This document shows, piece by piece, positions 1-64,000 of a stretch of DNA of 64,000 nt. The notes beneath the pieces are model-generated. The model was given only the letters and a program-made list of their open reading frames with translations. It made no database searches and was not told the origin of the DNA. The position numbers were made by a program, and so were the translations under genes. How positions within the stretch are numbered: position 1 is the stretch's first letter; each line of letters starts with the position of its first letter. The DNA is from Rhizobium sp. CIAT894 (lineage in GTDB: Bacteria > Pseudomonadota > Alphaproteobacteria > Rhizobiales > Rhizobiaceae), in contig NZ_CP020948.1 of the NCBI RefSeq assembly GCF_000172795.2, positions 124,001 through 188,000 of the forward strand. The letters run 5' to 3'.

Positions 1-65
1 TCGCGCTGATGTTTGCGCGCCGCATCGTCGGCACCGGCGCCTTTGCGAGAGGTTTCGGCGCGTAA
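1..65 (+). CDS. ABC transporter permease, C-terminal end (partial)
   Basis: The frame starting at base 3 reads ALMFARRIVGTGAFARGFGA and then stops with TAA at 63-65. Only this tail lies in the window. A short basic/hydrophobic tail immediately before an ATPase gene (35 nt downstream) is what the end of a binding-protein-dependent permease looks like, so the call rests on context and ending style, not on a visible domain. It would form the membrane channel for the ATPase encoded next. Confidence 0.5.
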   Translation, partial: ALMFARRIVGTGAFARGFGA

Positions 66-99
66 AGCGTCAGGCAGCAATTCAGGGAAAGGTTTGAGA

Positions 100-1179
100 A
101 TGGCACATCTGGCGATCGAGGGCGTTTCGAAGCTGTTCGGGACCACCTTTGCCGTTCGCGATTTTTCACTCGAAGTGGGCGACGGCGAGCTTGTCTGCCT
201 GCTCGGACCGTCCGGCTCCGGCAAATCGACTCTGTTGCGGATGATCGGCGGTTTCGAGCGGCCGAGCGGCGGAACGATCCGCATCGATGCCAAGGATGTG
301 ACGAACCTGCCGCCCGAGCGGCGCCCGACCGGCATGGTGTTCCAGAGCCATGCGCTCTGGACGCATATGGATGTCTTCAACAACATCGCCTTCGGCCTGA
401 AGCTGCGTCGGCTGCCGAAAGCGGAAATCCGTGAGCGGGTCGAAAATGCTTTGGCGCTGGTCGGCCTCGCTGACTACGGACGCCGGATGACGACGCAGCT
501 CTCCGGCGGACAGCAGCAGCGCGTTGCGCTCGCCCGTTCGCTGGTGCTCGAACCGAAGATCCTGTTGCTCGACGAGCCTTTCGCCAGCCTCGACCAGCAC
601 CTGCGCGAAAGATTGCGGGAGGAGGTGCGCGATATCCAGCAGCGTCTCGGCATCACCACGCTTTTCGTCACCCACGGCCAGGACGAGGCCCTGGCGCTTG
701 CCGACCGCATCGTCGTCATGCGTGACGGACGCACCGAGCAGATCGCGCCGCCGAGCATCATCTACCGGCAGCCGCAGACGGCCTTCGTCGCCGGTTTCAT
801 CGGTTCGATGAATTTCGTTGAGAGCCGCACCCGAAACGGTGTCTGCGAACATTCGCTCTTCCCACTTGCCGTTCCCGTCGAAGACGGGCCGGTGATGCTC
901 GCCACCCGTCCCGAAGCGCTGGCGATCCGTCCTTCGCACCGGGAAGATGCCGCGACGGTTCACCGCATCGTCGATTTCGGTACTCACAAGATGGTCGATG
1001 TGGATCTTGCCGATGGCGCCCGACTGAAGGCGATGGTGGCGCCTGATGATCGGATTCAGGCCGGAATGAAGGTCGAGCCCAGCTCTACAAGCTTTTTCGT
1101 CTTCCGCGACAACGCGCTCATCCATCAGTCGACGCCGGCCAAGAGCGATGTCGAGGCCGGGCGGCTGTTGCCGGTCTGA
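100..1179 (+). CDS. ABC transporter ATP-binding protein (Fe3+/polyamine-type, TOBE domain)
   Basis: ATPase of an importer of the PotA/FbpC class, 359 aa. Walker A GPSGSGKST is at residues 36-44, Q-loop VFQSHALW follows, signature LSGGQ at 134-138, Walker B ILLLDEP at 154-160, then the switch histidine in FVTHGQDE. The last ~100 residues form a TOBE-like regulatory region (RPEALAIRP). The ATG at 100 is preferred over an in-frame TTG at 13, because the 13-99 stretch overlaps the permease tail in another frame and a purine-rich AGGGAAAGG lies upstream of 100. It pairs with the permease ending at 65. The substrate cannot be read from the ATPase alone; iron, polyamines or phosphonates are typical for this class. 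Confidence 0.85.
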   Translation: MAHLAIEGVSKLFGTTFAVRDFSLEVGDGELVCLLGPSGSGKSTLLRMIGGFERPSGGTIRIDAKDVTNLPPERRPTGMVFQSHALWTHMDVFNNIAFGLKLRRLPKAEIRERVENALALVGLADYGRRMTTQLSGGQQQRVALARSLVLEPKILLLDEPFASLDQHLRERLREEVRDIQQRLGITTLFVTHGQDEALALADRIVVMRDGRTEQIAPPSIIYRQPQTAFVAGFIGSMNFVESRTRNGVCEHSLFPLAVPVEDGPVMLATRPEALAIRPSHREDAATVHRIVDFGTHKMVDVDLADGARLKAMVAPDDRIQAGMKVEPSSTSFFVFRDNALIHQSTPAKSDVEAGRLLPV

Positions 1180-1184
1180 AACAA

Positions 1185-2018
1185 TTACGTCTTAGGCGAG
1201 AAACCGTCCTTGAGCCAGGGATGCAGCGCCTTGCTAGCCGCAAGGATATCGCCCCGCCCGTCGACAGCTGCGCCGGAAAACCGCGTGACGATGCCGCCGG
1301 CCTCTTCGACCATCAGCGCCGAGGCGGCGAAATCATGGATCGAGAGCCCGTCTTCGAAGAAGCCGTCCAGACGGCCGCAGGCGACATAGGCGATCGACAG
1401 CGCTGCCGAGCCGAGGCGGCGCACGCCCGCCGTGTTGGCCATCAAGCGTTTGATGGCATCGAAATAGGTCTCTTCCGCAACCGCCTTGACCTGGCCGGGG
1501 ATCGGCAGACCGGCGCCGATCAGCACGTTCTCGATGTCGGCGACATCGGCGCAGCGGATGCGCTCGCCATTGAGATAAGCCCCGCCGCCGAGTTCGGCGC
1601 TGAACAGCTCGTCCAGCATGGCATCATAGACGACGCCGGCGATCAGCCTGCCGCCTTCGGCGATCGAGATCGTCATGCCGAAATGCGGGAGGCCCCAGGC
1701 GTAATTCGTGGTGCCGTCGATCGGGTCGATATAGATGATCGGCGTTTCCGGTCCGGCCGTGCGGTTGCCGACGGCTTCCTCACCCTGGATGGCATAATCC
1801 GGAAAGGCCTTGATCATCTCATCGACGATAATCCGCTCGACGGCGACATCGATCTCGGTCTGGTAATCGCGCGGCGCCTTGGCAAGCATTTCCCCGGATG
1901 TCCGCCGCCGCAGTGAGCTACGGGCGGTTTCGCCCGCCTTCAGCACCGTTTCGGCAAGAACGATGAGGCGCGATGACGCGTTCGGGGAAAGGCGCGCTGA
2001 TATCGGGGAGGATGTCAT
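1185..2018 (-). CDS. inositol monophosphatase family protein
   Basis: Mg2+-dependent phosphatase of the IMPase/FBPase superfamily. The metal-binding signature DPIDGTTNYAWG and the upstream acidic GEE are both present. The second signature reads HDFAASALMVEEAGG where the family usually has WDxAAG, so the tryptophan is replaced while the catalytic Asp is kept. An in-frame GTG at 2069 would add 17 residues; the ATG at 2018 is chosen because the protein then begins shortly before the conserved region, but neither start has a convincing ribosome site. It ends 6 nt from the stop of the convergent ATPase gene and lies about 100 nt downstream of the sugar importer genes, possibly in their transcript. 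Substrate could be a sugar phosphate or inositol phosphate. Confidence 0.85.
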   Translation of the reverse strand: MTSSPISARLSPNASSRLIVLAETVLKAGETARSSLRRRTSGEMLAKAPRDYQTEIDVAVERIIVDEMIKAFPDYAIQGEEAVGNRTAGPETPIIYIDPIDGTTNYAWGLPHFGMTISIAEGGRLIAGVVYDAMLDELFSAELGGGAYLNGERIRCADVADIENVLIGAGLPIPGQVKAVAEETYFDAIKRLMANTAGVRRLGSAALSIAYVACGRLDGFFEDGLSIHDFAASALMVEEAGGIVTRFSGAAVDGRGDILAASKALHPWLKDGFSPKT

Positions 2019-2123
2019 GTGGAAAATCCGGATGCTGCAGATATGACGACGTGAATCGTGCGGAGCCACTCCCTTCGCAGAGACCGATGATGGTTTTATG
2101 AAGCTGCCCGCGACGGACGGGCC

Positions 2124-3200
2124 TTATATCAGGCGCTCGGTCGACGCGTCAAAGAGATGGATCTGGGCCGGATCGACCGAAAGTCCGATCATCTCTCCTG
2201 GCCTGACCTTGTCGCGTCGGGTCTCGACGATCGTCAGTTCGGGCTGGGTCGCCGCGACGATGAAGGTCGAGGAGCCTGTCGATTCGACGAAGGCGATCGG
2301 TACATCGAAGCTGCCCTGCCCGGGCGTGACCACTTCGATGTGCTCCGGGCGAATGCCGGCGATGAGTTGGCGCCCCGGTTCGACGGCGCGTGCGATCGCA
2401 AGCCGCGGCTTCACCGCGCCAAAATCCAGAATCAGGCTCTTGCCGTCTTCGGCGGCGATCGCCGGAATGAAATTCATCGCCGGCGATCCGATGAAACCGG
2501 CGACGAAGCGGTTGGCCGGCCGGTCGTAAAGGTCCAGCGGCGCACCCTGCTGTTCGATGATGCCGTCGCGCATGACAACCACATGGTCGGCCATGGTCAT
2601 CGCTTCGACCTGATCATGGGTGACGTAGACGAAAGTGGCGCCCAGCCGGTCGTGCAGGGCGCGGATTTCCTTGCGCATCGAGACACGCAGCGCCGCATCA
2701 AGGTTGGAAAGCGGCTCGTCGAACAGGAAGGCCTGGGGGTTGCGGATAATGGCGCGGCCCATGGCGACGCGCTGCCGTTGGCCCCCGGAAAGCTGGCGGG
2801 GATAACGGTCGAGCAACCGGGAAAGACCGGTGATGACAGCGACTTCCTCGGCTTTCCGCTTTGCCTCGGCCTTAGGGACGCCGTGCATTTTCAGCGAATA
2901 GGTCAGATTCTGTTCCACCGTCATATGTGGATAGAGGGCGTAACTCTGAAAAACCATAGCGATATCGCGTGCCCGCGGCGGTACGTCGTTCATCACCTCG
3001 CCGGCAATCTTCAGCGTGCCGCCGGTAATTTTTTCCAGCCCGGCAAGCGAACGGAGCAATGTGGACTTGCCGCATCCCGACGGACCGACCAGTGCCACGA
3101 ACGTGCCCTTGGGAATTGAAAGGTTGACGTTCTTAAGCGCGTGAAAGGCGCCATAGTGCTTCTCGACGCCCAAGAGTTCGATTTGGATGTCCTGGCTCAT
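2124..3200 (-). CDS. sugar ABC transporter ATP-binding protein (MalK/UgpC type)
   Basis: ATPase of a carbohydrate importer, 358 aa. Walker A GPSGCGKST at residues 39-47, signature LSGGQRQR, Walker B FLFDEPLSNLDA, switch His in VTHDQVEAM, then a C-terminal TOBE region (IRPEHIEV) typical of MalK/UgpC. The ATG at 3200 (MSQDIQIEL) is taken rather than an upstream in-frame start at 3224, because family alignment begins here. It is the last transport gene of the operon running leftwards from 8438: dehydrogenase, isomerase, binding protein, two permeases, ATPase. Confidence 0.9.
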   Translation of the reverse strand: MSQDIQIELLGVEKHYGAFHALKNVNLSIPKGTFVALVGPSGCGKSTLLRSLAGLEKITGGTLKIAGEVMNDVPPRARDIAMVFQSYALYPHMTVEQNLTYSLKMHGVPKAEAKRKAEEVAVITGLSRLLDRYPRQLSGGQRQRVAMGRAIIRNPQAFLFDEPLSNLDAALRVSMRKEIRALHDRLGATFVYVTHDQVEAMTMADHVVVMRDGIIEQQGAPLDLYDRPANRFVAGFIGSPAMNFIPAIAAEDGKSLILDFGAVKPRLAIARAVEPGRQLIAGIRPEHIEVVTPGQGSFDVPIAFVESTGSSTFIVAATQPELTIVETRRDKVRPGEMIGLSVDPAQIHLFDASTERLI

Positions 3201-3261
3201 ACTGAAAACCTTGCTGGTCCCCAACCGGGACCGATGGGATGGTCAAGGGTGAAAAACGTCA

Positions 3262-4149
3262 TCATTTGACTGCTCCAGCGGCGATGCCGCGCGTTAGCGT
3301 GCGCTGGAAGATCAAGAAGAAGATCACGGTCGGTATGATACCCAGGAAAGCCGCCGAGGCCTGCAGTACCGGGTCCGACATGTTCTGACCGCGGGTGAGA
3401 CCCATGGCGACCGAGACCGTCTGGTTGTTGTTGGACACCAGCATGACGAGCGGGATCAAGAACTCGTTCCAAGTCCAGATGAAAAAGAAGGTTCCCAGGA
3501 CCATGAGTGTCGGCCTCAGCATCGGGACGATTACGAACCACAGCGTTTTCCAGTGGGTCGAGCCATCCATCTCCGCCGCTTCGAGGATTTCCTTGGGAAA
3601 GGTACGCAGCACGGTCGAGAGCAGGTAAGTCCCGAAAGCGCTTTGCAGGACCGCGAAAATGATGATCACGGAAAGCTGCGTATCATAGAGGCCGCTCGCT
3701 TTCGCCATGTAGTAAAGCGGGTAAATGATGGACTCCTGCGGCACCATGATGCCGAGAAGAAAAACCACCAAGATCACGCGCGAACCCGGCACCTGGCCGA
3801 CCCCAATCGCATAGGCGTTGAACAGGCTTATCAGTACCCCCAACACCGACACAGCGAGACTGATCACCACGCTGTTGAGCAGCTTGCGGCCGAAATCAGA
3901 CACTGTCCAGAATTTCTCGAGCGCGGCGAGATCGATCGACCGAGGAATCGAAAGCGGTCCGCCGACTGCGTATTCGGCGCTCGCCTTGACGGCGTTGAGC
4001 AGAGCAAGGAAAAAGGGAAAGAGCGTAAAGGCGAGGAGTAGGATAAGGATGGCCAGCACCACCCACCGCATGGGATCGCGTCGGGCGCGATCCGCTGCCG
4101 CCGTCGCTTTTGCCTTGGTCGTACCGTCGCTGAGAACTGAGTAAGCCAT
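3262..4149 (-). CDS. carbohydrate ABC transporter permease (MalG type)
   Basis: Inner-membrane channel subunit, 295 aa, six predicted membrane helices after a charged N-terminal tail of about 25 residues. The cytoplasmic EAA loop reads EAAEMDGSTHWKTLWFVIVP, which docks the ATPase. The C-terminus RTLTRGIAAGAVK is the standard ending of CUT1-family MalG-like permeases. It starts 3 nt after the stop of the partner permease, so the two are translationally linked, and the ATPase gene follows. Confidence 0.92.
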   Translation of the reverse strand: MAYSVLSDGTTKAKATAAADRARRDPMRWVVLAILILLLAFTLFPFFLALLNAVKASAEYAVGGPLSIPRSIDLAALEKFWTVSDFGRKLLNSVVISLAVSVLGVLISLFNAYAIGVGQVPGSRVILVVFLLGIMVPQESIIYPLYYMAKASGLYDTQLSVIIIFAVLQSAFGTYLLSTVLRTFPKEILEAAEMDGSTHWKTLWFVIVPMLRPTLMVLGTFFFIWTWNEFLIPLVMLVSNNNQTVSVAMGLTRGQNMSDPVLQASAAFLGIIPTVIFFLIFQRTLTRGIAAGAVK

Positions 4150-4152
4150 GAT

Positions 4153-5061
4153 CTACTCCTTCGCCTCCTGCTGGCTCTGGAAGCGTAGGAAAATCACGGC
4201 CAAAGCGATCGTCAGAGTCGTTTGCACGACCGCGATGGCCGCGGCATAGCCGACGCGTTGTGTTGTGAAGAAGTGGTAGTAAGTCAGATAGGACGGCACG
4301 AGGGTGGAATTGTCGGGGCCGCCGGCGGTGATGACAAAGATTGGCGCAAAGACTTTAAGCGCTGCGATCAGCGTGGTCAGCACAACGACGAAAATCTCCG
4401 GCGCCAGAAGCGGGATGGTGATCGTCACCAGCCGGCTCCACCAGTTTGCCCCATCGAGCTCGGCGGCCTCGTAGAGAGAAGGGTCGATGCGCGAAAGACC
4501 CGCCATGAAAACCACCAGACAATAGCCGACCTGTATCCAGACGATAACGAGCGAGACGGCAGCAAGCGCGTATGTCGCATCGCCGATCCAGTTTTGGGCG
4601 AGATTATCGAGGCCGATGGCCTTTAGCGTAATGTTGATGACACCGACTGGATTGAGAATCCAGCCCCAGAGCACGCCCGCGACCGTTACGGGCAGAATCT
4701 GCGGTAAGTAAAAGCCGGCCCTGAAGAAGCTCGAGACCCATTCCCCGAATTGATCCCTGACATAGTCGAACAGCAAAGCGGCCAGCACTAGGCCGATGCA
4801 CACCGGTATCACGGTCATCGAGACGATGAACAGCAGCGTATGATACATCGACCCCCAGAATTGATCGTCCGTAAGCAGACGATGATAGTTCTGCAGGCCG
4901 ACCGGTCGCGGCGTGCCAACCCCTTTCCATGCCGTGAAGCTCAGCCCGAGATTAGCAAGCTGCGGTATGAGTACGATCAGGATGAAGCCGATCGCCCCTG
5001 GGATGAGGTAGAGGCTATAGCTTCGTGAACCGTCGCTCGATCGCTGGCTGGATATCGCCAT
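4153..5061 (-). CDS. carbohydrate ABC transporter permease (MalF type)
   Basis: Second channel subunit, 302 aa. A first membrane helix (LYLIPGAIGFILIVLIPQL) is followed by a short periplasmic loop and five more helices. The EAA loop reads EAAELDGANWWSRLVTITIP. Lies between the binding-protein gene (with a stem-loop in the gap) and the MalG-type partner. CUT1-family importers of mono- or oligosaccharides and polyols have this composition. Confidence 0.92.
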   Translation of the reverse strand: MAISSQRSSDGSRSYSLYLIPGAIGFILIVLIPQLANLGLSFTAWKGVGTPRPVGLQNYHRLLTDDQFWGSMYHTLLFIVSMTVIPVCIGLVLAALLFDYVRDQFGEWVSSFFRAGFYLPQILPVTVAGVLWGWILNPVGVINITLKAIGLDNLAQNWIGDATYALAAVSLVIVWIQVGYCLVVFMAGLSRIDPSLYEAAELDGANWWSRLVTITIPLLAPEIFVVVLTTLIAALKVFAPIFVITAGGPDNSTLVPSYLTYYHFFTTQRVGYAAAIAVVQTTLTIALAVIFLRFQSQQEAKE

Positions 5062-5088
5062 ATCATTCTTCCTTCAGCCTCGCATAAT

Positions 5089-5111
5089 GGGCTGCGCCGG
5101 AGGCGCAGCCC
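5089..5111 (-). other. intercistronic stem-loop between binding protein and permease genes
   Basis: Perfect 10-bp inverted repeat GGGCTGCGCC / GGCGCAGCCC with a 3-base loop, placed just after the stop of the solute-binding-protein gene and before the permease. No T-run follows. Such hairpins protect the upstream mRNA end or partly terminate, raising binding protein over membrane subunits (known for malEFG-like operons; inferred here). Confidence 0.75.
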
Positions 5112-5127
5112 AGCGTTCAAGGTCGCG

Positions 5128-6390
5128 CTACTGATTTTCCTGCGCGTCGTCGTAAACCTGCTTGATCTGTTCGACGAACTGCTCCGCGGTCAGGCTGCCC
5201 TGGAAGAGACCGGTGTCTTTCTGATTGAGCACGTCGTAGTAGCCGGGGACCGGCCAGTCAGGATAGAAACCGAGGCCGCTTTTGTCAGAGATCTGCTTGA
5301 AAACCGCTGCGGCGTTCTTGCCGATGGGGTTGGTGATGGCGGAAAGATCAGCGGCGATCGGCACGCCGCCGGCATTGCCGAGTTCAGCCTGGTACTTCGG
5401 CGACAAGGTCAGGCTGATCCACTCGGCGGCGAGATCGGGATTCTTGCTACCCTTGGGAACGACCCAGAGATTGCCTGTCGAGCCGACCGAATATTTCGGC
5501 GTCGGAATTACGAACTGACCCCACTTGAAGTCCTTGATGGTCGAGGCGAACGTGCCGAGATTCCACGTGCCCGAGACGTACATCGGCGCTTTGCCGGAGG
5601 TAAAGAGCAGAGCGGCGTCCGGGTCCTTCATGCCCGTGGAGTCCTTGTTGATGTAGCCCTTGCTGACCCAGTCGACCAATGTCTGCGCCGCATAGAGGTA
5701 GGGCGCGCCATCGAGGGGGGCCTTCAAACCCTGATAATTCTGGACCCAGGCGTCATCGGCCTTGGTATAGGCGAGAGAGGCAAGCAAGTGCTGGCCACTG
5801 GTGTCGATGGCGCCGAGCGCAAGAGGTGTGAGACCCTTCTGCTTGAAGGCTTCCATGCTGGCGACCCACTCTTCGAGCGTCGTCGGCGGCTTGAGTCCTG
5901 CCTTTTCGAACATGTCGATATTGTAGAAGCACGAAACATATTCGCCGAAGACCGAGACGCCCCAAACAGGGCCGGAGCCATAGATGCCCTTCTCGTCGTA
6001 ACGGCTCAGGACAAAATCGCCTTCGTTAAGGATCTTGTCCCAGCCTTCCTTCTTCACATAGGCATCCAGATTGGTCAGCAATCCCTGGCTTGCAACCAGG
6101 CCAGCGGTCGCATTGCCCTTGTTGTACTCGAGCACGTCAGGGGCCTGATCGGAATTGAGGATCATGCCGCCTGAGGCCTGCAACTGCTGAAAGGTCTTCT
6201 GCTCGAAGCTGACGGTGACGTCCGGATGTTTCGTCTTGAACTCCTCGAGCGCTTTCTTCCAGACAATGCCCTGAGCCGTGGTCGGCTCCTCGAACCACCA
6301 GATCTTGAAGGTCTTCTGCTCGGCATGGCCGATCGATGTCATCAGCATCGCTGTGCCGAGTGCTAGCGCAAGTCTTGCAATTCTTTTCAT
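5128..6390 (-). CDS. sugar ABC transporter substrate-binding protein (family 1)
   Basis: Periplasmic receptor, 420 aa. The N-terminus MKRIARLALALGTAMLMTSI ends in GHAEQ, a signal peptide with an AxA-like cleavage site near residue 23. The mature part has the extracellular solute-binding family 1 features: KIWWFEEPTT first strand, FKTKHPDVTV, a DVLEY block and GTWNLG late in the protein. It delivers substrate to the two permeases encoded next. The co-transcribed isomerase/epimerase and dehydrogenase point to a sugar or polyol; the exact ligand is not readable. Confidence 0.92.
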   Translation of the reverse strand: MKRIARLALALGTAMLMTSIGHAEQKTFKIWWFEEPTTAQGIVWKKALEEFKTKHPDVTVSFEQKTFQQLQASGGMILNSDQAPDVLEYNKGNATAGLVASQGLLTNLDAYVKKEGWDKILNEGDFVLSRYDEKGIYGSGPVWGVSVFGEYVSCFYNIDMFEKAGLKPPTTLEEWVASMEAFKQKGLTPLALGAIDTSGQHLLASLAYTKADDAWVQNYQGLKAPLDGAPYLYAAQTLVDWVSKGYINKDSTGMKDPDAALLFTSGKAPMYVSGTWNLGTFASTIKDFKWGQFVIPTPKYSVGSTGNLWVVPKGSKNPDLAAEWISLTLSPKYQAELGNAGGVPIAADLSAITNPIGKNAAAVFKQISDKSGLGFYPDWPVPGYYDVLNQKDTGLFQGSLTAEQFVEQIKQVYDDAQENQ

Positions 6391-6493
6391 GCTTTCCTCC
6401 CAAAGAAGCGGCTGCGCCGCGAAAAGACCAAATTAGTCAGTCGTGGTGCCCCGCCAGGCCTCCCAGCCGGCGGCGCCCCACCTTAGGCGTCGA

Positions 6494-7402
6494 TCAGGGA
6501 TCAACAACGAAATCTCCGCCCCGGCATTTCTTCAGATAGTTGAGCCCGTGAATCTGACCAGTCATTTCGAGTTCGTCGCGATAGACCGGATCGTGCCAGC
6601 CTTCGATGTCGATCGAGCCCGACCAGCCGGCAAGGCGCAGCTCGGAAATGATGTCGGTCCAGTTGCTGTCGCCGAAGCCCGGCGTGCGCATGAAGACGAA
6701 TTTCTCCTTGCCGAAGATGCCGTGTTCCTTGATGACCTCCCAGCGGATGGTCGCGTCCTTGCCGTGGACGTGGAAGATCTTGTGCGCCCATTTGCGGATC
6801 TGCGGCATGGGGTCGATCAGATAGACCATCTGATGGCAGGGTTCCCATTCCAACCCGATATGGTCATCAGGCGTCTCGTTGAAGATCAGTTCCCAGGCAT
6901 CCGGGTTGTGGGCGATGTTCCAGTCGCCGCTCGCCCAATTGCCGTCCATGGCGCAGTTCTCGAAGGCGATCTTGACGCCCTTGTCGGCGGCCCGTTTGGC
7001 CAGCTCGCTCCAGATCTGCTTATAGCGCGGCAGGCTGTCGGTCAGCGGCTTGCCGCGGACGCGGCCGGTGAAGCCGGCAACGCAAGATGCGCCGAAATGA
7101 TGCGCATTGTCGATGCAGTCCTTCCAGCCCTGCAGCGTCTCGAGATCGATTGCGCTCTCTTCCAGCGGATTGCCGAACATGCCGAGCGTCGAGATGGTGA
7201 TGTCGCGGTCGCCGATCGCGTCGAGGCAGCGCTTGCCGAGCTCGGCGAGGTTCTGCCCCTTGGTCGTCTGCCAGAAGAAGGGCTCGAAGCTCTCGAAGCC
7301 CAGGTCGGCAATCTGACCGATGCGGGTGGCGGCATCGCCCTTGTTGCCGCTGACCATGGTGCCGATGCGTATGGATTTTGCAGGGTTGCTCACGTCACTC
7401 AT
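6494..7402 (-). CDS. sugar phosphate isomerase/epimerase family protein (TIM barrel)
   Basis: AP-endonuclease-2/xylose-isomerase-like TIM barrel, 302 aa. Metal-ligand strands are visible in order: FENCAM, GLEWEPCHQM, FHVHGKDA and DIEGWHDPVY. The ATG at 7402 lies one base after the dehydrogenase stop, giving coupled translation, and is preferred to an in-frame codon at 7468 buried in that gene. Proteins of this family next to Gfo/Idh/MocA dehydrogenases catalyse isomerisation or epimerisation of keto-sugars or inositol derivatives (IolE/IolI-like). The specific reaction here is not determined. Confidence 0.88.
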   Translation of the reverse strand: MSDVSNPAKSIRIGTMVSGNKGDAATRIGQIADLGFESFEPFFWQTTKGQNLAELGKRCLDAIGDRDITISTLGMFGNPLEESAIDLETLQGWKDCIDNAHHFGASCVAGFTGRVRGKPLTDSLPRYKQIWSELAKRAADKGVKIAFENCAMDGNWASGDWNIAHNPDAWELIFNETPDDHIGLEWEPCHQMVYLIDPMPQIRKWAHKIFHVHGKDATIRWEVIKEHGIFGKEKFVFMRTPGFGDSNWTDIISELRLAGWSGSIDIEGWHDPVYRDELEMTGQIHGLNYLKKCRGGDFVVDP

Positions 7403-7403
7403 C

Positions 7404-8438
7404 CTATGCTGAAATTTCGATGCGCCGGCCGGTCCTGGCGCTTTCGATCGCGCCAAAGACCATGGCAAGGCTTCTGATATTGTCGGAATTGACGGTCTCG
7501 GGCTGCTTGCCGGTGCGGATCGCCGCGATGAAATCGGCGATGACGCTGACGTGGCCGTGAGTCTCCTCCTCGTGCTCCGGACCGGGAACGTTTACGGAGA
7601 CAAAGCCGTGCAGAAGGCCTGGCTCTTCGCCGGCGATGGCCGCTTTGAAGCTCTCCTCGCCGTCCCAGGTCAGCATTCCCTTCGAGCCGACGAGCCGCCA
7701 CTGGCTTTCCCAGCTGGTGCGCTCGCCTTCGGCGCACCAAGAGCCGCGATAGGTGAACACGATATCGTCGGAAAATTCGAAGATCGCGTTCGCCGACGCG
7801 CCGTGCCGGTACCAGGAACCCTTTGGGTTGCGCTCGACGCAATAGACGGCGAGCGGTTTTTTATCCGCGACGTAGCGGGCGGCATCGAAGGTGTGGATCG
7901 CCATGTCGAGAAGCAGGACGTTGTCCATGTCTTCGCGGAAGCCGCCGAAATGCGGTGCGAGGAAAAAGTCGCAATGGATGCCGGTGAGTTCGCCGATCGC
8001 GCCGCTGTCGACGAAACGGCGCAGGCGCCTGATCCCCGAGATGAAACGGCGGTTTTGGATGACGGCGTGGATGCGGCCGGTCTCGGCGGCGAGATCGATC
8101 AGCGCCGCGCCTTCGGCCAGCGAGGCGGCCATCGGCTTTTCGCTCAGCACATGGCAGCCGGCCTTCAGCGCCGTCGAAACGATATCGTAGCGCGCGGCCG
8201 GAATGACGATGTCGAAGACCAGATCGGCCTTGGTGGCAGCGATGACTTCGAACAGGTCAGAGCCGATGACGGCGCCTTCCAGACCGAACTCGGCTGCGAG
8301 CTTTTCCGCCGTCTCCCGGTTCAGGTCGACGAGGCCGACGACGGCGATGGACTCGGCGAGTTGAGGGTTGGAGGCGATGGCGCGCAACCAACCTTTGGAC
8401 ATAGCTCCGCACCCGCACAGAATGGCACTGAATTTCAC
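7404..8438 (-). CDS. Gfo/Idh/MocA family oxidoreductase
   Basis: NAD(P)-dependent sugar/polyol dehydrogenase, 344 aa. N-terminal Rossmann nucleotide-binding segment ILCGCGAMSKGW, the family EKP motif in LSEKPMAASL, and the substrate-side LDMAIHTFD histidine in the C-terminal domain. The start is GTG at 8438, set by the ribosome site GGAGGAAATC directly upstream; the frame stays open to 8567 but crosses the operator. First gene of the importer operon, opposite the LacI gene. Probably oxidises the imported sugar or its epimer. Confidence 0.9.
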   Translation of the reverse strand: MKFSAILCGCGAMSKGWLRAIASNPQLAESIAVVGLVDLNRETAEKLAAEFGLEGAVIGSDLFEVIAATKADLVFDIVIPAARYDIVSTALKAGCHVLSEKPMAASLAEGAALIDLAAETGRIHAVIQNRRFISGIRRLRRFVDSGAIGELTGIHCDFFLAPHFGGFREDMDNVLLLDMAIHTFDAARYVADKKPLAVYCVERNPKGSWYRHGASANAIFEFSDDIVFTYRGSWCAEGERTSWESQWRLVGSKGMLTWDGEESFKAAIAGEEPGLLHGFVSVNVPGPEHEEETHGHVSVIADFIAAIRTGKQPETVNSDNIRSLAMVFGAIESARTGRRIEISA

Positions 8439-8484
8439 GATTTCCTCCAGGGAATGGCGCCAACTCTCCTCGTGACACGCACTC

Positions 8485-8498
8485 CGTAAACGTTTACG
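8485..8498. promoter_or_regulatory. LacI-type operator (perfect palindrome)
   Basis: CGTAAACGTTTACG is a perfect 14-bp palindrome with the central CG of LacI/GalR-family operators. It sits in the 134-bp divergent region between the dehydrogenase (GTG at 8438) and the LacI gene (ATG at 8573), so the regulator could control both transcripts from here. Confidence 0.8.
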
Positions 8499-8572
8499 AA
8501 TGGTGGCGGAAACATTTTGCGATGTCAATAGACGCCAAATGCGAAATTGCAGATCGGGGAAAATCAACAGCG

Positions 8573-9637
8573 ATGAAGGGGATCCGCCAGCTTGCCGAAC
8601 AGTTGAATATTTCGATCGGCACAGTCTCCCGGGCGCTGAACGGCAAGCCTGATGTCAACGAGGAAACGCGGCGCCGCGTGCTGGCCGCAGCCGAGGAACT
8701 CGGCTATGTCGCCAACCAATCGGGGCGGAGCCTGAGGCAGGGCGAGACGAAGGTCATCGGCCTGATGATCGAATCGAGCGCCGAGGCGGTCGAAAATGCC
8801 GACAACTTCTTTCTCGGCGTCACCAGCGGCCTGCAGAGCGTCTTTGCCCGCCACAAGCTCGACCTGATCATGCTGCCCTGCCCGAGCGACGAAGACCCGC
8901 ACGAATATCTGAAGCGGATCGTGGCGCGCCGCATCGTCGATGCGATGATCATCTCGAATATGCAGCGCATCGACCGGCGCATCGATCTTCTGTCACGGGC
9001 AAGGATCCCCTTCGTTGCGGTCGGCCGCAGCCTTTCCCCCGGCAATTTCCCCTGGATCGATCTCGATTTCGAAGGCGTGGCCGACCGTGCTGTTGAACGG
9101 CTGGTCGCGCGCGGCCACCGCCGGATCGCGATCACGGCACCGTCGAGCGAGGTCAACCTCGGCTATGTCTTTCTCGAGAGCTATCGCCGCGCGCTGGCGC
9201 GGCACGGTATCGCCTTCGATCCGTCGCTCGTCATCCGCGTCAAATCGAGTGAACCGGGCGGCTACCAGGCGGCCCATGAGCTGCTGCTCCTTGAAGAGCG
9301 GCCAACGGCGGTAATTCTGATCTACGAGCTGATGGCGATCGGCCTCTACCGCCGCCTGATGGAATCGGGCGTCATGCCCGGCCGCGACCTTGCCGTGATC
9401 GGCTTCCGCGATGCCCCGCGCGCACGGTTCCTAAACCCTTCGCTCAGTTGCTTCCGTATGTCGCTCTATGATCTCGGCGTCGCGCTCGGACAGACGCTTC
9501 TCGCCAATGTGCCGGCCTATCGCGCGTTCTATCCTGAAGCGGGACACAATATTGTCTGGCCGCTCGAACTGGTTCCGGGGGAAAGCGACGCGTTTGAGAT
9601 CGGGACGGCGAAAAGGCGTTCGAGCCCGAGCGGTTGA
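8573..9637 (+). CDS. LacI family transcriptional regulator
   Basis: DNA-binding repressor, 354 aa. N-terminal helix-turn-helix IRQLAEQLNISIGTVSRALN with the hinge segment LGYVANQSGRSLRQG, followed by a periplasmic-binding-protein-like ligand domain (VIGLMIES, GHRRIAITAP, DLAVIGFRDAP). The ATG at 8573 is preferred over 8522, since the HTH begins three residues later. Divergent from the sugar operon and close to a perfect palindromic operator, so it most likely represses that operon until the imported sugar or a catabolite binds. Confidence 0.93.
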   Translation: MKGIRQLAEQLNISIGTVSRALNGKPDVNEETRRRVLAAAEELGYVANQSGRSLRQGETKVIGLMIESSAEAVENADNFFLGVTSGLQSVFARHKLDLIMLPCPSDEDPHEYLKRIVARRIVDAMIISNMQRIDRRIDLLSRARIPFVAVGRSLSPGNFPWIDLDFEGVADRAVERLVARGHRRIAITAPSSEVNLGYVFLESYRRALARHGIAFDPSLVIRVKSSEPGGYQAAHELLLLEERPTAVILIYELMAIGLYRRLMESGVMPGRDLAVIGFRDAPRARFLNPSLSCFRMSLYDLGVALGQTLLANVPAYRAFYPEAGHNIVWPLELVPGESDAFEIGTAKRRSSPSG

Positions 9638-9643
9638 CACGCC

Positions 9644-10981
9644 TCACGTGGGGGCTGCGAAAAACCGGTTCTCCGGCCGCGGCAAGCCAAGATGTTCGCG
9701 CAGCGTCGTGCCGTCATATTCGCTGCGGAACAGGCCGCGGCGCTGAAGCTCCGGAACCAGTCGCTCGGTGACGTCAAGAAGACCCTGCGGCAGATAGGGG
9801 AAGACGATATTGAAGCCGTCCGAGCCTTCCTCCTCCAGCCAGCGTTCCATCTCGTCGGCAATGCTTGCGGGCGTGCCGACGAAGGCGAGGCCGGCATAGC
9901 CACCGTAGCGTTGCGCCAGTTGGCGGACGGTCAGCCTCTCCTCGGCTGCAAGTTTCAGCACCTGGGCGCGGCCGGTCTTGCTGGCATTGGTGTCGGGAAT
10001 ATCGGCTGGCAGCGGTGCGTCGGGATCGAAGCCGGAAGCATCATGCCCGAGCGCGATCGAGAGCGAGGCGATGGCGCTGTCGTAATGTACCAGGCTGTCG
10101 AGTGCGGCGCGCTTGGCGCGTGCCTCCTCGATGCTCTCGCCGACGATGACGAAGGCGGCCGGCAGGATCTTCAGATGCTCGCGGTTGCGGCCGATCGTTT
10201 CCATGCGGCCCTTGATAGCGGCATAGAGCGCCTTGCCGGCGGCAAGATCGCGCGGTGAACAGAAGACCATTTCGGCAGTCTCGGCGGCAAGCTGGCGGCC
10301 GGGATCTGATTGGCCGGCCTGGACGATGACAGGCCAGCCCTGCGGCGGGCGGGCAATATTAAGCGGCCCGCGGACGCTGAGCTCCTCCCCCTTGTGGCCG
10401 AGCACGTGCATCTTGTCAGGATCGAAGAACAGGCCGCTTTCCCGGTCGCGGATGAAAGCATCGTCGGCGAAGCTGTCCCACAGCCCGGTCACGACATCGT
10501 AGAATTCCCGGGCGCGATGATAACGCTCGCCATGCTCTACATGTTCGTCGAGACCGAAATTCAGCGCGGCGTCGGGGTTGGACGTAGTGACAATGTTCCA
10601 GCCGGCACGGCCGCCGCTAATGTGATCGAGCGAGGCGAAACGTCGGGCGATATGATAGGGCTCGTCGAATGTGGTGGAAGCGGTGGCAACGAGGCCGATG
10701 CGCTCCGTCACGGCCGCCAGTGCCGACAGCAATGTGAAGGGCTCGAAGGAGGTTACCGTGTGGCTGCGCCTGAGCGCCTCGACCGGCATGTTGAGCACGG
10801 CAAGGTGATCGGCCATGAAGAAGGCGTCGAATTTCGCCTGTTCCAGCGCCTGCGCGAAGGACTTCAGATGCACGAAATTGAAGTTGGCGTCGGGGTAGGA
10901 ACCGGGATAGCGCCATGCACCGGTATGCAGGCTGACGGGACGCATGAAGGCGCCGAGGCGCAATTGCCGTGAACGGGTCAT
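9644..10981 (-). CDS. LLM class flavin-dependent monooxygenase (NtaA/SnaA/DszA family)
   Basis: FMNH2-dependent oxygenase of the bacterial luciferase-like superfamily, 445 aa. Family landmarks: GAWRYPGSYPDANFNFVHL at the N-terminus, FMADHLAVLN, SFEPFTLLSALA, GRAGWNIVTTSNPDAALNFG and the C-terminal GFNIVFPYLPQGLLD. ATG at 10981 has GAGGAAAATC upstream. Members oxidise chelators, sulfones or other heteroatom compounds and need a separate flavin reductase; none is encoded in this window. Divergent from an SfnB-like flavoprotein and paralogous to the gene at 17.9 kb. Confidence 0.9.
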   Translation of the reverse strand: MTRSRQLRLGAFMRPVSLHTGAWRYPGSYPDANFNFVHLKSFAQALEQAKFDAFFMADHLAVLNMPVEALRRSHTVTSFEPFTLLSALAAVTERIGLVATASTTFDEPYHIARRFASLDHISGGRAGWNIVTTSNPDAALNFGLDEHVEHGERYHRAREFYDVVTGLWDSFADDAFIRDRESGLFFDPDKMHVLGHKGEELSVRGPLNIARPPQGWPVIVQAGQSDPGRQLAAETAEMVFCSPRDLAAGKALYAAIKGRMETIGRNREHLKILPAAFVIVGESIEEARAKRAALDSLVHYDSAIASLSIALGHDASGFDPDAPLPADIPDTNASKTGRAQVLKLAAEERLTVRQLAQRYGGYAGLAFVGTPASIADEMERWLEEEGSDGFNIVFPYLPQGLLDVTERLVPELQRRGLFRSEYDGTTLREHLGLPRPENRFFAAPT

Positions 10982-11203
10982 GATTTTCCTCATGGATCGG
11001 GCAAGGTAGGCCGCCTGCTCCGCATTGGGCTTTTTCTATCGGCGCGGCGACGCACCCGACAATGGTTACGTAGGGAGGGGTCGAAATCAAATCGAGGCCG
11101 GGAAGGTTGGAATTTCATCGTCCCCCGGGAGCCTCGCCGCGCGAATGTCGGGCCTGAACCCTAATCGCGGCCTCCGAAGGCCGATAAGCAAACACTTTTT
11201 ATT

Positions 11204-11222
11204 TTCTATCGCATCTATAGAA
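11204..11222. promoter_or_regulatory. inverted repeat in divergent promoter region
   Basis: TTCTAT-N7-ATAGAA lies in the 305-bp non-coding gap (10982-11286) between the divergent monooxygenase and SfnB-like genes, 65 bp before the latter's ATG. AT-rich flanks on both sides contrast with the GC-rich genes. Likely operator or promoter; no binding protein is encoded nearby. The rest of the gap shows nothing recognisable. Confidence 0.45.
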
Positions 11223-11286
11223 TTTGTACTCTTATCTCGACGCTCGATTTCTTTCACCGATAGGACCGTCAGAATTGGAGACGTCT

Positions 11287-12504
11287 ATGAATAACGTGCT
11301 GAGGCAAGCAGATCAGATCCGGCCGGTGGCCGACCGTATCGGCAGCGATGAGGAAGCGATCGCAACCGCCCGCAGGCTGGCGGCGCAATTTGCGGCAAGC
11401 GCCGCGCACCGCGACAGCGACCGGATACTGCCCTTTGCCGAACTCGACCTGCTCGCGCAGTCCGGCCTTCTGGCGATCACCGTGCCGGCGCAATATGGCG
11501 GGTTGGACGTCTCGAACGCGGTGCTCGCCGAAATCACGGCGATCCTTTCCGAAGCGGACGGTTCGATCGGTCAGATTCCGCAGAACCATTTCTATATCCT
11601 CGAAGCCTTGAGAACGGACGGCAGCGAAGAGCAGCAGCGCTATTTCTTCGGCCGGGTGCTTGCCGGCGACCGGTTCGGCAATGCGCTTTCCGAGCGCGGC
11701 ACGAAGACGGTCGGGCACTACAACACGCGCATCACCCGCGACGGCCCGGGCTACCGGATCAATGGCCGCAAATTCTATTCCACAGGCGTGCTCTTTGCCG
11801 ATTGGATCACCGTCTTCGCACTCGATGCGGAGGAGCGGCTGACCATGGCCTTCGTGCCGAAGGGCACCCAGGGCGTCGAGGTCGTCGACGACTGGGACGG
11901 TTTTGGCCAGCGCACCACCGGCAGCGGCACGACGATCCTCGACAATGTCTATGTCAGCGCCGATTCCGTGGTCTTCCATCACAAGGGCTTCGAACGGCCG
12001 ACGACGATCGGCTCGGTCGGCCAGATCATCCATGCCGGTATCGATCTCGGCATCGCGCGGGCAGCTTTTGCCGAAACGCTTGAGTTCGTCAGGACGAAAT
12101 CGCGCCCTTGGATGGATAGCGGCCTCGACCGCGCCTCCGACGATCCGCTGACGATCGCCAAGGTCGGCCAGATCGCCATCCGGCTGGAAGCCGCGACCGC
12201 TCTTGTCGAACGCGCCGGCCACAAGGTGGATGCCGCGCAGGTCGAGACGACGGAACAAAAGGTGGTCGAGGCCACGCTTGCAGTCGCCGCCGCCAAGGTG
12301 CTGACGACTGAGGTGGCGCTCGAGGCCTCGAATACGCTCTTCGAGCTCGCCGGAACCTCGTCGGTGCAGATCGGCCTCAATCTCGACCGCCACTGGCGCA
12401 ATGCCCGCACCCATACGCTGCACGATCCGGTACGCTGGAAATATCACGTCGTCGGCAACTATCATCTGAACGGCGTGACGCCGCCGAAGAACGGCGCGCT
12501 CTGA
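11287..12504 (+). CDS. acyl-CoA dehydrogenase family flavoprotein (SfnB/DszC-like)
   Basis: 405-aa member of the acyl-CoA dehydrogenase fold with the features of the SfnB/DszC monooxygenase branch: FGNALSERGT in place of the classic dehydrogenase loop, GRKFYSTGVLFADWI, FGQRTTGSGTTILDNV, and C-terminal LDRHWRNARTHTLHDPVRWK. This branch uses reduced flavin and oxygen on sulfur or nitrogen compounds (sulfone/sulfide catabolism) and does not dehydrogenate acyl-CoA. ATG at 11287 has GGAG nearby. It faces the LLM monooxygenase and has a paralogue at 12.8-14.0 kb, a gene partnership typical of sulfur scavenging. Confidence 0.88.
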   Translation: MNNVLRQADQIRPVADRIGSDEEAIATARRLAAQFAASAAHRDSDRILPFAELDLLAQSGLLAITVPAQYGGLDVSNAVLAEITAILSEADGSIGQIPQNHFYILEALRTDGSEEQQRYFFGRVLAGDRFGNALSERGTKTVGHYNTRITRDGPGYRINGRKFYSTGVLFADWITVFALDAEERLTMAFVPKGTQGVEVVDDWDGFGQRTTGSGTTILDNVYVSADSVVFHHKGFERPTTIGSVGQIIHAGIDLGIARAAFAETLEFVRTKSRPWMDSGLDRASDDPLTIAKVGQIAIRLEAATALVERAGHKVDAAQVETTEQKVVEATLAVAAAKVLTTEVALEASNTLFELAGTSSVQIGLNLDRHWRNARTHTLHDPVRWKYHVVGNYHLNGVTPPKNGAL

Positions 12505-12584
12505 AGTTTCAGCTGTTTCCAAAAGCCACTGCCGGTGCCGGCGGTGGGTTCAGGTTGCTTACAAACCGCCGCAAACCCACGACG

Positions 12585-12698
12585 TCATCCTCGGCCTTGT
12601 GCCGAGGATCTGCGTACGTCCAATTAAGCGCCTGAAAATAAACGGTTTCCTGCTAGGAAATTGCCGTGGTCAGATGCTCGGCACAAGGCCGAGCATGA
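12585..12698. repeat. paired palindromic repeat (two 28-bp inverted arms)
   Basis: Arms at 12585-12612 and 12671-12698 are inverted copies of one another, differing at two positions. Each arm is itself a hairpin (CCTCGGC/GCCGAGG with loop CTTGT; GCTCGGC/GCCGAGC with loop ACAAG). Non-coding, between convergent flavoprotein genes. Structure matches a mobile palindromic intergenic element of rhizobia. Confidence 0.75.
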
Positions 12699-12724
12699 AG
12701 GAGGAGAGGTTGTCACAAGCTGAT

Positions 12725-12749
12725 CCACCGCGGCGGTGGGGTTTTGCTT
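12725..12749 (+). terminator. possible intrinsic terminator
   Basis: Short GC hairpin CCACCG-CGG-CGGTGG followed by GGTTTTGCTTT, downstream of the SfnB-like gene. The 3-base loop and the interrupted T-run make it a weak candidate. Confidence 0.4.
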
Positions 12750-12769
12750 TCGGTGATGAGGATCCCGCC

Positions 12770-13978
12770 TCAGCTGTAGAGACTGACTTCCGGTATCCGG
12801 TCGTTCAGCACGAATTCGCCGACTTCCCTTGCCTTGTAGAAGACCGGATCGTGCAGCGTGTGGGTGCGGACATTGCGCCAGAACCGGTCGAAGCGGTGTT
12901 TGTCCGCCGTCGAGCGTGCGCCCGTCAACTCGAAGACGCGCGAGGTGATGTCGAGCGAGGCATGGGTGGCGTGGACTTTGGCGGCATAGGCTTCCGCCGC
13001 CGCCTCGCCGCGCTCGCGCGCCGTCACATCGGGGCCGCGGGTAAGGCCGGCCTGCACGGCTGATGCCGCGCTGTCGGCAAGGGCTGCCGAAGCCTTCAGT
13101 GTGGCGGTGAATTCGCCGACGCGCTCAAGGATATAGGGATCGTCGGCGGCGCGCTCGACGCCTGAGGTGATCCACGGCCGGGTGGTGGTTCTGACATAAT
13201 CGACAGCCGCCTGCAGCGCGCCTTCGGCCGTGCCGAGATAAAAATTGACGAAGACCAGCTGGATGAATGGCGTGTTGAAGGTTGAAAGCACCGGTGCTGC
13301 GGCATCGGGCGCAGCGGGAACGCCGACGAAATCCTCCTCATAGACGGGGAAATCGTGGAACTCGACGCTGCCGCTGTCGGACAGGCGCTGGCCGATATTG
13401 TCCCAGTCGTCGTTGGCGACGTAGCCGGGGCGATTGGTCGGCACGGCGAAGCCGGCGATTTTGTCGTCGAGGGCCGCATTGGCGTTGATATAGTCGGAGA
13501 CCCGGGCCGCAGTGGAGAAGGATTTGCGGCCGTTCAGCACATAGCCGTTGCCGCGGCGGGTCAGCACCAATCCGGGATCGCGTGGATTGACCGCCGCCCC
13601 CCAGTAAAGGTTCCTTGCGACAGTCTCGCTGCCCAGCGCATGGGCGCGCGCGGGTTCGAGCGCCCAATAGATATATTGGCTGTTGACATAGTGATAGCCG
13701 AGCAACTGGCCGATCGAGCTTTCGCCGCGGGCAAGAATGCGCACGAGCTTCAGCCCGTCGACCCAGTCGAGACCGCCACCGCCGATGCTGGTGGGATGCA
13801 GCGCGTTGAGCAGGCCGGCATTCTTCAGTTTGATGATCTCGGCAAGCGGGGGGCCGCCTTCGCGATCGAGATCGGCGGCACGCCGGGAAAGGTCGGCCGA
13901 GATTTCCTCGGCGCGGGCAAAGAGGTCTTCGCGTGTCGGGTTGCGACTGGCCGCGAAGATCACATTGGATTGGCTCAT
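12770..13978 (-). CDS. acyl-CoA dehydrogenase family flavoprotein (SfnB/DszC-like)
   Basis: 402 aa, second member of the monooxygenase-like acyl-CoA dehydrogenase branch. Visible blocks: GGGGLDWVDGLKLVRILA, SIGQLLGYHYVNSQY, GRKSFSTAARVSDYI, DNIGQRLSDSGSVEF and C-terminal FDRFWRNVRTHTLHDPV. ATG at 13978 follows GGAG by 9 nt; a longer open frame to 14296 runs into the binding-protein gene and is not used. It is downstream of the Rbs-type binding protein and separated from it by a strong stem-loop, so it is probably co-transcribed. Likely oxidises the substrate imported by that system, using reduced flavin. Confidence 0.88.
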   Translation of the reverse strand: MSQSNVIFAASRNPTREDLFARAEEISADLSRRAADLDREGGPPLAEIIKLKNAGLLNALHPTSIGGGGLDWVDGLKLVRILARGESSIGQLLGYHYVNSQYIYWALEPARAHALGSETVARNLYWGAAVNPRDPGLVLTRRGNGYVLNGRKSFSTAARVSDYINANAALDDKIAGFAVPTNRPGYVANDDWDNIGQRLSDSGSVEFHDFPVYEEDFVGVPAAPDAAAPVLSTFNTPFIQLVFVNFYLGTAEGALQAAVDYVRTTTRPWITSGVERAADDPYILERVGEFTATLKASAALADSAASAVQAGLTRGPDVTARERGEAAAEAYAAKVHATHASLDITSRVFELTGARSTADKHRFDRFWRNVRTHTLHDPVFYKAREVGEFVLNDRIPEVSLYS

Positions 13979-14006
13979 GGCGGAACTCCAAATCTTCAAA
14001 AGATGA

Positions 14007-14035
14007 TCCGGCGGGAACCGAACGCTCCCGCCGGA
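14007..14035 (-). other. intercistronic stem-loop
   Basis: TCCGGCGGG / CCCGCCGGA, 9-bp perfect stem with an 11-base loop, between the Rbs-type binding-protein gene and the downstream flavoprotein gene. No T-run. Position mirrors stem-loops after four other binding-protein genes in the window. Confidence 0.7.
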
Positions 14036-14055
14036 AAGATCGAGGATGAAAAGCC

Positions 14056-15102
14056 TCAGAACAGCTTGTCCGGGATCCAGCTGGCGGTCGCCGCATCGCT
14101 CGTGCTGAAGGCTGGGATCTTTGCGGCCAGTTCCTCGATCGTCTTGACGCCGGCGGCGCGCAGGCTCTCCTGCGTCAGAAGCGTCGGTTTGACCGTGATC
14201 TGATGAGGAACGGTCTGCCCGGCTATTTCGAGGACGGCGGCGCGGATGGAGACTGCGCCGACCACGGCCGGATTGGTTGCGACGGTCGCGACCCACGGGC
14301 TGCCTTCCTCAGTGATTTCCTGGATATCGGCGGTCGAGACATCGGCCGAATAGATCTTGAGTTTTTTCGATATGCCAAGATCGTTGGCGGCGAGCTTCAC
14401 GCCGCGGGCGAATTCGTCATAGGGGGCAAAGACCACAGAAATATCGGGATTGGCGGTGAGCGCGGCCTTCGCCTGGTCGGCGGTCGAGGTCGCCGTCGTA
14501 TCGCTGACATTGCCGAAGCGAGCCTTTTCGACCACGCCGGTATTTTCGGACTTGAACTTGTCCCAGACTTCGTTGCGGCGGTCGAGCGGCGCAAAGCCGG
14601 CGACATAGACATAGCCGGCTTTGAAGTCCTTGCCGTTATCCTTCACCGCCTGTTCGAGGGCAAGCGAGGCGAGCTCGTGATCGCTCTGCTCGACCTGCGG
14701 GATCTTCGGATTGTTGAGGTTGACGTCGAAGGCCACGACCTTGATGCCCTTGTCGAGTGCCTGTTGCACGACATCGCCGAGCGATTCCGGCAGGCCATGG
14801 TCGATGACGATGCCGGAGACGCCGAGATTGATCGCCTGCAGGATCTGCTCCCGCTGCTCGGCGGCGTCCTGCCGTCCCGGGAAGACGCGCAGGTCGATAT
14901 CCAGCGCCTTGGCCTGGGCCTCAGCACCGGCCTGATAGGCCTGGAAGAAATCACCGGCCGAGATGTAGCTGATCAGCGCCACCTTCACGCCACCCTTGTC
15001 GAAGGGCGCCGGCGCGCCGGACAGGCCGTCGGCGCTTGCACCCTGAATGAAGATGAAGGGAATGACGGCGGCAGACAGCGCAAGCCGTGCGAGGGATTTC
15101 AT
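14056..15102 (-). CDS. sugar-type ABC transporter substrate-binding protein (RbsB-like)
   Basis: Periplasmic receptor, 348 aa, with signal peptide MKSLARLALSAAVIPFIFIQ ending GASADG. The mature part has the periplasmic-binding/LacI fold: VKVALISYISAGDFFQAYQAGAEAQAKAL, GVSGIVIDHGLPESL and DISVVFAPYDEFARG. It is divergent from the matching ATPase/permease genes at 15.3-17.9 kb, an unusual split of one transporter over two transcripts. Although Rbs-type, neighbours are flavin monooxygenases, so the ligand may not be a sugar. Confidence 0.88.
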   Translation of the reverse strand: MKSLARLALSAAVIPFIFIQGASADGLSGAPAPFDKGGVKVALISYISAGDFFQAYQAGAEAQAKALDIDLRVFPGRQDAAEQREQILQAINLGVSGIVIDHGLPESLGDVVQQALDKGIKVVAFDVNLNNPKIPQVEQSDHELASLALEQAVKDNGKDFKAGYVYVAGFAPLDRRNEVWDKFKSENTGVVEKARFGNVSDTTATSTADQAKAALTANPDISVVFAPYDEFARGVKLAANDLGISKKLKIYSADVSTADIQEITEEGSPWVATVATNPAVVGAVSIRAAVLEIAGQTVPHQITVKPTLLTQESLRAAGVKTIEELAAKIPAFSTSDAATASWIPDKLF

Positions 15103-15172
15103 CGTCGCGTTCCTTTTAGCAATAAGAGGCGTCGTCTGACAGGACCGGCAGCCCTCGCGACGCGTCGGATTA

Positions 15173-15191
15173 TTTAGATATAATCTCTATG
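15173..15191. promoter_or_regulatory. promoter motif shared with the 19.3-kb promoter
   Basis: TTTAGA-TAT-AATCTCTATG in the divergent region between the binding protein (ATG 15102) and the ATPase (ATG 15338). A near copy, TTTAGA-GTCT-AACCTCTATG, stands at 19342-19361 before the oligopeptide-type binding protein. CTCTA-N9-TAGAG (15185-15203) forms an overlapping inverted repeat. Candidate common operator. Confidence 0.45.
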
Positions 15192-15337
15192 TTTTTAGTA
15201 GAGTAAATGATCCGATTTTACCGGCTGCGGGAGATTCTTTGTTTCCCGCAGACAGTTCGCAAGGGAAAGGCGTGCCTGGAGTTCGACCGCCCGGACAGGG
15301 CACACTCCCGATACAAATGCAGCCCCGGACACGATCG

Positions 15338-16822
15338 ATGCCGCTTCTTCAGATTGACAACATCACCCGCAGCTTCGGCTCGACACGGGCGCTTGCCGGT
15401 GCCGCTCTTTCGATGGAGCGTGGCGAGATCGTGGCGCTGATGGGGGCCAACGGGGCGGGCAAATCGACGCTGGTCAAGATCCTGTCCGGCGTGCTTGCGG
15501 CCGATGGCGGCATGGTCAGTTTCGACGGCCGCCCTTTTGCGCCGCGCAGTCCGGCCGAAGCGGCAAGAGCCGGCGTCGTCACCGTGCATCAGTCGACCGA
15601 TCTGGTCGGCGCCGCCGGATTGACCGTCGCCGATGCCCTGCTTCTCAACCGGTTCGCCGATCGCAGTACGCCCTTCTTCGTCTCGCGCGCCGGCATTCGC
15701 CACGCCGCACAGGCCATGCTCGATGCTGCCGGTTTCAGCCTGCCGCTCGATCGTGATTTCGGCGAACTCACCAGCGCCGACCGGCAACTCGTGGCAATCG
15801 CCCGGGCGCTTGCCAACCGCGCCGACCTCCTCATCCTCGACGAGCCGACGGCGAGCCTTTCCGGAGAGGAAAGCCGCCGCCTCTTCGATATTCTGCTCAA
15901 GCTTCGCGAGCGGGGCCTGGCAATCCTCTATATCTCTCATCGCACAGCCGATCTCGAAGCCATCGCCGACCGCGCGCTCGTCATGCGCGGCGGTCGTGTC
16001 GTCGGCACCTTCGCGCGGCCAATCGATTTTTCGGTCGCCATCGAGACGATGATCGGCCGCAGGCTGGATGCGGCGCGGCCGGATGCGCGGCCCGCGGCGG
16101 GGCCGGCGATTTTCGAAATGCGCGATATCAGCCTGCTGCCCGGAAGTGCGACCTTCGATCTGTCATTGCACGAAGGCGAGGTGGTGGCGGTCACCGGCGT
16201 GCTCGGCGCCGGCAAGAGCCGGCTGCTGCAGGCGATCTTCGGCGTGACGGCGCTTCGCCGTGGCGCGATGTTTCTCGATGGCCGTCCCTACCGGCCGAAA
16301 AACCCGGCCGAAGCGATCGCTGCGGGTGTCGCAATGGCGGCCGAAGACCGGCATCGTTCCTCGCTGATGCCGCCGGCATGGCCCGGCCATTCGCTGTCAG
16401 CAACGATCAGCCTGCCGCATCTCGGCAAATGGTATCCCCACGGTTTTCTCCTCGGCGGACGGGAGCGGCGCGAGGCCGAGCAGGCGATTGCCCGTTTCGG
16501 CATCAAGGCCGCCGGCCCGCTCGCTTCGATCTGGTCGCTGTCCGGCGGCAACCAGCAGAAGGCGGTGATCGCCCGCTGGGAGGCAGAACCAAGCCGGCTG
16601 CTGCTGCTCGACGAACCGTTCCAGGGCGTCGACGTCGGCGCCCGCCATGACATCATCCGGGCAATCCGTTCCCGCACCGACCGGGCGACGCTGATCGCGA
16701 CCTCCGATCCGGAGGAGGCGTATGAGGTGGCCGACCGCATCCTGGTCATCGACCGCCACGTGTTGGAATCCGCTGCAGGCGGCTTTGCCGCTCTTTCCGC
16801 CATTCAGGGAATTTCCGCATGA
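15338..16822 (+). CDS. sugar-type ABC transporter ATP-binding protein, two ATPase domains (RbsA/MglA-like)
   Basis: 494 aa with two fused nucleotide-binding domains. Domain 1: Walker A GANGAGKST at 36-44 and Walker B LLILDEPTASLS, but its signature is degenerate (LTSADRQLVAIA instead of LSGGxxQ). Domain 2: atypical Walker A GVLGAGKSR near 287-295, intact LSGGNQQKAVIARW and Walker B LLLLDEPFQGVD. ATG at 15338 (MPLLQID) is used; an in-frame ATG at 15317 is possible. The next gene overlaps by 4 nt, so the permease is translationally coupled. Confidence 0.9.
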   Translation: MPLLQIDNITRSFGSTRALAGAALSMERGEIVALMGANGAGKSTLVKILSGVLAADGGMVSFDGRPFAPRSPAEAARAGVVTVHQSTDLVGAAGLTVADALLLNRFADRSTPFFVSRAGIRHAAQAMLDAAGFSLPLDRDFGELTSADRQLVAIARALANRADLLILDEPTASLSGEESRRLFDILLKLRERGLAILYISHRTADLEAIADRALVMRGGRVVGTFARPIDFSVAIETMIGRRLDAARPDARPAAGPAIFEMRDISLLPGSATFDLSLHEGEVVAVTGVLGAGKSRLLQAIFGVTALRRGAMFLDGRPYRPKNPAEAIAAGVAMAAEDRHRSSLMPPAWPGHSLSATISLPHLGKWYPHGFLLGGRERREAEQAIARFGIKAAGPLASIWSLSGGNQQKAVIARWEAEPSRLLLLDEPFQGVDVGARHDIIRAIRSRTDRATLIATSDPEEAYEVADRILVIDRHVLESAAGGFAALSAIQGISA

Positions 16823-17880
16823 CGACGATCGACAACGACACTCTTTCCGAGGCAAGCACGCGGGCAAAGACGCTGCCTGAAGCCGAGAGCGGCCGCCTCG
16901 CCGCTCTTGGGGCCTTGTTGCGGGCGGGCGCTGTGTTCATTCTGCTTGCGGCTCTCGTCGTCGGCTTCACCATCGCCGAGCCCGCCTTCATCAATATCGC
17001 CAATCTGATGAGCATCCTGCAGGCGGTGTCCGTCGTCGCCATCCTCGGGGCCGGCGTCACCGTCACGCTTGCTGTCGGCGGCTTCGACCTGTCGATCGGC
17101 GCGGTCGCCGCATCAAGCGTCATGGCGGCAAGCTACGCGATGATCGTCTGGCAGTTCGACGTCTACACGACGGTGCCGCTGGTGCTCGGTTTTGGCGCCC
17201 TGATCGGCCTCGTCAACGCCTTCCTGATCGTGTGCTTGAGGGTGCCCGATCTTTTGGCGACGCTGGCGATGATGTTCCTGCTTTCCGGCCTGCAGCTGAT
17301 CCCGACGGCCGGCCGGTCGATTTCAGCAGGCCTCACCTTGCCCGACGGCACGAAGGCGACCGGGGCCTATGACCCGGCCTTCCTGCTGATCGGCCGCTAC
17401 AGCATCCTCGGCACCCTTCCCGTTTCCGTGGTGCTGATGGCGGCGGTTGCCGTTGCGCTCTTCGTGCTCACCGAACGCACCCGCATCGGCCGGCTGCTGT
17501 TTGCGACCGGCGGCAACGAGGTCGCCACCCGGCTCGCAGGGGCCTCGACCGTCAGGCTGAAGACCCTCGCCTATGTGCTGTCGGGCACGCTGGCCTCGCT
17601 CGGCGGCATCGTCATTGCCGCCCGCGTCGGGCGCGGCGACATCTCCTCCGGCGGCTCGCTGCTGATGGATTCGGTCGCCGCCGCGCTGATCGGCTTTGCC
17701 GTTCTCAATCTGCGCCGTCCGAACGTGCTCGGCACCATCGCCGGCGCCGTCTTCGTCGGCGTGCTTCTGAACGGCCTCACCATGCTGAACGCTCCCTACT
17801 ACACCCAGGATTTCGTCAAGGGCGCCGTGCTCGTCGGCGCCTTGGCGCTGACCTACGGCCTCGGCCGCAGCAATCCTTAA
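16819..17880 (+). CDS. sugar-type ABC transporter permease (RbsC-like)
   Basis: 353-aa multispanning membrane protein of the BPD_transp_2 family. Typical elements: GVTVTLAVGGFDLSIGAVAA, the GRLLFATGGNEVATRLAGAS cytoplasmic loop, and GSLLMDSVAAALIGFAVLNL. A longer than usual cytoplasmic N-terminus of about 35 residues precedes the first helix. Forms a homodimeric channel with the fused ATPase before it. Followed after 18 nt by the LLM monooxygenase, evidently the same operon. Confidence 0.9.
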   Translation: MTTIDNDTLSEASTRAKTLPEAESGRLAALGALLRAGAVFILLAALVVGFTIAEPAFINIANLMSILQAVSVVAILGAGVTVTLAVGGFDLSIGAVAASSVMAASYAMIVWQFDVYTTVPLVLGFGALIGLVNAFLIVCLRVPDLLATLAMMFLLSGLQLIPTAGRSISAGLTLPDGTKATGAYDPAFLLIGRYSILGTLPVSVVLMAAVAVALFVLTERTRIGRLLFATGGNEVATRLAGASTVRLKTLAYVLSGTLASLGGIVIAARVGRGDISSGGSLLMDSVAAALIGFAVLNLRRPNVLGTIAGAVFVGVLLNGLTMLNAPYYTQDFVKGAVLVGALALTYGLGRSNP

Positions 17881-17898
17881 ATTCCAAGGAAGAAAGAC

Positions 17899-19296
17899 AT
17901 GACCCGCCAAATCAGGCTGAACGCCTTCGACATGAATTGCGTCGGACACCAGTCGCCGGGGCTCTGGCGCCATCCGCGCGACAAGTCCTGGACCTACAAG
18001 GATCTCGACTACTGGGTGCATCTGGCAAAGACGCTGGAGCGAGGCAAGTTCGACGGGCTGTTCATCGCCGACGTGCTCGGCGTCTACGATGTGCTGAACG
18101 GCAATGTCGATGCGGCCCTTCGCCATTCGGCGCAGGTGCCGGTCAACGATCCGCTGCAGCTCATTCCGACCATGGCCTATGCGACCGAGCATCTCGGTTT
18201 CGGCCTGACGGCATCGCTCTCCTTCGAGCATCCCTATACTTTCGCCCGCCGTATCTCGACGCTCGACCACCTGACCAAGGGGCGCGTCGGCTGGAATATC
18301 GTCACCTCCTATCTCAACAGCGGTGCGCTGAACATCGGCCAGCCGGCGCAGACGAAGCATGATGATCGCTACGATCTCGCCGAGGAATATCTGGAGGTCT
18401 GCTACAAGCTCTGGGAGGGCAGCTGGGAGGATGGCGCCGTCGTTCGCGACCGGGAAGCCGGCATCTTCACTCACCCCGACAAGGTTCATCCGATCGGTCA
18501 TTCCGGCAGACATTTCAACGTGCCCGGCATCCATTTGAGCGAACCTTCGCCGCAACGCACGCCGGTGCTCTACCAGGCCGGCGCCTCCAGCCGCGGCAAG
18601 GATTTCGCCGGCGCCCATGCCGAATGCATCTTCGTCGCCTCGCCGTCGAAAGCCGTGTTGAAACGCTACGTCGCCAATGTCCGCGAGGCGGCCGAGCGCG
18701 CCGGCCGCAACCCGCGGGAAATCCTCGCCTTCAACCTGCAGACCGTCGTTCTTGGCGAGACGGATGCGGAGGCGCAGCGGAAATTCAACGAATACCGCAA
18801 ATACGCCTCCTTCGAGGGTGCACTGACGCTGATCTCCGGCTGGACCGGTATCGATTTCGGCCAGTTCGGGCCGGACGAGGTGCTGCGCCACCGCCATACC
18901 AATGCGGTGCAATCGGCCGTCGAGACCTTCACCACCATCGACCCGACCAAGGAATGGACGGTGCGCGAAATGGCCGACTGGGTCGGCGTCGGCGGGTTCG
19001 GTCCGGTTTTCGTCGGCTCGCCGCAGACCGTCGCCGATCTGATGCAGGAATGGGTCGAAGACACCGATGTCGACGGCTTCAACCTTGCCTATGCCGTGAC
19101 GCCCGAGAGTTTCGAGGATGCGGTCGACCTGCTGGTGCCGGAATTGCAGAAACGCGGCGTCTACAAGCAAGAATATGCGAAGGGAACGCTACGGGAAAAG
19201 CTTGGGGGCGCCGGACCGCGTCTCGTCGCGCCGCATCCGGGCGCGGCCTATCGCGATCTCTTCAAAGAGCCCACCCGTTTTGCGGCCAATGGTTGA
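17899..19296 (+). CDS. LLM class flavin-dependent monooxygenase (NtaA/SnaA/DszA family)
   Basis: 465 aa, paralogue of the enzyme at 9.6 kb. Landmarks: MTRQIRLNAFDMNCVGHQ, WRHPRDKSWTYKDLDYWVHL, LFIADVLGVYDV, HPYTFARRISTLDHLTKGRVGWNIVTSY, and VYQAGASSRGKDFAGAHAE written here in parts (YQAGASS, AGAHAE). ATG at 17899 has AAGGAAGAA upstream. Last gene of the ATPase-permease-monooxygenase transcript, so the imported compound is probably its substrate, oxidised with reduced FMN from a reductase encoded elsewhere. Confidence 0.9.
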   Translation: MTRQIRLNAFDMNCVGHQSPGLWRHPRDKSWTYKDLDYWVHLAKTLERGKFDGLFIADVLGVYDVLNGNVDAALRHSAQVPVNDPLQLIPTMAYATEHLGFGLTASLSFEHPYTFARRISTLDHLTKGRVGWNIVTSYLNSGALNIGQPAQTKHDDRYDLAEEYLEVCYKLWEGSWEDGAVVRDREAGIFTHPDKVHPIGHSGRHFNVPGIHLSEPSPQRTPVLYQAGASSRGKDFAGAHAECIFVASPSKAVLKRYVANVREAAERAGRNPREILAFNLQTVVLGETDAEAQRKFNEYRKYASFEGALTLISGWTGIDFGQFGPDEVLRHRHTNAVQSAVETFTTIDPTKEWTVREMADWVGVGGFGPVFVGSPQTVADLMQEWVEDTDVDGFNLAYAVTPESFEDAVDLLVPELQKRGVYKQEYAKGTLREKLGGAGPRLVAPHPGAAYRDLFKEPTRFAANG

Positions 19297-19341
19297 GCGA
19301 ATAATGGCTGGGTGACAAAAAATGTCTCGCGATGTCCGAGG

Positions 19342-19361
19342 TTTAGAGTCTAACCTCTATG
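19342..19361. promoter_or_regulatory. promoter motif with inverted repeat
   Basis: TTTAGAGTCTAACCTCTATG contains the perfect 11-bp palindrome TTAGA-G-TCTAA (19343-19353), flanked by GAGG/CCTC. It lies about 60 bp before the oligopeptide-type binding-protein gene, in the 123-bp gap after the monooxygenase, and resembles the element at 15173-15191. Confidence 0.45.
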
Positions 19362-19419
19362 ACAATCGGCATTTCGCCCTGAATATGGGCGCTCGGAATT
19401 CGATCGATCAGGAGGGGTC

Positions 19420-21030
19420 ATGACCGTACCATCTATCTCGCGGCGCACACTGATGAAGGGCACCGCCCTGCTCCTCGCTTCGACGGCGCTCGCTCGGCAA
19501 GCTCTTGCTCAGGATGTGCCAAAGGGTGGTCGACTGGTCGTCGCGGCCGATTCCGAGCCGAAGAATCTCAATCCCGCCATTGTCGCCTCGAACGGTGTTT
19601 TCTTCATCGCCAGCAAGGTGATCGAACCGTTGGCCGAAGCCTCGTTCGACGGCAAGGACGGGCTTGCGCCGCGTCTTGCCACGTCCTGGGAGGGGGCGCC
19701 CGACGGCCTCTCCGTCACCTTCAAGCTGCGTGACGGCGTCACCTGGCATGACGGCAAGCCGTTCACCTCGGTCGATGTCGCCTTTTCCGCCCTCAATATC
19801 TGGAAGCCGCTACAAAATCTCGGCCGCCTGGTCTTCGCCAATCTGGAGGCCGTCGATACGCCCGACGACTACACCGCCATCTTCCGCTTCTCCAAGCCGA
19901 CGCCGTTCCAGCTCATCCGCAATGCCCTGCCCGTCGTCACCAGCGTCGTCGCCAAGCACGTCTTCGACGGCAGCGATATTGCCACCAATCCTGGTAACAA
20001 CAAGCTCGTCGGCACCGGCCCCTTCACCTTCGCCGAATACAAGCCCGGCGAATATTACCGGTTGGCGCGCAATGAGAACTACTGGGACAAGGATCAGCCG
20101 AAGCTCGACGAGATCGTCTTCCGCGTGCTGCCCGACCGCGCGTCGGCGGGTGCGGCGCTCGAAGCCGACGAAATCCAGCTTGCCGCCTTCTCGGCGGTGC
20201 CGCTGGCCGATCTCGACCGCATCTCCAAGGTCGAGGGCATCAAGGTGATCTCCAAGGGTTATGAGGCCTTGACCTACCAGCTCGTCGTCGAGATCAATCA
20301 CCGCCGCAAGGAACTTGCCGACCTCAGGGTCCGCCAGGCGATTGCGCAGGCGATCGACAAGAAATTCGTGGTAGACACGATATTCCTCGGTTATGCCGCC
20401 GCCGCCACAGGCCCGGTGCCGAAGAATGCGCCGGAGTTCTATACCTCAGATGTCGCGACCTATGATTTCGACCCTGCCGCCGCCAACGATATTCTCGACA
20501 AGGCAGGGTACAAGCAAGGCGCGGACGGCAACCGCTTCAAGCTGAAGCTGCGCCCCGCGCCCTATTTCAACGAGACCCGGCAGTTCGGCGACTATCTTCG
20601 CCAGGCGCTCGCCGTGATCGGCATCGATGCGGAGATCGTCAATGCCGATGCGGCCGCGCACCAGAAGGCGGTCTACACAGATCACGATTTCGACCTTGCC
20701 GTCGGTCCGCCGGTCTTCCGCGGCGATCCGGCAATCTCCACCACCATTCTCGTTCAATCCGGCACGCCTGCTGGGGTGCCCTTCTCCAACCAGGGCGGCT
20801 ACGTCAATCCGGAGCTCGACAAGATCATCAAACAGGCCTCCGAGACCGTCGATACGGCGGCCCGCACCGATCTCTACCGCAAGTTCCAGCAGCTCGTCGT
20901 GGCCGATCTGCCGCTGATCAACGTCGCGGAGTGGGGCTTCATCACCGTCGCCCGTGACACCGTGCTCAACGTCTCGAACAATCCGCGCTGGGCCGTCTCG
21001 AACTGGGGCGATACCGCTTTGCAATCGTGA
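19420..21030 (+). CDS. peptide/nickel-type ABC transporter substrate-binding protein
   Basis: Periplasmic receptor of family 5, 536 aa. The N-terminus SRRTLMKGTALLLASTALARQALAQ is cut here into SRRTLMKG plus a hydrophobic stretch ending in ALAQD; the twin arginines indicate possible Tat export. Family blocks: LNPAIVASNG, LATSWEGAPDGLSVTFKLR, DGVTWHDGKPFTSVDVAFS and NNKLVGTGPFTFAEY. First gene of a five-gene DppABCDF-style operon. In this context of flavin monooxygenases it may bind a non-peptide ligand such as a sulfur compound or glutathione. Confidence 0.9.
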   Translation: MTVPSISRRTLMKGTALLLASTALARQALAQDVPKGGRLVVAADSEPKNLNPAIVASNGVFFIASKVIEPLAEASFDGKDGLAPRLATSWEGAPDGLSVTFKLRDGVTWHDGKPFTSVDVAFSALNIWKPLQNLGRLVFANLEAVDTPDDYTAIFRFSKPTPFQLIRNALPVVTSVVAKHVFDGSDIATNPGNNKLVGTGPFTFAEYKPGEYYRLARNENYWDKDQPKLDEIVFRVLPDRASAGAALEADEIQLAAFSAVPLADLDRISKVEGIKVISKGYEALTYQLVVEINHRRKELADLRVRQAIAQAIDKKFVVDTIFLGYAAAATGPVPKNAPEFYTSDVATYDFDPAAANDILDKAGYKQGADGNRFKLKLRPAPYFNETRQFGDYLRQALAVIGIDAEIVNADAAAHQKAVYTDHDFDLAVGPPVFRGDPAISTTILVQSGTPAGVPFSNQGGYVNPELDKIIKQASETVDTAARTDLYRKFQQLVVADLPLINVAEWGFITVARDTVLNVSNNPRWAVSNWGDTALQS

Positions 21031-21070
21031 TAGGATCGGCGGCAATTCTCTTCCGGAGGCTCTGTCCGGC

Positions 21071-22060
21071 GTGAAACGTGCAATCTTCCTCCTGCGGCGC
21101 AGGGCGATCAGCGCCATTCCGGTGCTGCTGATCGTGGTGATCTTCACCTTTTTCCTGCTCGAATCCGCCTCAGGCGACGCCGTCGATGCCTATCTCGGCT
21201 CGATCGGTGGTGGCGATGCGGCACTGAGACAGTCGCTGCGTGAGAGCTATGGCCTCGACCAGTCGATGCTTGCCCGCCTCTGGCTCTATCTCTCCTCACT
21301 GGCCCGGTTCGATCTCGGCTGGTCGGTCGCCTTCAACAGGCCAGTCGGCGAACTCATCGCCGAACGCCTGCCCAACACGCTGCTGCTGATGGGCAGTGCT
21401 ACCGCACTTTCCTTCGGCCTCGGCTCGGCGCTCGGCATCCTCGCCGGCGCTCGGCCGGGCAGCGCACGGGACCGGCTATTGTCGATCGGCTCGCTTGTTG
21501 TTTATGCCATACCGAGCTTCTGGCTTGGCCTCGTGCTCAGCATCGCCTTTTCGGTGAGGCTGCGCTGGTTTCCGATCGCCGGCATCGAGACGATCGCGTC
21601 CGGCAGGACGGGCCTCGCTCGGGCGCTCGACATATCGGCTCATCTGGTTCTGCCGGTCGGCGCACTCGCTTTGATCTATCTCGCTCTGTTCCTGCGGGTG
21701 ATGCGCACCGGCATGGTCGAGGCCTGGAAATTGGATTTCGTGCTCTTCGCCCGCGCCAAAGGACTGTCGCGCAGCCGCATCGTGCTGCGCCACGTGGCGC
21801 GCAACGCGCTGTTGCCGCTCGTCACCATGCTCGGGCTGCAATCGGCCGCCATGCTCGGCGGCAGCGTGGTGATCGAGAGCGTCTTTGCGATCCCGGGTTT
21901 CGGGCGGCTGGCGCAGGAGGCGGTCAACGGCCGCGATGCGCCGCTGTTGATGGGCATTATCGTCACCAGCGCCGTCCTCGTCATTTCGGTCAATTTCCTC
22001 GTCGATCTCGTCTATGCCTCGCTCGACCCGCGCATCGGCGCGTCGGAGGGCGGCGCATGA
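21071..22060 (+). CDS. ABC transporter permease (DppB/OppB type)
   Basis: 329 aa. GTG start at 21071 (VKRAIFLLRRR) is set by GGAGG at 21055-21059; that ribosome site lies partly inside a small CCGGA/TCCGG stem (21053-21069). First helix AISAIPVLLIVVIFTFFLLE, then a periplasmic loop and five helices. Cytoplasmic loop FARAKGLSRSRIVLRHVARNA and C-terminal YASLDPRIG are typical of DppB. Overlaps the next permease by 4 nt. Confidence 0.88.
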   Translation: MKRAIFLLRRRAISAIPVLLIVVIFTFFLLESASGDAVDAYLGSIGGGDAALRQSLRESYGLDQSMLARLWLYLSSLARFDLGWSVAFNRPVGELIAERLPNTLLLMGSATALSFGLGSALGILAGARPGSARDRLLSIGSLVVYAIPSFWLGLVLSIAFSVRLRWFPIAGIETIASGRTGLARALDISAHLVLPVGALALIYLALFLRVMRTGMVEAWKLDFVLFARAKGLSRSRIVLRHVARNALLPLVTMLGLQSAAMLGGSVVIESVFAIPGFGRLAQEAVNGRDAPLLMGIIVTSAVLVISVNFLVDLVYASLDPRIGASEGGA

Positions 22061-22890
22061 GCCGTTTCCGGCGCCTCCTCAGCACGCCGGAAGGCGTGGC
22101 CGGGCTTGCGATCCTTGTGGTTCTGCTTCTCGCCGGGCTCTTCGCTCCCATCATCTCGCCGGGCGATCCGCTGAGGATTGCCGGCCGGGCACTGCTTCCG
22201 CCGTTCACCGATCCGGCTTTTCCGCTCGGTACGGATCGCTTGGGCCGCGACGTGCTCGCCGGCCTCGTTTACGGCGCGCGCACCTCGCTTGCCGTCGGCC
22301 TCGCTGCGGCGTTTTCGGCGATGATCCTCGGGCTCTGCGTCGGCATGGCGGCCGGTTTTGCCGGCGGGATCGTCGACGAGGCGCTGATGCGGGTGGTCGA
22401 CGCCTTCCAGATCATGCCGGGCTTCCTGCTGGCGCTCGCCTTCGTCAGCACCATCGGCATCTCGACGCCTGTGATCGTCCTTGCCATCGCGCTCGGCGCC
22501 TGGGCCGATCCGGCGCGGCTGACACGAGCGCAGGTGCTGGCGATCCGCGAGCAGGATTATGTCGCCTCCGCAAGGGTGATCGGCATGCATCCTGCCGAGA
22601 TCGCCTTCCGGGAAATCCTGCCGAATGCGTTGCCGCCCGTGTTGGCGCTGTCTGCCACCATCGTCGCCGGCGCGATCCTCACCGAGGCGGCACTTTCCTT
22701 TCTTGGCCTCGGCAATCCGAATATCGCCACCTGGGGTTCGATGATCGCCGAGGGACGCAGCGTCTTGCGATCGGCCGCCTATCTCTCCGTCATCCCGGGT
22801 GCCGCACTTGCCGCGACGGTGCTCGGTGTCCATCTGTTCAGCGAGGGTCTCGGCAAGGCGCTTGGCGATGACGGCGGGAGGCCGGCATGA
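22057..22890 (+). CDS. ABC transporter permease (DppC/OppC type)
   Basis: 277 aa with the DppC pattern: N-terminal helix LAILVVLLLAGLFAPIISPGDP, FPLGTDRLGRDVLAGLVYG, loop ARVIGMHPAEIAFREILPN and the ALSFLGLGNPNIATWGSM block. ATG overlaps the previous stop (ATGA) and its own stop overlaps the following ATPase start, so all subunits are made together. Confidence 0.9.
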   Translation: MSRFRRLLSTPEGVAGLAILVVLLLAGLFAPIISPGDPLRIAGRALLPPFTDPAFPLGTDRLGRDVLAGLVYGARTSLAVGLAAAFSAMILGLCVGMAAGFAGGIVDEALMRVVDAFQIMPGFLLALAFVSTIGISTPVIVLAIALGAWADPARLTRAQVLAIREQDYVASARVIGMHPAEIAFREILPNALPPVLALSATIVAGAILTEAALSFLGLGNPNIATWGSMIAEGRSVLRSAAYLSVIPGAALAATVLGVHLFSEGLGKALGDDGGRPA

Positions 22891-23678
22891 GCGGCATTTT
22901 CTGCAGCCTCCGGCAGCTTTCGGTCACCTATGCGCGCGGCAACGCTGTCGCGGCGCTCGACCGTGTCGATTTCGATATCAAGGTCGGTGAAAGGCTGGCG
23001 ATCGTCGGCGAAAGCGGCTCCGGCAAGAGCACGCTCGCCCGTGCGCTCGCCGGTCTGCTCCCTGATGGAGCGAAAGTCGGCGGCGAGATGCTCTGGCCCG
23101 CACTCGGCCATCCGCCCCGCCCGGGCCACGATTTCGGCTTCGTCTTCCAGGACCCCGGCACGAGCCTCAATCCGGTGCTGACGATCGGCGAGCAGATCGC
23201 CGAGGGCGCCAGGCACCATCTCGGCCTCGGCTGGAAACGGGCCTCCATCAGGGCCGAGGAATTGCTCGAACGGGTGCGGATGCCGCAGCCCGGCAGGGTG
23301 ATGCGGGCCTTTCCGCACCAGCTTTCCGGCGGCCAGCGCCAGCGCGTGGCGATCGCGGCGGCAATTGCTGCAAGGCCGGCGCTGCTGATCGCCGACGAGG
23401 CGACCAGCGCACTTGACGTCGTGGTTCAGGCCGAGATCGTGCGCCTGCTCGATGGATTGGTGCGCGAGAAGGGCATGACGCTGCTTTTCATCACCCACGA
23501 CATCGCGCTTGCCTCCGGCTTCGTCGACCGGATCGCCGTCTTCCGCGATGGGCGCCTCGTCGAGGCAGGCCCCGTCCGTTCGGTGCTTTCGGCGCCGAAA
23601 AGCGACTATACTGCGGCCCTCGTCGCCAGCCATCGCGACCTCGCCACGCCACCGCTGATCGCCGAGGCGTCCCCATGA
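22887..23678 (+). CDS. ABC transporter ATP-binding protein (DppD type)
   Basis: 263 aa. Walker A GESGSGKST at 41-49, Q-loop FVFQDPGTSLNPV, signature LSGGQRQR, Walker B LLIADEATSALD, switch His ITHDIAL. It is shorter than usual DppD (about 325 aa): the C-terminal oligopeptide-binding/iron-sulfur tail is missing. Overlaps both neighbours by 4 nt. Confidence 0.9.
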   Translation: MSGIFCSLRQLSVTYARGNAVAALDRVDFDIKVGERLAIVGESGSGKSTLARALAGLLPDGAKVGGEMLWPALGHPPRPGHDFGFVFQDPGTSLNPVLTIGEQIAEGARHHLGLGWKRASIRAEELLERVRMPQPGRVMRAFPHQLSGGQRQRVAIAAAIAARPALLIADEATSALDVVVQAEIVRLLDGLVREKGMTLLFITHDIALASGFVDRIAVFRDGRLVEAGPVRSVLSAPKSDYTAALVASHRDLATPPLIAEASP

Positions 23679-24454
23679 GCCTGCTGCTTTCCATCGAAAA
23701 GATTGCGAAAGGCTTTTCGTCGACGGCCCGTCGGATCACGGCTCTCGACGATGTTTCGCTGACGATCGCAGCCGGGGAAACGCTCGGCCTCGTCGGTGCC
23801 TCGGGCAGCGGAAAATCGACGCTGTCACGTATCCTGCTGCGGCTTCTTTCCTGTGACGCCGGGTCGATCCGCTTTGAGGGAGAGGAGTGGCTGACGATGA
23901 AGGGGGCCGCCCTGCGCCGCAAACGGGCGCGCATGCAAATGGTGTTTCAGGATCCGCTGGCTGCCTTCAACCCGCTGGCGACGGTTGGTTCGGCGCTCGA
24001 TGATCCCTTGCGCATCCACGGGGTCGTGCCGAAAGACCGGCGTGCCGGCGAGATCGCCATGCTTCTCGAACGGGTTGGCCTGACCGCCGATCATGCCGCC
24101 CGGCCGGTCCGCGCGCTCTCCGGCGGCCAGCGCCAGCGTGTGGCGATTGCCCGGGCGATTGCCACACGGCCGTCGCTGCTGGTGCTCGATGAGGCGGTCT
24201 CGGCGCTCGACGTCACCGTGCGCGGCAGGATCCTCGAACTTCTGGTCGATCTGCAGAAGCAACAGGGCATTGCCTGCCTGTTCATTTCGCATGATCTTGC
24301 CGTGGTCCGCGCCGTCTCCCATCGCATCGCCGTCATGGATGGTGGGCGGATCGTGGAGACGGGCCCGGCAACCGCAGTCGTTGCCGCGCCGCAATCGGCG
24401 GCCGCCCGCGCCCTTGTTGCAGCCGTTCCGCGTCTCGTGATCGATCCCCCCTGA
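23675..24454 (+). CDS. ABC transporter ATP-binding protein (DppF type)
   Basis: 259 aa. Walker A GASGSGKST at 41-49, Q-loop MVFQDPLAAFNPL, signature LSGGQRQR, Walker B LLVLDEAVSALD (Glu-Ala instead of the usual Glu-Pro), switch His ISHDLAV. Also lacks the long C-terminal extension of typical DppF. Works as heterodimer with the preceding ATPase. The aminotransferase gene follows within 12 nt. Confidence 0.9.
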   Translation: MSLLLSIEKIAKGFSSTARRITALDDVSLTIAAGETLGLVGASGSGKSTLSRILLRLLSCDAGSIRFEGEEWLTMKGAALRRKRARMQMVFQDPLAAFNPLATVGSALDDPLRIHGVVPKDRRAGEIAMLLERVGLTADHAARPVRALSGGQRQRVAIARAIATRPSLLVLDEAVSALDVTVRGRILELLVDLQKQQGIACLFISHDLAVVRAVSHRIAVMDGGRIVETGPATAVVAAPQSAAARALVAAVPRLVIDPP

Positions 24455-24465
24455 AGGAGATGTCC

Positions 24466-25560
24466 ATGTTCGACCCCGCTTGGAATCCCTTGCACGGCGT
24501 CCCCTCCTATCCGGCGGAACGCTACGGCGCCCTCGCCGACAGGATCGGCGGCATCTTGCAGAGCCGCAGCGATATATTGCTGGTGCAGGCCGAGGCGGTG
24601 GTGGCGCTGGAAGCTGCTGCGGTCAGCCTTGCGCGCCCCGGCCTCTCTGCCCTCAACATCGTCACCAGCCCCTATGGCGGCTGGTTCGGGCAATGGTTGC
24701 GGCGGGGCGGCGCGACGGTTCGGGACATTGTCGCCGAACCGGGACTGCCGATCGAAATCGAGGCCGTCGCCAGGGCGCTCGACGCCAGGCCCGAGATCGA
24801 TGTGCTGGCTGTGGTTCACGCGGAATCGGCGAGCGGTATCCTCAACCCGCTGCCCGAGATATTGGCGCTTGCCCGTGCCCACGGCATCGTCACCGTCGTC
24901 GATGCGGTCGCCTCCGTCGGCGGCCATCGCCTCGATGTCGGTCATCTCGGCATCGACATCGCGGTGATCGGCCCGCAGAAGGCGCTTGGCGGTCCGGCCG
25001 GTCTGTCCGCGCTTTCGGTCAGCCGCCGCGCCTGGAATATGATCCTGAGCGACGGCGCGCCGCGTGATTCGATCCTGTCATTGGCGGATCTGCAGGCGTG
25101 GCTTGACGGCGGCAGGCGGGCTCTGCCGGGAACGCCGGCGCCCTTGGAATTCTTCGCGCTGGAGGCCGCACTCGACCGCATCGAAGCCGAAGGCCTGGAG
25201 AATATCGTCGCCCGCCACGCGCAGGCGGCATCGGCGACACGGGCGGGGCTGACCGCGCTCGGCGTCGGCGCCTGGGTGCCGGCAGCAAGGGCGTCGAACC
25301 TGGTGACGGCGGTGCCGGTGCCGGAGGGCTTGGCGCCGGCGGCGCTGATTGCAGCCGCCGGACGGTTGGGCGTTGAGCTGACCGAAGGTGTCGGGACTGC
25401 GCCGGCTCGTCTGGTGCGGCTGAACCACACGGGTCAGCGCGCCTCGTTCCAGACGGTTCTCTCGAATGTCGTGGCCTATGGCGCGGCCCTCAGGCAGACC
25501 GGTCATGCCTGCGATATCGCCGCCGCCGCGGAGGCAATATCCGCGGTCTACAGCCGCTGA
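24466..25560 (+). CDS. pyridoxal-phosphate aminotransferase, class V
   Basis: 364 aa, alanine-glyoxylate/serine-pyruvate aminotransferase-like. The PLP lysine is seen in VIGPQKALGGPAGL, the cofactor Asp in VTVVDAVASVGG, and the C-terminal domain has GVGTAPARLVRLNHTG. ATG at 24466 is 6 nt after AAGGAG; an in-frame ATG at 24460 overlaps that ribosome site. Last gene of the Dpp-type operon, so it probably transaminates a product of the imported compound. The true amino donor and acceptor are unknown. Confidence 0.85.
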   Translation: MFDPAWNPLHGVPSYPAERYGALADRIGGILQSRSDILLVQAEAVVALEAAAVSLARPGLSALNIVTSPYGGWFGQWLRRGGATVRDIVAEPGLPIEIEAVARALDARPEIDVLAVVHAESASGILNPLPEILALARAHGIVTVVDAVASVGGHRLDVGHLGIDIAVIGPQKALGGPAGLSALSVSRRAWNMILSDGAPRDSILSLADLQAWLDGGRRALPGTPAPLEFFALEAALDRIEAEGLENIVARHAQAASATRAGLTALGVGAWVPAARASNLVTAVPVPEGLAPAALIAAAGRLGVELTEGVGTAPARLVRLNHTGQRASFQTVLSNVVAYGAALRQTGHACDIAAAAEAISAVYSR

Positions 25561-25629
25561 ACCGTATCCGCCTCTTGATAAATCCGGCGCGTCGAGGCAG
25601 GAGAGTGGCATCACGGAGACTTGGTACAG

Positions 25630-26493
25630 ATGACGAGATTGCTGGATGCGCAGGGCCTGGAGATTTCGCATGAGGGGCATCGCACCCGCCTGAAATGGCA
25701 CCGGCTGCGCAAACGATTTGCCGATCCGCTGTTTTCTGCCGAGGTGATGGCGGAGGGTTTTGCAGCGGGCGCCTCGATGGAACTCGATCTGCGTGTGCGC
25801 GCCGATGGCGGTTTCGTCGTGCTGCATGATGAAGAGCTCGATGGCGAAACAACCGGGCACGGACCGATCGCCGAAAAGAGCATCGGCGATCTCCGCGATA
25901 TCAGGATGCAGGAGGGCGACCGGCCGCTGATCCTCAGCGAGAACCTCGCCGCCATGCTGCAATCGGCCCACCCGGCCGCGCTGCTGCAATTCGACATCAA
26001 GGACGATTACGAGGCGATCGGCGCCAAGGGTATCGAGCATCTCGCCGCGCATTTCCGAGATATCTCCGCCTCGGTGATCGTCAGCAGCGGCAGTCTCGAC
26101 CTCATCGTCGCGGTCAAGGAGAAGCTTCCCCATCTACTGCGCGGCATCGATTCCACGGACAAGCTCTATGATCTCAGGCAGACCGGTGGCTGGAAGGCTG
26201 TCGAGATGGAACTGCGCGCCGACCTGCGCGGCCCGACCGAACCGGATACGATCTATCTTCACTGGCCGCTGATCCTTGATGCCGCCAATGGCGGTTTCGA
26301 CATGATCGCGCTCTGCCGGGACGAAGGCAAACGCGTCGATGCCTGGACTTTTACGCTCAAGAATCCTGAAGTCGGTTTCAGCGAAGAGGAATGGCGGAAT
26401 TTCCGGGCGCTGATGGCTTTGAAGCCGGATCAGGTCACCACCGACGAGGCGCCGGCGACCGAGCGCGCCTGGGAACGCCGCATGGCGGGCTGA
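25630..26493 (+). CDS. glycerophosphodiester phosphodiesterase family protein (atypical)
   Basis: 287-aa GDPD-fold protein. The metal/catalytic part FAAGASMELDLRVRADGGFVVLHDEELD matches the family (ExD ... HD), but the usual N-terminal HRG...ENT block is degenerate: the histidine is in LKWHRLRKRF and no ENT follows. Chosen start is ATG 25630; a TTG at 25621 is in frame. No operon partner; the gap from the aminotransferase is 69 nt. It may hydrolyse a glycerophosphodiester, or have diverged in function. Confidence 0.7.
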   Translation: MTRLLDAQGLEISHEGHRTRLKWHRLRKRFADPLFSAEVMAEGFAAGASMELDLRVRADGGFVVLHDEELDGETTGHGPIAEKSIGDLRDIRMQEGDRPLILSENLAAMLQSAHPAALLQFDIKDDYEAIGAKGIEHLAAHFRDISASVIVSSGSLDLIVAVKEKLPHLLRGIDSTDKLYDLRQTGGWKAVEMELRADLRGPTEPDTIYLHWPLILDAANGGFDMIALCRDEGKRVDAWTFTLKNPEVGFSEEEWRNFRALMALKPDQVTTDEAPATERAWERRMAG

Positions 26494-26507
26494 CTGGCGG
26501 GGTGTTG

Positions 26508-26539
26508 GAGCATCGTGCCGAAAGGTGCGAGCGGGTTTC
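26508..26539 (+). repeat. partial RIME-like palindromic repeat
   Basis: GAGCATCGTGCCGAAAGGTG followed by CGAGCGGGTTTC matches the GAGCATGATGCCGAAAAGTG... arm of the longer repeats at 47.6 and 54.0 kb at 27 of 32 positions. Only one half is present, in the gap before the diguanylate cyclase gene. Confidence 0.6.
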
Positions 26540-26650
26540 AATCGCTTATTTCTTCGATTGAGACAGGGCTTGTTCGCATGTTTTGGCAGTTTGCATCATT
26601 TTAAACTTCTGATGCTATCGATCTCCGCCAGACAAACGTTGGTGTTCGAT

Positions 26651-28291
26651 ATGCAAGTCGTTGATGCTGTAGCAGTTGCTCAACAAGTAAATTTCGGCTT
26701 ACAGGAAGCGTGGCATCTGGGGTGCACAGGCCGTTCGGTCGAGGCACTGACGCTCGCTGACGAAATTCTGGTCGATGCCAAGGCGCGTGGCGACGATTGG
26801 CTTGCTGCCCAATGCGACACCGACATTGCCTGGTACTGTTTTCAGACCGGCAAGGCCGAACTCGGACTGGCGCATGTCCGGCGGGCGGTAGACTTCTGGA
26901 AATTGCACGGGGAGTCCAGGCAGGAGGCCTATGCCCGGGCCTATTTCGGATGGCTGCTCCTGGAATTGGGCTTGCCGGAGGAAGCCATCGAAGAAGCCAC
27001 CCGCGCGCTTGATCTGGCCGACAAGGCTGCAGACGCCAAGGCGCAAAGCCTGGCGACCAACGTCATTGGAATTATCTTCTGGTACAACAAGCAGCCTGAC
27101 CGGGCGATCCTGATGAGCGAGCGGTCCGTCGAACTTGCCAGATCGATCGGCGACAAAACCTATGAATGCTGGTGGCTCGTCAATCTCGGCGGCGCTCATT
27201 CGGAGAGCGGATATATTGCCCAAGCCCTCGGCAAACCGGAGGAAGGACGCCGGCTGCTGCTGCGCGCGCTTGAGCTGACCGACCAGGCGCTCGACATCGC
27301 AATCGAGACCGGCGACAGCTGGGCAGCCCGCATTTGTCTCGGCAACAACGCCGATTACTACAGCCATATCGGTGAGCACGAAAAGGCGCTCCAGTGCATG
27401 GAGCGCTATCAGCTGTTTCAAGAAAACAGCTATGTCAGGGACAGGCAGCAATATCTCTACACCCTGGGTCAGATCTACATCAATTATGGAAAATTCGCGG
27501 ACGCCCGCTCGCTGCTGCTCGAGGCGATGGAGTTGATCGGCGAGGGCGGCAGTTTCGATTCCTATATCCAGATCTACTTTTATCTGTCGCAGGCGCATGA
27601 AGGGCTGGGGCAGTTCGATCTGGCGCTGGAGGCCCACAAAAAATACCACCAAGCCTACCTGCAGAACAGTGCCGAAAGAACCCAGCAGCGCACACGGCTG
27701 GCCGAAATCTACTATGAAACCAAGCGGCTGAAGGAAGTTGCCGAAACGGAAACGAAGCGTGCGGATACGCTGGAAGCCTCCTATCAGAAGCTGCAGGAAG
27801 AAACCGATATCCTTGCCAGTGCCGTCTATCTGGACGCGCTAACCGGGCTTTATAACCGCAAATATCTCGACAGCCGCTTTAAGGAGCTGACATCCGAGAA
27901 GCGCCCCTATTCCATCGCGATGCTGGATGTCGATCACTTCAAGTCGGTCAACGACAACTTCTCTCACATGATCGGCGACCAGGTTCTGAGTGCCATCGGA
28001 ACCATATTGCGCAGCCAGTTGCGAGTTACCGATCAGGCGATCCGCTTCGGCGGCGAGGAGTTCGTCGTGTTGCTGGCGGGCGCTCCGCGAGGGGCGGCCG
28101 ATGTCTGCGAGAGGCTGCGCTCGGCGGTTGAACAATGGGACTGGTCGGAGATCTGCAACGGGCTGCGTGTAACGATCAGCATCGGTGTCGCCAGCACCCT
28201 GTCTGCCAAGTCTCCGAACGAGATTTTGGCGATCGCCGATCAGAATCTCTACACGGCGAAAAAGACCGGCCGCAATCGCGTTGTGGCGTAA
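26651..28291 (+). CDS. diguanylate cyclase with N-terminal TPR repeats
   Basis: 546 aa. Residues ~20-370 are tetratricopeptide-like helical repeats (many A-x-x-Y/F-G and LGDYxxAL patterns such as LGQFDLALEAHKKY). A coiled-coil stretch (YYETKRLKEVAETETKRAD) links to a GGDEF domain that begins DALTGLYNRKYLD. The active site is GGEEF at 467-471, and a product-inhibition I-site RVTD is at 458-461, correctly five residues ahead, so it should make cyclic-di-GMP and be feedback inhibited. No signal peptide or membrane helix: a cytoplasmic enzyme with a protein-binding sensor part. ATG at 26651 is preferred; the frame is open upstream to 26525. Confidence 0.9.
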   Translation: MQVVDAVAVAQQVNFGLQEAWHLGCTGRSVEALTLADEILVDAKARGDDWLAAQCDTDIAWYCFQTGKAELGLAHVRRAVDFWKLHGESRQEAYARAYFGWLLLELGLPEEAIEEATRALDLADKAADAKAQSLATNVIGIIFWYNKQPDRAILMSERSVELARSIGDKTYECWWLVNLGGAHSESGYIAQALGKPEEGRRLLLRALELTDQALDIAIETGDSWAARICLGNNADYYSHIGEHEKALQCMERYQLFQENSYVRDRQQYLYTLGQIYINYGKFADARSLLLEAMELIGEGGSFDSYIQIYFYLSQAHEGLGQFDLALEAHKKYHQAYLQNSAERTQQRTRLAEIYYETKRLKEVAETETKRADTLEASYQKLQEETDILASAVYLDALTGLYNRKYLDSRFKELTSEKRPYSIAMLDVDHFKSVNDNFSHMIGDQVLSAIGTILRSQLRVTDQAIRFGGEEFVVLLAGAPRGAADVCERLRSAVEQWDWSEICNGLRVTISIGVASTLSAKSPNEILAIADQNLYTAKKTGRNRVVA

Positions 28292-28345
28292 CGGCGTTCC
28301 GCAGCTTCCCGACAAAGTTCGCAGTATTCTCTGAGACAGGAGTCT

Positions 28346-29155
28346 CTAGAGCCCCTCGATGTCGAGAATGAAGGCGAATTCGCTAGCAAGCCCGGGCGCG
28401 TGGGCAATGACGGGTCCGCCCTGCGCAAGCAGCCTGTCGACATCGGGCATTGCCACCATTGCGCCGGCCTCTTCGGCGATCAGCGCGCCGGCAAGCATGT
28501 CCCAGGCGTTGAGATGGCGCTCGTAATAGAGATCGGCAGCACCCTCGGCGACACGAAGGAGGTCGATAGCGGCCGCGCCCATGCGGCGGTAGTCCATGCC
28601 GCGCTCGTGGAGGCGCCGCAGGAGCGCCAGGTGGTCGTCGAAGCTCGTCTTGCGGGAATGGCCGAGAATGACGAGCGCATGGGCTGGATCGGCGGTCGCA
28701 GCCGCATGGACCGGAAGCCCGTCCTTGAAAGCCCCGCCGCCGCGAACGGCGTGAAAGACCTTGTCCGCGGTGGCATCGTAGACCACGCCGATCTCGACCG
28801 TGCCGCCGGCGACGAAGGCGATCGAGACGCCCCAGTGACGCAAGCCCCTGATATAATTGGTCGTGCCGTCGATCGGATCGACGACCCAGGTGCCGGCTCC
28901 GCCCGATCCTCCGCCGCCCTCCTCGCCCATGAAAGTGTCGTCGGGAAAGCGCGAGATGAGCGCATCGCGGATCGCCTGCTCGGCCTTTCTGTCGGCGATG
29001 GTGACGAAATCCTGCAATCCCTTGTTCTCGACGGCAAGCGTACCGGGATTGGAGTCGCGCCGAAACCGGGCCGCTTCCCGTCCGACTTCGAGGGCGACTG
29101 ACATCGCGACCTCTGATCGGGCGCGGATGGCGGCGGCATCAAATGCGGAACTCAT
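28346..29155 (-). CDS. inositol monophosphatase family protein
   Basis: 269-aa Mg2+-dependent phosphatase. All signatures are present: GEEGGG metal site, VDPIDGTTNYIRG, and NAWDMLAGALIAEEAG with the canonical WD. ATG overlaps the LacI stop by one base (TGATG), so it is the last cistron of the importer-phosphodiesterase-regulator operon. In that context it may remove phosphate from an inositol or sugar phosphate released by the phosphodiesterase at 30.1-30.9 kb. Confidence 0.9.
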   Translation of the reverse strand: MSSAFDAAAIRARSEVAMSVALEVGREAARFRRDSNPGTLAVENKGLQDFVTIADRKAEQAIRDALISRFPDDTFMGEEGGGGSGGAGTWVVDPIDGTTNYIRGLRHWGVSIAFVAGGTVEIGVVYDATADKVFHAVRGGGAFKDGLPVHAAATADPAHALVILGHSRKTSFDDHLALLRRLHERGMDYRRMGAAAIDLLRVAEGAADLYYERHLNAWDMLAGALIAEEAGAMVAMPDVDRLLAQGGPVIAHAPGLASEFAFILDIEGL

Positions 29156-30159
29156 CAGGCAGTCCTTCTTTTTATCAACGTCACCGGCGTGAATTCGACA
29201 CGCGCCGTCAAGTCCGGCTCTGCGATCCGGCTCATCAGCAGATCGACGGTCTGTTCGGCCTGGATATCGCAGGGCTGGCGGATGGTCGTGAGATCGTAGG
29301 CGGTCCAGCTCGCCTGGGGAATATCGTCATGACCGATGATGCGTATCGGCGGCGCATCGTCGCGGCTGCGGCCCTGCATGGCCCGGTCGACCACGCCGCA
29401 GGCCATATAGTCGTTGGCGCAGAACAGCCCATCGATGCCGGATGCGGCAAGGTCGGCTGCCGCGTCGTAGCCGCTCCGATAATCGTTGATCCTGACCGGC
29501 AGCATCTGCGCTTCGACCCCGAGCTGCCTGCAGCGTCCCAGGAACGCTTCGCTGCGCCGCCGCGCCGTATAGGATATGGCGGGGGCCGCCATGACGGCGA
29601 GCTTTCGCGCGCCGCTTTCGATCAGGTGGGTGGCGGCGAGATGGCCGGCCATGCGATCGTCGGAGATGATGCGATCGACGAAGGGGATATCGTCGCCCTT
29701 GTTGATCAGCACGATCGGCACGCCCTCGGCCGCACATTGTTCGCAAATCTCGGTCGGCGGCGCGTCTGAGGTGACGATGACACCTGAGACGGCGTAATGC
29801 AGCAGCTGGCCGATGACGGTCGAGGTATCCGCCTCCTGCGAGGTCGGCAGCAGGATGGGGCGGAAATTGCGGGCGATCAGCACTCTGGCCAGATTCTCGA
29901 TCTGCAGCGTCCGGAACGGATTGTCGAGACCGGCGGCGACGACGCCGACCAGATCGGAGCGTTTATTGGTGAGGCTTCGGGCAAGATAGTTCACCCGGTA
30001 GCCGAGTTTCTTGGCGGCCTCGAAGACCTTCTCGCGCGTCTTCGGCGAGACGCTGGCATCCGGCGTGAAGGCGCGCGACACGGCGGCGCGCGAGACACCG
30101 GCCACACGCGCCACGTCGAAGGAGGTTACCTTGCGCGGTCCCTTATCCTTGTCTGCCAA
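29155..30159 (-). CDS. LacI family transcriptional regulator
   Basis: 334 aa. HTH VTSFDVARVAGVSRAAVSRAF with hinge YRVNYLARSLTNKRSD, then the ligand-binding domain (DLVGVVAAGLDNPF, AVSGVIVTSDAPP, IRIIGHDDIPQASW). Embedded in the operon between the phosphodiesterase (17-nt overlap) and the phosphatase; probably autoregulated and responsive to the imported substrate. A candidate operator lies upstream of the first gene at 35663-35678. Confidence 0.92.
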   Translation of the reverse strand: MADKDKGPRKVTSFDVARVAGVSRAAVSRAFTPDASVSPKTREKVFEAAKKLGYRVNYLARSLTNKRSDLVGVVAAGLDNPFRTLQIENLARVLIARNFRPILLPTSQEADTSTVIGQLLHYAVSGVIVTSDAPPTEICEQCAAEGVPIVLINKGDDIPFVDRIISDDRMAGHLAATHLIESGARKLAVMAAPAISYTARRRSEAFLGRCRQLGVEAQMLPVRINDYRSGYDAAADLAASGIDGLFCANDYMACGVVDRAMQGRSRDDAPPIRIIGHDDIPQASWTAYDLTTIRQPCDIQAEQTVDLLMSRIAEPDLTARVEFTPVTLIKRRTA

Positions 30160-30922
30160 CTGCTTTTTCCCTCTCTACCGACGGTCGCATCAGATCGGGC
30201 AGATCCGTGCAGATGCCGAGAACCGGCAGTTTCATGATGTCATCGAGAACGACCGGCCGCTCCTCGTGCCAGAGCACGATCTCGCGGCCCGCCGCAAAAG
30301 CGCGACGCGTTAACGTGTCGGTTACCAGATCCTGCGGACGTTCGCCTGCTCTTTCCCAGCAGAGATGCAGGATATCGGCGCCGGCCTCGTCGCCCAGCGC
30401 ATGCGGATCGTGGCCGACGCGGATCAGCACCGAAAGCGGAAAATCGCAGCCTGCGTCCCTGAGTTCGCGCACCTGCGCCGTATCGAAAGAGCCGAGGCAG
30501 GCGAAACGCTGGTTCATCTCGGCAAGATCGCGCCAGCAGCGCAGGCCGGTGCCGGGGGCCTTGAGCTCGACATAGAGGCCGGTCCCGGTCTCGCGGCCGA
30601 GAGCGGCTACCTCCGAAAAACTTGGCACATCGACGCCGTCGAGGGCGGCAAGCTCGGCGGCCGTCATTTCGGAAATGCGCCGATCGATGCCGAAGACGCG
30701 TTCGAGATGGTCGTCATGCGAAACGACGACCACGCCGTCTTTGGTCAGTTGCGTGTCGAGCTCCCACATCTCAGCACCGAGTTCGGCAGCGCGCCGGAAG
30801 GCGGCGATCGTGTTCTCTCGTTCGTGGCCGCTGGCGCCGCGATGGCCGATGCAGAAGGGAAGCCGGCCTTTGGCCGCCGGCCAGCCGTAGCGGGTGAAAA
30901 ATGCCGAGAAATCGCGGGTCAT
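30143..30922 (-). CDS. glycerophosphodiester phosphodiesterase
   Basis: 259 aa with canonical GDPD motifs: GHRGASGHERENTIAAF, then EMWELDTQLTKDGVVVVSHD, YVELKAPG and, near the C-terminus, GICTDLPD. No signal peptide, so it acts in the cytoplasm on glycerophosphodiesters after uptake, giving glycerol-3-phosphate and an alcohol. Its ATG overlaps the stop of the ATPase gene and its end overlaps the LacI start: tight operon coupling. A Ugp-like role is consistent. Confidence 0.92.
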   Translation of the reverse strand: MTRDFSAFFTRYGWPAAKGRLPFCIGHRGASGHERENTIAAFRRAAELGAEMWELDTQLTKDGVVVVSHDDHLERVFGIDRRISEMTAAELAALDGVDVPSFSEVAALGRETGTGLYVELKAPGTGLRCWRDLAEMNQRFACLGSFDTAQVRELRDAGCDFPLSVLIRVGHDPHALGDEAGADILHLCWERAGERPQDLVTDTLTRRAFAAGREIVLWHEERPVVLDDIMKLPVLGICTDLPDLMRPSVEREKAVGRQG

Positions 30923-31977
30923 CAGAGCCTCCCGCCATTTTCATCGAAGACCAGCACGCCGCGGCTGTCGATCGCCCAGTGCACCTCGTCGCCGACGTGA
31001 ATGTCGTTGCGCACCGGCTGGATCGACCGCAGCAGCGGCCCGCCGGCAAGCGCCACGTCGTAGAGGTTCTCGCGGCCCTGCGTTTCGGCGAAGGTGACCT
31101 TGCCGGAGACGGGTGTGTCGCCCGCCGGAGTGAAATGCTCCGGCCGGACGCCGAGCATCAGCCTCGTGCCCTCGGCGGTGCCGATGGTACTGGGCAGCGG
31201 CACGCGGATTTCGCTTTGGGGGATGACAAAGGCGCCCTTGTCCATGATACCGCGCAGGAAGGTGATCGGCGGATTTCCGAGGAAGCCGGCGACGAAGGCG
31301 GTCTTCGGATCGTTGTACATTTCGGCCGGCGTGGCGATCTGGACGATCTCGCCTTCCTTCATGATGGCGATGCGGTCGCACATGCTCATCGCCTCGACCT
31401 GGTCATGGGTGACGAGAATGGCGGTGATGCCGGTCTCGCGCTGCAGGCGGCGGATTTCCGAGCGCATTTCGAGGCGCAGCTTGGCGTCGAGATTGGCGAG
31501 CGGTTCGTCGAGCAGCAGCACGTCGGGCTTGCGGATCAATGCGCGGGCGAGCGCCACTCGCTGCTGCTGGCCGCCGGAAAGCTGCGCGGGACGGCGTTCT
31601 ATGAGGTTGTCGATGTGAACAAGCCCGGAAATGCGCTCGACCTCCTTGCGGATTTCGGCGGGGTTGACGCCCTTCACTTTCAGGGGAAAGCCGATGTTCT
31701 CGGCGACCGTCATGTGCGGGTAGAGTGCATAGGATTGGAAGACGACGCCGACATTTCGGGCTTGGCTCGGCAGGTCCGTCACGTCGCGATCGCCGAAGAG
31801 GATGCGTCCGCCGGTCGGCCGGTGAATGCCGCAGACCGCAAAAAGCGTCGTCGATTTGCCGCAGCCGGAAGGGCCGAGCAGCGCCAGCATCTCGCCGTCG
31901 CCGACTTCGAGCTGCATGTTCTCGATGACCTTGGTGGAGCCGAAGCTCTTCGAGAAATTGTCGAGGAGGATGCGCAT
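30922..31977 (-). CDS. ABC transporter ATP-binding protein (UgpC/MalK type)
   Basis: 351 aa. Walker A GPSGCGKST at 35-43, Q-loop VFQSYALYPHM, signature LSGGQQQR, Walker B LLLDEPLANLDA, switch His VTHDQVEAM and a TOBE-like C-terminus (GVRPEHFTP). Start and stop each overlap the neighbouring genes by one base. Powers the permease pair encoded upstream. Confidence 0.92.
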   Translation of the reverse strand: MRILLDNFSKSFGSTKVIENMQLEVGDGEMLALLGPSGCGKSTTLFAVCGIHRPTGGRILFGDRDVTDLPSQARNVGVVFQSYALYPHMTVAENIGFPLKVKGVNPAEIRKEVERISGLVHIDNLIERRPAQLSGGQQQRVALARALIRKPDVLLLDEPLANLDAKLRLEMRSEIRRLQRETGITAILVTHDQVEAMSMCDRIAIMKEGEIVQIATPAEMYNDPKTAFVAGFLGNPPITFLRGIMDKGAFVIPQSEIRVPLPSTIGTAEGTRLMLGVRPEHFTPAGDTPVSGKVTFAETQGRENLYDVALAGGPLLRSIQPVRNDIHVGDEVHWAIDSRGVLVFDENGGRL

Positions 31978-32819
31978 CAGCCTTTGCTCCCGCCGCCGTA
32001 GATGTTCATGAGGTATTTGTTGAAGAGTGCGTAGGCGATCAGAACCGGAAGGAAGTAGAAGATGCCGACCGCCTTGAACATGTTGAAATCATAATTGTTG
32101 TCATCGACCAGGAAGCCGGCGAGATAAACCGACAGCACCTGTACCTGGTTGCCGGGCGCCAGCACCTGCGGCAGGATGAATTCGCCCCAGCCGGAGAGGA
32201 AGGAGAACAGGCCGAGCGCCATGATGCCGGGCTTGACCTGCGGCAGTACCAGGCTGCGCCAGACGCGGAAACGCGAGGCGCCGTCGACGACGCCGGCCAT
32301 TTCGATTTCCCAGGGCACGGTGTCGTAGAAGCCTTTCATCAGCCAGATGCCGAGCGGCAGGTCGATCGCCGCCTTCACCAGGATCACGCCGATCAGCGAA
32401 TTGTAGAGGCCGATCATCTGCAGCACGATGAAGATGGCGATGATCAGCGTCACCGACGGGAAGGCATGCAGCACCATGACGCCGGCAAGGAAGAAGCCGC
32501 GCGCCGGTACATTCAGTCGCGACAGCACGTAGCCCGCCATCGACGAGACGATGAGCACGACGCTGGTGGTGCAGGCTGCAAAGAGCAGCGTATTCACAGT
32601 CGCCTGCCAGATGTTGGCCTTGCCCGGCGTCGTCTGCCACAGGAAACGCCAGTGATCGAGCGTCAGGCCCGAAGGCAGCAAGGCGTCCGGCTGCTTTACC
32701 GTCACGGTGTCGAGGAAGAGATAGACATACATCAAGAGCAGCGGCAGGCTGACGATCGTCAGTGCCGATATAACGGGCCAGCTGCTGTAATTTGCCGAGG
32801 GCTGCGATCGTTCGGCCAT
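31977..32819 (-). CDS. ABC transporter permease (MalG/UgpE type)
   Basis: 280 aa, six helices, EAA-type loop reading EMAGVVDGASRFRVWRSLVLP. ATG at 32819 has GAGGA ten bases upstream; a TTG at 32825 overlaps the previous stop and is not chosen. The C-terminus (YLMNIYGGGSKG) lacks the usual RGLTAGAVKG. Partner of the large permease before it. Confidence 0.9.
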   Translation of the reverse strand: MAERSQPSANYSSWPVISALTIVSLPLLLMYVYLFLDTVTVKQPDALLPSGLTLDHWRFLWQTTPGKANIWQATVNTLLFAACTTSVVLIVSSMAGYVLSRLNVPARGFFLAGVMVLHAFPSVTLIIAIFIVLQMIGLYNSLIGVILVKAAIDLPLGIWLMKGFYDTVPWEIEMAGVVDGASRFRVWRSLVLPQVKPGIMALGLFSFLSGWGEFILPQVLAPGNQVQVLSVYLAGFLVDDNNYDFNMFKAVGIFYFLPVLIAYALFNKYLMNIYGGGSKG

Positions 32820-32821
32820 GG

Positions 32822-34123
32822 TCAATCCTCGATCAGGGGCTTGGCGACGAGCGTGCCGTAGTTGAAGACGCGCAGATAGAGCAGCGACAGCGTGACGCCG
32901 ATAACGACGAGCACCAGCGCCATGGCGGCGCCCAGCCCATATTCGAGGTTGCCGGCATAATTCCTGAGCGCGGTATGATAGGCGGCGAGTGCCCAGACCT
33001 CGGTCGAATTACCAGGTCCGCCGTTGGTGGCGAGCAGGATCTCGTTGAAGGAGGCGAGCAGCGACAGCGTCTGGTAGCAGGTGACGAAGAGGATCGGCCA
33101 GCGCATCTGCGGCAGGATAATGTAGCGGATCTGCTGCCAGCGCGAGGCGCCGTCGACCTCGCTCGCATAGAACTGGCTCTTGGGAATGGCCTTCATTGCC
33201 GAAGAGAAAACCAGCATGCCCATCGAGGCGCCGATGAAACCGTTGATCAGCACGACGAAGAACCAGGCATGATAGGCGGTGTCGAGCAGGTAGTTCTTCG
33301 GGGGATAGCCGAACTTGCCCATCAGGATGGAGATGAAGCCGCTATCCCAGGCGAGCCATTTCCACAGCAGGACATAGATGACCACGGGGGTGATGCGCGG
33401 CAGCAGCCAGATGCCGCGGAAGATCGAGGCCGGTCCCGGCGGCATGTAATGCGTCCAGATCGCCAGCAGCAGCGCATAGCCGACGTTGAAAAGCGTCAGT
33501 ACCAGGGCGACGTAGAGCACGGTATTCAAGAGCACGCGCGCCATGTCGGGCGAGGTGGCCAGGCGCGAGAAATTGTCGGTCGTCCAGGTCCAGCCGGTAT
33601 AGGTGGCCGTGGCGACGGTTTCCTTCTGTTCCGGCGTCAGCTTGAGGCCCAGCGTATCAAGAGCCGAAAACAGCTGCTCCTTGCTGTCGAAACGTGTGTT
33701 GACGACGGAGCGGTTGAACTGTTCGGAGATCTGTTTGACGTCGCGTGTCGAAGGTCTCTCGGAAAGATCCTTGATCATCCGCTCAGCGTCGCGGCGGGTC
33801 GCAAACACCTCGCCCGTATGTTTGGCGCGCAATTCGCCGGCAATCCCCGGCGCGAGCCCGAGGCCCTCCACGGCCTTGAGACCGGCTTCATCGATCGCGT
33901 AGCGCGGCTCGGAAATCTCGGCGGCGATGTCGGGCATCGCCGATTTCAGCGTGATCAGGGAATTGGGCGCAATCTGGTAGACACCGCCGGAGATGCCGGT
34001 CGCGGTCGTCATATTGGTCATTGAGAAAACCGCCGTCAGAACGACGGGCAGCAGGAAGAACAGGACGATCATGATCGCCGCGGGCGCGATCATCACCAGT
34101 CCGAGTGTTCTGGACGATTTCAT
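32822..34123 (-). CDS. ABC transporter permease (MalF type) with large periplasmic insert
   Basis: 433 aa, against about 290-310 for most CUT1 permeases. After helix 1 (VMIAPAAIMIVLFFLLPVVL) there is a soluble stretch of roughly residues 36-190, rich in charged residues and including GLAPGIAGELRAKHTGEVFA, before the remaining helices. The EAA loop is ASEVDGASRWQQIRYIILP. The insert must lie in the periplasm and may contact the binding protein, as the MalF P2 loop does, although P2 sits between helices 3 and 4. Confidence 0.88.
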   Translation of the reverse strand: MKSSRTLGLVMIAPAAIMIVLFFLLPVVLTAVFSMTNMTTATGISGGVYQIAPNSLITLKSAMPDIAAEISEPRYAIDEAGLKAVEGLGLAPGIAGELRAKHTGEVFATRRDAERMIKDLSERPSTRDVKQISEQFNRSVVNTRFDSKEQLFSALDTLGLKLTPEQKETVATATYTGWTWTTDNFSRLATSPDMARVLLNTVLYVALVLTLFNVGYALLLAIWTHYMPPGPASIFRGIWLLPRITPVVIYVLLWKWLAWDSGFISILMGKFGYPPKNYLLDTAYHAWFFVVLINGFIGASMGMLVFSSAMKAIPKSQFYASEVDGASRWQQIRYIILPQMRWPILFVTCYQTLSLLASFNEILLATNGGPGNSTEVWALAAYHTALRNYAGNLEYGLGAAMALVLVVIGVTLSLLYLRVFNYGTLVAKPLIED

Positions 34124-34144
34124 GGCAGCCTCCTCGCGGGACCG

Positions 34145-34173
34145 GCCGGGCGGCGGGGTTGCCGCCGCCCGGC
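34145..34173 (-). other. intercistronic stem-loop
   Basis: GCCGGGCGGC / GCCGCCCGGC, a perfect 10-bp stem with a 9-base loop, directly between the binding-protein stop and the large permease start. No T-run. Confidence 0.75.
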
Positions 34174-34181
34174 GGAATGCT

Positions 34182-35528
34182 TCAGCGGATGACGATCTTG
34201 TCGCCGAGCGTGCTCTTTAGCTCGCTCTCGGCATCACTGACCGCGGCATCGACGGTCTTGTCGCCGGTCCAGGATGCCTGGAGGTTCTTCCACATAATGT
34301 TCCAATAGGTGCCGAAATCGGAATTGTTCGGCATGGCATTGGCATGCGGCAGCAGGCGTTCGGTGGCTTCGCGGGTCCAGCGGTCGGCCGAGTAGAAATC
34401 GACTTGGGATTCTGCCTCGGAGATGCCGAGATGGGCCGATTTGACTGCATGCAGCGCGTTGATGCGCGGCTCGGAGGCGATCGTGATCAGCTGGGCGGCG
34501 ATGTCGGTGTCTTCCTTGTCGTGACCGGCGGTCAAGAGGTAGACGAGCGGATGGGTCAGCGTGTTGGCCTTGCCGCCTTCGCCGGCCGGGATCAGCGTGA
34601 AGATCACGTTGCCGAAGAAGTCCTTGAGGCCTTCCTGGTTGACGAGACGGGCATAGTGCCAGGTGCCGCCGTCCCAGATGCCGGCCTTGCCGGTGGCGAC
34701 TTCCTTCCACCACTGGTCGCCCGGCATGCCGATGTGGTTCTTCTTGGTGACGCCTGATTTAACGGCATCGGCGAAGAACTGGTAGGTGCGCGTCATCGCC
34801 GCCTTGTCGAAGACGAGTTTGCCGCCCTCTTCCATCGTGCCGCCGAAGCTGGTGTAGAACTGCCAGTAGTCAGGGCCGTTGCTGGTGCGGGGATAGAAGC
34901 CGTAGCCCGGCTGGACGAGGCCCTTGTCCTGCATCTTCTTGGCGTCTTCGAGCAGGTTCTTCATGGTGTACTTGCCGTCCTGAACGCTCTGCGGCAGCGC
35001 GTCGAGATCGGCGTCGCTATAGCCGATCGCTTTCATGTACGGCTTCCAGAAGAACATCGGACGGGATTCGGCATCCTGCGGAATCCCGTAGACGGTGCCA
35101 TTGTAGGAGGCGATCTGCAGCAGGTTTTCGTAGATGCCGTTGAGCGGCCAGGAGTCGAGATCGACGTAATCTTCGATCGGAACGATGAGGCCGGCCTGCG
35201 ACCAGGGCGCGATGTCTTCATGACCGCTGACGACGATATTGGGCGCGGTCTTGGCTTCTGCAGCCAGCGTCAGCGCCTGCTTGAAGTCCTCCCAGGCCGA
35301 ATAGGATTTCTTCTCGACGGTGATTTTCAGGTCTTCGCCCTTGAGGGCGGCCTGGCGCTGCAGCTGCTGGGCCGCGATCTCGATAGCGTCGAGGCGATAG
35401 ACGTCGTTCGGGCCGGTGCCGCCTGCCCAGACGCTGATGGTAACGTCCTTGGCGAAGGCGAAAGCGGAGGTCGAGGCCAGGATGGCGGCCGCGATGGTGA
35501 GGGATTTCAGTGTCGGCAAAATGGTCAT
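34182..35528 (-). CDS. ABC transporter substrate-binding protein (family 1)
   Basis: 448-aa periplasmic receptor. ATG at 35528 follows GGGAGACGAAGAAG; signal peptide MTILPTLKSLTIAAAILAST then AFAFAKD with cleavage after AFA. The mature domain starts VTISVWAGGTGPNDVYR and contains the family 1 blocks FKQALTLAAEAKTAPNIVVS and AGIWDGGTWHYA. First gene of an operon with two permeases, ATPase, glycerophosphodiesterase, LacI and inositol-phosphatase-family genes. The ligand may thus be a glycerophosphodiester. Confidence 0.9.
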   Translation of the reverse strand: MTILPTLKSLTIAAAILASTSAFAFAKDVTISVWAGGTGPNDVYRLDAIEIAAQQLQRQAALKGEDLKITVEKKSYSAWEDFKQALTLAAEAKTAPNIVVSGHEDIAPWSQAGLIVPIEDYVDLDSWPLNGIYENLLQIASYNGTVYGIPQDAESRPMFFWKPYMKAIGYSDADLDALPQSVQDGKYTMKNLLEDAKKMQDKGLVQPGYGFYPRTSNGPDYWQFYTSFGGTMEEGGKLVFDKAAMTRTYQFFADAVKSGVTKKNHIGMPGDQWWKEVATGKAGIWDGGTWHYARLVNQEGLKDFFGNVIFTLIPAGEGGKANTLTHPLVYLLTAGHDKEDTDIAAQLITIASEPRINALHAVKSAHLGISEAESQVDFYSADRWTREATERLLPHANAMPNNSDFGTYWNIMWKNLQASWTGDKTVDAAVSDAESELKSTLGDKIVIR

Positions 35529-35662
35529 CTTCTTCGTCTCCCTGGAAGAGCAGTGTGAAGCCTCTTGGCGGGTCAGCACTGCTGATGATGGCCGCTCCGA
35601 AACCCCACGAAAACGTGACGATGTCCGCTCTAGGGGGTTGATGTAACGACCGAATGACAAAA

Positions 35663-35678
35663 TTGAGCACGTGTGCAA
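35663..35678. promoter_or_regulatory. candidate LacI-family operator
   Basis: TTGAGCAC|GTGTGCAA: imperfect palindrome (6 of 8 positions symmetric) around a central CG, 135 bp upstream of the binding-protein start. Fits a LacI-type site for the regulator encoded in the same operon. Confidence 0.4.
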
Positions 35679-35855
35679 AAATTATTATGACGATCTTCTC
35701 GACGTGGTCAATGCCGATGAAAGGGTCAGTTTCAGCTGCCGGTCGATATCGATGCCGATAGCGCTGGGCAAGGTCCATCCATCGCCACGGGTCTCGCCAC
35801 AATGGCACTCCCGGCCCGCGTTTCGCTCTTGCCTGTCTTTCGTCGATCGGCTAAT

Positions 35856-35931
35856 AATTGCTGCCGGAGCAATTCAACAACGGAGGCGTGCAATGACAGA
35901 TATTTCCTCGTCCAACGCCTCTTTGGCATAG
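35856..35931 (+). other. inverted repeat plus 12-codon ORF (possible leader)
   Basis: AATTGCT-GCCGG-AGCAATT (35856-35874) is a perfect 7-bp inverted repeat. GGAGG at 35882-35886 precedes ATG 35893 by 6 nt, opening MTDISSSNASLA and stopping at 35931. The arrangement resembles a leader peptide or a very small protein, but there is no clear gene immediately downstream that it would control. Confidence 0.35.
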
Positions 35932-36100
35932 GCTTCCGAAGCTCCCTGCCTCGATTCAATCCGAGACCTTTCAAGCTTCACCATCCGAAGACGGCATCCG
36001 TTTCGCACGCAGCGTTTTGGCACGGCGACGTCCGCGCGACATGGCGTTGCGCTCTTCAGGCTTGAGAGAAGGGCGGTTCAGATTCTGACCGCGATTGATC

Positions 36101-36283
36101 ATGAACAATCAGCACGCCGGCGACAGCCTGGCGACATCCATGAGCGAGCTTTGCTCGCGATTTAGCTTTCGGGAGATTCTCGTCGCAACCATCATTGCCC
36201 GGCGGAAACGTCGTCGCATGGTGAACAGCTTGGGCTTCTTTCCACCATGGGTGCGCCGCGACCTCGCTTTATCAGACGAATAG
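36101..36283 (+). CDS. small hypothetical protein, weakly DUF1127-like
   Basis: 60 aa starting MNNQHAGDS. The second half IIARRKRRRMVNSL...PPWVRRDLALSDE has the basic stretch plus a short ..L..D.GL-like end seen in small DUF1127 (YjiS-like) proteins common in rhizobia, but the match is loose and the ribosome site is poor. It could be a real small RNA-associated protein, a decayed gene or a chance frame. Confidence 0.35.
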   Translation: MNNQHAGDSLATSMSELCSRFSFREILVATIIARRKRRRMVNSLGFFPPWVRRDLALSDE

Positions 36284-36531
36284 ATCGGCTTCCTTGCCGA
36301 TATTGGCAATATCCGGCCGAGATGGTTTCAAGGCGAAATCATCCCGGCCGGCTTCTGCTTCTCATTGGCCATGAGGTCCATCTTCCGGATGGAATTCGAA
36401 CCCACCATCACCAAGCGACCGAGCCACGCTTCGATTGAAATAGCTGGAACTTTAAGTTACGGAAGGATGCCTGCATTTCGGTATCCATCGCCTTCCGCAT
36501 CCTCCGATCATCGTTTTTGCACGTTCATCCC

Positions 36532-36990
36532 ATGAGCCTTGAATCCGTCCGCGCTTTCCTCCGTGCCCACGCGCCCGATATCGAAATCATCGAAACCGCC
36601 GAGAGCTCCTCGACGGTGGCGCTTGCCGCCGAAGCCCACGGCGTCGAACCCGCCCAGATCGCCAAGACGATCTGTCTGCGTGTCGGCGAGCAGATGATGC
36701 TGGTCGTTGCCGGCGGCACGGCGCGGCTCGACAATCGCAAGTTCAAGGACACGTTCGGGGCCAAGGGGCGCATGCTCGATGCCGAGGAAGTCGTGGCCGT
36801 CACCAGCCATCCGGTCGGCGGCGTCTGCCCCTTCGGCCTGCCCTCGCCGCTGCCGATCTATTGCGGCATCTCTCTGAAACGTTTCGATGAAGTCGTGCCG
36901 GCGGCCGGCTCGACGAATTCGGCCGTGCGCATCGAAACCGGGCGGCTGGCCGAGCTGACCGGCGCCAGCTGGGTCGACGTCTGCCAGTAG
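36532..36990 (+). CDS. YbaK/EbsC family aminoacyl-tRNA deacylase
   Basis: 152 aa. The YbaK/ProX fold is shown by AAEAHGVEPAQIAKTICLRV, the conserved lysine in the AKT segment, FGAKGRMLDAEEV and VGGVCPFGLP, with GSTNSAVRIETGRLAEL at the end. Such proteins hydrolyse mischarged tRNA (for example Cys- or Ala-tRNAPro) in trans. ATG at 36532 is preferred over an in-frame start at 36517. Monocistronic by spacing. Confidence 0.88.
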   Translation: MSLESVRAFLRAHAPDIEIIETAESSSTVALAAEAHGVEPAQIAKTICLRVGEQMMLVVAGGTARLDNRKFKDTFGAKGRMLDAEEVVAVTSHPVGGVCPFGLPSPLPIYCGISLKRFDEVVPAAGSTNSAVRIETGRLAELTGASWVDVCQ

Positions 36991-37087
36991 GCGTGTGACA
37001 GCAATGGAGCCGAAGAGCTTCAAACCCGGGAAAGTGTACCTATATGTCTCCTGACATGCCGTGATTGCGCATGACAGGAGATCAAGA

Positions 37088-38095
37088 ATGCCGGGTGCCA
37101 TTTCGCGTTTTGCCAAGTTTGCGGCCATTGCCGCTCTGACGAGCGCTACCGTTTTTGCTTCCCTCGACAGTGCCGAGGCGCGCCGGGCCGGCAGCGGCGG
37201 TTTCGGAAGCCGCGGTACGCGCACCTTCCAGGCTCCTCCGATCACCAGCACGGCACCTGCGCCTGCCGCGCCGATCGAACGGTCGATGACGCCCCGTCCG
37301 CAGACGACGGCACCTGCAACCGCGCAGCAGCCCTTCAGCGCTCAGCGTCCCGGTCTCTTCGGCGGCTTCGGCCGTTCGATGATCGGCGGCCTGATTGCCG
37401 GCGGCCTGCTTGGCATGCTGCTCGGTCACGGTTTCGGCGGCGGCTTCGGCTTCCTCGGCATGCTCCTGCAGATCGCTTTGATCGGCGGTGCCGTCATGCT
37501 CGCCATGCGTTATTTCGCCAACCGCCGACAGCCTTCCTACGGCGTCGGCGGTCAGAGCCGATCCTACGCCCAGTCCTACGGCATGTCGCCAGCAGGCAAT
37601 TCGTCCTTCCAGATCCCGGCGATCGGTTCGGGCGCGGGTTCGGGTTCGTCCTCGCGCGGCAACCGCCCGAGCGATGAGATCGGGCTGGCGCAGGCCGATC
37701 TCGACCAGTTCGAGGAACTGCTGACCGGCGTTCAGACCGCTTACGGTGCCGAGGATTACGGCACGTTGCGCCGCCTGACGACGCCCGAGGCGATGTCCTA
37801 CCTTGCCGAGGAGCTCGGCGAAAACGCCACCAACGGCGTGCGCAACCGCGTTTCCGATGTCAAGCTGCTGCACGGCGATATCGCCGAGGCCTGGCGCGAG
37901 GACGGTCAGGACTATGCGACACTCGCCATGCGCTATTCCTCGATCGATGCCATGGTCGAACGCAACAGCGGCCGCGTCGTTTCCGGCGACGATCGCCACC
38001 CGAGCGAAAGCACCGAGGTATGGACCTTCGTGCGCAAGCCGAGCGGCGACTGGAAGCTCGCCGCGATCCAGGGCACGGAGCAGCGCGCCGCCTGA
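37088..38095 (+). CDS. Tim44-like domain membrane protein
   Basis: 335 aa. An N-terminal signal-like segment (FAKFAAIAALTSATVFASL) is followed by an S/G/T/P-rich region to about residue 95, then a glycine-rich hydrophobic stretch (GGLIAGGLLGMLLGHGFGGG through LIGGAVMLAMRYF) that forms one or two membrane helices, and a C-terminal Tim44-like domain (LDQFEELLTGVQTAYGAED ... VWTFVRKPSGDWKLAAIQG). ATG at 37088 has AGGAG 8 nt upstream. In alphaproteobacteria such proteins are linked to membrane protein handling, but the role is undefined. Confidence 0.8.
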   Translation: MPGAISRFAKFAAIAALTSATVFASLDSAEARRAGSGGFGSRGTRTFQAPPITSTAPAPAAPIERSMTPRPQTTAPATAQQPFSAQRPGLFGGFGRSMIGGLIAGGLLGMLLGHGFGGGFGFLGMLLQIALIGGAVMLAMRYFANRRQPSYGVGGQSRSYAQSYGMSPAGNSSFQIPAIGSGAGSGSSSRGNRPSDEIGLAQADLDQFEELLTGVQTAYGAEDYGTLRRLTTPEAMSYLAEELGENATNGVRNRVSDVKLLHGDIAEAWREDGQDYATLAMRYSSIDAMVERNSGRVVSGDDRHPSESTEVWTFVRKPSGDWKLAAIQGTEQRAA

Positions 38096-38114
38096 GTGGC
38101 GCGCCTTTCCTGGT

Positions 38115-38225
38115 CTAAAGCGCGTCGCGATCTTTCAGAGTCGGCCCTCGCGCTTTAGGTCCTTGTTCTTCCGCATGTCGTTGGCGCAAAACCCGCTTAC
38201 ACACTTTTGCGCGACATGCTCTAAT
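38115..38225. repeat. RIME-like palindromic mosaic repeat
   Basis: Two consecutive palindromes: CTAAAGCGCG...CGCGCTTTAG (38115-38159) and GCATGTCG..GCGCAAAACCCGC..TTTTGCGCGACATGC (38173-38220). Same two-hairpin layout as the copies at 47.6 and 54.0 kb but a diverged sequence. Its right end supplies the stop region of the following minus-strand gene. Confidence 0.65.
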
Positions 38226-39252
38226 TCACTGCGACTGGTTTGGAGCGCATGCGGGAGACCGTCTCGCGCTCCGCCCGTTTGCAGCGCATCGGCGGCAGGC
38301 CGCGATCCATCAGGTCCATGTCCTCGAGCACCATGTCGCCCATCTTCTTGAAGGCGCTGTCGAGCGCGCCGGCCCGATGCGCCGAGCGGATGAAGCCTTT
38401 CAGGGCCCGCACCGGATGATCGGGCGGCAGCGGCTCCTCAGGATAGACATCGCTTGCCGCGACGATATGGCCTGACGAAACGGCCGTCATCAGCGCGTCG
38501 AAATCGACGACATCGGCGCGGCTGAGCAGGATGAAGGCCGCGCCTTCGCGCATGCTGGCGAAGGCCTCTGTGCCGAGGAACCCCTTGTTTTCACTGGTGA
38601 CGGCTGCAACGACGAAGACGAAATCGCTCTTCGTCAGCACATCTTCCAGGCTTGCCGGCTCCACGCCGTTTTCCTCGAGGATCGAGCGCGGCAGCCAGGG
38701 ATCGAAGACCCGGATGCGCGCCTTGAAGCCGGAGAGCAGCCTGCGCAGCGCCTTGCCGAGATCGCCGAAGCCGACGATGCCGACCTCGGAGCCGGCGATC
38801 AGCCGCGCACTCCTATTGCCCTCCCCGCCCCAGAGTTCGCTGCCCTCGCGAAATGCCACATCCGCATCGACAATGCCGCGCGCCAAGGCCAGCGCGAAGC
38901 CGAGACCGATTTCGGCAACCGGCTCGGCAAAGACCTGGCCCGTCGTCACGACATGAATGCCGCGCTCGAAGAGCACATCATAGGGCATATTGTTCAAGAG
39001 ATTGCTTTCGACGTTGAGGATCGAGCGCAGGGCCGGCATTCCAGCCAGCGTTTCCGCCGCAAGAGGCGGCTGGCCGATGATATAGCGCGCCCTGCCGAGG
39101 ATGTCGCCGCCGAGCCCGGCGATATTGTCGGGGTCGGCCTCGACGATTTCGTATTTCGCATGCAATTCGGCGCGCGCCGTGTCGGTGAAGATCAGGTCGA
39201 GCGTGCGCGGTTCGGGCGCGCTGATCGCCAGCGGGCGTTCGGTGTTGGTCAT
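38221..39252 (-). CDS. D-isomer specific 2-hydroxyacid dehydrogenase family protein
   Basis: 343 aa. NAD-binding Rossmann motif VGIVGFGDLGKALRRLLSGF near residue 165, then VFDPWLPRS, a VFVVAAVTSENKGFLG segment, SRADVVDFDALM and the catalytic-region histidine in FIRSAHRAG. ATG at 39252 follows GGAGGAGACACTC exactly. It is longer at the C-terminus than most (a basic tail RCKRAERETVSRMRSK). Likely reduces or oxidises a 2-keto/2-hydroxy acid; the substrate is unknown. Confidence 0.87.
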   Translation of the reverse strand: MTNTERPLAISAPEPRTLDLIFTDTARAELHAKYEIVEADPDNIAGLGGDILGRARYIIGQPPLAAETLAGMPALRSILNVESNLLNNMPYDVLFERGIHVVTTGQVFAEPVAEIGLGFALALARGIVDADVAFREGSELWGGEGNRSARLIAGSEVGIVGFGDLGKALRRLLSGFKARIRVFDPWLPRSILEENGVEPASLEDVLTKSDFVFVVAAVTSENKGFLGTEAFASMREGAAFILLSRADVVDFDALMTAVSSGHIVAASDVYPEEPLPPDHPVRALKGFIRSAHRAGALDSAFKKMGDMVLEDMDLMDRGLPPMRCKRAERETVSRMRSKPVAVN

Positions 39253-39550
39253 GAGTGTCTCCTCCAACGCGCGGGCGATTTGTGTCGCCTCGTCCGGACG
39301 ATTGATAGCCGCTGTGCCGGGCTGTTTCCAGCTCATGGAACAGGAATTGAAGAGCCGAGGTCCTTCGAAGGATGGATGCGCTATCGAAAGCGGCATTTGC
39401 CTATCATATAAGCAATTGAATTGCCTTGTGATTTATGCCTTTCTCGTTGACCGGGCAGACTCTTTGAACTAGCCTGATGCGCGCGACTTGGAGCCATGCC
39501 GGATGTTCGGCGGCGGCAGGATATTCAAAAATTCACGAGGGAATCGAGCA

Positions 39551-40150
39551 ATGAAATCAGCACTCAAGAGCGTCCTGCTGGCTTTGGCTGCCGCAGCGCT
39601 TCCGGCCGCCGCCTTCGCCCATCCCGCCATCGGCGACGCGGCCGGTTTCAGCCATGGTTTTGCCCATCCGATATCAGGCCTCGATCATGTCCTCGCCATG
39701 GTGATGGTCGGTATTTTCGCATTCCAGCTCGGCGGTCGCGCCACCTGGCTCGTACCGACGACCTTCGTTCTTGTCATGGCGCTCGGCGGCGCCCTCGGCG
39801 CTGCCGGCATCGATGTTCCCTTCGTTGAATTGGGCATTGCGCTTTCCGTCATCGTCCTCGGCGCTATCGTTGCGCTCGACGTCAAGGCGCCGCTCGCCGC
39901 AGCACTCGGCATTGTCGGCCTCTTTGCGATCTTCCACGGTCATGCGCACGGCGCCGAAATGCCGGAAAATGCGGCTGGCGTCGCCTATGCCGCCGGTTTC
40001 ATGATCGCGACCGCGCTGCTGCACGGCGCAGGCCTTGCCCTTGGTTACGTCGTCGGCCGCGCCGGTGGACGCCAGGGCGCCTTCGTGGCGCGTGCGGCTG
40101 GCGGCATCGCTGCCATATCGGGTGTGGGCATCCTGGCCGGCTTGATCTGA
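39551..40150 (+). CDS. HupE/UreJ family membrane protein
   Basis: 199 aa. Signal-like N-terminus MKSALKSVLLALAAAALPAA ends AFAHPAIGD; the family signature HPISGLDHVLAMVMVGIFAFQLGG follows, then five further hydrophobic helices with HGHAHGAEMP in the loop. Histidine-rich loops fit a metal permease of the nickel/cobalt type, but no urease or hydrogenase gene is in the window. A hairpin at 40208-40241 lies behind it. Confidence 0.88.
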   Translation: MKSALKSVLLALAAAALPAAAFAHPAIGDAAGFSHGFAHPISGLDHVLAMVMVGIFAFQLGGRATWLVPTTFVLVMALGGALGAAGIDVPFVELGIALSVIVLGAIVALDVKAPLAAALGIVGLFAIFHGHAHGAEMPENAAGVAYAAGFMIATALLHGAGLALGYVVGRAGGRQGAFVARAAGGIAAISGVGILAGLI

Positions 40151-40207
40151 GCCGCCTCGATCAGCGGCGGCGTGCATAAACGCCGCTCATCATCACAGTC
40201 AGACCAG

Positions 40208-40241
40208 AACGCCCGGCATGCGCATCGCGTTGCCGGGCGTT
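40208..40241 (+). terminator. stem-loop downstream of hupE-like gene
   Basis: AACGCCCGGCA / TGCCGGGCGTT, an 11-bp perfect stem with a 12-base loop. There is no T-run (ACTGCG follows), so it may be a Rho-dependent end or an mRNA-stabilising hairpin. Confidence 0.5.
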
Positions 40242-40366
40242 ACTGCGTGATGGCTGCGAAGTGCTGCTGAATTGATCCAAGTCAAATCCGGCCGTGCCCC
40301 GCCCTGTTATATCCAGTTCACGATCAATGAACGGACATCCAAATTGACGCAGGGTCGCCTTGCGAA

Positions 40367-40396
40367 TTGTCGGCTGGTCGCGAAATTGACTATAGT
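40367..40396 (+). promoter_or_regulatory. sigma-70-type promoter of the regulator-cyd operon
   Basis: TTGTCG (40367-40372) and TATAGT (40391-40396) with an 18-base spacer. The -10 box overlaps the first bases of the 26-bp inverted repeat, which would let a bound repressor block RNA polymerase. Confidence 0.5.
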
Positions 40397-40420
40397 GATT
40401 TCAGAAATTACTGAAATCAC
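40395..40420. promoter_or_regulatory. 26-bp operator with 10-bp perfect arms
   Basis: GTGATTTCAG-AAATTA-CTGAAATCAC: perfect 10-bp arms round a 6-base spacer, about 14 bp before the GbsR/MarR regulator start and touching the -10 box. This is the expected form of a dimeric winged-helix regulator site. Confidence 0.8.
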
Positions 40421-40433
40421 AGACGCAACGGAA

Positions 40434-41018
40434 ATGACTATGAACCTTCCGCCTCTCGTTCAGTCCTTCGTTCTCCATTTCGGCGAAATGGGCTCCCGCT
40501 GGGGAATCAACCGCACGGTCGGCCAGATCTATGCCTTGCTCTACGTCTCGCCAGCGCCGATCTGCGCCGAGGAGATTGCCGATGCGCTCGCCATTTCGCG
40601 CTCCAACGTGTCGATGAGCCTGCGCGAACTGCAGGCGTGGAACCTTGTGCTTCTCAAACACAAGCCGGACGACCGCCGCGACTTTTTCACCACGCCCGAT
40701 GATGTGTGGCTCATCTTGCGGACGCTTGCCGAGGAGCGAAAGAAGCGGGAAGTCGATCCGACGCTGTCGGTCCTGCGTGAGATCCTGATGCAGCGGCCGG
40801 CGAGCGACGCCGAACGGCATGCGCAGGCGCGCATGAGCGAGATGCATACGCTGATCGAGCAGCTGACGCATTGGTATGAAGACGTAAAACAACTTGAAAC
40901 GGAAAGGCTTGCGACGCTACTCTCGCTGGGCGCGAAAGTAACCAAGCTTCTGGAGGCCAAGGACCGGGTCGTCTCGCTCGGCCGCAGCCGCCGGCCGAAT
41001 CCTGCGAACAAGAGTTAG
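40434..41018 (+). CDS. GbsR/MarR family transcriptional regulator
   Basis: 194 aa. Winged helix-turn-helix in the first half: GINRTVGQIYALLYVSPAPI, then AEEIADALAISRSNVSMSLRELQAWNLV and DDRRDFFTT, followed by a helical C-terminal region. Two ATGs (40434, 40440) are possible; the open frame extends upstream through the operator, so the first of these is chosen. The stop lies 4 nt before cydD, so regulator and cytochrome bd operon are likely one transcript, autoregulated through the adjoining inverted repeat. It may respond to redox state or osmolyte-like ligands; the signal is not known. Confidence 0.88.
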   Translation: MTMNLPPLVQSFVLHFGEMGSRWGINRTVGQIYALLYVSPAPICAEEIADALAISRSNVSMSLRELQAWNLVLLKHKPDDRRDFFTTPDDVWLILRTLAEERKKREVDPTLSVLREILMQRPASDAERHAQARMSEMHTLIEQLTHWYEDVKQLETERLATLLSLGAKVTKLLEAKDRVVSLGRSRRPNPANKS

Positions 41019-41022
41019 CGCC

Positions 41023-42753
41023 ATGGGCACTGCTTTCTTCGACGCGAGAGATAAATCGGGGGTACAGCCGCGGGATGGCGATGCTGTTTCATCCCGCCGT
41101 GACACGGCGAAAGGCCGGCTGCGAAGAGCCGCGATGCTGCAGGCGCTCGCCACGGCCATCTGGATCCCGCAGGCCGGATTGCTCGCCATCTCGGTCGGCC
41201 GTATCGCCGATGGCGGGGGATTGCAGGGCGTTCTCTGGCCGGCCTTTGGCATCCTCGTCCTCGGATTGGCGAGGAGCTGTCTCGACGCGGCTGGCGGCCG
41301 CTTCGCCTTTCGCGCCGCCCGCATAGAGCTCAGTCACAAGCGGCAGGCCGCCGTCGCTGCTCTTTCCCTGTCGTCGCCCGTCGATCGCGGCCGTCCGGCG
41401 TCCGGTAAAGCCGGAAGCGTCATCGGCGAACAGGCCGAACTGATTGTGCCCTATCTCTCGCGTTTCCAGCCGGCACGGATGAAGGCGAGCCTTGTGCCGC
41501 TGGTGATCCTCGCCTGCATCCTTCCCGTCTCCTGGATTGCCGCACTCGTGCTCCTGTTCGCCGCGCCGCTGATCCCGATCTTCATGGCGTTGATCGGCTG
41601 GCGCGCCCAAGCGGCCAGCGAAAGACAGCTTGTCGCGACCGGCGGTCTCAACGGCTTCCTGCTCGACCGGCTGCGCGGGCTGACGACGATCCGCGCGCTC
41701 GACGCGGTCGATGCGACGGCTTTTCGGCTGCGGCGCGAGGCGGAATCGCTGCGTTCGCGCACCATGTCCGTGTTGAAGATCGCCTTCCTCTCCTCGGCCG
41801 TGCTTGAGCTCTTCGCAGCACTCGGCGTGGCGATGATTGCCGTCTATGTCGGCTTCAGCCTGCTTGGCGAAATCCGCTTCGGAACCTGGTCGGGCGGGCT
41901 CGACCTGGCCGAGGGCTTGTTCATCCTGCTGCTCGCGCCCGCCTTCTTCGAGCCGCTGCGCGAACTCTCCGCGGTCTGGCACGACCGGGCGGCCGGTGAA
42001 GCGGCGCTGAAGGCGCTGGACGCGCTTGCAACGGGTGGCTTGCCCATCCGGGGATCGGCCGAACCCATGGCTCCGGCTGGCGGCATGGCTCCGGACATCC
42101 GCCTTGAAAATCTCGCCTTTCGTTACGGCGCCGACGAACCGCTTGTTCTCGACGGTTTCAATCTCGATATCGCCGCCGGCGAACACGTGGCGCTGCTCGG
42201 TGCCAGCGGTTCCGGCAAGTCGACGCTTCTTTCGCTCGTTGCGGGACTGGCGCCCTGCAGCGAAGGCCGCATCATCATCGGCGGCACCGAGCTTGAGGAT
42301 GATACTGCCGCTGCTGTGCGCGGCGGCATGGCGTGGATCGGCCAGAAGCCGCATATCTTTGCCGGTACCATCGCGGGCAATATCGCGCTCGGAAGGCCCG
42401 GCATCTCGCGCAGCGATTTGGCCGGTGCACTCGATGCCGCCAGCCTCGGAAGGGTTGCCGATGCGTATGGCAACCGGTCGCTAGGCGAGAGTGGGATCGG
42501 GCTTTCCGGCGGTGAGGCGCTGCGGCTTGCGATCGCGCGTGCGGCTTGCAATCCCGATCTCCAGATCATCCTGGCCGACGAGCCGACCGCCCATCTCGAC
42601 GCCGCAACCGCGGCCGAAGTGACCGAGAGCCTGCTTTCGCTTGCCAGGGGCCGCACCTTGATCGTGGCGACCCATGACCCGCTGCTTGCCGCCCGCATGC
42701 ATCGCAGCCTGCGCGTCGACGCTGACAGCATTATGAGGGAGGCGGCCGAATGA
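41023..42753 (+). CDS. cydD: thiol reductant ABC exporter subunit CydD
   Basis: 576-aa half-transporter: six-helix membrane domain in the first ~340 residues, then an ATPase domain with Walker A GASGSGKST from residue 393, signature LSGGEALRLAIARA and Walker B IILADEPTAHLDA. With CydC it exports cysteine/glutathione to the periplasm, needed to assemble cytochrome bd. Overlaps cydC by 4 nt. The extended hydrophilic N-terminus (~35 residues) is normal for alphaproteobacterial CydD. Confidence 0.93.
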   Translation: MGTAFFDARDKSGVQPRDGDAVSSRRDTAKGRLRRAAMLQALATAIWIPQAGLLAISVGRIADGGGLQGVLWPAFGILVLGLARSCLDAAGGRFAFRAARIELSHKRQAAVAALSLSSPVDRGRPASGKAGSVIGEQAELIVPYLSRFQPARMKASLVPLVILACILPVSWIAALVLLFAAPLIPIFMALIGWRAQAASERQLVATGGLNGFLLDRLRGLTTIRALDAVDATAFRLRREAESLRSRTMSVLKIAFLSSAVLELFAALGVAMIAVYVGFSLLGEIRFGTWSGGLDLAEGLFILLLAPAFFEPLRELSAVWHDRAAGEAALKALDALATGGLPIRGSAEPMAPAGGMAPDIRLENLAFRYGADEPLVLDGFNLDIAAGEHVALLGASGSGKSTLLSLVAGLAPCSEGRIIIGGTELEDDTAAAVRGGMAWIGQKPHIFAGTIAGNIALGRPGISRSDLAGALDAASLGRVADAYGNRSLGESGIGLSGGEALRLAIARAACNPDLQIILADEPTAHLDAATAAEVTESLLSLARGRTLIVATHDPLLAARMHRSLRVDADSIMREAAE

Positions 42754-44441
42754 GCGGCTTTATTGCCGATATCGAGCCGATCCTGCGGCTCTTCCTTGCC
42801 GAGCGCCGACGCGCGCTGCTCTTCGGCGCCGCGCTTTCTGCGGCGACGGTGACGGCGGGCATAGCGCTGCTCGGCCTTTCCGGCTGGTTCATCACCGCCA
42901 CCTCGCTTGCCGGGCTTTCGGCCGCTGCCGCCGTTACCTTCGACGTTTTTGCGCCGTCGGCCGGCATCCGGCTGCTCGCCATCGTCAGGACAGTGGCCCG
43001 TTACGGCGAAAGGCTTGCGACCCATGATGCGACGCTCGGCGTGCTCGCCGCTCTTCGCGAGAGACTGTTTCGCGGCTTTGCCGAACCGGATGCTGCGCAC
43101 GCCCTCTCGCATCGTCCGGCAAGGCTGCTCTTCCGGTTGACCGCCGATATCGATGCGCTCGACTCCCTTTATCTCAGAATTCTCGTGCCTGCCGCGGTCG
43201 CGATCGGAGCAGCATTGGCGGCAAGCGTGGTGCTGGGGCTCATGCATCCCCTGTTTGGCCTGTGTTTCGGCCTCTTTCTCGGAGGCGCCGGTCTCGGCCT
43301 GCCCTTGATCGCCGGCCGGGCGGCGCGCAGCCATGCCCGCAGACGCGCCTATGGCATCGAGGCGCTGCGCTCGCGAGTGATCGATCTCGTTGCCGGCCAG
43401 ACCGATCTTCTGATGGCCAGCCGGCTTGCCGCGCAGAGGAGCATCATTGCAGATGCCGACAGTTACGTAGCCGCTGCCGACGACCGGCTGAATCGCGTCG
43501 AAACCGGCCTGACAATCGGCTTCGGTCTCGTCTCTACCCTGCTGTTGACGGCCTCGCTGCTTGCCGTTGCTGCCCTTGCGGAAACCAAGACGATTACCGC
43601 GCCCGTCGCAGCCCTCGGCCTGCTCGTTGCCTTTGCGGCGGTCGAGCCCTTCGCAGCATTGCGCCGCGGCGCGCTGGAACTCGGGCGGACGCTGCTGGCT
43701 GCAAAGCGCATCGCGCCGCGGCTTGCCGCCGCTGATGTAACCGAGCCTTTGCCGTTGCCGCGGCCAGGATATGCCTTTTCGCTGGCTGCTGTGACTGCTT
43801 TCCATGAAAATTCCGCCGTTTCGGCGCTCCAGGGCATCGATCTCACGCTTGAGCAGGGTGAGCGCTTGGCCGTTATCGGCAGCAGCGGCGCCGGCAAGTC
43901 GAGTCTGCTCGCTTTGCTTTCAAACGAATTGTCGGCCAGGGCGGGAAGTGTCGCCGCGGTAGGGGCGACCCTGCTGACGCAGCGGACGGAACTCTTCGAG
44001 GATAGCTTGCGCGGCAACCTCGCCCTTGCGAACCCGGATGCGAGCGAGACCCAGCTTCGCGAAGCGCTCGCGGCCGCCGGCCTGCTTGCCGATGTCGAGG
44101 CCATGCCGCGCGGGATCGATGCGCCGCTCGGCGAAGGCGGGCTCGGCCTTTCCGGCGGCCAGTCGCGCCGGCTGGCGCTCGCCCGGCTCTTCCTGCGCGA
44201 CACGCCGCTCTGGCTGCTCGATGAACCCACAGAGGGCCTCGACGGCGCCACTGCCCGCGACGTGCTCAGCCGCCTGTCGGCAATGGCTGACGGCCGCTCA
44301 TTGGTCATTTCAACGCATATCCGCCGCGAGGCTGTTATCGCCGACCGCATCGCCGTCATCGAAGGCGGCCGTATCACAGAAGTTTCGTGCCGCGGAGAGG
44401 CGGCGTTCGAAAAGGCGCTCGACCGGCTTCGGCCGGACTGA
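42750..44441 (+). CDS. cydC: thiol reductant ABC exporter subunit CydC
   Basis: 563 aa. Membrane domain (LFGAALSAATVTAGIALLGLSGWFITA as first helices, with the CydC-typical FDVFAPSAGIRLLAIVRTVARYGERL), then ATPase with Walker A GSSGAGKSS from residue 377, signature LSGGQSRR and Walker B LWLLDEPTEGLD. Heterodimer with CydD. The 76-nt gap before cydA contains a perfect 16-bp palindrome AGCGCCGGCCGGCGCT at 44461-44476. Confidence 0.93.
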   Translation: MSGFIADIEPILRLFLAERRRALLFGAALSAATVTAGIALLGLSGWFITATSLAGLSAAAAVTFDVFAPSAGIRLLAIVRTVARYGERLATHDATLGVLAALRERLFRGFAEPDAAHALSHRPARLLFRLTADIDALDSLYLRILVPAAVAIGAALAASVVLGLMHPLFGLCFGLFLGGAGLGLPLIAGRAARSHARRRAYGIEALRSRVIDLVAGQTDLLMASRLAAQRSIIADADSYVAAADDRLNRVETGLTIGFGLVSTLLLTASLLAVAALAETKTITAPVAALGLLVAFAAVEPFAALRRGALELGRTLLAAKRIAPRLAAADVTEPLPLPRPGYAFSLAAVTAFHENSAVSALQGIDLTLEQGERLAVIGSSGAGKSSLLALLSNELSARAGSVAAVGATLLTQRTELFEDSLRGNLALANPDASETQLREALAAAGLLADVEAMPRGIDAPLGEGGLGLSGGQSRRLALARLFLRDTPLWLLDEPTEGLDGATARDVLSRLSAMADGRSLVISTHIRREAVIADRIAVIEGGRITEVSCRGEAAFEKALDRLRPD

Positions 44442-44517
44442 GCGAAATCGCATGCCCCCAAGCGCCGGCCGGCGCTGAGGGAGGCTCCGTACCCCGTGGG
44501 ACCGTGGGAGAAAGACA

Positions 44518-46086
44518 ATGGAACTAGATATCGTCGCACTTTCGCGCTTTCAATTCGCGCTGACGGCGCTTTACCACTTCCTGTTCGTACCGCTGACGCT
44601 CGGCCTGTCCGTGCTGCTCGCGATCATGGAGACGGTCTATGTCATGACCGGTCGCCAGATCTGGCGACAGATGACGAAATTCTGGGGCACGCTGTTCGGC
44701 ATCAATTTCGTGATCGGCGTCGCCACCGGCATCGTCATGGAATTCCAGTTCGGCATGAACTGGAGTTACTACAGCTATTATGTCGGCGATATCTTCGGCG
44801 CGCCGCTGGCGATCGAAGGGTTGATGGCCTTCTTCCTCGAGGCGACCTTCGTCGGCCTGTTCTTCTTCGGCTGGGACAAGCTGTCGAAGGTCGGCCATCT
44901 CGTCGCCACCTGGGCTGTGGCGCTCGGCTCGAATTTTTCCGCCCTCTGGATCCTCATCGCCAATGGCTGGATGCAGAACCCGGTGGGATCGGCGCTCAAT
45001 CCGCAGACGATGCGCATGGAGATCACAAGCTTCTTCGACGTGGTCTTCAATCCCGTCGCCCAGGCGAAATTCGTCCACACGGTCTCGGCGGGTTATGTCT
45101 GCGCCTCGATCTTCGTGCTTGGTGTTTCGGCCTGGTATGTGATCAAGGGCGGGCATATCGAGCTGGCCAAGCGCTCGATGACGGTTGCCGCCTCCTTCGG
45201 CCTCGCCTCGGCGCTGTCGGTGGTCGTGCTTGGCGATGAGAGCGGTTATCTCGCGACCGAGAACCAGAAGATGAAGCTCGCCGCGATCGAGGGCATGTGG
45301 AAGACCGAGCCTGCTCCGGCCGCCTTCACCGCCTTCGGTTTCCCCGACCAGGAAGCGCGTGAAACACATTTCGCCGTGCATATCCCTTGGGTCATGGGCT
45401 TGATCGGCACACGGTCGCTGACGACGGAAATCCCCGGTATCGACAAGCTCGAACAGCAGGCCGAAACCCGCATCCGCGACGGCATCAAGGCTTACGACGC
45501 GCTGATGCAGATCCGCGCCGCACCCGCCCAGGATCAGGTAGCCCAGGAAGTACGCAGCTCTTTCGAGGATCTCGGTTACGCCCTTCTTCTGAAGCGCTAT
45601 GTCGACGATCCGCGCCAGGCGACCGACGCGCAGATCGTCCAGGCCGCGCGCGATACGATCCCGCACGTGCCGACGCTCTTCTGGTCCTTCCGCATCATGG
45701 TCGGCCTCGGCATCTTTTTCATCCTGCTGACATCAACCTTCTTCTGGCTGTCGGCGCGCCGCCATCTCGACAAATACCCGCTGCTACTGCGGATTGCCGT
45801 ACTGGCGATCCCGCTGCCTTGGGTCGCCATCGAGCTTGGATGGGTCGTTGCCGAATTCGGCCGCCAGCCCTGGGTAATCGAAGGCGTGCTACCGACCGCG
45901 GCTGCCGTCTCCAGCCTCGGCGCCGGCACCGTGCTTTTGACGATCATCGGTTTTGCCGCGCTCTACACGGTGCTGATCGTCATCGAGATGAGCCTGATGC
46001 TCAAGGCGATCGGCCAAGGCCCGGAGCCGGACGACGAGCCGGAAGCCGTGCTTATTTCCGAAACCCTCGTCCCGGCTGCGGAGTGA
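44518..46086 (+). CDS. cydA: cytochrome bd ubiquinol oxidase subunit I
   Basis: 522 aa. Predicted haem ligands sit one residue after those of E. coli: His20 in ALYHFLF (b595), His187 in KFVHTVSAG and Met394 in FRIMVGLG (b558). The quinol-side Q-loop is the long form (residues ~255-385), and GRQPW is present in VVAEFGRQPWVIEGV. It oxidises ubiquinol with high O2 affinity, giving respiration at low oxygen or under oxidase inhibition, relevant to nodules and soil. RBS GGGAG precedes the ATG. Confidence 0.97.
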   Translation: MELDIVALSRFQFALTALYHFLFVPLTLGLSVLLAIMETVYVMTGRQIWRQMTKFWGTLFGINFVIGVATGIVMEFQFGMNWSYYSYYVGDIFGAPLAIEGLMAFFLEATFVGLFFFGWDKLSKVGHLVATWAVALGSNFSALWILIANGWMQNPVGSALNPQTMRMEITSFFDVVFNPVAQAKFVHTVSAGYVCASIFVLGVSAWYVIKGGHIELAKRSMTVAASFGLASALSVVVLGDESGYLATENQKMKLAAIEGMWKTEPAPAAFTAFGFPDQEARETHFAVHIPWVMGLIGTRSLTTEIPGIDKLEQQAETRIRDGIKAYDALMQIRAAPAQDQVAQEVRSSFEDLGYALLLKRYVDDPRQATDAQIVQAARDTIPHVPTLFWSFRIMVGLGIFFILLTSTFFWLSARRHLDKYPLLLRIAVLAIPLPWVAIELGWVVAEFGRQPWVIEGVLPTAAAVSSLGAGTVLLTIIGFAALYTVLIVIEMSLMLKAIGQGPEPDDEPEAVLISETLVPAAE

Positions 46087-46092
46087 CCTGTC

Positions 46093-47247
46093 ATGATCCT
46101 TCACGAACTCATCGACTATGAAACCCTGCGTGTCATCTGGTGGCTGCTGCTGGGTGTTCTGCTGATCGCCTTTGCGACGACAGGCGGCTTCGATCTCGGC
46201 GTCGGCACGCTTCTGCCTTTCGTCGCCAGGACCGATACGGAACGGCGCGTGGCGATCAACACCATCGGCGCCACCTGGGAAGGTAATCAGGTCTGGCTGA
46301 TCCTCGGTGGCGGCGCCATTTTCGCCGCCTGGCCGCCGCTCTATGCGGTCTCCTTCTCGGGCTTCTATCTCGCGATGTTCGCGATCCTTTTCGCGCTCAT
46401 CCTGCGCCCGGTCGGCTTCAAATACCGGTCGAAGCGGGAAAGTGCCCGCTGGCGCAACGGCTGGGACTGCGCGCTCTTCATCGGCGGCTTCGTGCCGGCG
46501 CTGATCTTCGGCGTTGCCGTCGGCAACGTGCTGCAGGGCGTACCGTTCCGCTTCGCCGACGATATGCGGATCTTCTACGAAGGCTCGTTCTTTGCCCTGC
46601 TCAACCCCTATGCGTTGCTTTGCGGCCTGCTATCCCTGGCCATGCTGACGATGCACGGTGCCGCCTGGATGGTGTTGAAGGCGAGCGGCCCGGTTGCTGA
46701 GCGGGCGAGGAGCTATGGCAGCATCGCCGCCCTTGTTACCATCGTGATGTTTGCCCTCGGGGGCCTCTTCCTGTGGATCGGGGTCGACGGCTACCGTATC
46801 ACCAGCGATATCAGCCCAATCGGACCTTCCAATCCGCTGCTGAAAACGGTGGTGATCGAAAAGGGCGCCTGGCTTGCCAATTACGGCGCCCATTCTTGGA
46901 CGATCGTCGCGCCCGTCCTCGGCCTTGTGGGGGCGGCATTGGCTTTCATCGCCATGCGGGCAAGGCGTGAGGTGATGACGCTGCTCTTCAGCAAGCTTGC
47001 GATCTTAGGCATCATCTCGACGGTCGGTCTCTCGATGTTCCCGTTCATCCTGCCCTCCTCGCTCGATCCGCGATCAAGCCTGACGGTCTGGGATGCATCC
47101 TCTAGCCATATGACGCTGTTCATCATGCTCGTGGTGTCGGCAATTTTCCTGCCGATCATCTTTGCCTACACCGCCTGGGTCTACAAGGTTTTGTGGGGCA
47201 AGGTCGACGAGAAATCCATCACCGACAAGAACAGTCACGCTTACTGA
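46093..47247 (+). CDS. cydB: cytochrome bd ubiquinol oxidase subunit II
   Basis: 384 aa, eight or nine hydrophobic helices. CydB blocks GGFDLGVGTLLPFVARTDTERRVAIN, TIGATWEGNQVWLILGGGAIFAAWPPLYA and DASSSHMTLFIMLVVSAIFLP are clear. Follows cydA by 6 nt and leads into cydX after 13 nt. Confidence 0.96.
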   Translation: MILHELIDYETLRVIWWLLLGVLLIAFATTGGFDLGVGTLLPFVARTDTERRVAINTIGATWEGNQVWLILGGGAIFAAWPPLYAVSFSGFYLAMFAILFALILRPVGFKYRSKRESARWRNGWDCALFIGGFVPALIFGVAVGNVLQGVPFRFADDMRIFYEGSFFALLNPYALLCGLLSLAMLTMHGAAWMVLKASGPVAERARSYGSIAALVTIVMFALGGLFLWIGVDGYRITSDISPIGPSNPLLKTVVIEKGAWLANYGAHSWTIVAPVLGLVGAALAFIAMRARREVMTLLFSKLAILGIISTVGLSMFPFILPSSLDPRSSLTVWDASSSHMTLFIMLVVSAIFLPIIFAYTAWVYKVLWGKVDEKSITDKNSHAY

Positions 47248-47260
47248 GGGAGATGAAACA

Positions 47261-47383
47261 ATGTGGTATTTCGCATGGATTCTCGGCCTGCCGCTGGCGG
47301 CCGCCTTCGCTGTCCTCAACGCCATGTGGTATGAGCTGATGGACGATGCAGCCAGGAAGAAGGCGCCCGAGACGCGCAAGTAG
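47261..47383 (+). CDS. cydX: cytochrome bd oxidase small subunit CydX
   Basis: 40-aa single-helix protein: MWYFAWILGLPLAAAFAVLNAMWYELMDD... begins with the MWYFxWILG signature of CydX/YbgT, which stabilises the oxidase haems. RBS GGGAGATGAAACA precedes the ATG. The stop codon TAG (47381-47383) is also the first half of a TAGAAA target duplication created by the 4.5-kb element that follows, so the protein is intact but its native terminator has been displaced to 51.9 kb. Confidence 0.93.
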   Translation: MWYFAWILGLPLAAAFAVLNAMWYELMDDAARKKAPETRK

Positions 47384-47386
47384 AAA
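47381..47386. repeat. target-site duplication, left copy (TAGAAA)
   Basis: TAGAAA directly before the GGGG of the left inverted repeat, identical to 51893-51898 immediately after the right one. It includes the cydX stop codon. Tn3-family insertions make 5-bp (sometimes 6-bp) duplications. Confidence 0.85.
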
Positions 47387-47424
47387 GGGGCTCCGTGGGC
47401 ATTTCTACAATAATACCCGCTAAG
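47387..47424 (+). repeat. left terminal inverted repeat (38 bp)
   Basis: Begins GGGGCTCCGTGGGCATTTC and ends ATACCCGCTAAG. Identical to the reverse complement of 51855-51892 at 33 of 38 positions (differences at 8, 17, 21, 24, 36). Length, GGGG start and CGCTAAG end are those of Tn3-family ends. Confidence 0.88.
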
Positions 47425-47585
47425 GGAATTGAAGTTGTTTGGATTGAAGCGGTTCGCACGGACTGGCTTTAGTCGCCGGTGAGCGTGATATGGGCTCATG
47501 GGAGCGGTGCGCCCTGGGAAAACCATACTCTGGCCTCGGACGTAATCGACAGCGCGGCTACGCAAGTGCACGAAGGTTGCGGGGC

Positions 47586-47697
47586 TAGAACAGGATGATT
47601 TTAGGCCCGGTCGGCCCAAAATCTGAATCCTGTTCTAAATTAAAGAGTTAGAGCATGATGTCATGAGAAAACCGCTCACACTTTTCGGCATCATGCT
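47586..47697 (+). repeat. RIME-like palindromic mosaic repeat
   Basis: Two hairpin units: TAGAACAGGAT...ATCCTGTTCTA and GAGCATGATG...CATCATGCT joined by AAATTAAAGAGTTA. About 90% identical to the inverted copy at 53981-54094. It lies inside the transposon and overlaps the end of the GGDEF fragment. Confidence 0.85.
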
Positions 47698-47776
47698 GGC
47701 GGCGCCGCCCGGCAGCTGCCTCCGTAACCACACGATTGCGGCCGGAGGTCTTAACGAGGTAGAGCGCCCGATCCGT
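47648..47776 (-). pseudogene. GGDEF-domain gene fragment (C-terminus only)
   Basis: The minus-strand frame reads TDRALYLVKTSGRNRVV, the standard last helix and strand of a GGDEF domain, then a tail ending within the repeat (KCERFSHDIML, stop at 47648-47650). Upstream of TDRALY the frame no longer resembles GGDEF, and 42 bp further the IS target duplication begins. The rest of the gene is absent from the window. It appears to be chromosomal DNA trapped in the transposon. Confidence 0.75.
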
Positions 47777-47817
47777 CCGCTGCCCGCAACCTCCAAAATA
47801 TGATAGCCCGCGGCACC

Positions 47818-47827
47818 CGGAGAAGGG
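47818..47827. repeat. IS target-site duplication, left copy
   Basis: CGGAGAAGGG, repeated exactly at 48993-49002 on the other side of the IS. Ten bases fits the 8-10 bp duplications of ISAs1-family elements. Confidence 0.9.
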
Positions 47828-48992
47828 CAGGGGAATCGCATATAGGCGGTAAGCAGTTGTTTTATTGAGGCAGATCGATTCAAAGGCTCTCTGTTGATTT
47901 GGAGGGTCGGATGGATCGATTTGCCGCCTGTTTTAAAGCTTTGCCCGACCCTCGGGGGCGCAATACGCGCCATCCGCTGATGTCGATCCTGTTCATTGCC
48001 ATTGCCGCGATCGTCTGCGGCGCCGAAAGCTGTGCCGACATGGCCGACTTCGGCATCTCCAAGAAGAGGTGGCTCAAGACGATCGTGCCGCTGCCCTACG
48101 GCATTCCCAGCCATGACACGTTCTCCACCGTATTCCGCTGCCTCAATCCGGATGCCTTCGAAGCCGCCTTCCGCCGCTTTACCGAAGCCTTTGCAAAAGG
48201 CATCGAAGGCGTGGTGGCGGTCGACGGCAAAGCGGTGCGCGGCGCCTATAAGCGCGGTGCCAAGGCGACGCCGCTGCACCTCGTCAACGTCTGGGCCGCC
48301 GGTTGCGGCCTGGTCATCGGCCAACAGACCGCACCGCGCCGCAACGAGGTGCAAGGCGTGCTCAAGGCGCTTGCGCTTCTGTCGCTCGAAGGCGCCATCG
48401 TCACGGCCGATGCTCTGCATTGCCGCGCCGACACGGCCCGCGCCATCCTGGCCACCGGCGGCGACTATGCCCTGGCGCTGAAAGGCAACCAACCCGGCCT
48501 GCTGGCCCAGGCGATTGCCCGCCTTGACGATATCGAGCCGCTCGACAGCATCCAGACCGCCGCCGAGAACGACCATGATCGCATCGACAGCCGCCGCGCC
48601 AGCATCGTCGCCGTCGATGATATTGACTTTCCCGGCCTGCAAGCCATCGGCTCCGTCGAGGCCACCAGCCGCCATGCCGATGGCCGCCTGACCAGCCATG
48701 TCCGCTACTTCCTGCTCTCCACGGTCATGTCGGCCGCCGCCCTCATCGAGGTGACCCGAACCCATTGGGAGATCGAAAACAAACTGCATTGGGTGCTCGA
48801 CGTCCAGTTCCGCGAGGATGCCGCCAGAAACAGAAAGGATCACGGGCCGGCAAACATCGCACTGCTGCGCAAGATCGCCCTCAACCTCATCCGATCCCAC
48901 CCAGATAAGGCATCCATCCGACGCAAAATCAAAAAGGCGGGATGGGACGATCAGTTCCTTATCTCCCTTATCGCTCATATGCGATAGCCCTG
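47828..48992 (+). mobile_element. ISAs1-family insertion sequence, complete (1165 bp)
   Basis: Imperfect terminal inverted repeats: left CAGGGGAATCGCATATAGGC (47828 on, to 47853), right reverse complement CAGGGCTATCGCATATGAGC (48992 back to 48967), matching 21 of 26 bases. One full transposase gene lies between them, and perfect 10-bp target duplications flank the element, so it moved in as a unit fairly recently. It sits 11 bp after the oxidoreductase stop, inside the larger transposon. Confidence 0.9.
47911..48987 (+). CDS. ISAs1 family transposase
   Basis: 358-aa DDE transposase. The N-terminal ISAs1/DDE_Tnp_1-associated region begins with DPRGRNTRHPLMSILFIAIAA; catalytic acidic residues are in VVAVDGKAVRG, IVTADALHC and, late, THWEIENKLHWVLDVQFRED. 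ATG has TTGGAGGGTCGG upstream. The stop TAG lies inside the right inverted repeat. Full length and undisrupted, so probably active. Confidence 0.93.
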   Translation: MDRFAACFKALPDPRGRNTRHPLMSILFIAIAAIVCGAESCADMADFGISKKRWLKTIVPLPYGIPSHDTFSTVFRCLNPDAFEAAFRRFTEAFAKGIEGVVAVDGKAVRGAYKRGAKATPLHLVNVWAAGCGLVIGQQTAPRRNEVQGVLKALALLSLEGAIVTADALHCRADTARAILATGGDYALALKGNQPGLLAQAIARLDDIEPLDSIQTAAENDHDRIDSRRASIVAVDDIDFPGLQAIGSVEATSRHADGRLTSHVRYFLLSTVMSAAALIEVTRTHWEIENKLHWVLDVQFREDAARNRKDHGPANIALLRKIALNLIRSHPDKASIRRKIKKAGWDDQFLISLIAHMR

Positions 48993-49002
48993 CGGAGAAG
49001 GG
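48993..49002. repeat. IS target-site duplication, right copy
   Basis: CGGAGAAGGG, exact copy of 47818-47827. Confidence 0.9.
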
Positions 49003-49013
49003 GATCTGTGCTC

Positions 49014-49907
49014 TCAAACCAACATCGACTGCTGGGCGGAGATACCTGCCGTCGCGCCTTGCGATATTGCCGTGGTGACCGAGTTCATGGCTGGGTTTGC
49101 GAGATCGCCGGCAGCGTAGATGCCCGGCATGCTGGTTTCGCGGCGCTCGTCGACCTTGAGGGCGATGCCGAAGGGCGTATTGACCGTGGCGAGGCCCAGT
49201 GATTCATGCAGGCTTGAGGACGGCTTGTTGCGCGGATGCGCGAACAGGATATCGACCCCGGCATTGCGGCCGCCCTCGAGATTAACGGTGGTGATATGGC
49301 CCCGGTGATGCGCGATTTCGGCGATCCGGCCATCAACGACAGGTATGTTGCGGCGCGCCAGATCGGCGCGGATATCGGGTGCAATGTCGTGACCATCGGC
49401 GAAGACCGTCAACGTGTCGGTCCAATCCTGGTACAGCCTGACATAATTGTGCGACGGCGGACCGGACCAGACGAGGCCCCAATGCTGGTCGGCGACTTCA
49501 AAGCCATCGCAATAGGGGCAGGGCACGATGGACGTGCCCCAGCTTTCGGCAAAACCGGGAACATCAGGCATCTGGTCGGCAACGCCGTAGCTCAGGATCA
49601 GGCGGCGCGCTCCAAGACTTTCGCCATCGCCAGTGAGGACGGAGAAGTCGTCGATGGCGCCGGAGATGCTGTCGGCTCGGGCATTGACCAGCTTGACAGT
49701 AGGATAACGCGCCAACTGCTGCCGCGCCTCGGCCAGGATGTCCAGCGGCGGCTTGTGATCGTGGCCGAGCAGACCATGCGAGTGGCCGGCGAAACGATTG
49801 CGCGGCAGGCCGGTATCGAGAATGGTGGCCTTGCGGCGGGCACGGCCGAGTTGCAGGGCAGCGGCGAGGCCGGCAAAGCTGCCGCCGATGATGATGACGT
49901 CATCCAT
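49014..49907 (-). CDS. thioredoxin-reductase-like FAD/NAD(P) oxidoreductase
   Basis: 297 aa. N-terminal FAD motif VIIIGGSFAGLAAALQLG, redox pair Cys130-Pro-Tyr-Cys133 in PCPYCDGFE, and C-terminal GIYAAGDLANPAMNSVTTAISQG for the second FAD segment. A CxxC at this place marks the low-molecular-weight thioredoxin reductase fold, but the NAD(P) motif (LVWSGPPSHN) is unlike the usual GxGxxA, so the electron donor is uncertain. ATG at 49907 follows GGAGCTTATCACC. It is transposon cargo, divergent from the TetR regulator; possibly a detoxifying reductase. Confidence 0.88.
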   Translation of the reverse strand: MDDVIIIGGSFAGLAAALQLGRARRKATILDTGLPRNRFAGHSHGLLGHDHKPPLDILAEARQQLARYPTVKLVNARADSISGAIDDFSVLTGDGESLGARRLILSYGVADQMPDVPGFAESWGTSIVPCPYCDGFEVADQHWGLVWSGPPSHNYVRLYQDWTDTLTVFADGHDIAPDIRADLARRNIPVVDGRIAEIAHHRGHITTVNLEGGRNAGVDILFAHPRNKPSSSLHESLGLATVNTPFGIALKVDERRETSMPGIYAAGDLANPAMNSVTTAISQGATAGISAQQSMLV

Positions 49908-50054
49908 GGTGATAAGCTCCGTGCTGTTGAGAGAGTGTGATTGGCTGAGCCGTGGCGCGTCTCGTCCACCGATACGCATCGATATGGCCAAGCGGCTTAG
50001 AGAAACTCGATCTGAGGGACAGGATAAAATCCGTTCTTTGGCTTGCATATTTCA

Positions 50055-50090
50055 GATACTGCATGGTATCGTAAACGTGAATAACGATAC
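50055..50090. promoter_or_regulatory. TetR-type operator (GATAC/GTATC half-sites)
   Basis: GTATCGT-N11-ACGATAC (50066-50090) is a perfect 7-bp inverted repeat; GATAC-N6-GTATC (50055-50070) overlaps it. Both lie in the 203-bp gap between the divergent oxidoreductase and TetR genes, 20 bp before the regulator start. Confidence 0.65.
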
Positions 50091-50110
50091 TGTCAAGGAT
50101 CTTAATAGTC

Positions 50111-50758
50111 GTGACCGAAAATAGTCGAGGCCGGCGCGGCCGGCCAGTCAACGAGGCGCTTGGCCAAACGATAGTCGACGCAGCATACGAACTCTTTGTG
50201 GAATTGGGTTTTCAAGCGACGACCTTGGACAAGGTCACCCAGCGCGCGAAGATATCCAAGCTCAGCATCTATCGGCACTTCGAGAGCAAGGAGGCGCTGT
50301 TCGGCGCGGCCGTCGCCGCCCGCTGCCATCAGTTTGCACCACAAGCCCTTTTTGAAGGGGTCGACGGTTCGGCCGAAGAGCAGCTCATGGCGGTGGGATC
50401 ATCCCTGCTTCGCACGCTGTTGAGCCCGGACGTCCGCAGTGTCGAAGCCATGGTCATGGCCGACAAGACGAATCAAAAGTCGTTGAGCAAGCTCTATTAC
50501 GAAGCCGGCCCCGCCCATGTCATCGCGCAAATCGAGGCCGTGTTGCGTCAGTTGCACGCGAAGGCGGTTCTGAACGTGCCCGATCCTCTTCAGTCCGCCC
50601 GCTTGTTTGGCGCGCTTATCAAAGGATCCGATCTCCTGATTATTGCGCGCTTCGATCAGGCAAGAGCAGAGGACGACAACGAAATCGAATCCTATTGCCG
50701 CTCGGCCGTCGCCATGTTCATCGCCGCGCACCGTGGCAGCGACCACGCGGGCGGATAG
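50111..50758 (+). CDS. TetR/AcrR family transcriptional regulator
   Basis: 215 aa. HTH domain in the first 65 residues: IVDAAYELFVELGFQATTLD then KISKLSIYRHFESKEALFGA, the typical TetR recognition helix pattern. The C-terminal ligand domain is helical with a LLSPDVRSVEAMVMADKTN segment. The start is GTG at 50111. It lies between the divergent oxidoreductase and the downstream methyltransferase (35 nt gap) and probably represses both through the GTATC half-sites. Confidence 0.9.
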   Translation: MTENSRGRRGRPVNEALGQTIVDAAYELFVELGFQATTLDKVTQRAKISKLSIYRHFESKEALFGAAVAARCHQFAPQALFEGVDGSAEEQLMAVGSSLLRTLLSPDVRSVEAMVMADKTNQKSLSKLYYEAGPAHVIAQIEAVLRQLHAKAVLNVPDPLQSARLFGALIKGSDLLIIARFDQARAEDDNEIESYCRSAVAMFIAAHRGSDHAGG

Positions 50759-50792
50759 CCTAGTCAAGAATGGATCAGAACAAGGATATGGC

Positions 50793-51656
50793 ATGGCAGA
50801 GGAAAATGTTTATCAGGTAGCTGACTGGAATGGCCAAAGCGGGGAGCGCTGGGTCGCTTACCAGGCCCGGCTCGATGCCATGATGGTGGTGTTCGGCCAG
50901 GCCGCGATCGAAGCCGCCGCGCCCGCCACGGGTGAGCGCGTGCTGGACGTCGGCTGCGGCGCGGGAGCGTCTAGCCTGGCTTTGGCCGCCCGCGTCGGCG
51001 CGGGGGGCCAAGTGCTGGGCGTAGACATATCCGAGCCGCTGATCGGCAGAGCGCGCGTATTAGCTCCGCAGGACACGCCGGTCTTGTTCCAGGTGGCCGA
51101 CGCCAGCAGCACCGAGTTGCCCGAGGGCGCGTTCGACATCCTGTTCTCGCGCTTCGGAGTGATGTTCTTTGACGATCCGACAGGGGCGTTCGCCCATATG
51201 CGCCGTGCGCTCAAGCCGGGCGGGCGGGTCGCTTTCGTCTGCTGGCGGGGCATGGCCGAGAACGATTGGGTGCGCTTGCCGATGGGCGCGATGAAGGGCA
51301 TCCTCCCGCCGACGGCGCCGCCCGATCCCGAAGCGCCCGGCCCGTTCTCGTTCGGCGATCAGGGGCGGGTGGCGCGTATTCTGACGGCGGCTGGCTTCAC
51401 CGATATCGCTATCGCGCCCTTCGATGCCTCCATCCCGTTCGGCGAGGGCGGGACGCGGGACGCGGCGATCGACGACGCGGTGGAGATGACACTCGAGGTC
51501 GGCCCGCTGGCGCGCGCTCTCGCTGATCAGCCCGACGACATCCGCGCCCGCGCCTCGGCCGCGGTTCGTGCCGCCTTCGCGGGCTGCCCCGGTGAGCGGT
51601 CGGTGATGATCGACGGCGCGGCGTGGATCGTCACGGCGCGCAATCCGGCAAGCTGA
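50793..51656 (+). CDS. class I SAM-dependent methyltransferase
   Basis: 287 aa. SAM-binding motif I VLDVGCGAGAS at residues 50-60, GVDISEPLIGRAR for the acidic loop, FDILFSRFGVMFFDDP for motif II and RRALKPGGRVAFVCWR for motif III; UbiE-like general methyltransferase. ATG at 50793 has AAGGA upstream. Follows the TetR gene in the same direction. Substrate unknown; methylation of a toxic or signalling small molecule, paired with the reductase, is a reasonable guess. Confidence 0.87.
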   Translation: MAEENVYQVADWNGQSGERWVAYQARLDAMMVVFGQAAIEAAAPATGERVLDVGCGAGASSLALAARVGAGGQVLGVDISEPLIGRARVLAPQDTPVLFQVADASSTELPEGAFDILFSRFGVMFFDDPTGAFAHMRRALKPGGRVAFVCWRGMAENDWVRLPMGAMKGILPPTAPPDPEAPGPFSFGDQGRVARILTAAGFTDIAIAPFDASIPFGEGGTRDAAIDDAVEMTLEVGPLARALADQPDDIRARASAAVRAAFAGCPGERSVMIDGAAWIVTARNPAS

Positions 51657-51760
51657 CAGGGATTGATAAGGGGAGACGCCCCGTCTCGATGGCTCGGCAT
51701 GGCCCTGACGCGATCGTCACCGCTTGCGGCCGGAACGCAGGGGAGGTACGGCGGCGGGCT

Positions 51761-51895
51761 TTTGTCCCATTAATTTATATCGCGCTTATCGGCGACTACC
51801 TTTGGAACAAAATTAACCGCCCCCTCGAACGATTCAGGACAATCCGCGCTAACCCTCAGCGGGTATTAGTGCAGACATGCCCACAGAGCCCCTAG
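51761..51895 (+). pseudogene. Tn3-family transposase, C-terminal remnant
   Basis: The frame contains IALIGDYLWNKINRPLERFR, matching the INLTGDYLW...(K)FRPLR end of Tn3-family TnpA, and runs through the right inverted repeat to a TAG supplied by the target duplication. Nothing of the remaining ~900 residues is present; upstream is the methyltransferase. It fixes the orientation and family of the element. Confidence 0.75.
51855..51892 (-). repeat. right terminal inverted repeat (38 bp)
   Basis: Reverse complement begins GGGGCTCTGTGGGCATGTC and ends ATACCCGCTGAG. Pairs with 47387-47424 at 33 of 38 positions. Confidence 0.88.
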
Positions 51896-51898
51896 AAA
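51893..51898. repeat. target-site duplication, right copy (TAGAAA)
   Basis: TAGAAA immediately outside the right inverted repeat; in the uninterrupted locus this would be the cydX stop codon plus three bases. Confidence 0.85.
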
Positions 51899-51904
51899 TG
51901 CAAA

Positions 51905-51926
51905 GGGCGCGGCTCGCACCGCGCCC
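51905..51926. terminator. displaced cyd-operon terminator / shared bidirectional hairpin
   Basis: GGGCGCGG-CTCGCA-CCGCGCCC, a perfect 8-bp stem. It also serves the minus-strand oxidoreductase ending at 51938 (TTTGCATTTC follows on that strand). With the transposon removed it lies about 18 nt after the cydX stop. Confidence 0.75.
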
Positions 51927-51937
51927 ATTGCATTGCA

Positions 51938-53941
51938 TCAGCCTTCCAGCCATTTCACCTGATCGGGCGTCAGCTTGATGTCGAGCGCCGAAAGGCTGTC
52001 TTCCAGTTCGGCGACGGTGCGCGGCCCGATCAGCGGAATGACCGGGAAAGGCTGAGCGATCACATAGGCGAGCGCGATATGGATCGGATTGCGGCCGAGC
52101 TTGTTGGCGAGCTCGATGGCGCGGTCGCGGCGTCCGAAATTGCGCTCGGAATACCAGACCCGTACGATCTCCTCGTCATCCTTCTTGTCGCGGCCGGCGC
52201 GGTCGGTGAAGAAGCCGCGGCCCTGGCTGGACCAGGCGAAATTCGGGATCTGTTTCTCGTTCAGCCATTTCTTCCAGTCGTCATCGGAGGCGGCGACGCA
52301 GCCGGCCCAGATCGGATCGAGCATCTCGGCAAGCGAGAAATTGTTGGAAAGTGCTGCCGGCGCCGCCTTGCCGGTTTTCTCTGCATAGGCGATCGCTTCG
52401 TCGAAACGCGCCCGTGTCCAGTTCGAACCGCCGAAGATGCCGCGGATGCGGCCGCGTTTGACCTCGGCATCCATGGCGTCGACGAATTCGCCGACGGGCA
52501 CGTCGGTATTGTCGCGATGCATGAAATAGATGTCGACATAGTCGGTTTTCAGCCGGGCGAGCGACTGGTCGAGCTGCTTGGCGATCATATCAGGATAGCA
52601 GAGCGGCGAATGCGCGCCCTTGCCGATCAGCACGATCTCTTCGCGCGGCACCTTGCGGCTGGTGTGCCAGTCTCCGAAAATCGCCTCCGTTTTGCCGGCT
52701 CCATAGACAAAAGCCGTATCGAAGGCATTGCCGCCGGCCTCATAGAAGGCGTCGAGCGTCAGCGAGGCGGCGGCGAAATTCGGGAAGAATTCGAAGCCGA
52801 GCGTGACGACCGAGGCCGGCTTGGAGATACCGGGTATCTGGCGCTTCGGAATGCTGCTGCCGCGCGTGACCGCGCCGCCTGATATGTTGGCCGTGCGCTT
52901 TGCCGCCTTTTCGACGCCGTATTCGAGGCCGACCGAGGCGCGCCACTGGTCGAGCACACGCAGATTTCCGATCGAATCCGCCCAGCTCATGCCGGGAGAG
53001 GTGAATTCGGTTCTGCCGGCGCGGATGGCATCGCCCGCCGCATCGGCTTCGAAGGAATAGAGCCAGCGATCTTCCTTGACCTCGACGGTTTCCTGCTTGC
53101 CGCCCTTGAAGATCTCGATCTTGCCGACGCCCCCCTTGTGGCCCGAGGCGAACCAGAAGTCGGCGACTTCGATCCGGCCCTCGGAGCCGATGATGCGCAG
53201 CACATTGTCCTGCTGTGCCATGATCGAGCAGGAGACTTCGGCGATGATCTCGTTCGGGAATTTGAGCACTGCCGACGCCCATTCATCGACGCCGCTTTCT
53301 CCGAGATGGGCGACGCCCGAAACCTTTTCCGGTTCGAGGAAGGCTTTGCCTTCCGCAGCGCCCGCGATCAGCCGCGCCATCGAGACCGGATAGCCGCCGA
53401 CATCGAGAATGCCGCCGCCGGCGGTATCGTTGGCGAACAGCCGGTGTTCCGGCCTGTAGCTGCCCATATTGAAGCCGAAGCTCGAGCGAATGATGCGCAG
53501 CGTGCCGATGACGCCGCTCTTGATGAGTTCGACCAGCTTCTCCGTCTGCGGATGCACCCGGTACATGAAGGCCTCGCCGGCAAAGACGCCGGCCTTCTTG
53601 GCTTCGTAGTAAACCGCCTCAGCATCATAGGCCGAAAGCGCGATCGGCTTTTCCACCAGGATATGCTTGCCGGCGCGGGCGGCCTTGATTGCCCATTCGG
53701 CATGGCCGGTATGGGGTACGGAAATATAGACCGCATCGACCTCGGGGTCGGAAAGCAGCGCTTCGTAGCCGTTGACGATGCGGGCGCCGGGGAAGTTTTC
53801 GGCAAGGCCAGGCTTGGAAGGATTGCGGGTAGCGATCGCCACCAGCTTGCCGGTGCGCGAGTGGGCGACGCCATCCGCAAAGGTGCGGGCGATGGTGCCG
53901 GGGCCGATAATGCCCCAGCGGATCGGTTGATCGGAAGTCAT
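51938..53941 (-). CDS. fused Gfo/Idh/MocA dehydrogenase - aldo/keto reductase
   Basis: 667-aa two-domain oxidoreductase. Residues ~1-335: Gfo/Idh/MocA unit with IRWGIIGPGTIARTF, the EKPIALSAYDAEAV motif and a C-terminal substrate domain. Residues ~385-667: aldo/keto reductase with catalytic tetrad residues in NAFDTAFVYGAG (Asp, Tyr), VLIGKGAH (Lys) and IYFMHRDN (His), plus late IPLIGPRTVAEL for NADPH. ATG at 53941 follows AGAGG. It precedes the third sugar ABC operon, separated by a repeat. The two domains could act in sequence on one sugar, an epimerisation or dehydrogenation-reduction pair. Confidence 0.9.
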   Translation of the reverse strand: MTSDQPIRWGIIGPGTIARTFADGVAHSRTGKLVAIATRNPSKPGLAENFPGARIVNGYEALLSDPEVDAVYISVPHTGHAEWAIKAARAGKHILVEKPIALSAYDAEAVYYEAKKAGVFAGEAFMYRVHPQTEKLVELIKSGVIGTLRIIRSSFGFNMGSYRPEHRLFANDTAGGGILDVGGYPVSMARLIAGAAEGKAFLEPEKVSGVAHLGESGVDEWASAVLKFPNEIIAEVSCSIMAQQDNVLRIIGSEGRIEVADFWFASGHKGGVGKIEIFKGGKQETVEVKEDRWLYSFEADAAGDAIRAGRTEFTSPGMSWADSIGNLRVLDQWRASVGLEYGVEKAAKRTANISGGAVTRGSSIPKRQIPGISKPASVVTLGFEFFPNFAAASLTLDAFYEAGGNAFDTAFVYGAGKTEAIFGDWHTSRKVPREEIVLIGKGAHSPLCYPDMIAKQLDQSLARLKTDYVDIYFMHRDNTDVPVGEFVDAMDAEVKRGRIRGIFGGSNWTRARFDEAIAYAEKTGKAAPAALSNNFSLAEMLDPIWAGCVAASDDDWKKWLNEKQIPNFAWSSQGRGFFTDRAGRDKKDDEEIVRVWYSERNFGRRDRAIELANKLGRNPIHIALAYVIAQPFPVIPLIGPRTVAELEDSLSALDIKLTPDQVKWLEG

Positions 53942-53980
53942 GGAAACCTCTTTCGTCTTTCTGCCTTGGGATTGCGACCA

Positions 53981-54094
53981 GAGCATGATGTCGAAAAGTG
54001 TGAGCGGGTTTTGGACGACATCATGCTCTAACTATTTAATTTAGAACAGGATTCAGATTTTAGGCCGGGTCGACCTAAAATCATCCTGTTCTAG
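53981..54094 (-). repeat. RIME-like palindromic mosaic repeat
   Basis: Inverted copy of the repeat at 47586-47697 (~90% identity): GAGCATGATGTCGAAAAGTG...GACATCATGCTC followed by TAGAACAGGATTC...ATCCTGTTCTA. It occupies nearly the whole gap between the ATPase and the fused oxidoreductase; its end gives the ATPase stop codon. Confidence 0.85.
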
Positions 54095-55173
54095 CGAAGC
54101 CGTTTGCCGGCGCCGTCGAAAAGGAATGTGTGGCGGGCGGGAAGGCCGACGGTCAGCGTCTCGCGATTGCCTGTTGTGCGCGATTCCGGCCGCTCGATGA
54201 TCAGCTGCTCGCTGCCAATGGCGGCATAGATGTAGCTGGTGTTGCCGAGATGCTCGGCAACGTCGATGGCGACGGTGAGATCGGCATCGCCAGCACCTGC
54301 ATCGACGAAATGTTCGGGACGGATGCCGAGCGTCACCTTCGCGCCGGCTTCGACGGGATCGGCAATGGGCAGCGGCAGGCGCGTATTGGCATCGCTTTCC
54401 AGCGCGATCACCGCCCTGCCCGGCTGGGCCTCGACCACCACGGCCTTGAGGAAATTCATCTTTGGCGAGCCGACAAAGCCGGCGACGAACTGGTTGGCCG
54501 GGTCGTCGTAAAGGTCGAGCGGCGCGCCGATCTGCTCGATATTGCCGGCGCGCAGCACGACGATCCTGTCGGCAAGCGTCATCGCTTCCGTCTGGTCGTG
54601 GGTGACGTAGATCATCGTCGTGCCGAGCTGTTTATGCAGCCTGGAGATTTCGACGCGCATCTGCACGCGCAGTTCGGCATCGAGGTTCGACAAGGGCTCG
54701 TCGAACAGGAAGACCTCAGGTTCGCGCACGATGGCGCGGCCGATCGCGACGCGCTGGCGCTGACCGCCAGAAAGCTGCTTCGGCCGCCGCTTCATCAGCT
54801 CGGTGATCTGCAGGATCTCGGCGACATGACGCACACGCCGCTCGGTATCGGCCTTTGGATTGCCGTTCATGCGCAGGCCGAAGCTCAGATTCTCTTCGAC
54901 GGTCAGATGCGGATAGAGTGCATAGGACTGGAAGACCATGGCGATGCCGCGGTCGGCCGGCTCGACGTCGTTGACGACCCTGCCGCCGATCCGAAGCTCG
55001 CCTGAGGTGATGTCCTCGAGACCGGCGATCATCCTGAGCAGCGTGGACTTGCCGCAGCCGGAAGGACCGACGAAGACGACGAATTCGCCGTCCTTCACCT
55101 CCAGATTGGCGCCGTGGATGATCTCGAAGCCGCCGAAACGCTTGATGATGTTGGTGAGTGAAAGCTCTGCCAT
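54091..55173 (-). CDS. sugar ABC transporter ATP-binding protein (UgpC/MsmK type)
   Basis: 360 aa. Walker A GPSGCGKST at 36-44, Q-loop VFQSYALYPHL, signature LSGGQRQR, Walker B FLFDEPLSNLDA, switch His VTHDQTEAM, TOBE region with GIRPEHFVDAG. The stop codon overlaps the end of the RIME repeat. Last transporter gene of the 58.2-to-54.1 kb operon. Confidence 0.92.
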   Translation of the reverse strand: MAELSLTNIIKRFGGFEIIHGANLEVKDGEFVVFVGPSGCGKSTLLRMIAGLEDITSGELRIGGRVVNDVEPADRGIAMVFQSYALYPHLTVEENLSFGLRMNGNPKADTERRVRHVAEILQITELMKRRPKQLSGGQRQRVAIGRAIVREPEVFLFDEPLSNLDAELRVQMRVEISRLHKQLGTTMIYVTHDQTEAMTLADRIVVLRAGNIEQIGAPLDLYDDPANQFVAGFVGSPKMNFLKAVVVEAQPGRAVIALESDANTRLPLPIADPVEAGAKVTLGIRPEHFVDAGAGDADLTVAIDVAEHLGNTSYIYAAIGSEQLIIERPESRTTGNRETLTVGLPARHTFLFDGAGKRLR

Positions 55174-55186
55174 GCGGCCTCCCCGA

Positions 55187-56023
55187 TTATTTGATTGCGC
55201 CGGCCGCGATGCCGGCGATGAAATGGCGCTGGAGAGCCACGAAGACGACGAGGATCGGCGCCGTCAGCAGCACCGCGCCTGCCATGATGCCGCCCCATGA
55301 GACCTTGGTGAGGCCGATCAGCGTGCCCAATGCCACCGGCGCCGTCATCATTCCCGGTTTGGAATTGATCAGCAGCGGCCAGAGGTAGTTATTCCACGAA
55401 TGAAGGAAGAGAATGATAGCCAGCGCCGCCATGGTCGGCCGCGCCAGCGGCAGGGCGATGCGCAGGAAGATCTGCCATTCCTTGACGCCTTCGACACGGG
55501 CCGCATCAAAGAGTTCACCCGGCATCATCGAGAAGGATTGCCGCATGAACAGCACGCCGAGCGAATTGAAGAGCGGCGGCACGATCAGCGCCACCCAGGT
55601 GTTGGCGAGCCTGAACTCGCGCGCCACCATGATGAATTGCGGGATGACGACCACCGAGAAAGGCAGCGTGATCGTGCCGAGGATGATGGCGATGACGACG
55701 GAGCGGCCGACGAAACGGTAACGCGCCAGCGCCCAGCCCGCCATCGAGGTCAGCAGTACCGACAGGAAAGTATAGATGAGCGCGACGCCGATGGAGATCG
55801 TCATTGCGCCGATGAAATCGGTATCGGCCTGCAGGTTCTTGAAATTCGCGACGAAGTTGGTCGACGGCCAGAGCACGATGTCGGGGCTGAAGATGCCGTT
55901 GTCGGGCATCGTGGAGAAGACGAACATCATCCACAGCGGAAACAGCCAGATCAGCGCCAGCGGCGCGAGCACGGCGTGCAGGGCGATCTGGCGCATGAGG
56001 AGGGATTGCGATTTGGATTTCAT
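55187..56023 (-). CDS. carbohydrate ABC transporter permease (MalG type)
   Basis: 278 aa, six helices. EAA-like loop reads FDAARVEGVKEWQIFLRIALP and the C-terminus HFIAGIAAGAIK is standard. Overlaps the upstream permease by 4 nt. Confidence 0.92.
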   Translation of the reverse strand: MKSKSQSLLMRQIALHAVLAPLALIWLFPLWMMFVFSTMPDNGIFSPDIVLWPSTNFVANFKNLQADTDFIGAMTISIGVALIYTFLSVLLTSMAGWALARYRFVGRSVVIAIILGTITLPFSVVVIPQFIMVAREFRLANTWVALIVPPLFNSLGVLFMRQSFSMMPGELFDAARVEGVKEWQIFLRIALPLARPTMAALAIILFLHSWNNYLWPLLINSKPGMMTAPVALGTLIGLTKVSWGGIMAGAVLLTAPILVVFVALQRHFIAGIAAGAIK

Positions 56024-56880
56024 TTGGGATCCCTCCCGACCCAGAGATTGAGAAGCGAGATGACCACGGCAATGGCCGCCATCGTATAGGCAATTGCCGA
56101 GGCATAGCCGAAGTTCAGCGAGGTGAAGCCCTGGCGGTAAAGGAAGAGGCCGAGCGTTTCCGTGCCGCCGCCCGGACCGCCGCGATTGGTGATGAGGAAG
56201 GGCTCGGTGAAGAGCTGCATGGTGCCGATCACCGACAGCACGACACAGAAGAGGATGATCGGTTTCAGAAGCGGCAGGGTGATATGAAAGAACTGCTGGA
56301 CCTTGCTCACCCGGTCGAGTGTCGCCGCCTCGTAGACATCGTCGGGAATCGACTGCAGGCCGGCAAGGATGATGATGGCGTTATAGCCGGCCCAGCGCCA
56401 TGTGACGGCGAGGATGATCAGCGCCATGGCGGCATTGGCATTGTCGAACCACGATATCGGGCTGAGGCCGGTAGCGGAGATCAGCTTGTTGATGATGCCG
56501 AAATCGAGGCTGAACATCAGCCGGAATACGGCGGCATAGGCGACCTCGCCGACGACGACGGGCGCAAAGAAGGCGAAGCGGAAGAGCGGGCGCGCTTTCA
56601 GGAGCGGCGAATTGAGCAGCACCGCCATGACGGTCGCAAGCGCGATCATGACGGGCACCTGGATCACCAGGATGATCAGCGTGTTGTAAAGGGCGTTATA
56701 GAATGCCGGGTCGTAGAAGAGCCGGCCCCAATTCGCCTGGAAACTGTATTTCCACGGATTGATGCGGGTGTTCTGAAAGGAAATCAGGAATGAATCGATG
56801 ATCGGCCAGACCCAGAAGGCGGCAAAGACCAGCAGATAAGGGGCGAGGAACGCATAGGCGCTCCGGGTTCTGAACGGCAT
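56020..56880 (-). CDS. carbohydrate ABC transporter permease (MalF type)
   Basis: 286 aa. First helix AFLAPYLLVFAAFWVWPIID, then the family pattern; EAA loop VYEAATLDRVSKVQQFFHITLP carries Arg-Val in place of the usual Gly-Ala after Asp. Follows the binding-protein gene with a stem-loop in the gap. Confidence 0.92.
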   Translation of the reverse strand: MPFRTRSAYAFLAPYLLVFAAFWVWPIIDSFLISFQNTRINPWKYSFQANWGRLFYDPAFYNALYNTLIILVIQVPVMIALATVMAVLLNSPLLKARPLFRFAFFAPVVVGEVAYAAVFRLMFSLDFGIINKLISATGLSPISWFDNANAAMALIILAVTWRWAGYNAIIILAGLQSIPDDVYEAATLDRVSKVQQFFHITLPLLKPIILFCVVLSVIGTMQLFTEPFLITNRGGPGGGTETLGLFLYRQGFTSLNFGYASAIAYTMAAIAVVISLLNLWVGRDPK

Positions 56881-56908
56881 CGGGCCTTCTCCTCACAATG
56901 AACGGAAA

Positions 56909-56931
56909 GCCGGGCGCCTGAAGCGCCCGGC
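56909..56931 (-). other. intercistronic stem-loop
   Basis: GCCGGGCGC-CTGAA-GCGCCCGGC, a perfect 9-bp stem directly after the binding-protein stop. No T-run. Confidence 0.75.
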
Positions 56932-56939
56932 ATCGTCAT

Positions 56940-58214
56940 TCATTGCGCGACCGGGAGGCCGGTCGCCGAAGCGATCTGCTTGGCGGCGTCGTCGAGAGCA
57001 GCCTTGGCGTCGGGATAACCGCCGGCGAAGAACTTCGTCTGCGTTGCCTTGAAGATGGCTTCGGCATCGCTCTGGAAGGCAGTGCCGCGGCTCGGTACGA
57101 TCTTCGGCAGCGTCGCCAGGATATCGGCCCAGACTTTCTGGCCGCCCCAATAGGGCTGCGGCTCGTTGACGAAGGGATCCTTCTCTGCCGAAAGCAGCGA
57201 CGGAACCAGGCCGAACTCCTTCAGCATGGTCACCTGACCCTCATTGGTGCCGAGGGCGTAGTTGACGAATTTCCAGGCAGCTTCCTTGTTGGCGGAGGTT
57301 GCGGAAATTGCGAGCGACGAACCACCGAGATTGGCCGCATGCGGGCCATCGGCCGTCAGGCTCGGCATCTTGTAGACGCCCCACTTGCCCTTGAGATCGG
57401 GTGAGGTCGAGCGCACGGTGCCCTCATACCAGCCGCCATAGAGCTGGCTCGCCGCCTTGCCGGCGGTATTGGCCTGGATCTTTTCGTCCCAGTTGGCCGC
57501 CGTCAGCGTGCCGGCATCCTTCATCTCCTTCACCTTTTGCAGCGAGGCGACGCAGGCCGGCTGGTTGATGGTGATGTTCTGGCCGTCGGTCGAGAAATAG
57601 CCGCAGCCCTGTTCGTTGGCGATCATGCGGAACCATTCGCTGTCGCCGTTGAAGTCTGCCTGGGCCATGACGGTGCCGGGATTGGCGGCGGAGATCTTCT
57701 TGCCGGCGGCGATGAAATCGTCCCACGTGCTGATCGTGCTCGGATCGACGCCGGCCTTTTCGTAGAGGTCGCGGCGATAGAAGACGGCGACAGGGCCGGA
57801 ATCCCACGGCATGGCATAGGCGACATCGCCAACCTCAAGCTCGGTGCGCTTGAAGTCGGGGAATTTTGCCTGGATATCGGCGGTGTAGCCGAGCTCCTTC
57901 AGATTGGCGAAACAATCCGGGAAGCGGCTCCAGAAGATTTCAGCTTCGAAATTCTCGATGCTGACGATATCGGGCAGGCCGTCGCCGCCGGCAGCGCAGG
58001 CGGCAAGCGTCTTGTCGAAGACCTGGCTGTTTCCAAGGTCCTCGACGGTCACCTTGATATCGGGAAACTGTTTGTTGAAGCCTGGAAGCGTGGACTTCAA
58101 CGCCGATGCGGCGACATTCCAGCTCCAGATGGTGAGATTGGCCGGTTCTGCAAAGGCAGAGCCGGAAGCAAGCAGTGCGGCAGCTGCTGTTGCAGCGAGA
58201 AGTTTGAAGCGCAT
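56940..58214 (-). CDS. sugar ABC transporter substrate-binding protein (family 1)
   Basis: 424 aa. Signal peptide MRFKLLAATAAAALLASGSA ends in FAEPAN. The mature region shows LTIWSWNVAASALKSTLPGF, FKRTELEVGDVAYAMPWDSG and YGGWYEGTV, as in family 1 receptors. First gene of the third sugar importer operon and divergent from an AraC-type regulator. Three cysteines in the mature part (ACAAG, PDCFA, GCGYF) are uncommon for such receptors. Confidence 0.92.
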   Translation of the reverse strand: MRFKLLAATAAAALLASGSAFAEPANLTIWSWNVAASALKSTLPGFNKQFPDIKVTVEDLGNSQVFDKTLAACAAGGDGLPDIVSIENFEAEIFWSRFPDCFANLKELGYTADIQAKFPDFKRTELEVGDVAYAMPWDSGPVAVFYRRDLYEKAGVDPSTISTWDDFIAAGKKISAANPGTVMAQADFNGDSEWFRMIANEQGCGYFSTDGQNITINQPACVASLQKVKEMKDAGTLTAANWDEKIQANTAGKAASQLYGGWYEGTVRSTSPDLKGKWGVYKMPSLTADGPHAANLGGSSLAISATSANKEAAWKFVNYALGTNEGQVTMLKEFGLVPSLLSAEKDPFVNEPQPYWGGQKVWADILATLPKIVPSRGTAFQSDAEAIFKATQTKFFAGGYPDAKAALDDAAKQIASATGLPVAQ

Positions 58215-58300
58215 TGAAAATCCTCCCTTTTCAATTGCCGATCTTTCACGAACGCGGTTAGACTATCCGCAAAGGAGCGGCTGTCTCCTAAAAAGGGAAC

Positions 58301-59221
58301 ATGGATTTGGCGGAAAGTAAGATCGGCACGCGAGCAATCTACCGGCCCGGCGCCAGCAGCATTGAGGGTTCGCCGACGACGCTGCAGATGTTTCATGCCC
58401 ATCCGCTCGTCATGGCCATGCCGCACTGGCATGCGCAGGTCGAGGTCAATTACGTGATGCGGGGCACTGTTCATTACCGGATGAGCGACCACGAATTCCG
58501 ACTGAACGCCGGCGAAATGTGCCTCTTCTGGGGTGGGCAGCCGCATCAAATGGACGAATCCTCTGATGATTCGCTCTATGCCGGCGCCCATTTGCCGCTC
58601 ATCTATTTCTTCCGGCTGCGTCTGCCGATCAGCATTTCCAGCCGGCTGATGAAGGGCGAGACGCTGCTGACTTCAGCAACCGATGCTGCCGACAACGAAA
58701 ACTTCACGCGCTGGTTCCGCTATTCCAAGTCGGGCGATTCGGCCAAGGCCCAGCATGCCGTTGATGAATTGCTACTGCGCATCGAGCGCATTGCGCTCGA
58801 ACCCTATTCGATGACGACATCGAAGACGGTCGCGAGCCTGGAAGGCGACCAGCCGCATCCGAATTCCTCGCGCAGCGTCGCGCGCATGTGCGATTTCATC
58901 GCCGCCAATTTCCTGCAGGACATCGATTCGGTCGACATCGCCCGCGCCGCCGATCTGCACCCGAAATATGCAATGAATCTGTTCAAGCGATCGACCGGCA
59001 TGACGATCAGCAAATATGTGACGCTGCTCAGGCTATCGCGCGCCCAGGCGATGCTGATGAGCGAGGGCGCCAATGTGTTGCAGGTGGCGATGGACAGCGG
59101 CTTCGGCTCGATCAGCGCCTTCAACAAATCGTTCCGCCATATCGCCGGCATGTCGCCATCGGACTTCCGCCGGGATATCCGGCTGGTGACGACGGTGCCC
59201 GCCGGCGCCTTCCAGAACTGA
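58301..59221 (+). CDS. AraC family transcriptional regulator
   Basis: 306 aa. N-terminal cupin-like ligand domain (PHWHAQVEVNYVMRGTVHY, RLNAGEMCLFWGGQPHQ) and a C-terminal double HTH (VARMCDFIAANFLQDIDSVDIARAA; MLMSEGANVLQVAMDSGFGS; FNKSFRHIAGMSPSDFRRD). Divergent from the binding-protein gene across 86 bp, so it most likely activates the sugar importer when ligand is present. Confidence 0.92.
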   Translation: MDLAESKIGTRAIYRPGASSIEGSPTTLQMFHAHPLVMAMPHWHAQVEVNYVMRGTVHYRMSDHEFRLNAGEMCLFWGGQPHQMDESSDDSLYAGAHLPLIYFFRLRLPISISSRLMKGETLLTSATDAADNENFTRWFRYSKSGDSAKAQHAVDELLLRIERIALEPYSMTTSKTVASLEGDQPHPNSSRSVARMCDFIAANFLQDIDSVDIARAADLHPKYAMNLFKRSTGMTISKYVTLLRLSRAQAMLMSEGANVLQVAMDSGFGSISAFNKSFRHIAGMSPSDFRRDIRLVTTVPAGAFQN

Positions 59222-59302
59222 AGTGCCGCAACCTTTCAGATTCGCTGCGCCCCCGCCTCTTTCTTCCGAGCAAAAAACCAGCCTATGGTGACGGCAGGCT
59301 GC

Positions 59303-59317
59303 GCACATTTTTTGCGC
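59303..59317. promoter_or_regulatory. possible NtrC-binding site
   Basis: GCAC-ATTTTTT-GCGC differs at one arm position from the enteric NtrC consensus GCAC-N7-GTGC. It lies ~85 bp upstream of the sigma-54 promoter, a normal enhancer distance. A further TGCACC half-site is at 59325-59330. Confidence 0.45.
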
Positions 59318-59389
59318 AAGTGCATGCACCATGCGATGTCGCCACGGGCGGCGCCATGATGCCTCCAGTGAAATCAACGATTTGGAACC

Positions 59390-59405
59390 TGGCACGCCGC
59401 TTGCT
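59390..59405 (+). promoter_or_regulatory. sigma-54 (RpoN) promoter
   Basis: TGGCACG-CCGC-TTGCT matches the -24/-12 consensus TGGCACR-N4-TTGCW at every fixed position. Transcription would start about 10-12 nt further on, just ahead of the riboswitch aptamer. Fits nitrogen-limitation control of the guanidine genes. Confidence 0.85.
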
Positions 59406-59420
59406 TCGATATTTGCAGAG

Positions 59421-59531
59421 TTGGTGGCTAGGGTTCCGGCGTCGCAAGGCGTGACTGGTCCGAGAGCTGCCACCGGCAGGGGAGACATCCTGCCGGGTGC
59501 ACGGCGGGATAAAAACCCGGGAGACCTCGTA
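59421..59531 (+). ncRNA. guanidine-I (ykkC) riboswitch aptamer
   Basis: All consensus blocks appear in order: GCTAGGGTTCCG (59428-59439), ACTGGTCCGAGAG (59454-59466), a variable hairpin CCGGCAGG...CCTGCCGG (59473-59496), then ACGGCGGGATAAAAACCCGG (59501-59520) and GAGA. The ligand of this class is guanidinium. The downstream terminator (59538-59574) and guanidine-type genes support the call; an ON switch is expected. Confidence 0.95.
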
Positions 59532-59537
59532 AGCCAA

Positions 59538-59574
59538 GGGATTGGCGGCACGATGGTCATTGCCGATCCCTTTT
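59538..59574 (+). terminator. riboswitch-controlled intrinsic terminator
   Basis: GGGATTGGC (59538-59546) pairs with GCCGATCCC (59562-59570), 9 bp with one T-G wobble, followed by TTTT. It lies between the aptamer and the binding-protein start, the standard expression platform for the guanidine-I class. Confidence 0.85.
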
Positions 59575-59599
59575 GATGAAAAGCAAAAGGGGAATTTCA

Positions 59600-60673
59600 A
59601 TGCAGACTTTTTCGAAGCTTCTTTCCATCACCGCACTGACGGCATCCCTGGCGCTGGGCCTCGGCTCCATCGCGAACGCCGAACAGAAGACCGATTTCAA
59701 GGTTGCCTGGTCGATTTATGTCGGCTGGATGCCCTGGGGCTATGCCGCCGATCACGGCATCGTCAAGAAATGGGCTGACAAATACGGCATCAAGATCGAG
59801 GTCACCCAATTCAACGACTACGTCGAATCGATGAACCAGTATACGGCCGGCGCATTCGACGCCGTGACGCTCACCAATATGGACGGCCTCTCAATCCCGG
59901 CAGCCGGCGGTGTCGACACGACGGCCGTGATCGTCGGCGACTTCTCGAACGGCAATGACGCGGTCATCCTGAAAGACAAGGCGAGCCTTGCCGACATCAA
60001 GGGCCAGAACGTCAATCTCGTCGAATTCTCCGTCTCGCACTATCTGCTGGCCCGCGCGCTCGAAAGCATCAAGATGACCGAGCGCGACGTCAAAGTGGTC
60101 AACACCTCCGATGCCGACATGGTCGCCGCCTACAAGACGGCTGACGTGACCGCTGTCGTCACCTGGAATCCGCTGGTCTCGACCATCCTCGAGGACCCCA
60201 CGGCCAAGAAGGTCTTCGACAGTTCGCAGGTGCCGGGCGAGATCATCGACCTGATGGTCGCCAACACCGGCGTGCTGAAGGACAACCCGAATTTCGGCAA
60301 GGCGCTTGCAGGCATCTGGTATGAGACGGCAGCGCTGCTGACATCAGACAGCGCCGACGGCAAGGCCGCGCGCGAGGCGATGGGCCAGGCGTCGGGCACG
60401 GATCTCAAGGGCTTCGAATCCCAGCTTGCCGCCACCAAGCTGTTTGCCAAGCCGGCCGATGCGGTTGCCTTTACCGCGTCGGGCAGCCTGCCGAAGACGA
60501 TGGATCTCGTCCGCACCTTCCTGTTCGAAAAGGGTCTGCTCGGCAGCGGCGCGCCGTCCGCTGATGTGATCGGCATCGAAATGCCGGATGGCAAGGTTCT
60601 CGGCGACAGCGGCAACGTCAAGCTGCGCTTTACCGAGACCTACATGAAGGCGGCCGCCGACGCTTCGCTCTGA
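59600..60673 (+). CDS. NitT/TauT-type ABC transporter substrate-binding protein (guanidine-linked)
   Basis: 357 aa. ATG at 59600 follows AAAAGGGGAA; signal peptide MQTFSKLLSITALTASLALG ends IANAEQ. Family features: WSIYVGWMPWGYAADHGIVK, FDAVTLTNMDGLSIP and VTWNPLVSTIL, like taurine/nitrate receptors. Controlled by the riboswitch 26 nt upstream. In known ykkC operons this receptor belongs to a guanidine importer; annotations often say urea or nitrate. Confidence 0.9.
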   Translation: MQTFSKLLSITALTASLALGLGSIANAEQKTDFKVAWSIYVGWMPWGYAADHGIVKKWADKYGIKIEVTQFNDYVESMNQYTAGAFDAVTLTNMDGLSIPAAGGVDTTAVIVGDFSNGNDAVILKDKASLADIKGQNVNLVEFSVSHYLLARALESIKMTERDVKVVNTSDADMVAAYKTADVTAVVTWNPLVSTILEDPTAKKVFDSSQVPGEIIDLMVANTGVLKDNPNFGKALAGIWYETAALLTSDSADGKAAREAMGQASGTDLKGFESQLAATKLFAKPADAVAFTASGSLPKTMDLVRTFLFEKGLLGSGAPSADVIGIEMPDGKVLGDSGNVKLRFTETYMKAAADASL

Positions 60674-60686
60674 GCAATCTTCGAGA

Positions 60687-60709
60687 GCGGCGTGGGTTGC
60701 CCACGCCGC
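60687..60709 (+). other. intercistronic stem-loop
   Basis: GCGGCGTGGG-TTG-CCCACGCCGC, a perfect 10-bp stem 14 nt after the binding-protein stop. No T-run. Confidence 0.75.
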
Positions 60710-60735
60710 CATCTTTCATCAGCGGAGCTTCTCTC

Positions 60736-61554
60736 ATGCGTTGGATCAACACGAGGCCGAGCCGGGGTGCGCAGCTTGCTTTGACGCTGCTGCCCTTCGT
60801 GCTGCTGATCGTCGCCTATGTTTTCGGCTCGGCGGCGCGACTGGCGGAAAACGCCAATGACAAGCTGCTGCCGGGCTTCGCAGATTTCGCCGATGCGATC
60901 AATCGCCTGGTCTTCGTCGCCGATCCGCGCACCGGCGAATACCTGCTGTGGTCCGATACGGCGGCGAGCCTGGTGCGGCTGTTTGCCGGCCTCGGCATTT
61001 CCACCGTCACCGCCCTCGTCATCGGCATGCTGATCGGCATGCTGCCGTACCTCCGGGCGCTGCTCTCCCCATTCGTCGCCGTTATCTCGATGGTGCCGCC
61101 GCTGGCGCTGCTGCCGATTCTCTTCATCGCCATGGGGCTTGGGGAAGCCTCCAAGATCGCGCTAATCGCCATCGGCGTTGCGCCGACGATGATCCGAGAC
61201 CTCGCGCTGAAGGCGCTGGAACTGCCGCGCGAACAGATCGTCAAGGCTGAAACACTCGGCGGCTCCTCGTGGCAGATCGGCCTTCGCGTCGTGTTGCCGC
61301 AGATCCTGCCGCGGCTGATCACCTGTCTCCGGCTTCAGCTCGGCCCTGCCTGGCTGTTCCTGATCGCGGCAGAGGCGATCTCGTCGGATTCCGGCCTCGG
61401 TTACCGCATCTTCCTCGTGCGCCGCTACCTCTCCATGGACGTGATCTTTCCCTATGTCGTCTGGATCACCCTGCTCGCTGTGGTCATGAATTACATTCTC
61501 GATCGCATCCGCATCGCTCTCTTCCCCTGGTCGGAGCTGGAGAAGCAGGCATGA
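60736..61554 (+). CDS. ABC transporter permease (NitT/TauT type)
   Basis: 272 aa, six helices. The cytoplasmic EAA-like loop is VKAETLGGSSWQIGLRVVLP, and YRIFLVRRYLSMDVIF near the end is characteristic of the TauC/SsuC group. Overlaps the ATPase gene by 4 nt. A guanidine importer subunit by context. Confidence 0.9.
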   Translation: MRWINTRPSRGAQLALTLLPFVLLIVAYVFGSAARLAENANDKLLPGFADFADAINRLVFVADPRTGEYLLWSDTAASLVRLFAGLGISTVTALVIGMLIGMLPYLRALLSPFVAVISMVPPLALLPILFIAMGLGEASKIALIAIGVAPTMIRDLALKALELPREQIVKAETLGGSSWQIGLRVVLPQILPRLITCLRLQLGPAWLFLIAAEAISSDSGLGYRIFLVRRYLSMDVIFPYVVWITLLAVVMNYILDRIRIALFPWSELEKQA

Positions 61555-62381
61555 GCGAGTTGGTGATCGAAAGGGTCTGGAAGGAATATGGCGACCAGAT
61601 CGTGCTTGAGAACGTGTCGCTGACCGTCGCCTCGCGCGCCTTCGTCGCCCTTGTCGGCCCGTCCGGCTGCGGCAAGACGACCTTCCTGCGCATGCTGCTT
61701 GGCCAGGAGCGACCGACGCGGGGCACTATACGGCTTGACGGTGAACCGTTGCCGCTCGAGCCAGGGCCGGATCGCGGCGTCGTTTTCCAACGCTACTCCG
61801 TCTTCCCGCATCTGACCGTGCTCGGCAATGTGCTGCTCGGCCGCGAATTTTCCGCGGCGCGCTACAAGGCAAAGCTTTTCGGCGCTACCCGCCGCAGCGC
61901 GGTCGACGAGGCGCGGCGGTTGATCGGCGAAGTCGGCCTTGCCGGCGCCGAGGATAAATACCCGGCACAGCTTTCCGGTGGCATGCAGCAGCGCCTGGCG
62001 CTGGCGCAGGCGCTCATCATGAAGCCGAAAGTGCTGTTGCTCGACGAGCCATTCGGGGCGCTCGACCCCGGCATTCGCGCCGAAATCCATACCTTGATGA
62101 AACGGCTCTGGCACGAAACGCAGATGACCGTCGTCATGGTGACGCACGACATGCGCGAGGCCTTCACGCTGGCGACGCGGGTCGTCGCCTTCGAGCGCCG
62201 GCGTGACCGCCCGGAGGAGAAGGAGCGCTACGGCGCGACCATCACCAAGGACATTTCCATCTGGCCGCCCCGGCTTGCCGGTGCGCCGTCCATCTTCAGC
62301 CCCGACCGGGACGGCCCGGTCATTTCTCTGGGCCATCGTCGGGACGACCCGGCTTCCAGTCCGTCAGGAGAAAAACCATGA
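61551..62381 (+). CDS. ABC transporter ATP-binding protein (NitT/TauT type)
   Basis: 276 aa. Walker A GPSGCGKTT at 36-44, Q-loop VVFQRYSVFPHLTV, signature LSGGMQQR, Walker B VLLLDEPFGALD, switch His VTHDMREAF. A C-terminal extension of ~45 residues (YGATITKDISIWPPRLAGAP) is common to ATPases next to urea-carboxylase-associated genes. Overlaps the next start (ATGA). Confidence 0.92.
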   Translation: MSELVIERVWKEYGDQIVLENVSLTVASRAFVALVGPSGCGKTTFLRMLLGQERPTRGTIRLDGEPLPLEPGPDRGVVFQRYSVFPHLTVLGNVLLGREFSAARYKAKLFGATRRSAVDEARRLIGEVGLAGAEDKYPAQLSGGMQQRLALAQALIMKPKVLLLDEPFGALDPGIRAEIHTLMKRLWHETQMTVVMVTHDMREAFTLATRVVAFERRRDRPEEKERYGATITKDISIWPPRLAGAPSIFSPDRDGPVISLGHRRDDPASSPSGEKP

Positions 62382-63199
62382 TGCATGTCAGGCGTTCGCC
62401 CGAAGAAATATCAGCCAACCGGCAGCGTTACGAGGAAGATCAGAAGAAGGGGCTGGAATTCGCGCCGAAGGCTCTGCCGGCGCCGAGCCCCCTGCCCGCT
62501 CCCGCCATCGATGCCGCGGCGATCATCCACCAGGAAACCATCCCAGGCGGCTGGTACTGGTCGACCGCGCTGAAGCGCGGCGAGGCGCTCCGCATCGATC
62601 AGGGCGACGGCGGATCGACCGTGGCGCTCGTCGCCTGGAACGCCGCTGACACGAGCGAGCGGCTCAATCTCGTCGATACGGTCAAGGTTCAGTGGACGAC
62701 CGCCCTCGGCAAGGGACGCGTCATCTTCTCGGATATGGGCCGCGTGATGTTTTCGCTGATCGAGGACAGTCCCGGTGCTCATGACTGCCTGATGGGCGGC
62801 TCGACAGCGGCCTCGAACGCCGTAAAATATCCTGGCGTCAAAACCCGCAACACCCGCGACAATCTCGTGCTCGTCGCCGGCAAGCTCGGTCTCACCAGGC
62901 GTGATATCCCGGCGATCCTCAATCTCTTCGCTCCTGTCCGCGTCGACGATGATGGTGGCTTCCACTGGCGCGGCAAGCTTTCCAACAGCGGCGATTACGC
63001 CGAACTGCGCGCCGAAATGGACATGATCGTCGGCTTTTCCAATTGCCCGCATCCGCTCGATCCAGATCCGGTCTATGCGCCGAAGCCGATCATCGTGACG
63101 CGCTTTCGCGCAGCCGCACCCGCCGTCGACGATCTCGCGCGCACGGCGACCGCCGAAGCCCTTCGCGGCTTCGAGAACAACGCCGCGATGCTGGCCTGA
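62378..63199 (+). CDS. DUF1989 protein, carboxyguanidine deiminase subunit type (urea-carboxylase-associated)
   Basis: 273 aa, with CAGGAGAAAAACC before the ATG. DUF1989 signs: IPGGWYWSTALKRGEALRI, GRVMFSLIEDSPGAHDCLMGG and NLFAPVRVDDDGGFHWRGK. Previously called urea-carboxylase-associated; the pair of DUF1989 proteins in such operons forms carboxyguanidine deiminase (CgdAB), which removes ammonia from carboxyguanidine. The larger of the two here has an N-terminal extension of about 45 residues. Which is CgdA or CgdB is not assigned. Confidence 0.85.
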   Translation: MMHVRRSPEEISANRQRYEEDQKKGLEFAPKALPAPSPLPAPAIDAAAIIHQETIPGGWYWSTALKRGEALRIDQGDGGSTVALVAWNAADTSERLNLVDTVKVQWTTALGKGRVIFSDMGRVMFSLIEDSPGAHDCLMGGSTAASNAVKYPGVKTRNTRDNLVLVAGKLGLTRRDIPAILNLFAPVRVDDDGGFHWRGKLSNSGDYAELRAEMDMIVGFSNCPHPLDPDPVYAPKPIIVTRFRAAAPAVDDLARTATAEALRGFENNAAMLA

Positions 63200-63211
63200 G
63201 GAGGGATGACG

Positions 63212-63862
63212 ATGACCGATTTCATCAAGACTTCAGCTTCACGCAGCCTCGAAAACGCCGTGCAGGATCATTTCATCCCGGCCGAAGCGCCGTGGTCCGG
63301 CATCGTGCGCAAGGGGCAGACGATCCGCATCGAAGACAGCTACGGCCAGCAGGCGATCGACACGCTGTTTTATCGCGCCGATGATTTTGCCGAGCGCTAT
63401 TCCAACCAGGACACGATGCGGGCGCAGGGTGGCGCCTATATCGGCGTCGGCACGAAGATCATTTCGAACGAGGGCAACGTCATGCTTGTCATGACGGCCG
63501 ACAGCTGCGGCCGCCATGATACCTCCGCCGGCGCCTGCTCGTGCGAAAGCAACACGGTGCGCTTCGGCCACGGCACGAAATACCTGCATGCCTGCCGCGA
63601 CAATTTCGTGCTCGAGGTGACTAGGCACGGCATGAGCAAGCGCGACATCGTGCCGAACATCAATTTCTTCATGAATGTCCCGATCAAGCCGAATGGCGAG
63701 ATGACCATCGTCGACGGCATTTCCGCGCCCGGCGACTATGTCGAACTGACGGCTGAAATGGACGTGCTCTGCGTCATCTCCAACTGCCCGCAGGTCAACA
63801 ATCCCTGCAACGGCTTCGATCCGACACCGATCCGGGTGCTGATCTGGGACGGCGAGGACTGA
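63212..63862 (+). CDS. DUF1989 protein, carboxyguanidine deiminase subunit type (urea-carboxylase-associated)
   Basis: 216 aa. The ATG at 63212, 6 nt after GAGGAGGG, is chosen; an ATG at 63206 abuts the ribosome site. Features: WSGIVRKGQTIRIEDSYGQQAIDTL, DSCGRHDTSAGACSCESNTV with three closely spaced Cys, NINFFMNVPIKPNGEMTIVDG and the terminal CVISNCPQVNNPCNGFDPTPIR. Partner of the preceding DUF1989 protein; both precede the carboxylase that makes their substrate. Confidence 0.87.
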   Translation: MTDFIKTSASRSLENAVQDHFIPAEAPWSGIVRKGQTIRIEDSYGQQAIDTLFYRADDFAERYSNQDTMRAQGGAYIGVGTKIISNEGNVMLVMTADSCGRHDTSAGACSCESNTVRFGHGTKYLHACRDNFVLEVTRHGMSKRDIVPNINFFMNVPIKPNGEMTIVDGISAPGDYVELTAEMDVLCVISNCPQVNNPCNGFDPTPIRVLIWDGED

Positions 63863-63865
63863 TCG

Positions 63866-64000
63866 ATGTTCGCCAAGGTTCTCATCGCCAATCGCGGCGA
63901 AATCGCCGTCCGGGTGATCCGGACATTGAGGAGGATGGGCATCGCCTCGGTTGCCGTCTATTCCGATGCCGATCGCTTCTCGAAGCCGGCGCTGCTCGCC
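63866..64000 (+). CDS. guanidine/urea carboxylase (biotin-dependent), N-terminal part, cut by window end
   Basis: Starts [20 protein letters not shown] and continues [20 protein letters not shown] to the edge: the biotin carboxylase N-terminal domain. In this riboswitch-led operon it is the carboxylase annotated as urea carboxylase, now known in such contexts to carboxylate guanidine. The rest of the protein (carboxyltransferase and biotin carrier) lies outside, so the exact type cannot be checked. Confidence 0.85.

Follow-up and report, generated by a model that had tools for sequence, protein, structure and literature searches.

The unit at positions 47387–51892 of the window, the whole 64,000-nucleotide stretch of Rhizobium sp. 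CIAT894 DNA that was analysed, is probably the fossil of a composite Tn3-family transposon that spread before its tnpA was lost and was then stranded separately at each site. In its present form, it is a relic and not an autonomous member of the family, and its kind, the Tn3 composite resembling TIME-COMP, is already known. The unit and its borders are composed of the following features:

47261–47383, plus strand: cydX, annotated as cydX in R. acidisoli FH23 and R. leguminosarum WSM2304
47381–47386, unstranded: left target duplication, TAGAAA
47387–47424, plus strand: left 38-bp terminal inverted repeat (IR)
47387–47559, minus strand: left remnant of the tnpA 3' end, IR included (alignment to arm positions 1–228, with an internal gap)
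47564–47588, unstranded: ancestral spacer upstream of the cargo, part 1 (GR64 spacer 666–690)
47589–47697, unstranded: nested dispersed repeat of about 109 bp (47584–47697 matches 53982–54095 inverted, 88.6% over 114 bp)
47698–47827, unstranded: ancestral spacer, part 2 (GR64 spacer 690–818)
47818–47827, unstranded: left 10-bp duplication CGGAGAAGGG of the nested insertion sequence (IS)
47828–48992, plus strand: nested ISAs1-family IS (transposase ORF 47899–48987, 362 aa)
48993–49002, unstranded: right 10-bp duplication CGGAGAAGGG of the nested IS
49014–49907, minus strand: cargo 1, NAD(P)/FAD-dependent oxidoreductase, DepH/GliT-like (297 aa, CPYC motif)
50111–50758, plus strand: cargo 2, TetR/AcrR-family regulator (215 aa; PF00440, PF14246)
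50793–51656, plus strand: cargo 3, class I SAM-dependent methyltransferase (287 aa; PF08241)
51764–51854, plus strand: right tnpA 3'-end remnant (TnpA residues about 950–979)
51855–51892, minus strand: right 38-bp terminal IR
51893–51898, unstranded: right target duplication, TAGAAA

The terminal IRs are 38 bp long and identical at 33 of 38 positions, with TAGAAA directly outside each of them, exactly as the sequence-only reading had described; the best 38-mer match obtained by chance was 26 (200 first-order Markov resamples, two 300-bp end regions). The pair is not the strongest in the window, in which 10 inverted pairs have a lower BLAST E-value, most of them longer and more diverged. The IRs start with GGGG, and closely similar ends are found on full elements carrying tnpA and tnpR, which bears out the earlier assignment to the Tn3 family. 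The 5-bp, sometimes 6-bp, target duplication of this family is represented by TAGAAA here and in the related genome G036, and by AGGTC and TTACA elsewhere. The TAGAAA duplication starts with the TAG stop codon of cydX, which is intact.

Both ends of the unit align to the 3' end of tnpA, in inverted orientation. The right piece, already noticed as a TnpA scrap, has 72% identity over 32 amino acids to an intact relative (E 2.6e-7); a further scrap, at the left end on the minus strand, had been missed. Apart from these 3' remnants, one per end, tnpA of the DDE_Tnp_Tn3 family is absent from the unit, no tnpR match was found in it, and Pfam and NCBIfam scans of the two end ORFs (that of the right scrap included) returned no family match; a search of the window's own genome for an intact cognate transposase found none. 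The right tnpA piece stops at parent position 184 in 10 strains (L009, L010, L012, L013/L085, L058, L075, L204, L122, L160, and L220); its alignment ends earlier in BT03 (171), R. binae (178), G081 (163), and the window (143). The right junction is common to most of the copies compared, and the window, BT03, and R. binae have the same sequence past it, as read by eye from an alignment without G081.

The statement that the unit has no transposase holds for the Tn3 tnpA, but it overlooked the nested IS in the left arm, whose 362-aa transposase ORF belongs to the ISAs1 family (NF033564, E 1.7e-97). This IS has the transposase type and the terminal inverted pair of that family and is flanked by the 10-bp duplication CGGAGAAGGG; target duplications of ISAs1-family elements are 8–10 bp long. 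It is unrelated to the Tn3 ends and has seven copies at 100% listed identity in its own genome. The left arm is also interrupted by the repeat of about 109 bp, which may be RIME-like, with a second copy at 53982–54095.

Full Tn3 relatives with tnpR and a tnpA of about 990 aa are 3,808 bp long in G036 and 3,810 bp long in A. tumefaciens CFBP6624, the latter flanked by an ATGGA duplication. The unit transposon of A. tumefaciens, located on pAtCFBP6624, has closely similar 38-bp outer IRs, a homologous tnpA 3' end, and a short duplication in common with the window unit; unlike it, the window unit lacks tnpA and tnpR, and both of its outer ends are tnpA-side ends, inverted with respect to each other and with the cargo between them. 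The proposal that the cargo replaced the transposase is not supported as worded: in the complete S. fredii GR64 and a gapped Microvirga lupini draft, the cargo adjoins a longer tnpA/tnpR arm; the Rhizobium copies have deletions of parts of this arm. Beside the cargo, GR64 keeps the tnpA 5' part, tnpR, an inner IR, and the spacer, with 97.6% identity to M. lupini across 1,550 bp; it lacks the outer end on the left together with the 3' part of tnpA at that end, and nothing in it matches the TetR stretch. In M. lupini, the reading frame of the Tn3 arm is broken near codon 474, and assembly gaps lie between the cargo pieces. No copy was found that combines both outer ends, an open tnpA, and the entire cargo on a single sequence without gaps. 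Among 72,556 plasmid records, 13 match the ancestral spacer, which is covered to at least 80% in GR64 only.

An empty site with one TAGAAA, anticipated for close relatives by the sequence-only reading, is present in 5 of the 20 related genomes examined, and another of the 20, G036, has a complete 3,319-bp copy at the cydX site without the nested IS. The cargo set (DepH/GliT-like flavoenzyme, TetR, and methyltransferase) also lies between such ends at other sites, with exact 5-bp duplications of AGGTC in G017 (both ends) and TTACA in BT03. The site of N324 is the same as that of G017, but its right IR was not found; the duplication at site D is imperfect (AGATT versus AGTGT or AGATG), and none was seen at site J. 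Five sites have a left outer end, and no deletion junction of the left tnpA arm is common to any of them; within a site, a left-arm junction is common to three of four strains (site A), two of two (site B), or three of three (site D). The absence of a common junction across the five sites suggests that the unit probably spread with tnpA and was subsequently stranded site by site.

The ancestor, presumably autonomous, would have had on its left a Tn3 arm consisting of an outer IR, tnpA, tnpR, an inner IR, and a short spacer, next to it the FAD oxidoreductase-TetR-methyltransferase cargo, and on its right a second, inverted tnpA 3'-end piece (about 184 bp) with an outer IR of the same type at its end. 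By acting on this outer pair of IRs, TnpA would have moved the whole block, duplicating 5 or 6 bp of target. Insertion at the cydX stop codon, in an ancestor shared by the four lineages that carry the unit there or in a donor to them, would have given rise to the TAGAAA duplication. Deletion of the tnpA/tnpR arm at this site, and independently at other sites, would then have stranded the cargo, which was probably kept by selection. The ISAs1-family IS and the small dispersed repeat landed in the window's left arm later.

It is unlikely that the unit is instead a true non-autonomous passenger transposon, in which the loss of tnpA came before related Tn3 elements mobilised the cargo unit in trans, in the manner of TIME-COMP. 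Mobilisation in trans, as suggested earlier, is possible in principle, considering that G036 contains eight open copies of the cognate transposase alongside a complete cargo element; the window and G036 each retain an intact pair of outer IRs, and transposase-less Tn3-ended units are reported to transpose (PMC4133298 and PMC13367494). However, a unit moved in trans after tnpA loss would bring the same junction to new sites, and the unshared left-arm junctions of the five sites count against this order and fit an earlier spread better, even if the site-specific deletions could alternatively be older than transposition in trans.

The view that the cargo spreads chiefly through plasmid transfer and the recombination of larger segments, with the Tn3 ends as an incidental old frame, is very improbable as an account of this locus, where it leaves the exact target duplications and the empty site unexplained; alongside the transposon route, it is probably true of the cargo family as a whole. 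The cargo was found in alpha-, beta-, and gammaproteobacteria, and flanks are common to several rhizobial loci without ends. Pieces of tnpA/tnpR or ends of this subgroup occur at only 6 of the 80 cargo loci examined, leaving 74 without, and of 397 genomes sampled from the order, only 2 match the right-end junction over >80%; given this rarity, the cargo must have other vehicles elsewhere. A comparison with five beta- and gammaproteobacteria gave 82–91% identity to the window for the cargo proteins versus 70–73% for RecA, so the cargo transfers widely. There is next to no likelihood that the ends and TAGAAA are paired by chance, or are ordinary dispersed repeats, around native intergenic DNA. 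A recognisable outer end is missing in 24 of the 36 cargo rows compared (window counted), as such a pairing might suggest, but a search of the whole genome with the left end gives only four matches, of which one is the left end itself (E 4.9e-61), one is the right IR (4.0e-7), and the other two have E 0.7; the ends are therefore not dispersed through this genome as repeats. Chance pairing was rejected on this search, the Markov resamples, and the empty sites with one TAGAAA, and the unit occurs elsewhere with other duplications.

The first cargo protein is a CXXC flavoprotein that, by PDB match order (3fbs, two DepH sequences, 4ntd, 4fk1, GliT, 7br0, and further thioredoxin reductases), is nearer DepH and GliT than ordinary thioredoxin reductases, with 4ntd and 4fk1, placed between DepH and GliT, themselves deposited as thioredoxin reductases. 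No function is given with 3fbs, the best match. The nearest known systems for cargo 1 are the dithiol oxidases DepH, HlmI, GliT, and DnoP. The CPYC motif is common to DepH and cargo 1; the residue after it is Asp and not His (four alignments shown), a caution for reading cargo 1 as a dithiol oxidase. The methyltransferase matches many families, among them, weakly, 5jgj (E 2.5e-5), presumably the gliotoxin methyltransferase. Protection against disulfide or dithiol antimicrobials is a predicted role of the cargo, proposed less firmly than its history. Detoxification of gliotoxin and related toxins is reported for DnoP (PMC11317636). An anti-phage defence role was considered and rejected, as PADLOC had no match for two of the proteins and a single one for the third (mad2, residues 36–154 of 287, methyltransferase region). 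Nine cargo loci have a gap between the FAD oxidoreductase and the methyltransferase, and the ORFs there differ among them (SDR-, hydrolase-, and SnoaL-like by eye); no fixed fourth partner was found at these nine loci, and the dithiol reading therefore gains nothing from the intervening ORFs.

Among known systems, TIME-COMP, as described in PMC4133298 and PMC13367494, likewise lacks its own transposase and has Tn3-type 38-bp outer IRs, duplications of 5 or 6 bp, and foreign genes between its end pieces. It has a complete TIME with its own IR pair at each end, whereas the ends of the window unit are decayed tnpA ends, and the site-specific deletions of the latter suggest that transposase was still present during spread. 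A TIME-COMP with two complete TIMEs was rejected, since only the two outer IRs and no inner IR pair were found in the window and G036. A narrow literature search found no paper on a rhizobial element of this kind, which is no claim of its absence from print.

Transposase-less cargo units are usually read as hitch-hikers moving in trans. Here, one ancestral arm carries different deletions at five sites, which suggests another order, in which the unit spread, then lost its engine, and the cargo was kept. The interest of the element lies in this repeated stranding and in the predicted dithiol-toxin role of its cargo, both of which we infer, the second with less confidence. More tentatively, and with some doubt, a mobile three-gene detoxification module against disulfide or dithiol antimicrobials (dithiol oxidase-like flavoenzyme, methyltransferase, and TetR switch) may have spread in rhizobia on a composite Tn3 transposon and been fixed repeatedly by independent transposase loss, which would amount to a convergent taming for the cargo. 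Judging by the relatives of its flavoenzyme, the cargo may help to defend against disulfide toxins in soil, a role that can be tested.

The 38-bp ends of the unit, at 47387-47424 and 51855-51892, lie in inverted orientation and match at 33/38 positions, and TAGAAA directly abuts each of them on the outer side, both as the sequence-only reading had described; cydX ends on the TAG of this duplication. When the two 300-bp end regions were resampled 200 times under a first-order Markov model, no 38-mer pair matched at more than 26 positions, against the 33 observed. Ten other inverted pairs in the window have lower BLAST E-values, so the Tn3 end pair is distinctive through its form and flanks rather than its E-value rank. 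A left-end query against the own genome of the window (6.66 Mb) found both ends of the unit and two more matches (E 0.7). The TnpA scrap that the reading had placed at the right end was recovered, while a second tnpA 3' remnant at the left end had been missed; by alignment, tnpA 3' ends form both termini, mutually inverted. The contents, from left to right, are as follows.

47387-47424: left IR, with tnpA 3' remnant
spacer in two pieces around a dispersed repeat of about 109 bp
47828-48992: nested ISAs1-family IS, 10-bp duplication
FAD oxidoreductase
TetR regulator
methyltransferase
tnpA 3' remnant
51855-51892: right IR

The dispersed repeat of the left arm (about 110 bp), putatively RIME-like, occurs at 47584-47697 and, inverted with 88.6% identity, at 53982-54095. 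The IS is present in seven copies in the own genome, all at 100% listed identity, which suggests that it was amplified recently.

The unit resembles TIMEs and TIME-COMPs, transposase-less Tn3-ended elements that, in the passages describing them, have 38-bp IRs and 5- or 6-bp duplications and move with transposase given in trans (PMC4133298, PMC13367494). A TIME-COMP as defined there consists of two complete TIMEs, whereas only the two outer IRs were found in the window unit; it thus falls outside that definition and is filed as a composite Tn3-family transposon relic.

The 287 bp of left flank match 132 of 148 genus genomes (E 1e-20 or better), and the cydX join was read in 20 fetched genomes, mostly the best left-flank matches among the 132. 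Five (G057, G083, G034, G003, and G033) lack the unit and have a single TAGAAA followed by right-flank sequence, the empty site that the earlier reading had named as its check. The unit is also absent from 13 others, with altered sequence at the join, while a BT03 plasmid (G112) has different DNA there and one genome, G036, carries the unit. The G036 unit is complete (3,319 bp), with two IRs and two TAGAAA copies, and is without the nested IS. Its identity to the window is 88.9% in the left 1-kb flank, 91.8% in the right 1-kb flank, and 91.4% in the cargo, as expected if both copies derive from a single old insertion, inherited since or transferred together with its flanks. At the cydX site, plasmids of R. 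acidisoli FH23 and R. leguminosarum WSM2304 carry the left IR with TAGAAA, but a right IR was not found there.

The cargo is widespread, the TetR-methyltransferase stretch having at least a partial match in 51/148 genus genomes (E 1e-100 or better). Ends near cargo were scanned in 36 rows (35 fetched loci and the window), which include two strains twice (L011/L076 and L013/L085) and one locus with the methyltransferase part only (L098). At least one outer end was found in 12 rows and none in 24, tnpA pieces nevertheless being present in L012, L013, L085, and L098. Exact duplications flank the cargo units of the window and G036 (TAGAAA), G017 (AGGTC), and BT03 (TTACA). Those of G084 and G080 (AGATT vs AGTGT) are inexact, as is that of R. 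binae, whose unit shares their site (AGATT vs AGATG), and the compared flanks of G081 did not match. The right-end junction is rare: it is at least 80% covered in 6 of 199 matching plasmid records and has a partial match in 11 of the 397 genomes drawn from the order, exceeding 80% in two (own genome and G017). At site D, R. binae BLR195 (L054, 4001-5364) carries a derivative of 1,364 bp in which both ends remain, together with pieces of the spacer, of the FAD gene, and of the methyltransferase end, most of the cargo being gone.

In the numbering of the parent tnpA end, the right tnpA piece stops at position 184 in 10 strains (Rhizobium, Sinorhizobium, Neorhizobium, a Rhodospirillales MAG, and M. 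lupini). The shorter alignments in the window (143), G081 (163), BT03 (171), and R. binae (178) are taken as later change, so the right side of the cassette was probably assembled a single time. The left arms of 13 loci were mapped on the M. lupini Tn3 arm and the GR64 spacer, the DNA between inner IR and cargo.

Left-arm junctions by insertion site
Site A (cydX): 228 -> spacer 666; window, G036, FH23
Site A, other form: 82 -> 732; WSM2304
Site B: 210/211 -> 905/909, 953 -> 1005, 1048 -> spacer 788; N324, G017
Site C: 23 -> 64, 111 -> 774; BT03
Site D: 271 -> 2870; G084, G080, R. binae (additional differences beyond the junction)
Site J: 321 -> spacer 287; G081

No left-arm junction is common to two of these five sites. 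Since all differ, the unit probably spread while carrying tnpA, which would have been lost afterwards, separately at each site; loss of tnpA first, in five separate lines, followed by movement in trans, is possible but requires more steps. Outside this five-site comparison, S. fredii GR64 has the tnpA 5' part, tnpR, inner IR, and spacer adjoining the cargo, without the left outer end, and S. americanum CFNEI73 retains the spacer from 452 onward. The M. lupini draft has 100-N gaps, across which cargo order is unreadable, and a frame break in tnpA, so the autonomous ancestor of the unit is one that we infer. In GR64 (L204), about 1.07 kb of other DNA (~5056-6126) lies where TetR would be, and the TetR stretch had no nucleotide match. 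Its spacer part at 3256-3920 resembles plasmid genes (68.6-72.2% identity; 11 of 13 matching records, mostly annotated Y-family DNA polymerase), hinting that the composite was put together on a plasmid.

A 144-bp left-end query matched 175 plasmid records, 41 of them with at least 80% query coverage; among the 50 matches listed, many at this coverage are Tn3 family transposases of alphaproteobacteria, and 92 of the 175 records, all outside those 50, are Escherichia. The full copy in A. tumefaciens CFBP6624 is 3,810 bp long, with tnpA, tnpR, and an ATGGA duplication. Three of eight full copies examined (L099, L100, and L109, in G036) are without matching duplications. TAGCT in the tnpA-side flank of L099 matches AGCTA in the tnpR-side flank of L100, a pattern as if G036 copies on different contigs had recombined.

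The PDB matches of the FAD protein were, in order, 3fbs, DepH, 4ntd, 4fk1, GliT, and 7br0, then more thioredoxin reductases, the deposited name of 4ntd and 4fk1 as well. Its CPYC is followed by Asp, whereas 3fbs, DepH, and 4ntd have His. DnoP, a DepH-group enzyme of P. aeruginosa, is described in PMC11317636 as detoxifying gliotoxin and related toxins. The methyltransferase has many weak relatives, 5jgj included. At least 369 relatives of it were confirmed in the genome collection; the best 80 were analysed, some from genomes already considered here, and 38 of these 80 loci match all three cargo genes (L180 and L127 partly fragmented). Differing ORFs lie between FAD oxidoreductase and methyltransferase in L119, L132, L133, L135, L144, L124, L137, L134, and L151, where the order is TetR-FAD-methyltransferase, with no TetR match in L124. 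Cargo and RecA were compared in ten chosen genomes.

Amino-acid identity to the window (MT, methyltransferase)
Paraburkholderia L119: TetR 89, FAD 84, MT 91; RecA 72
Cupriavidus L126: TetR 89, FAD 84, MT 90; RecA 73
Pseudomonas L135: TetR 82, FAD 82, MT 83; RecA 71
Pandoraea L139: TetR 85, FAD 84, MT 87; RecA 70
Pseudomonas L117: TetR 87, FAD 85, MT 87; RecA 71
Alphaproteobacterial L129: TetR 86, FAD 85, MT 89; RecA 82
Alphaproteobacterial L123: TetR 85, FAD 84, MT 87; RecA 80
Alphaproteobacterial L125: FAD 82, MT 84; RecA 75
Alphaproteobacterial L128: MT 83; RecA 81
Alphaproteobacterial L180: partial cargo; two RecA matches, 86 and 80

The gap is small in the alphaproteobacterial genomes compared; in the five beta-/gammaproteobacteria, cargo identity exceeds that of RecA, which indicates horizontal transfer of the cargo. 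Tn3-subgroup pieces occur in only six of the best 80 of at least 369 loci (L110, L112, L113, L122, L160, and L180), so routes other than this subgroup matter too.

In the own genome of the window, the parent TnpA query found the right scrap and one fragment (29% identity, frame with a stop), and the Pfam Tn3 transposase family found three fragments, each below 90 of 389 profile positions. With TnpA fragments only, the unit in the window appears stranded for as long as no transposase enters the genome. G036 has eight open cognate transposase copies (987-989 of 989 residues covered), so its copy, unlike that of the window, may still be mobilisable.
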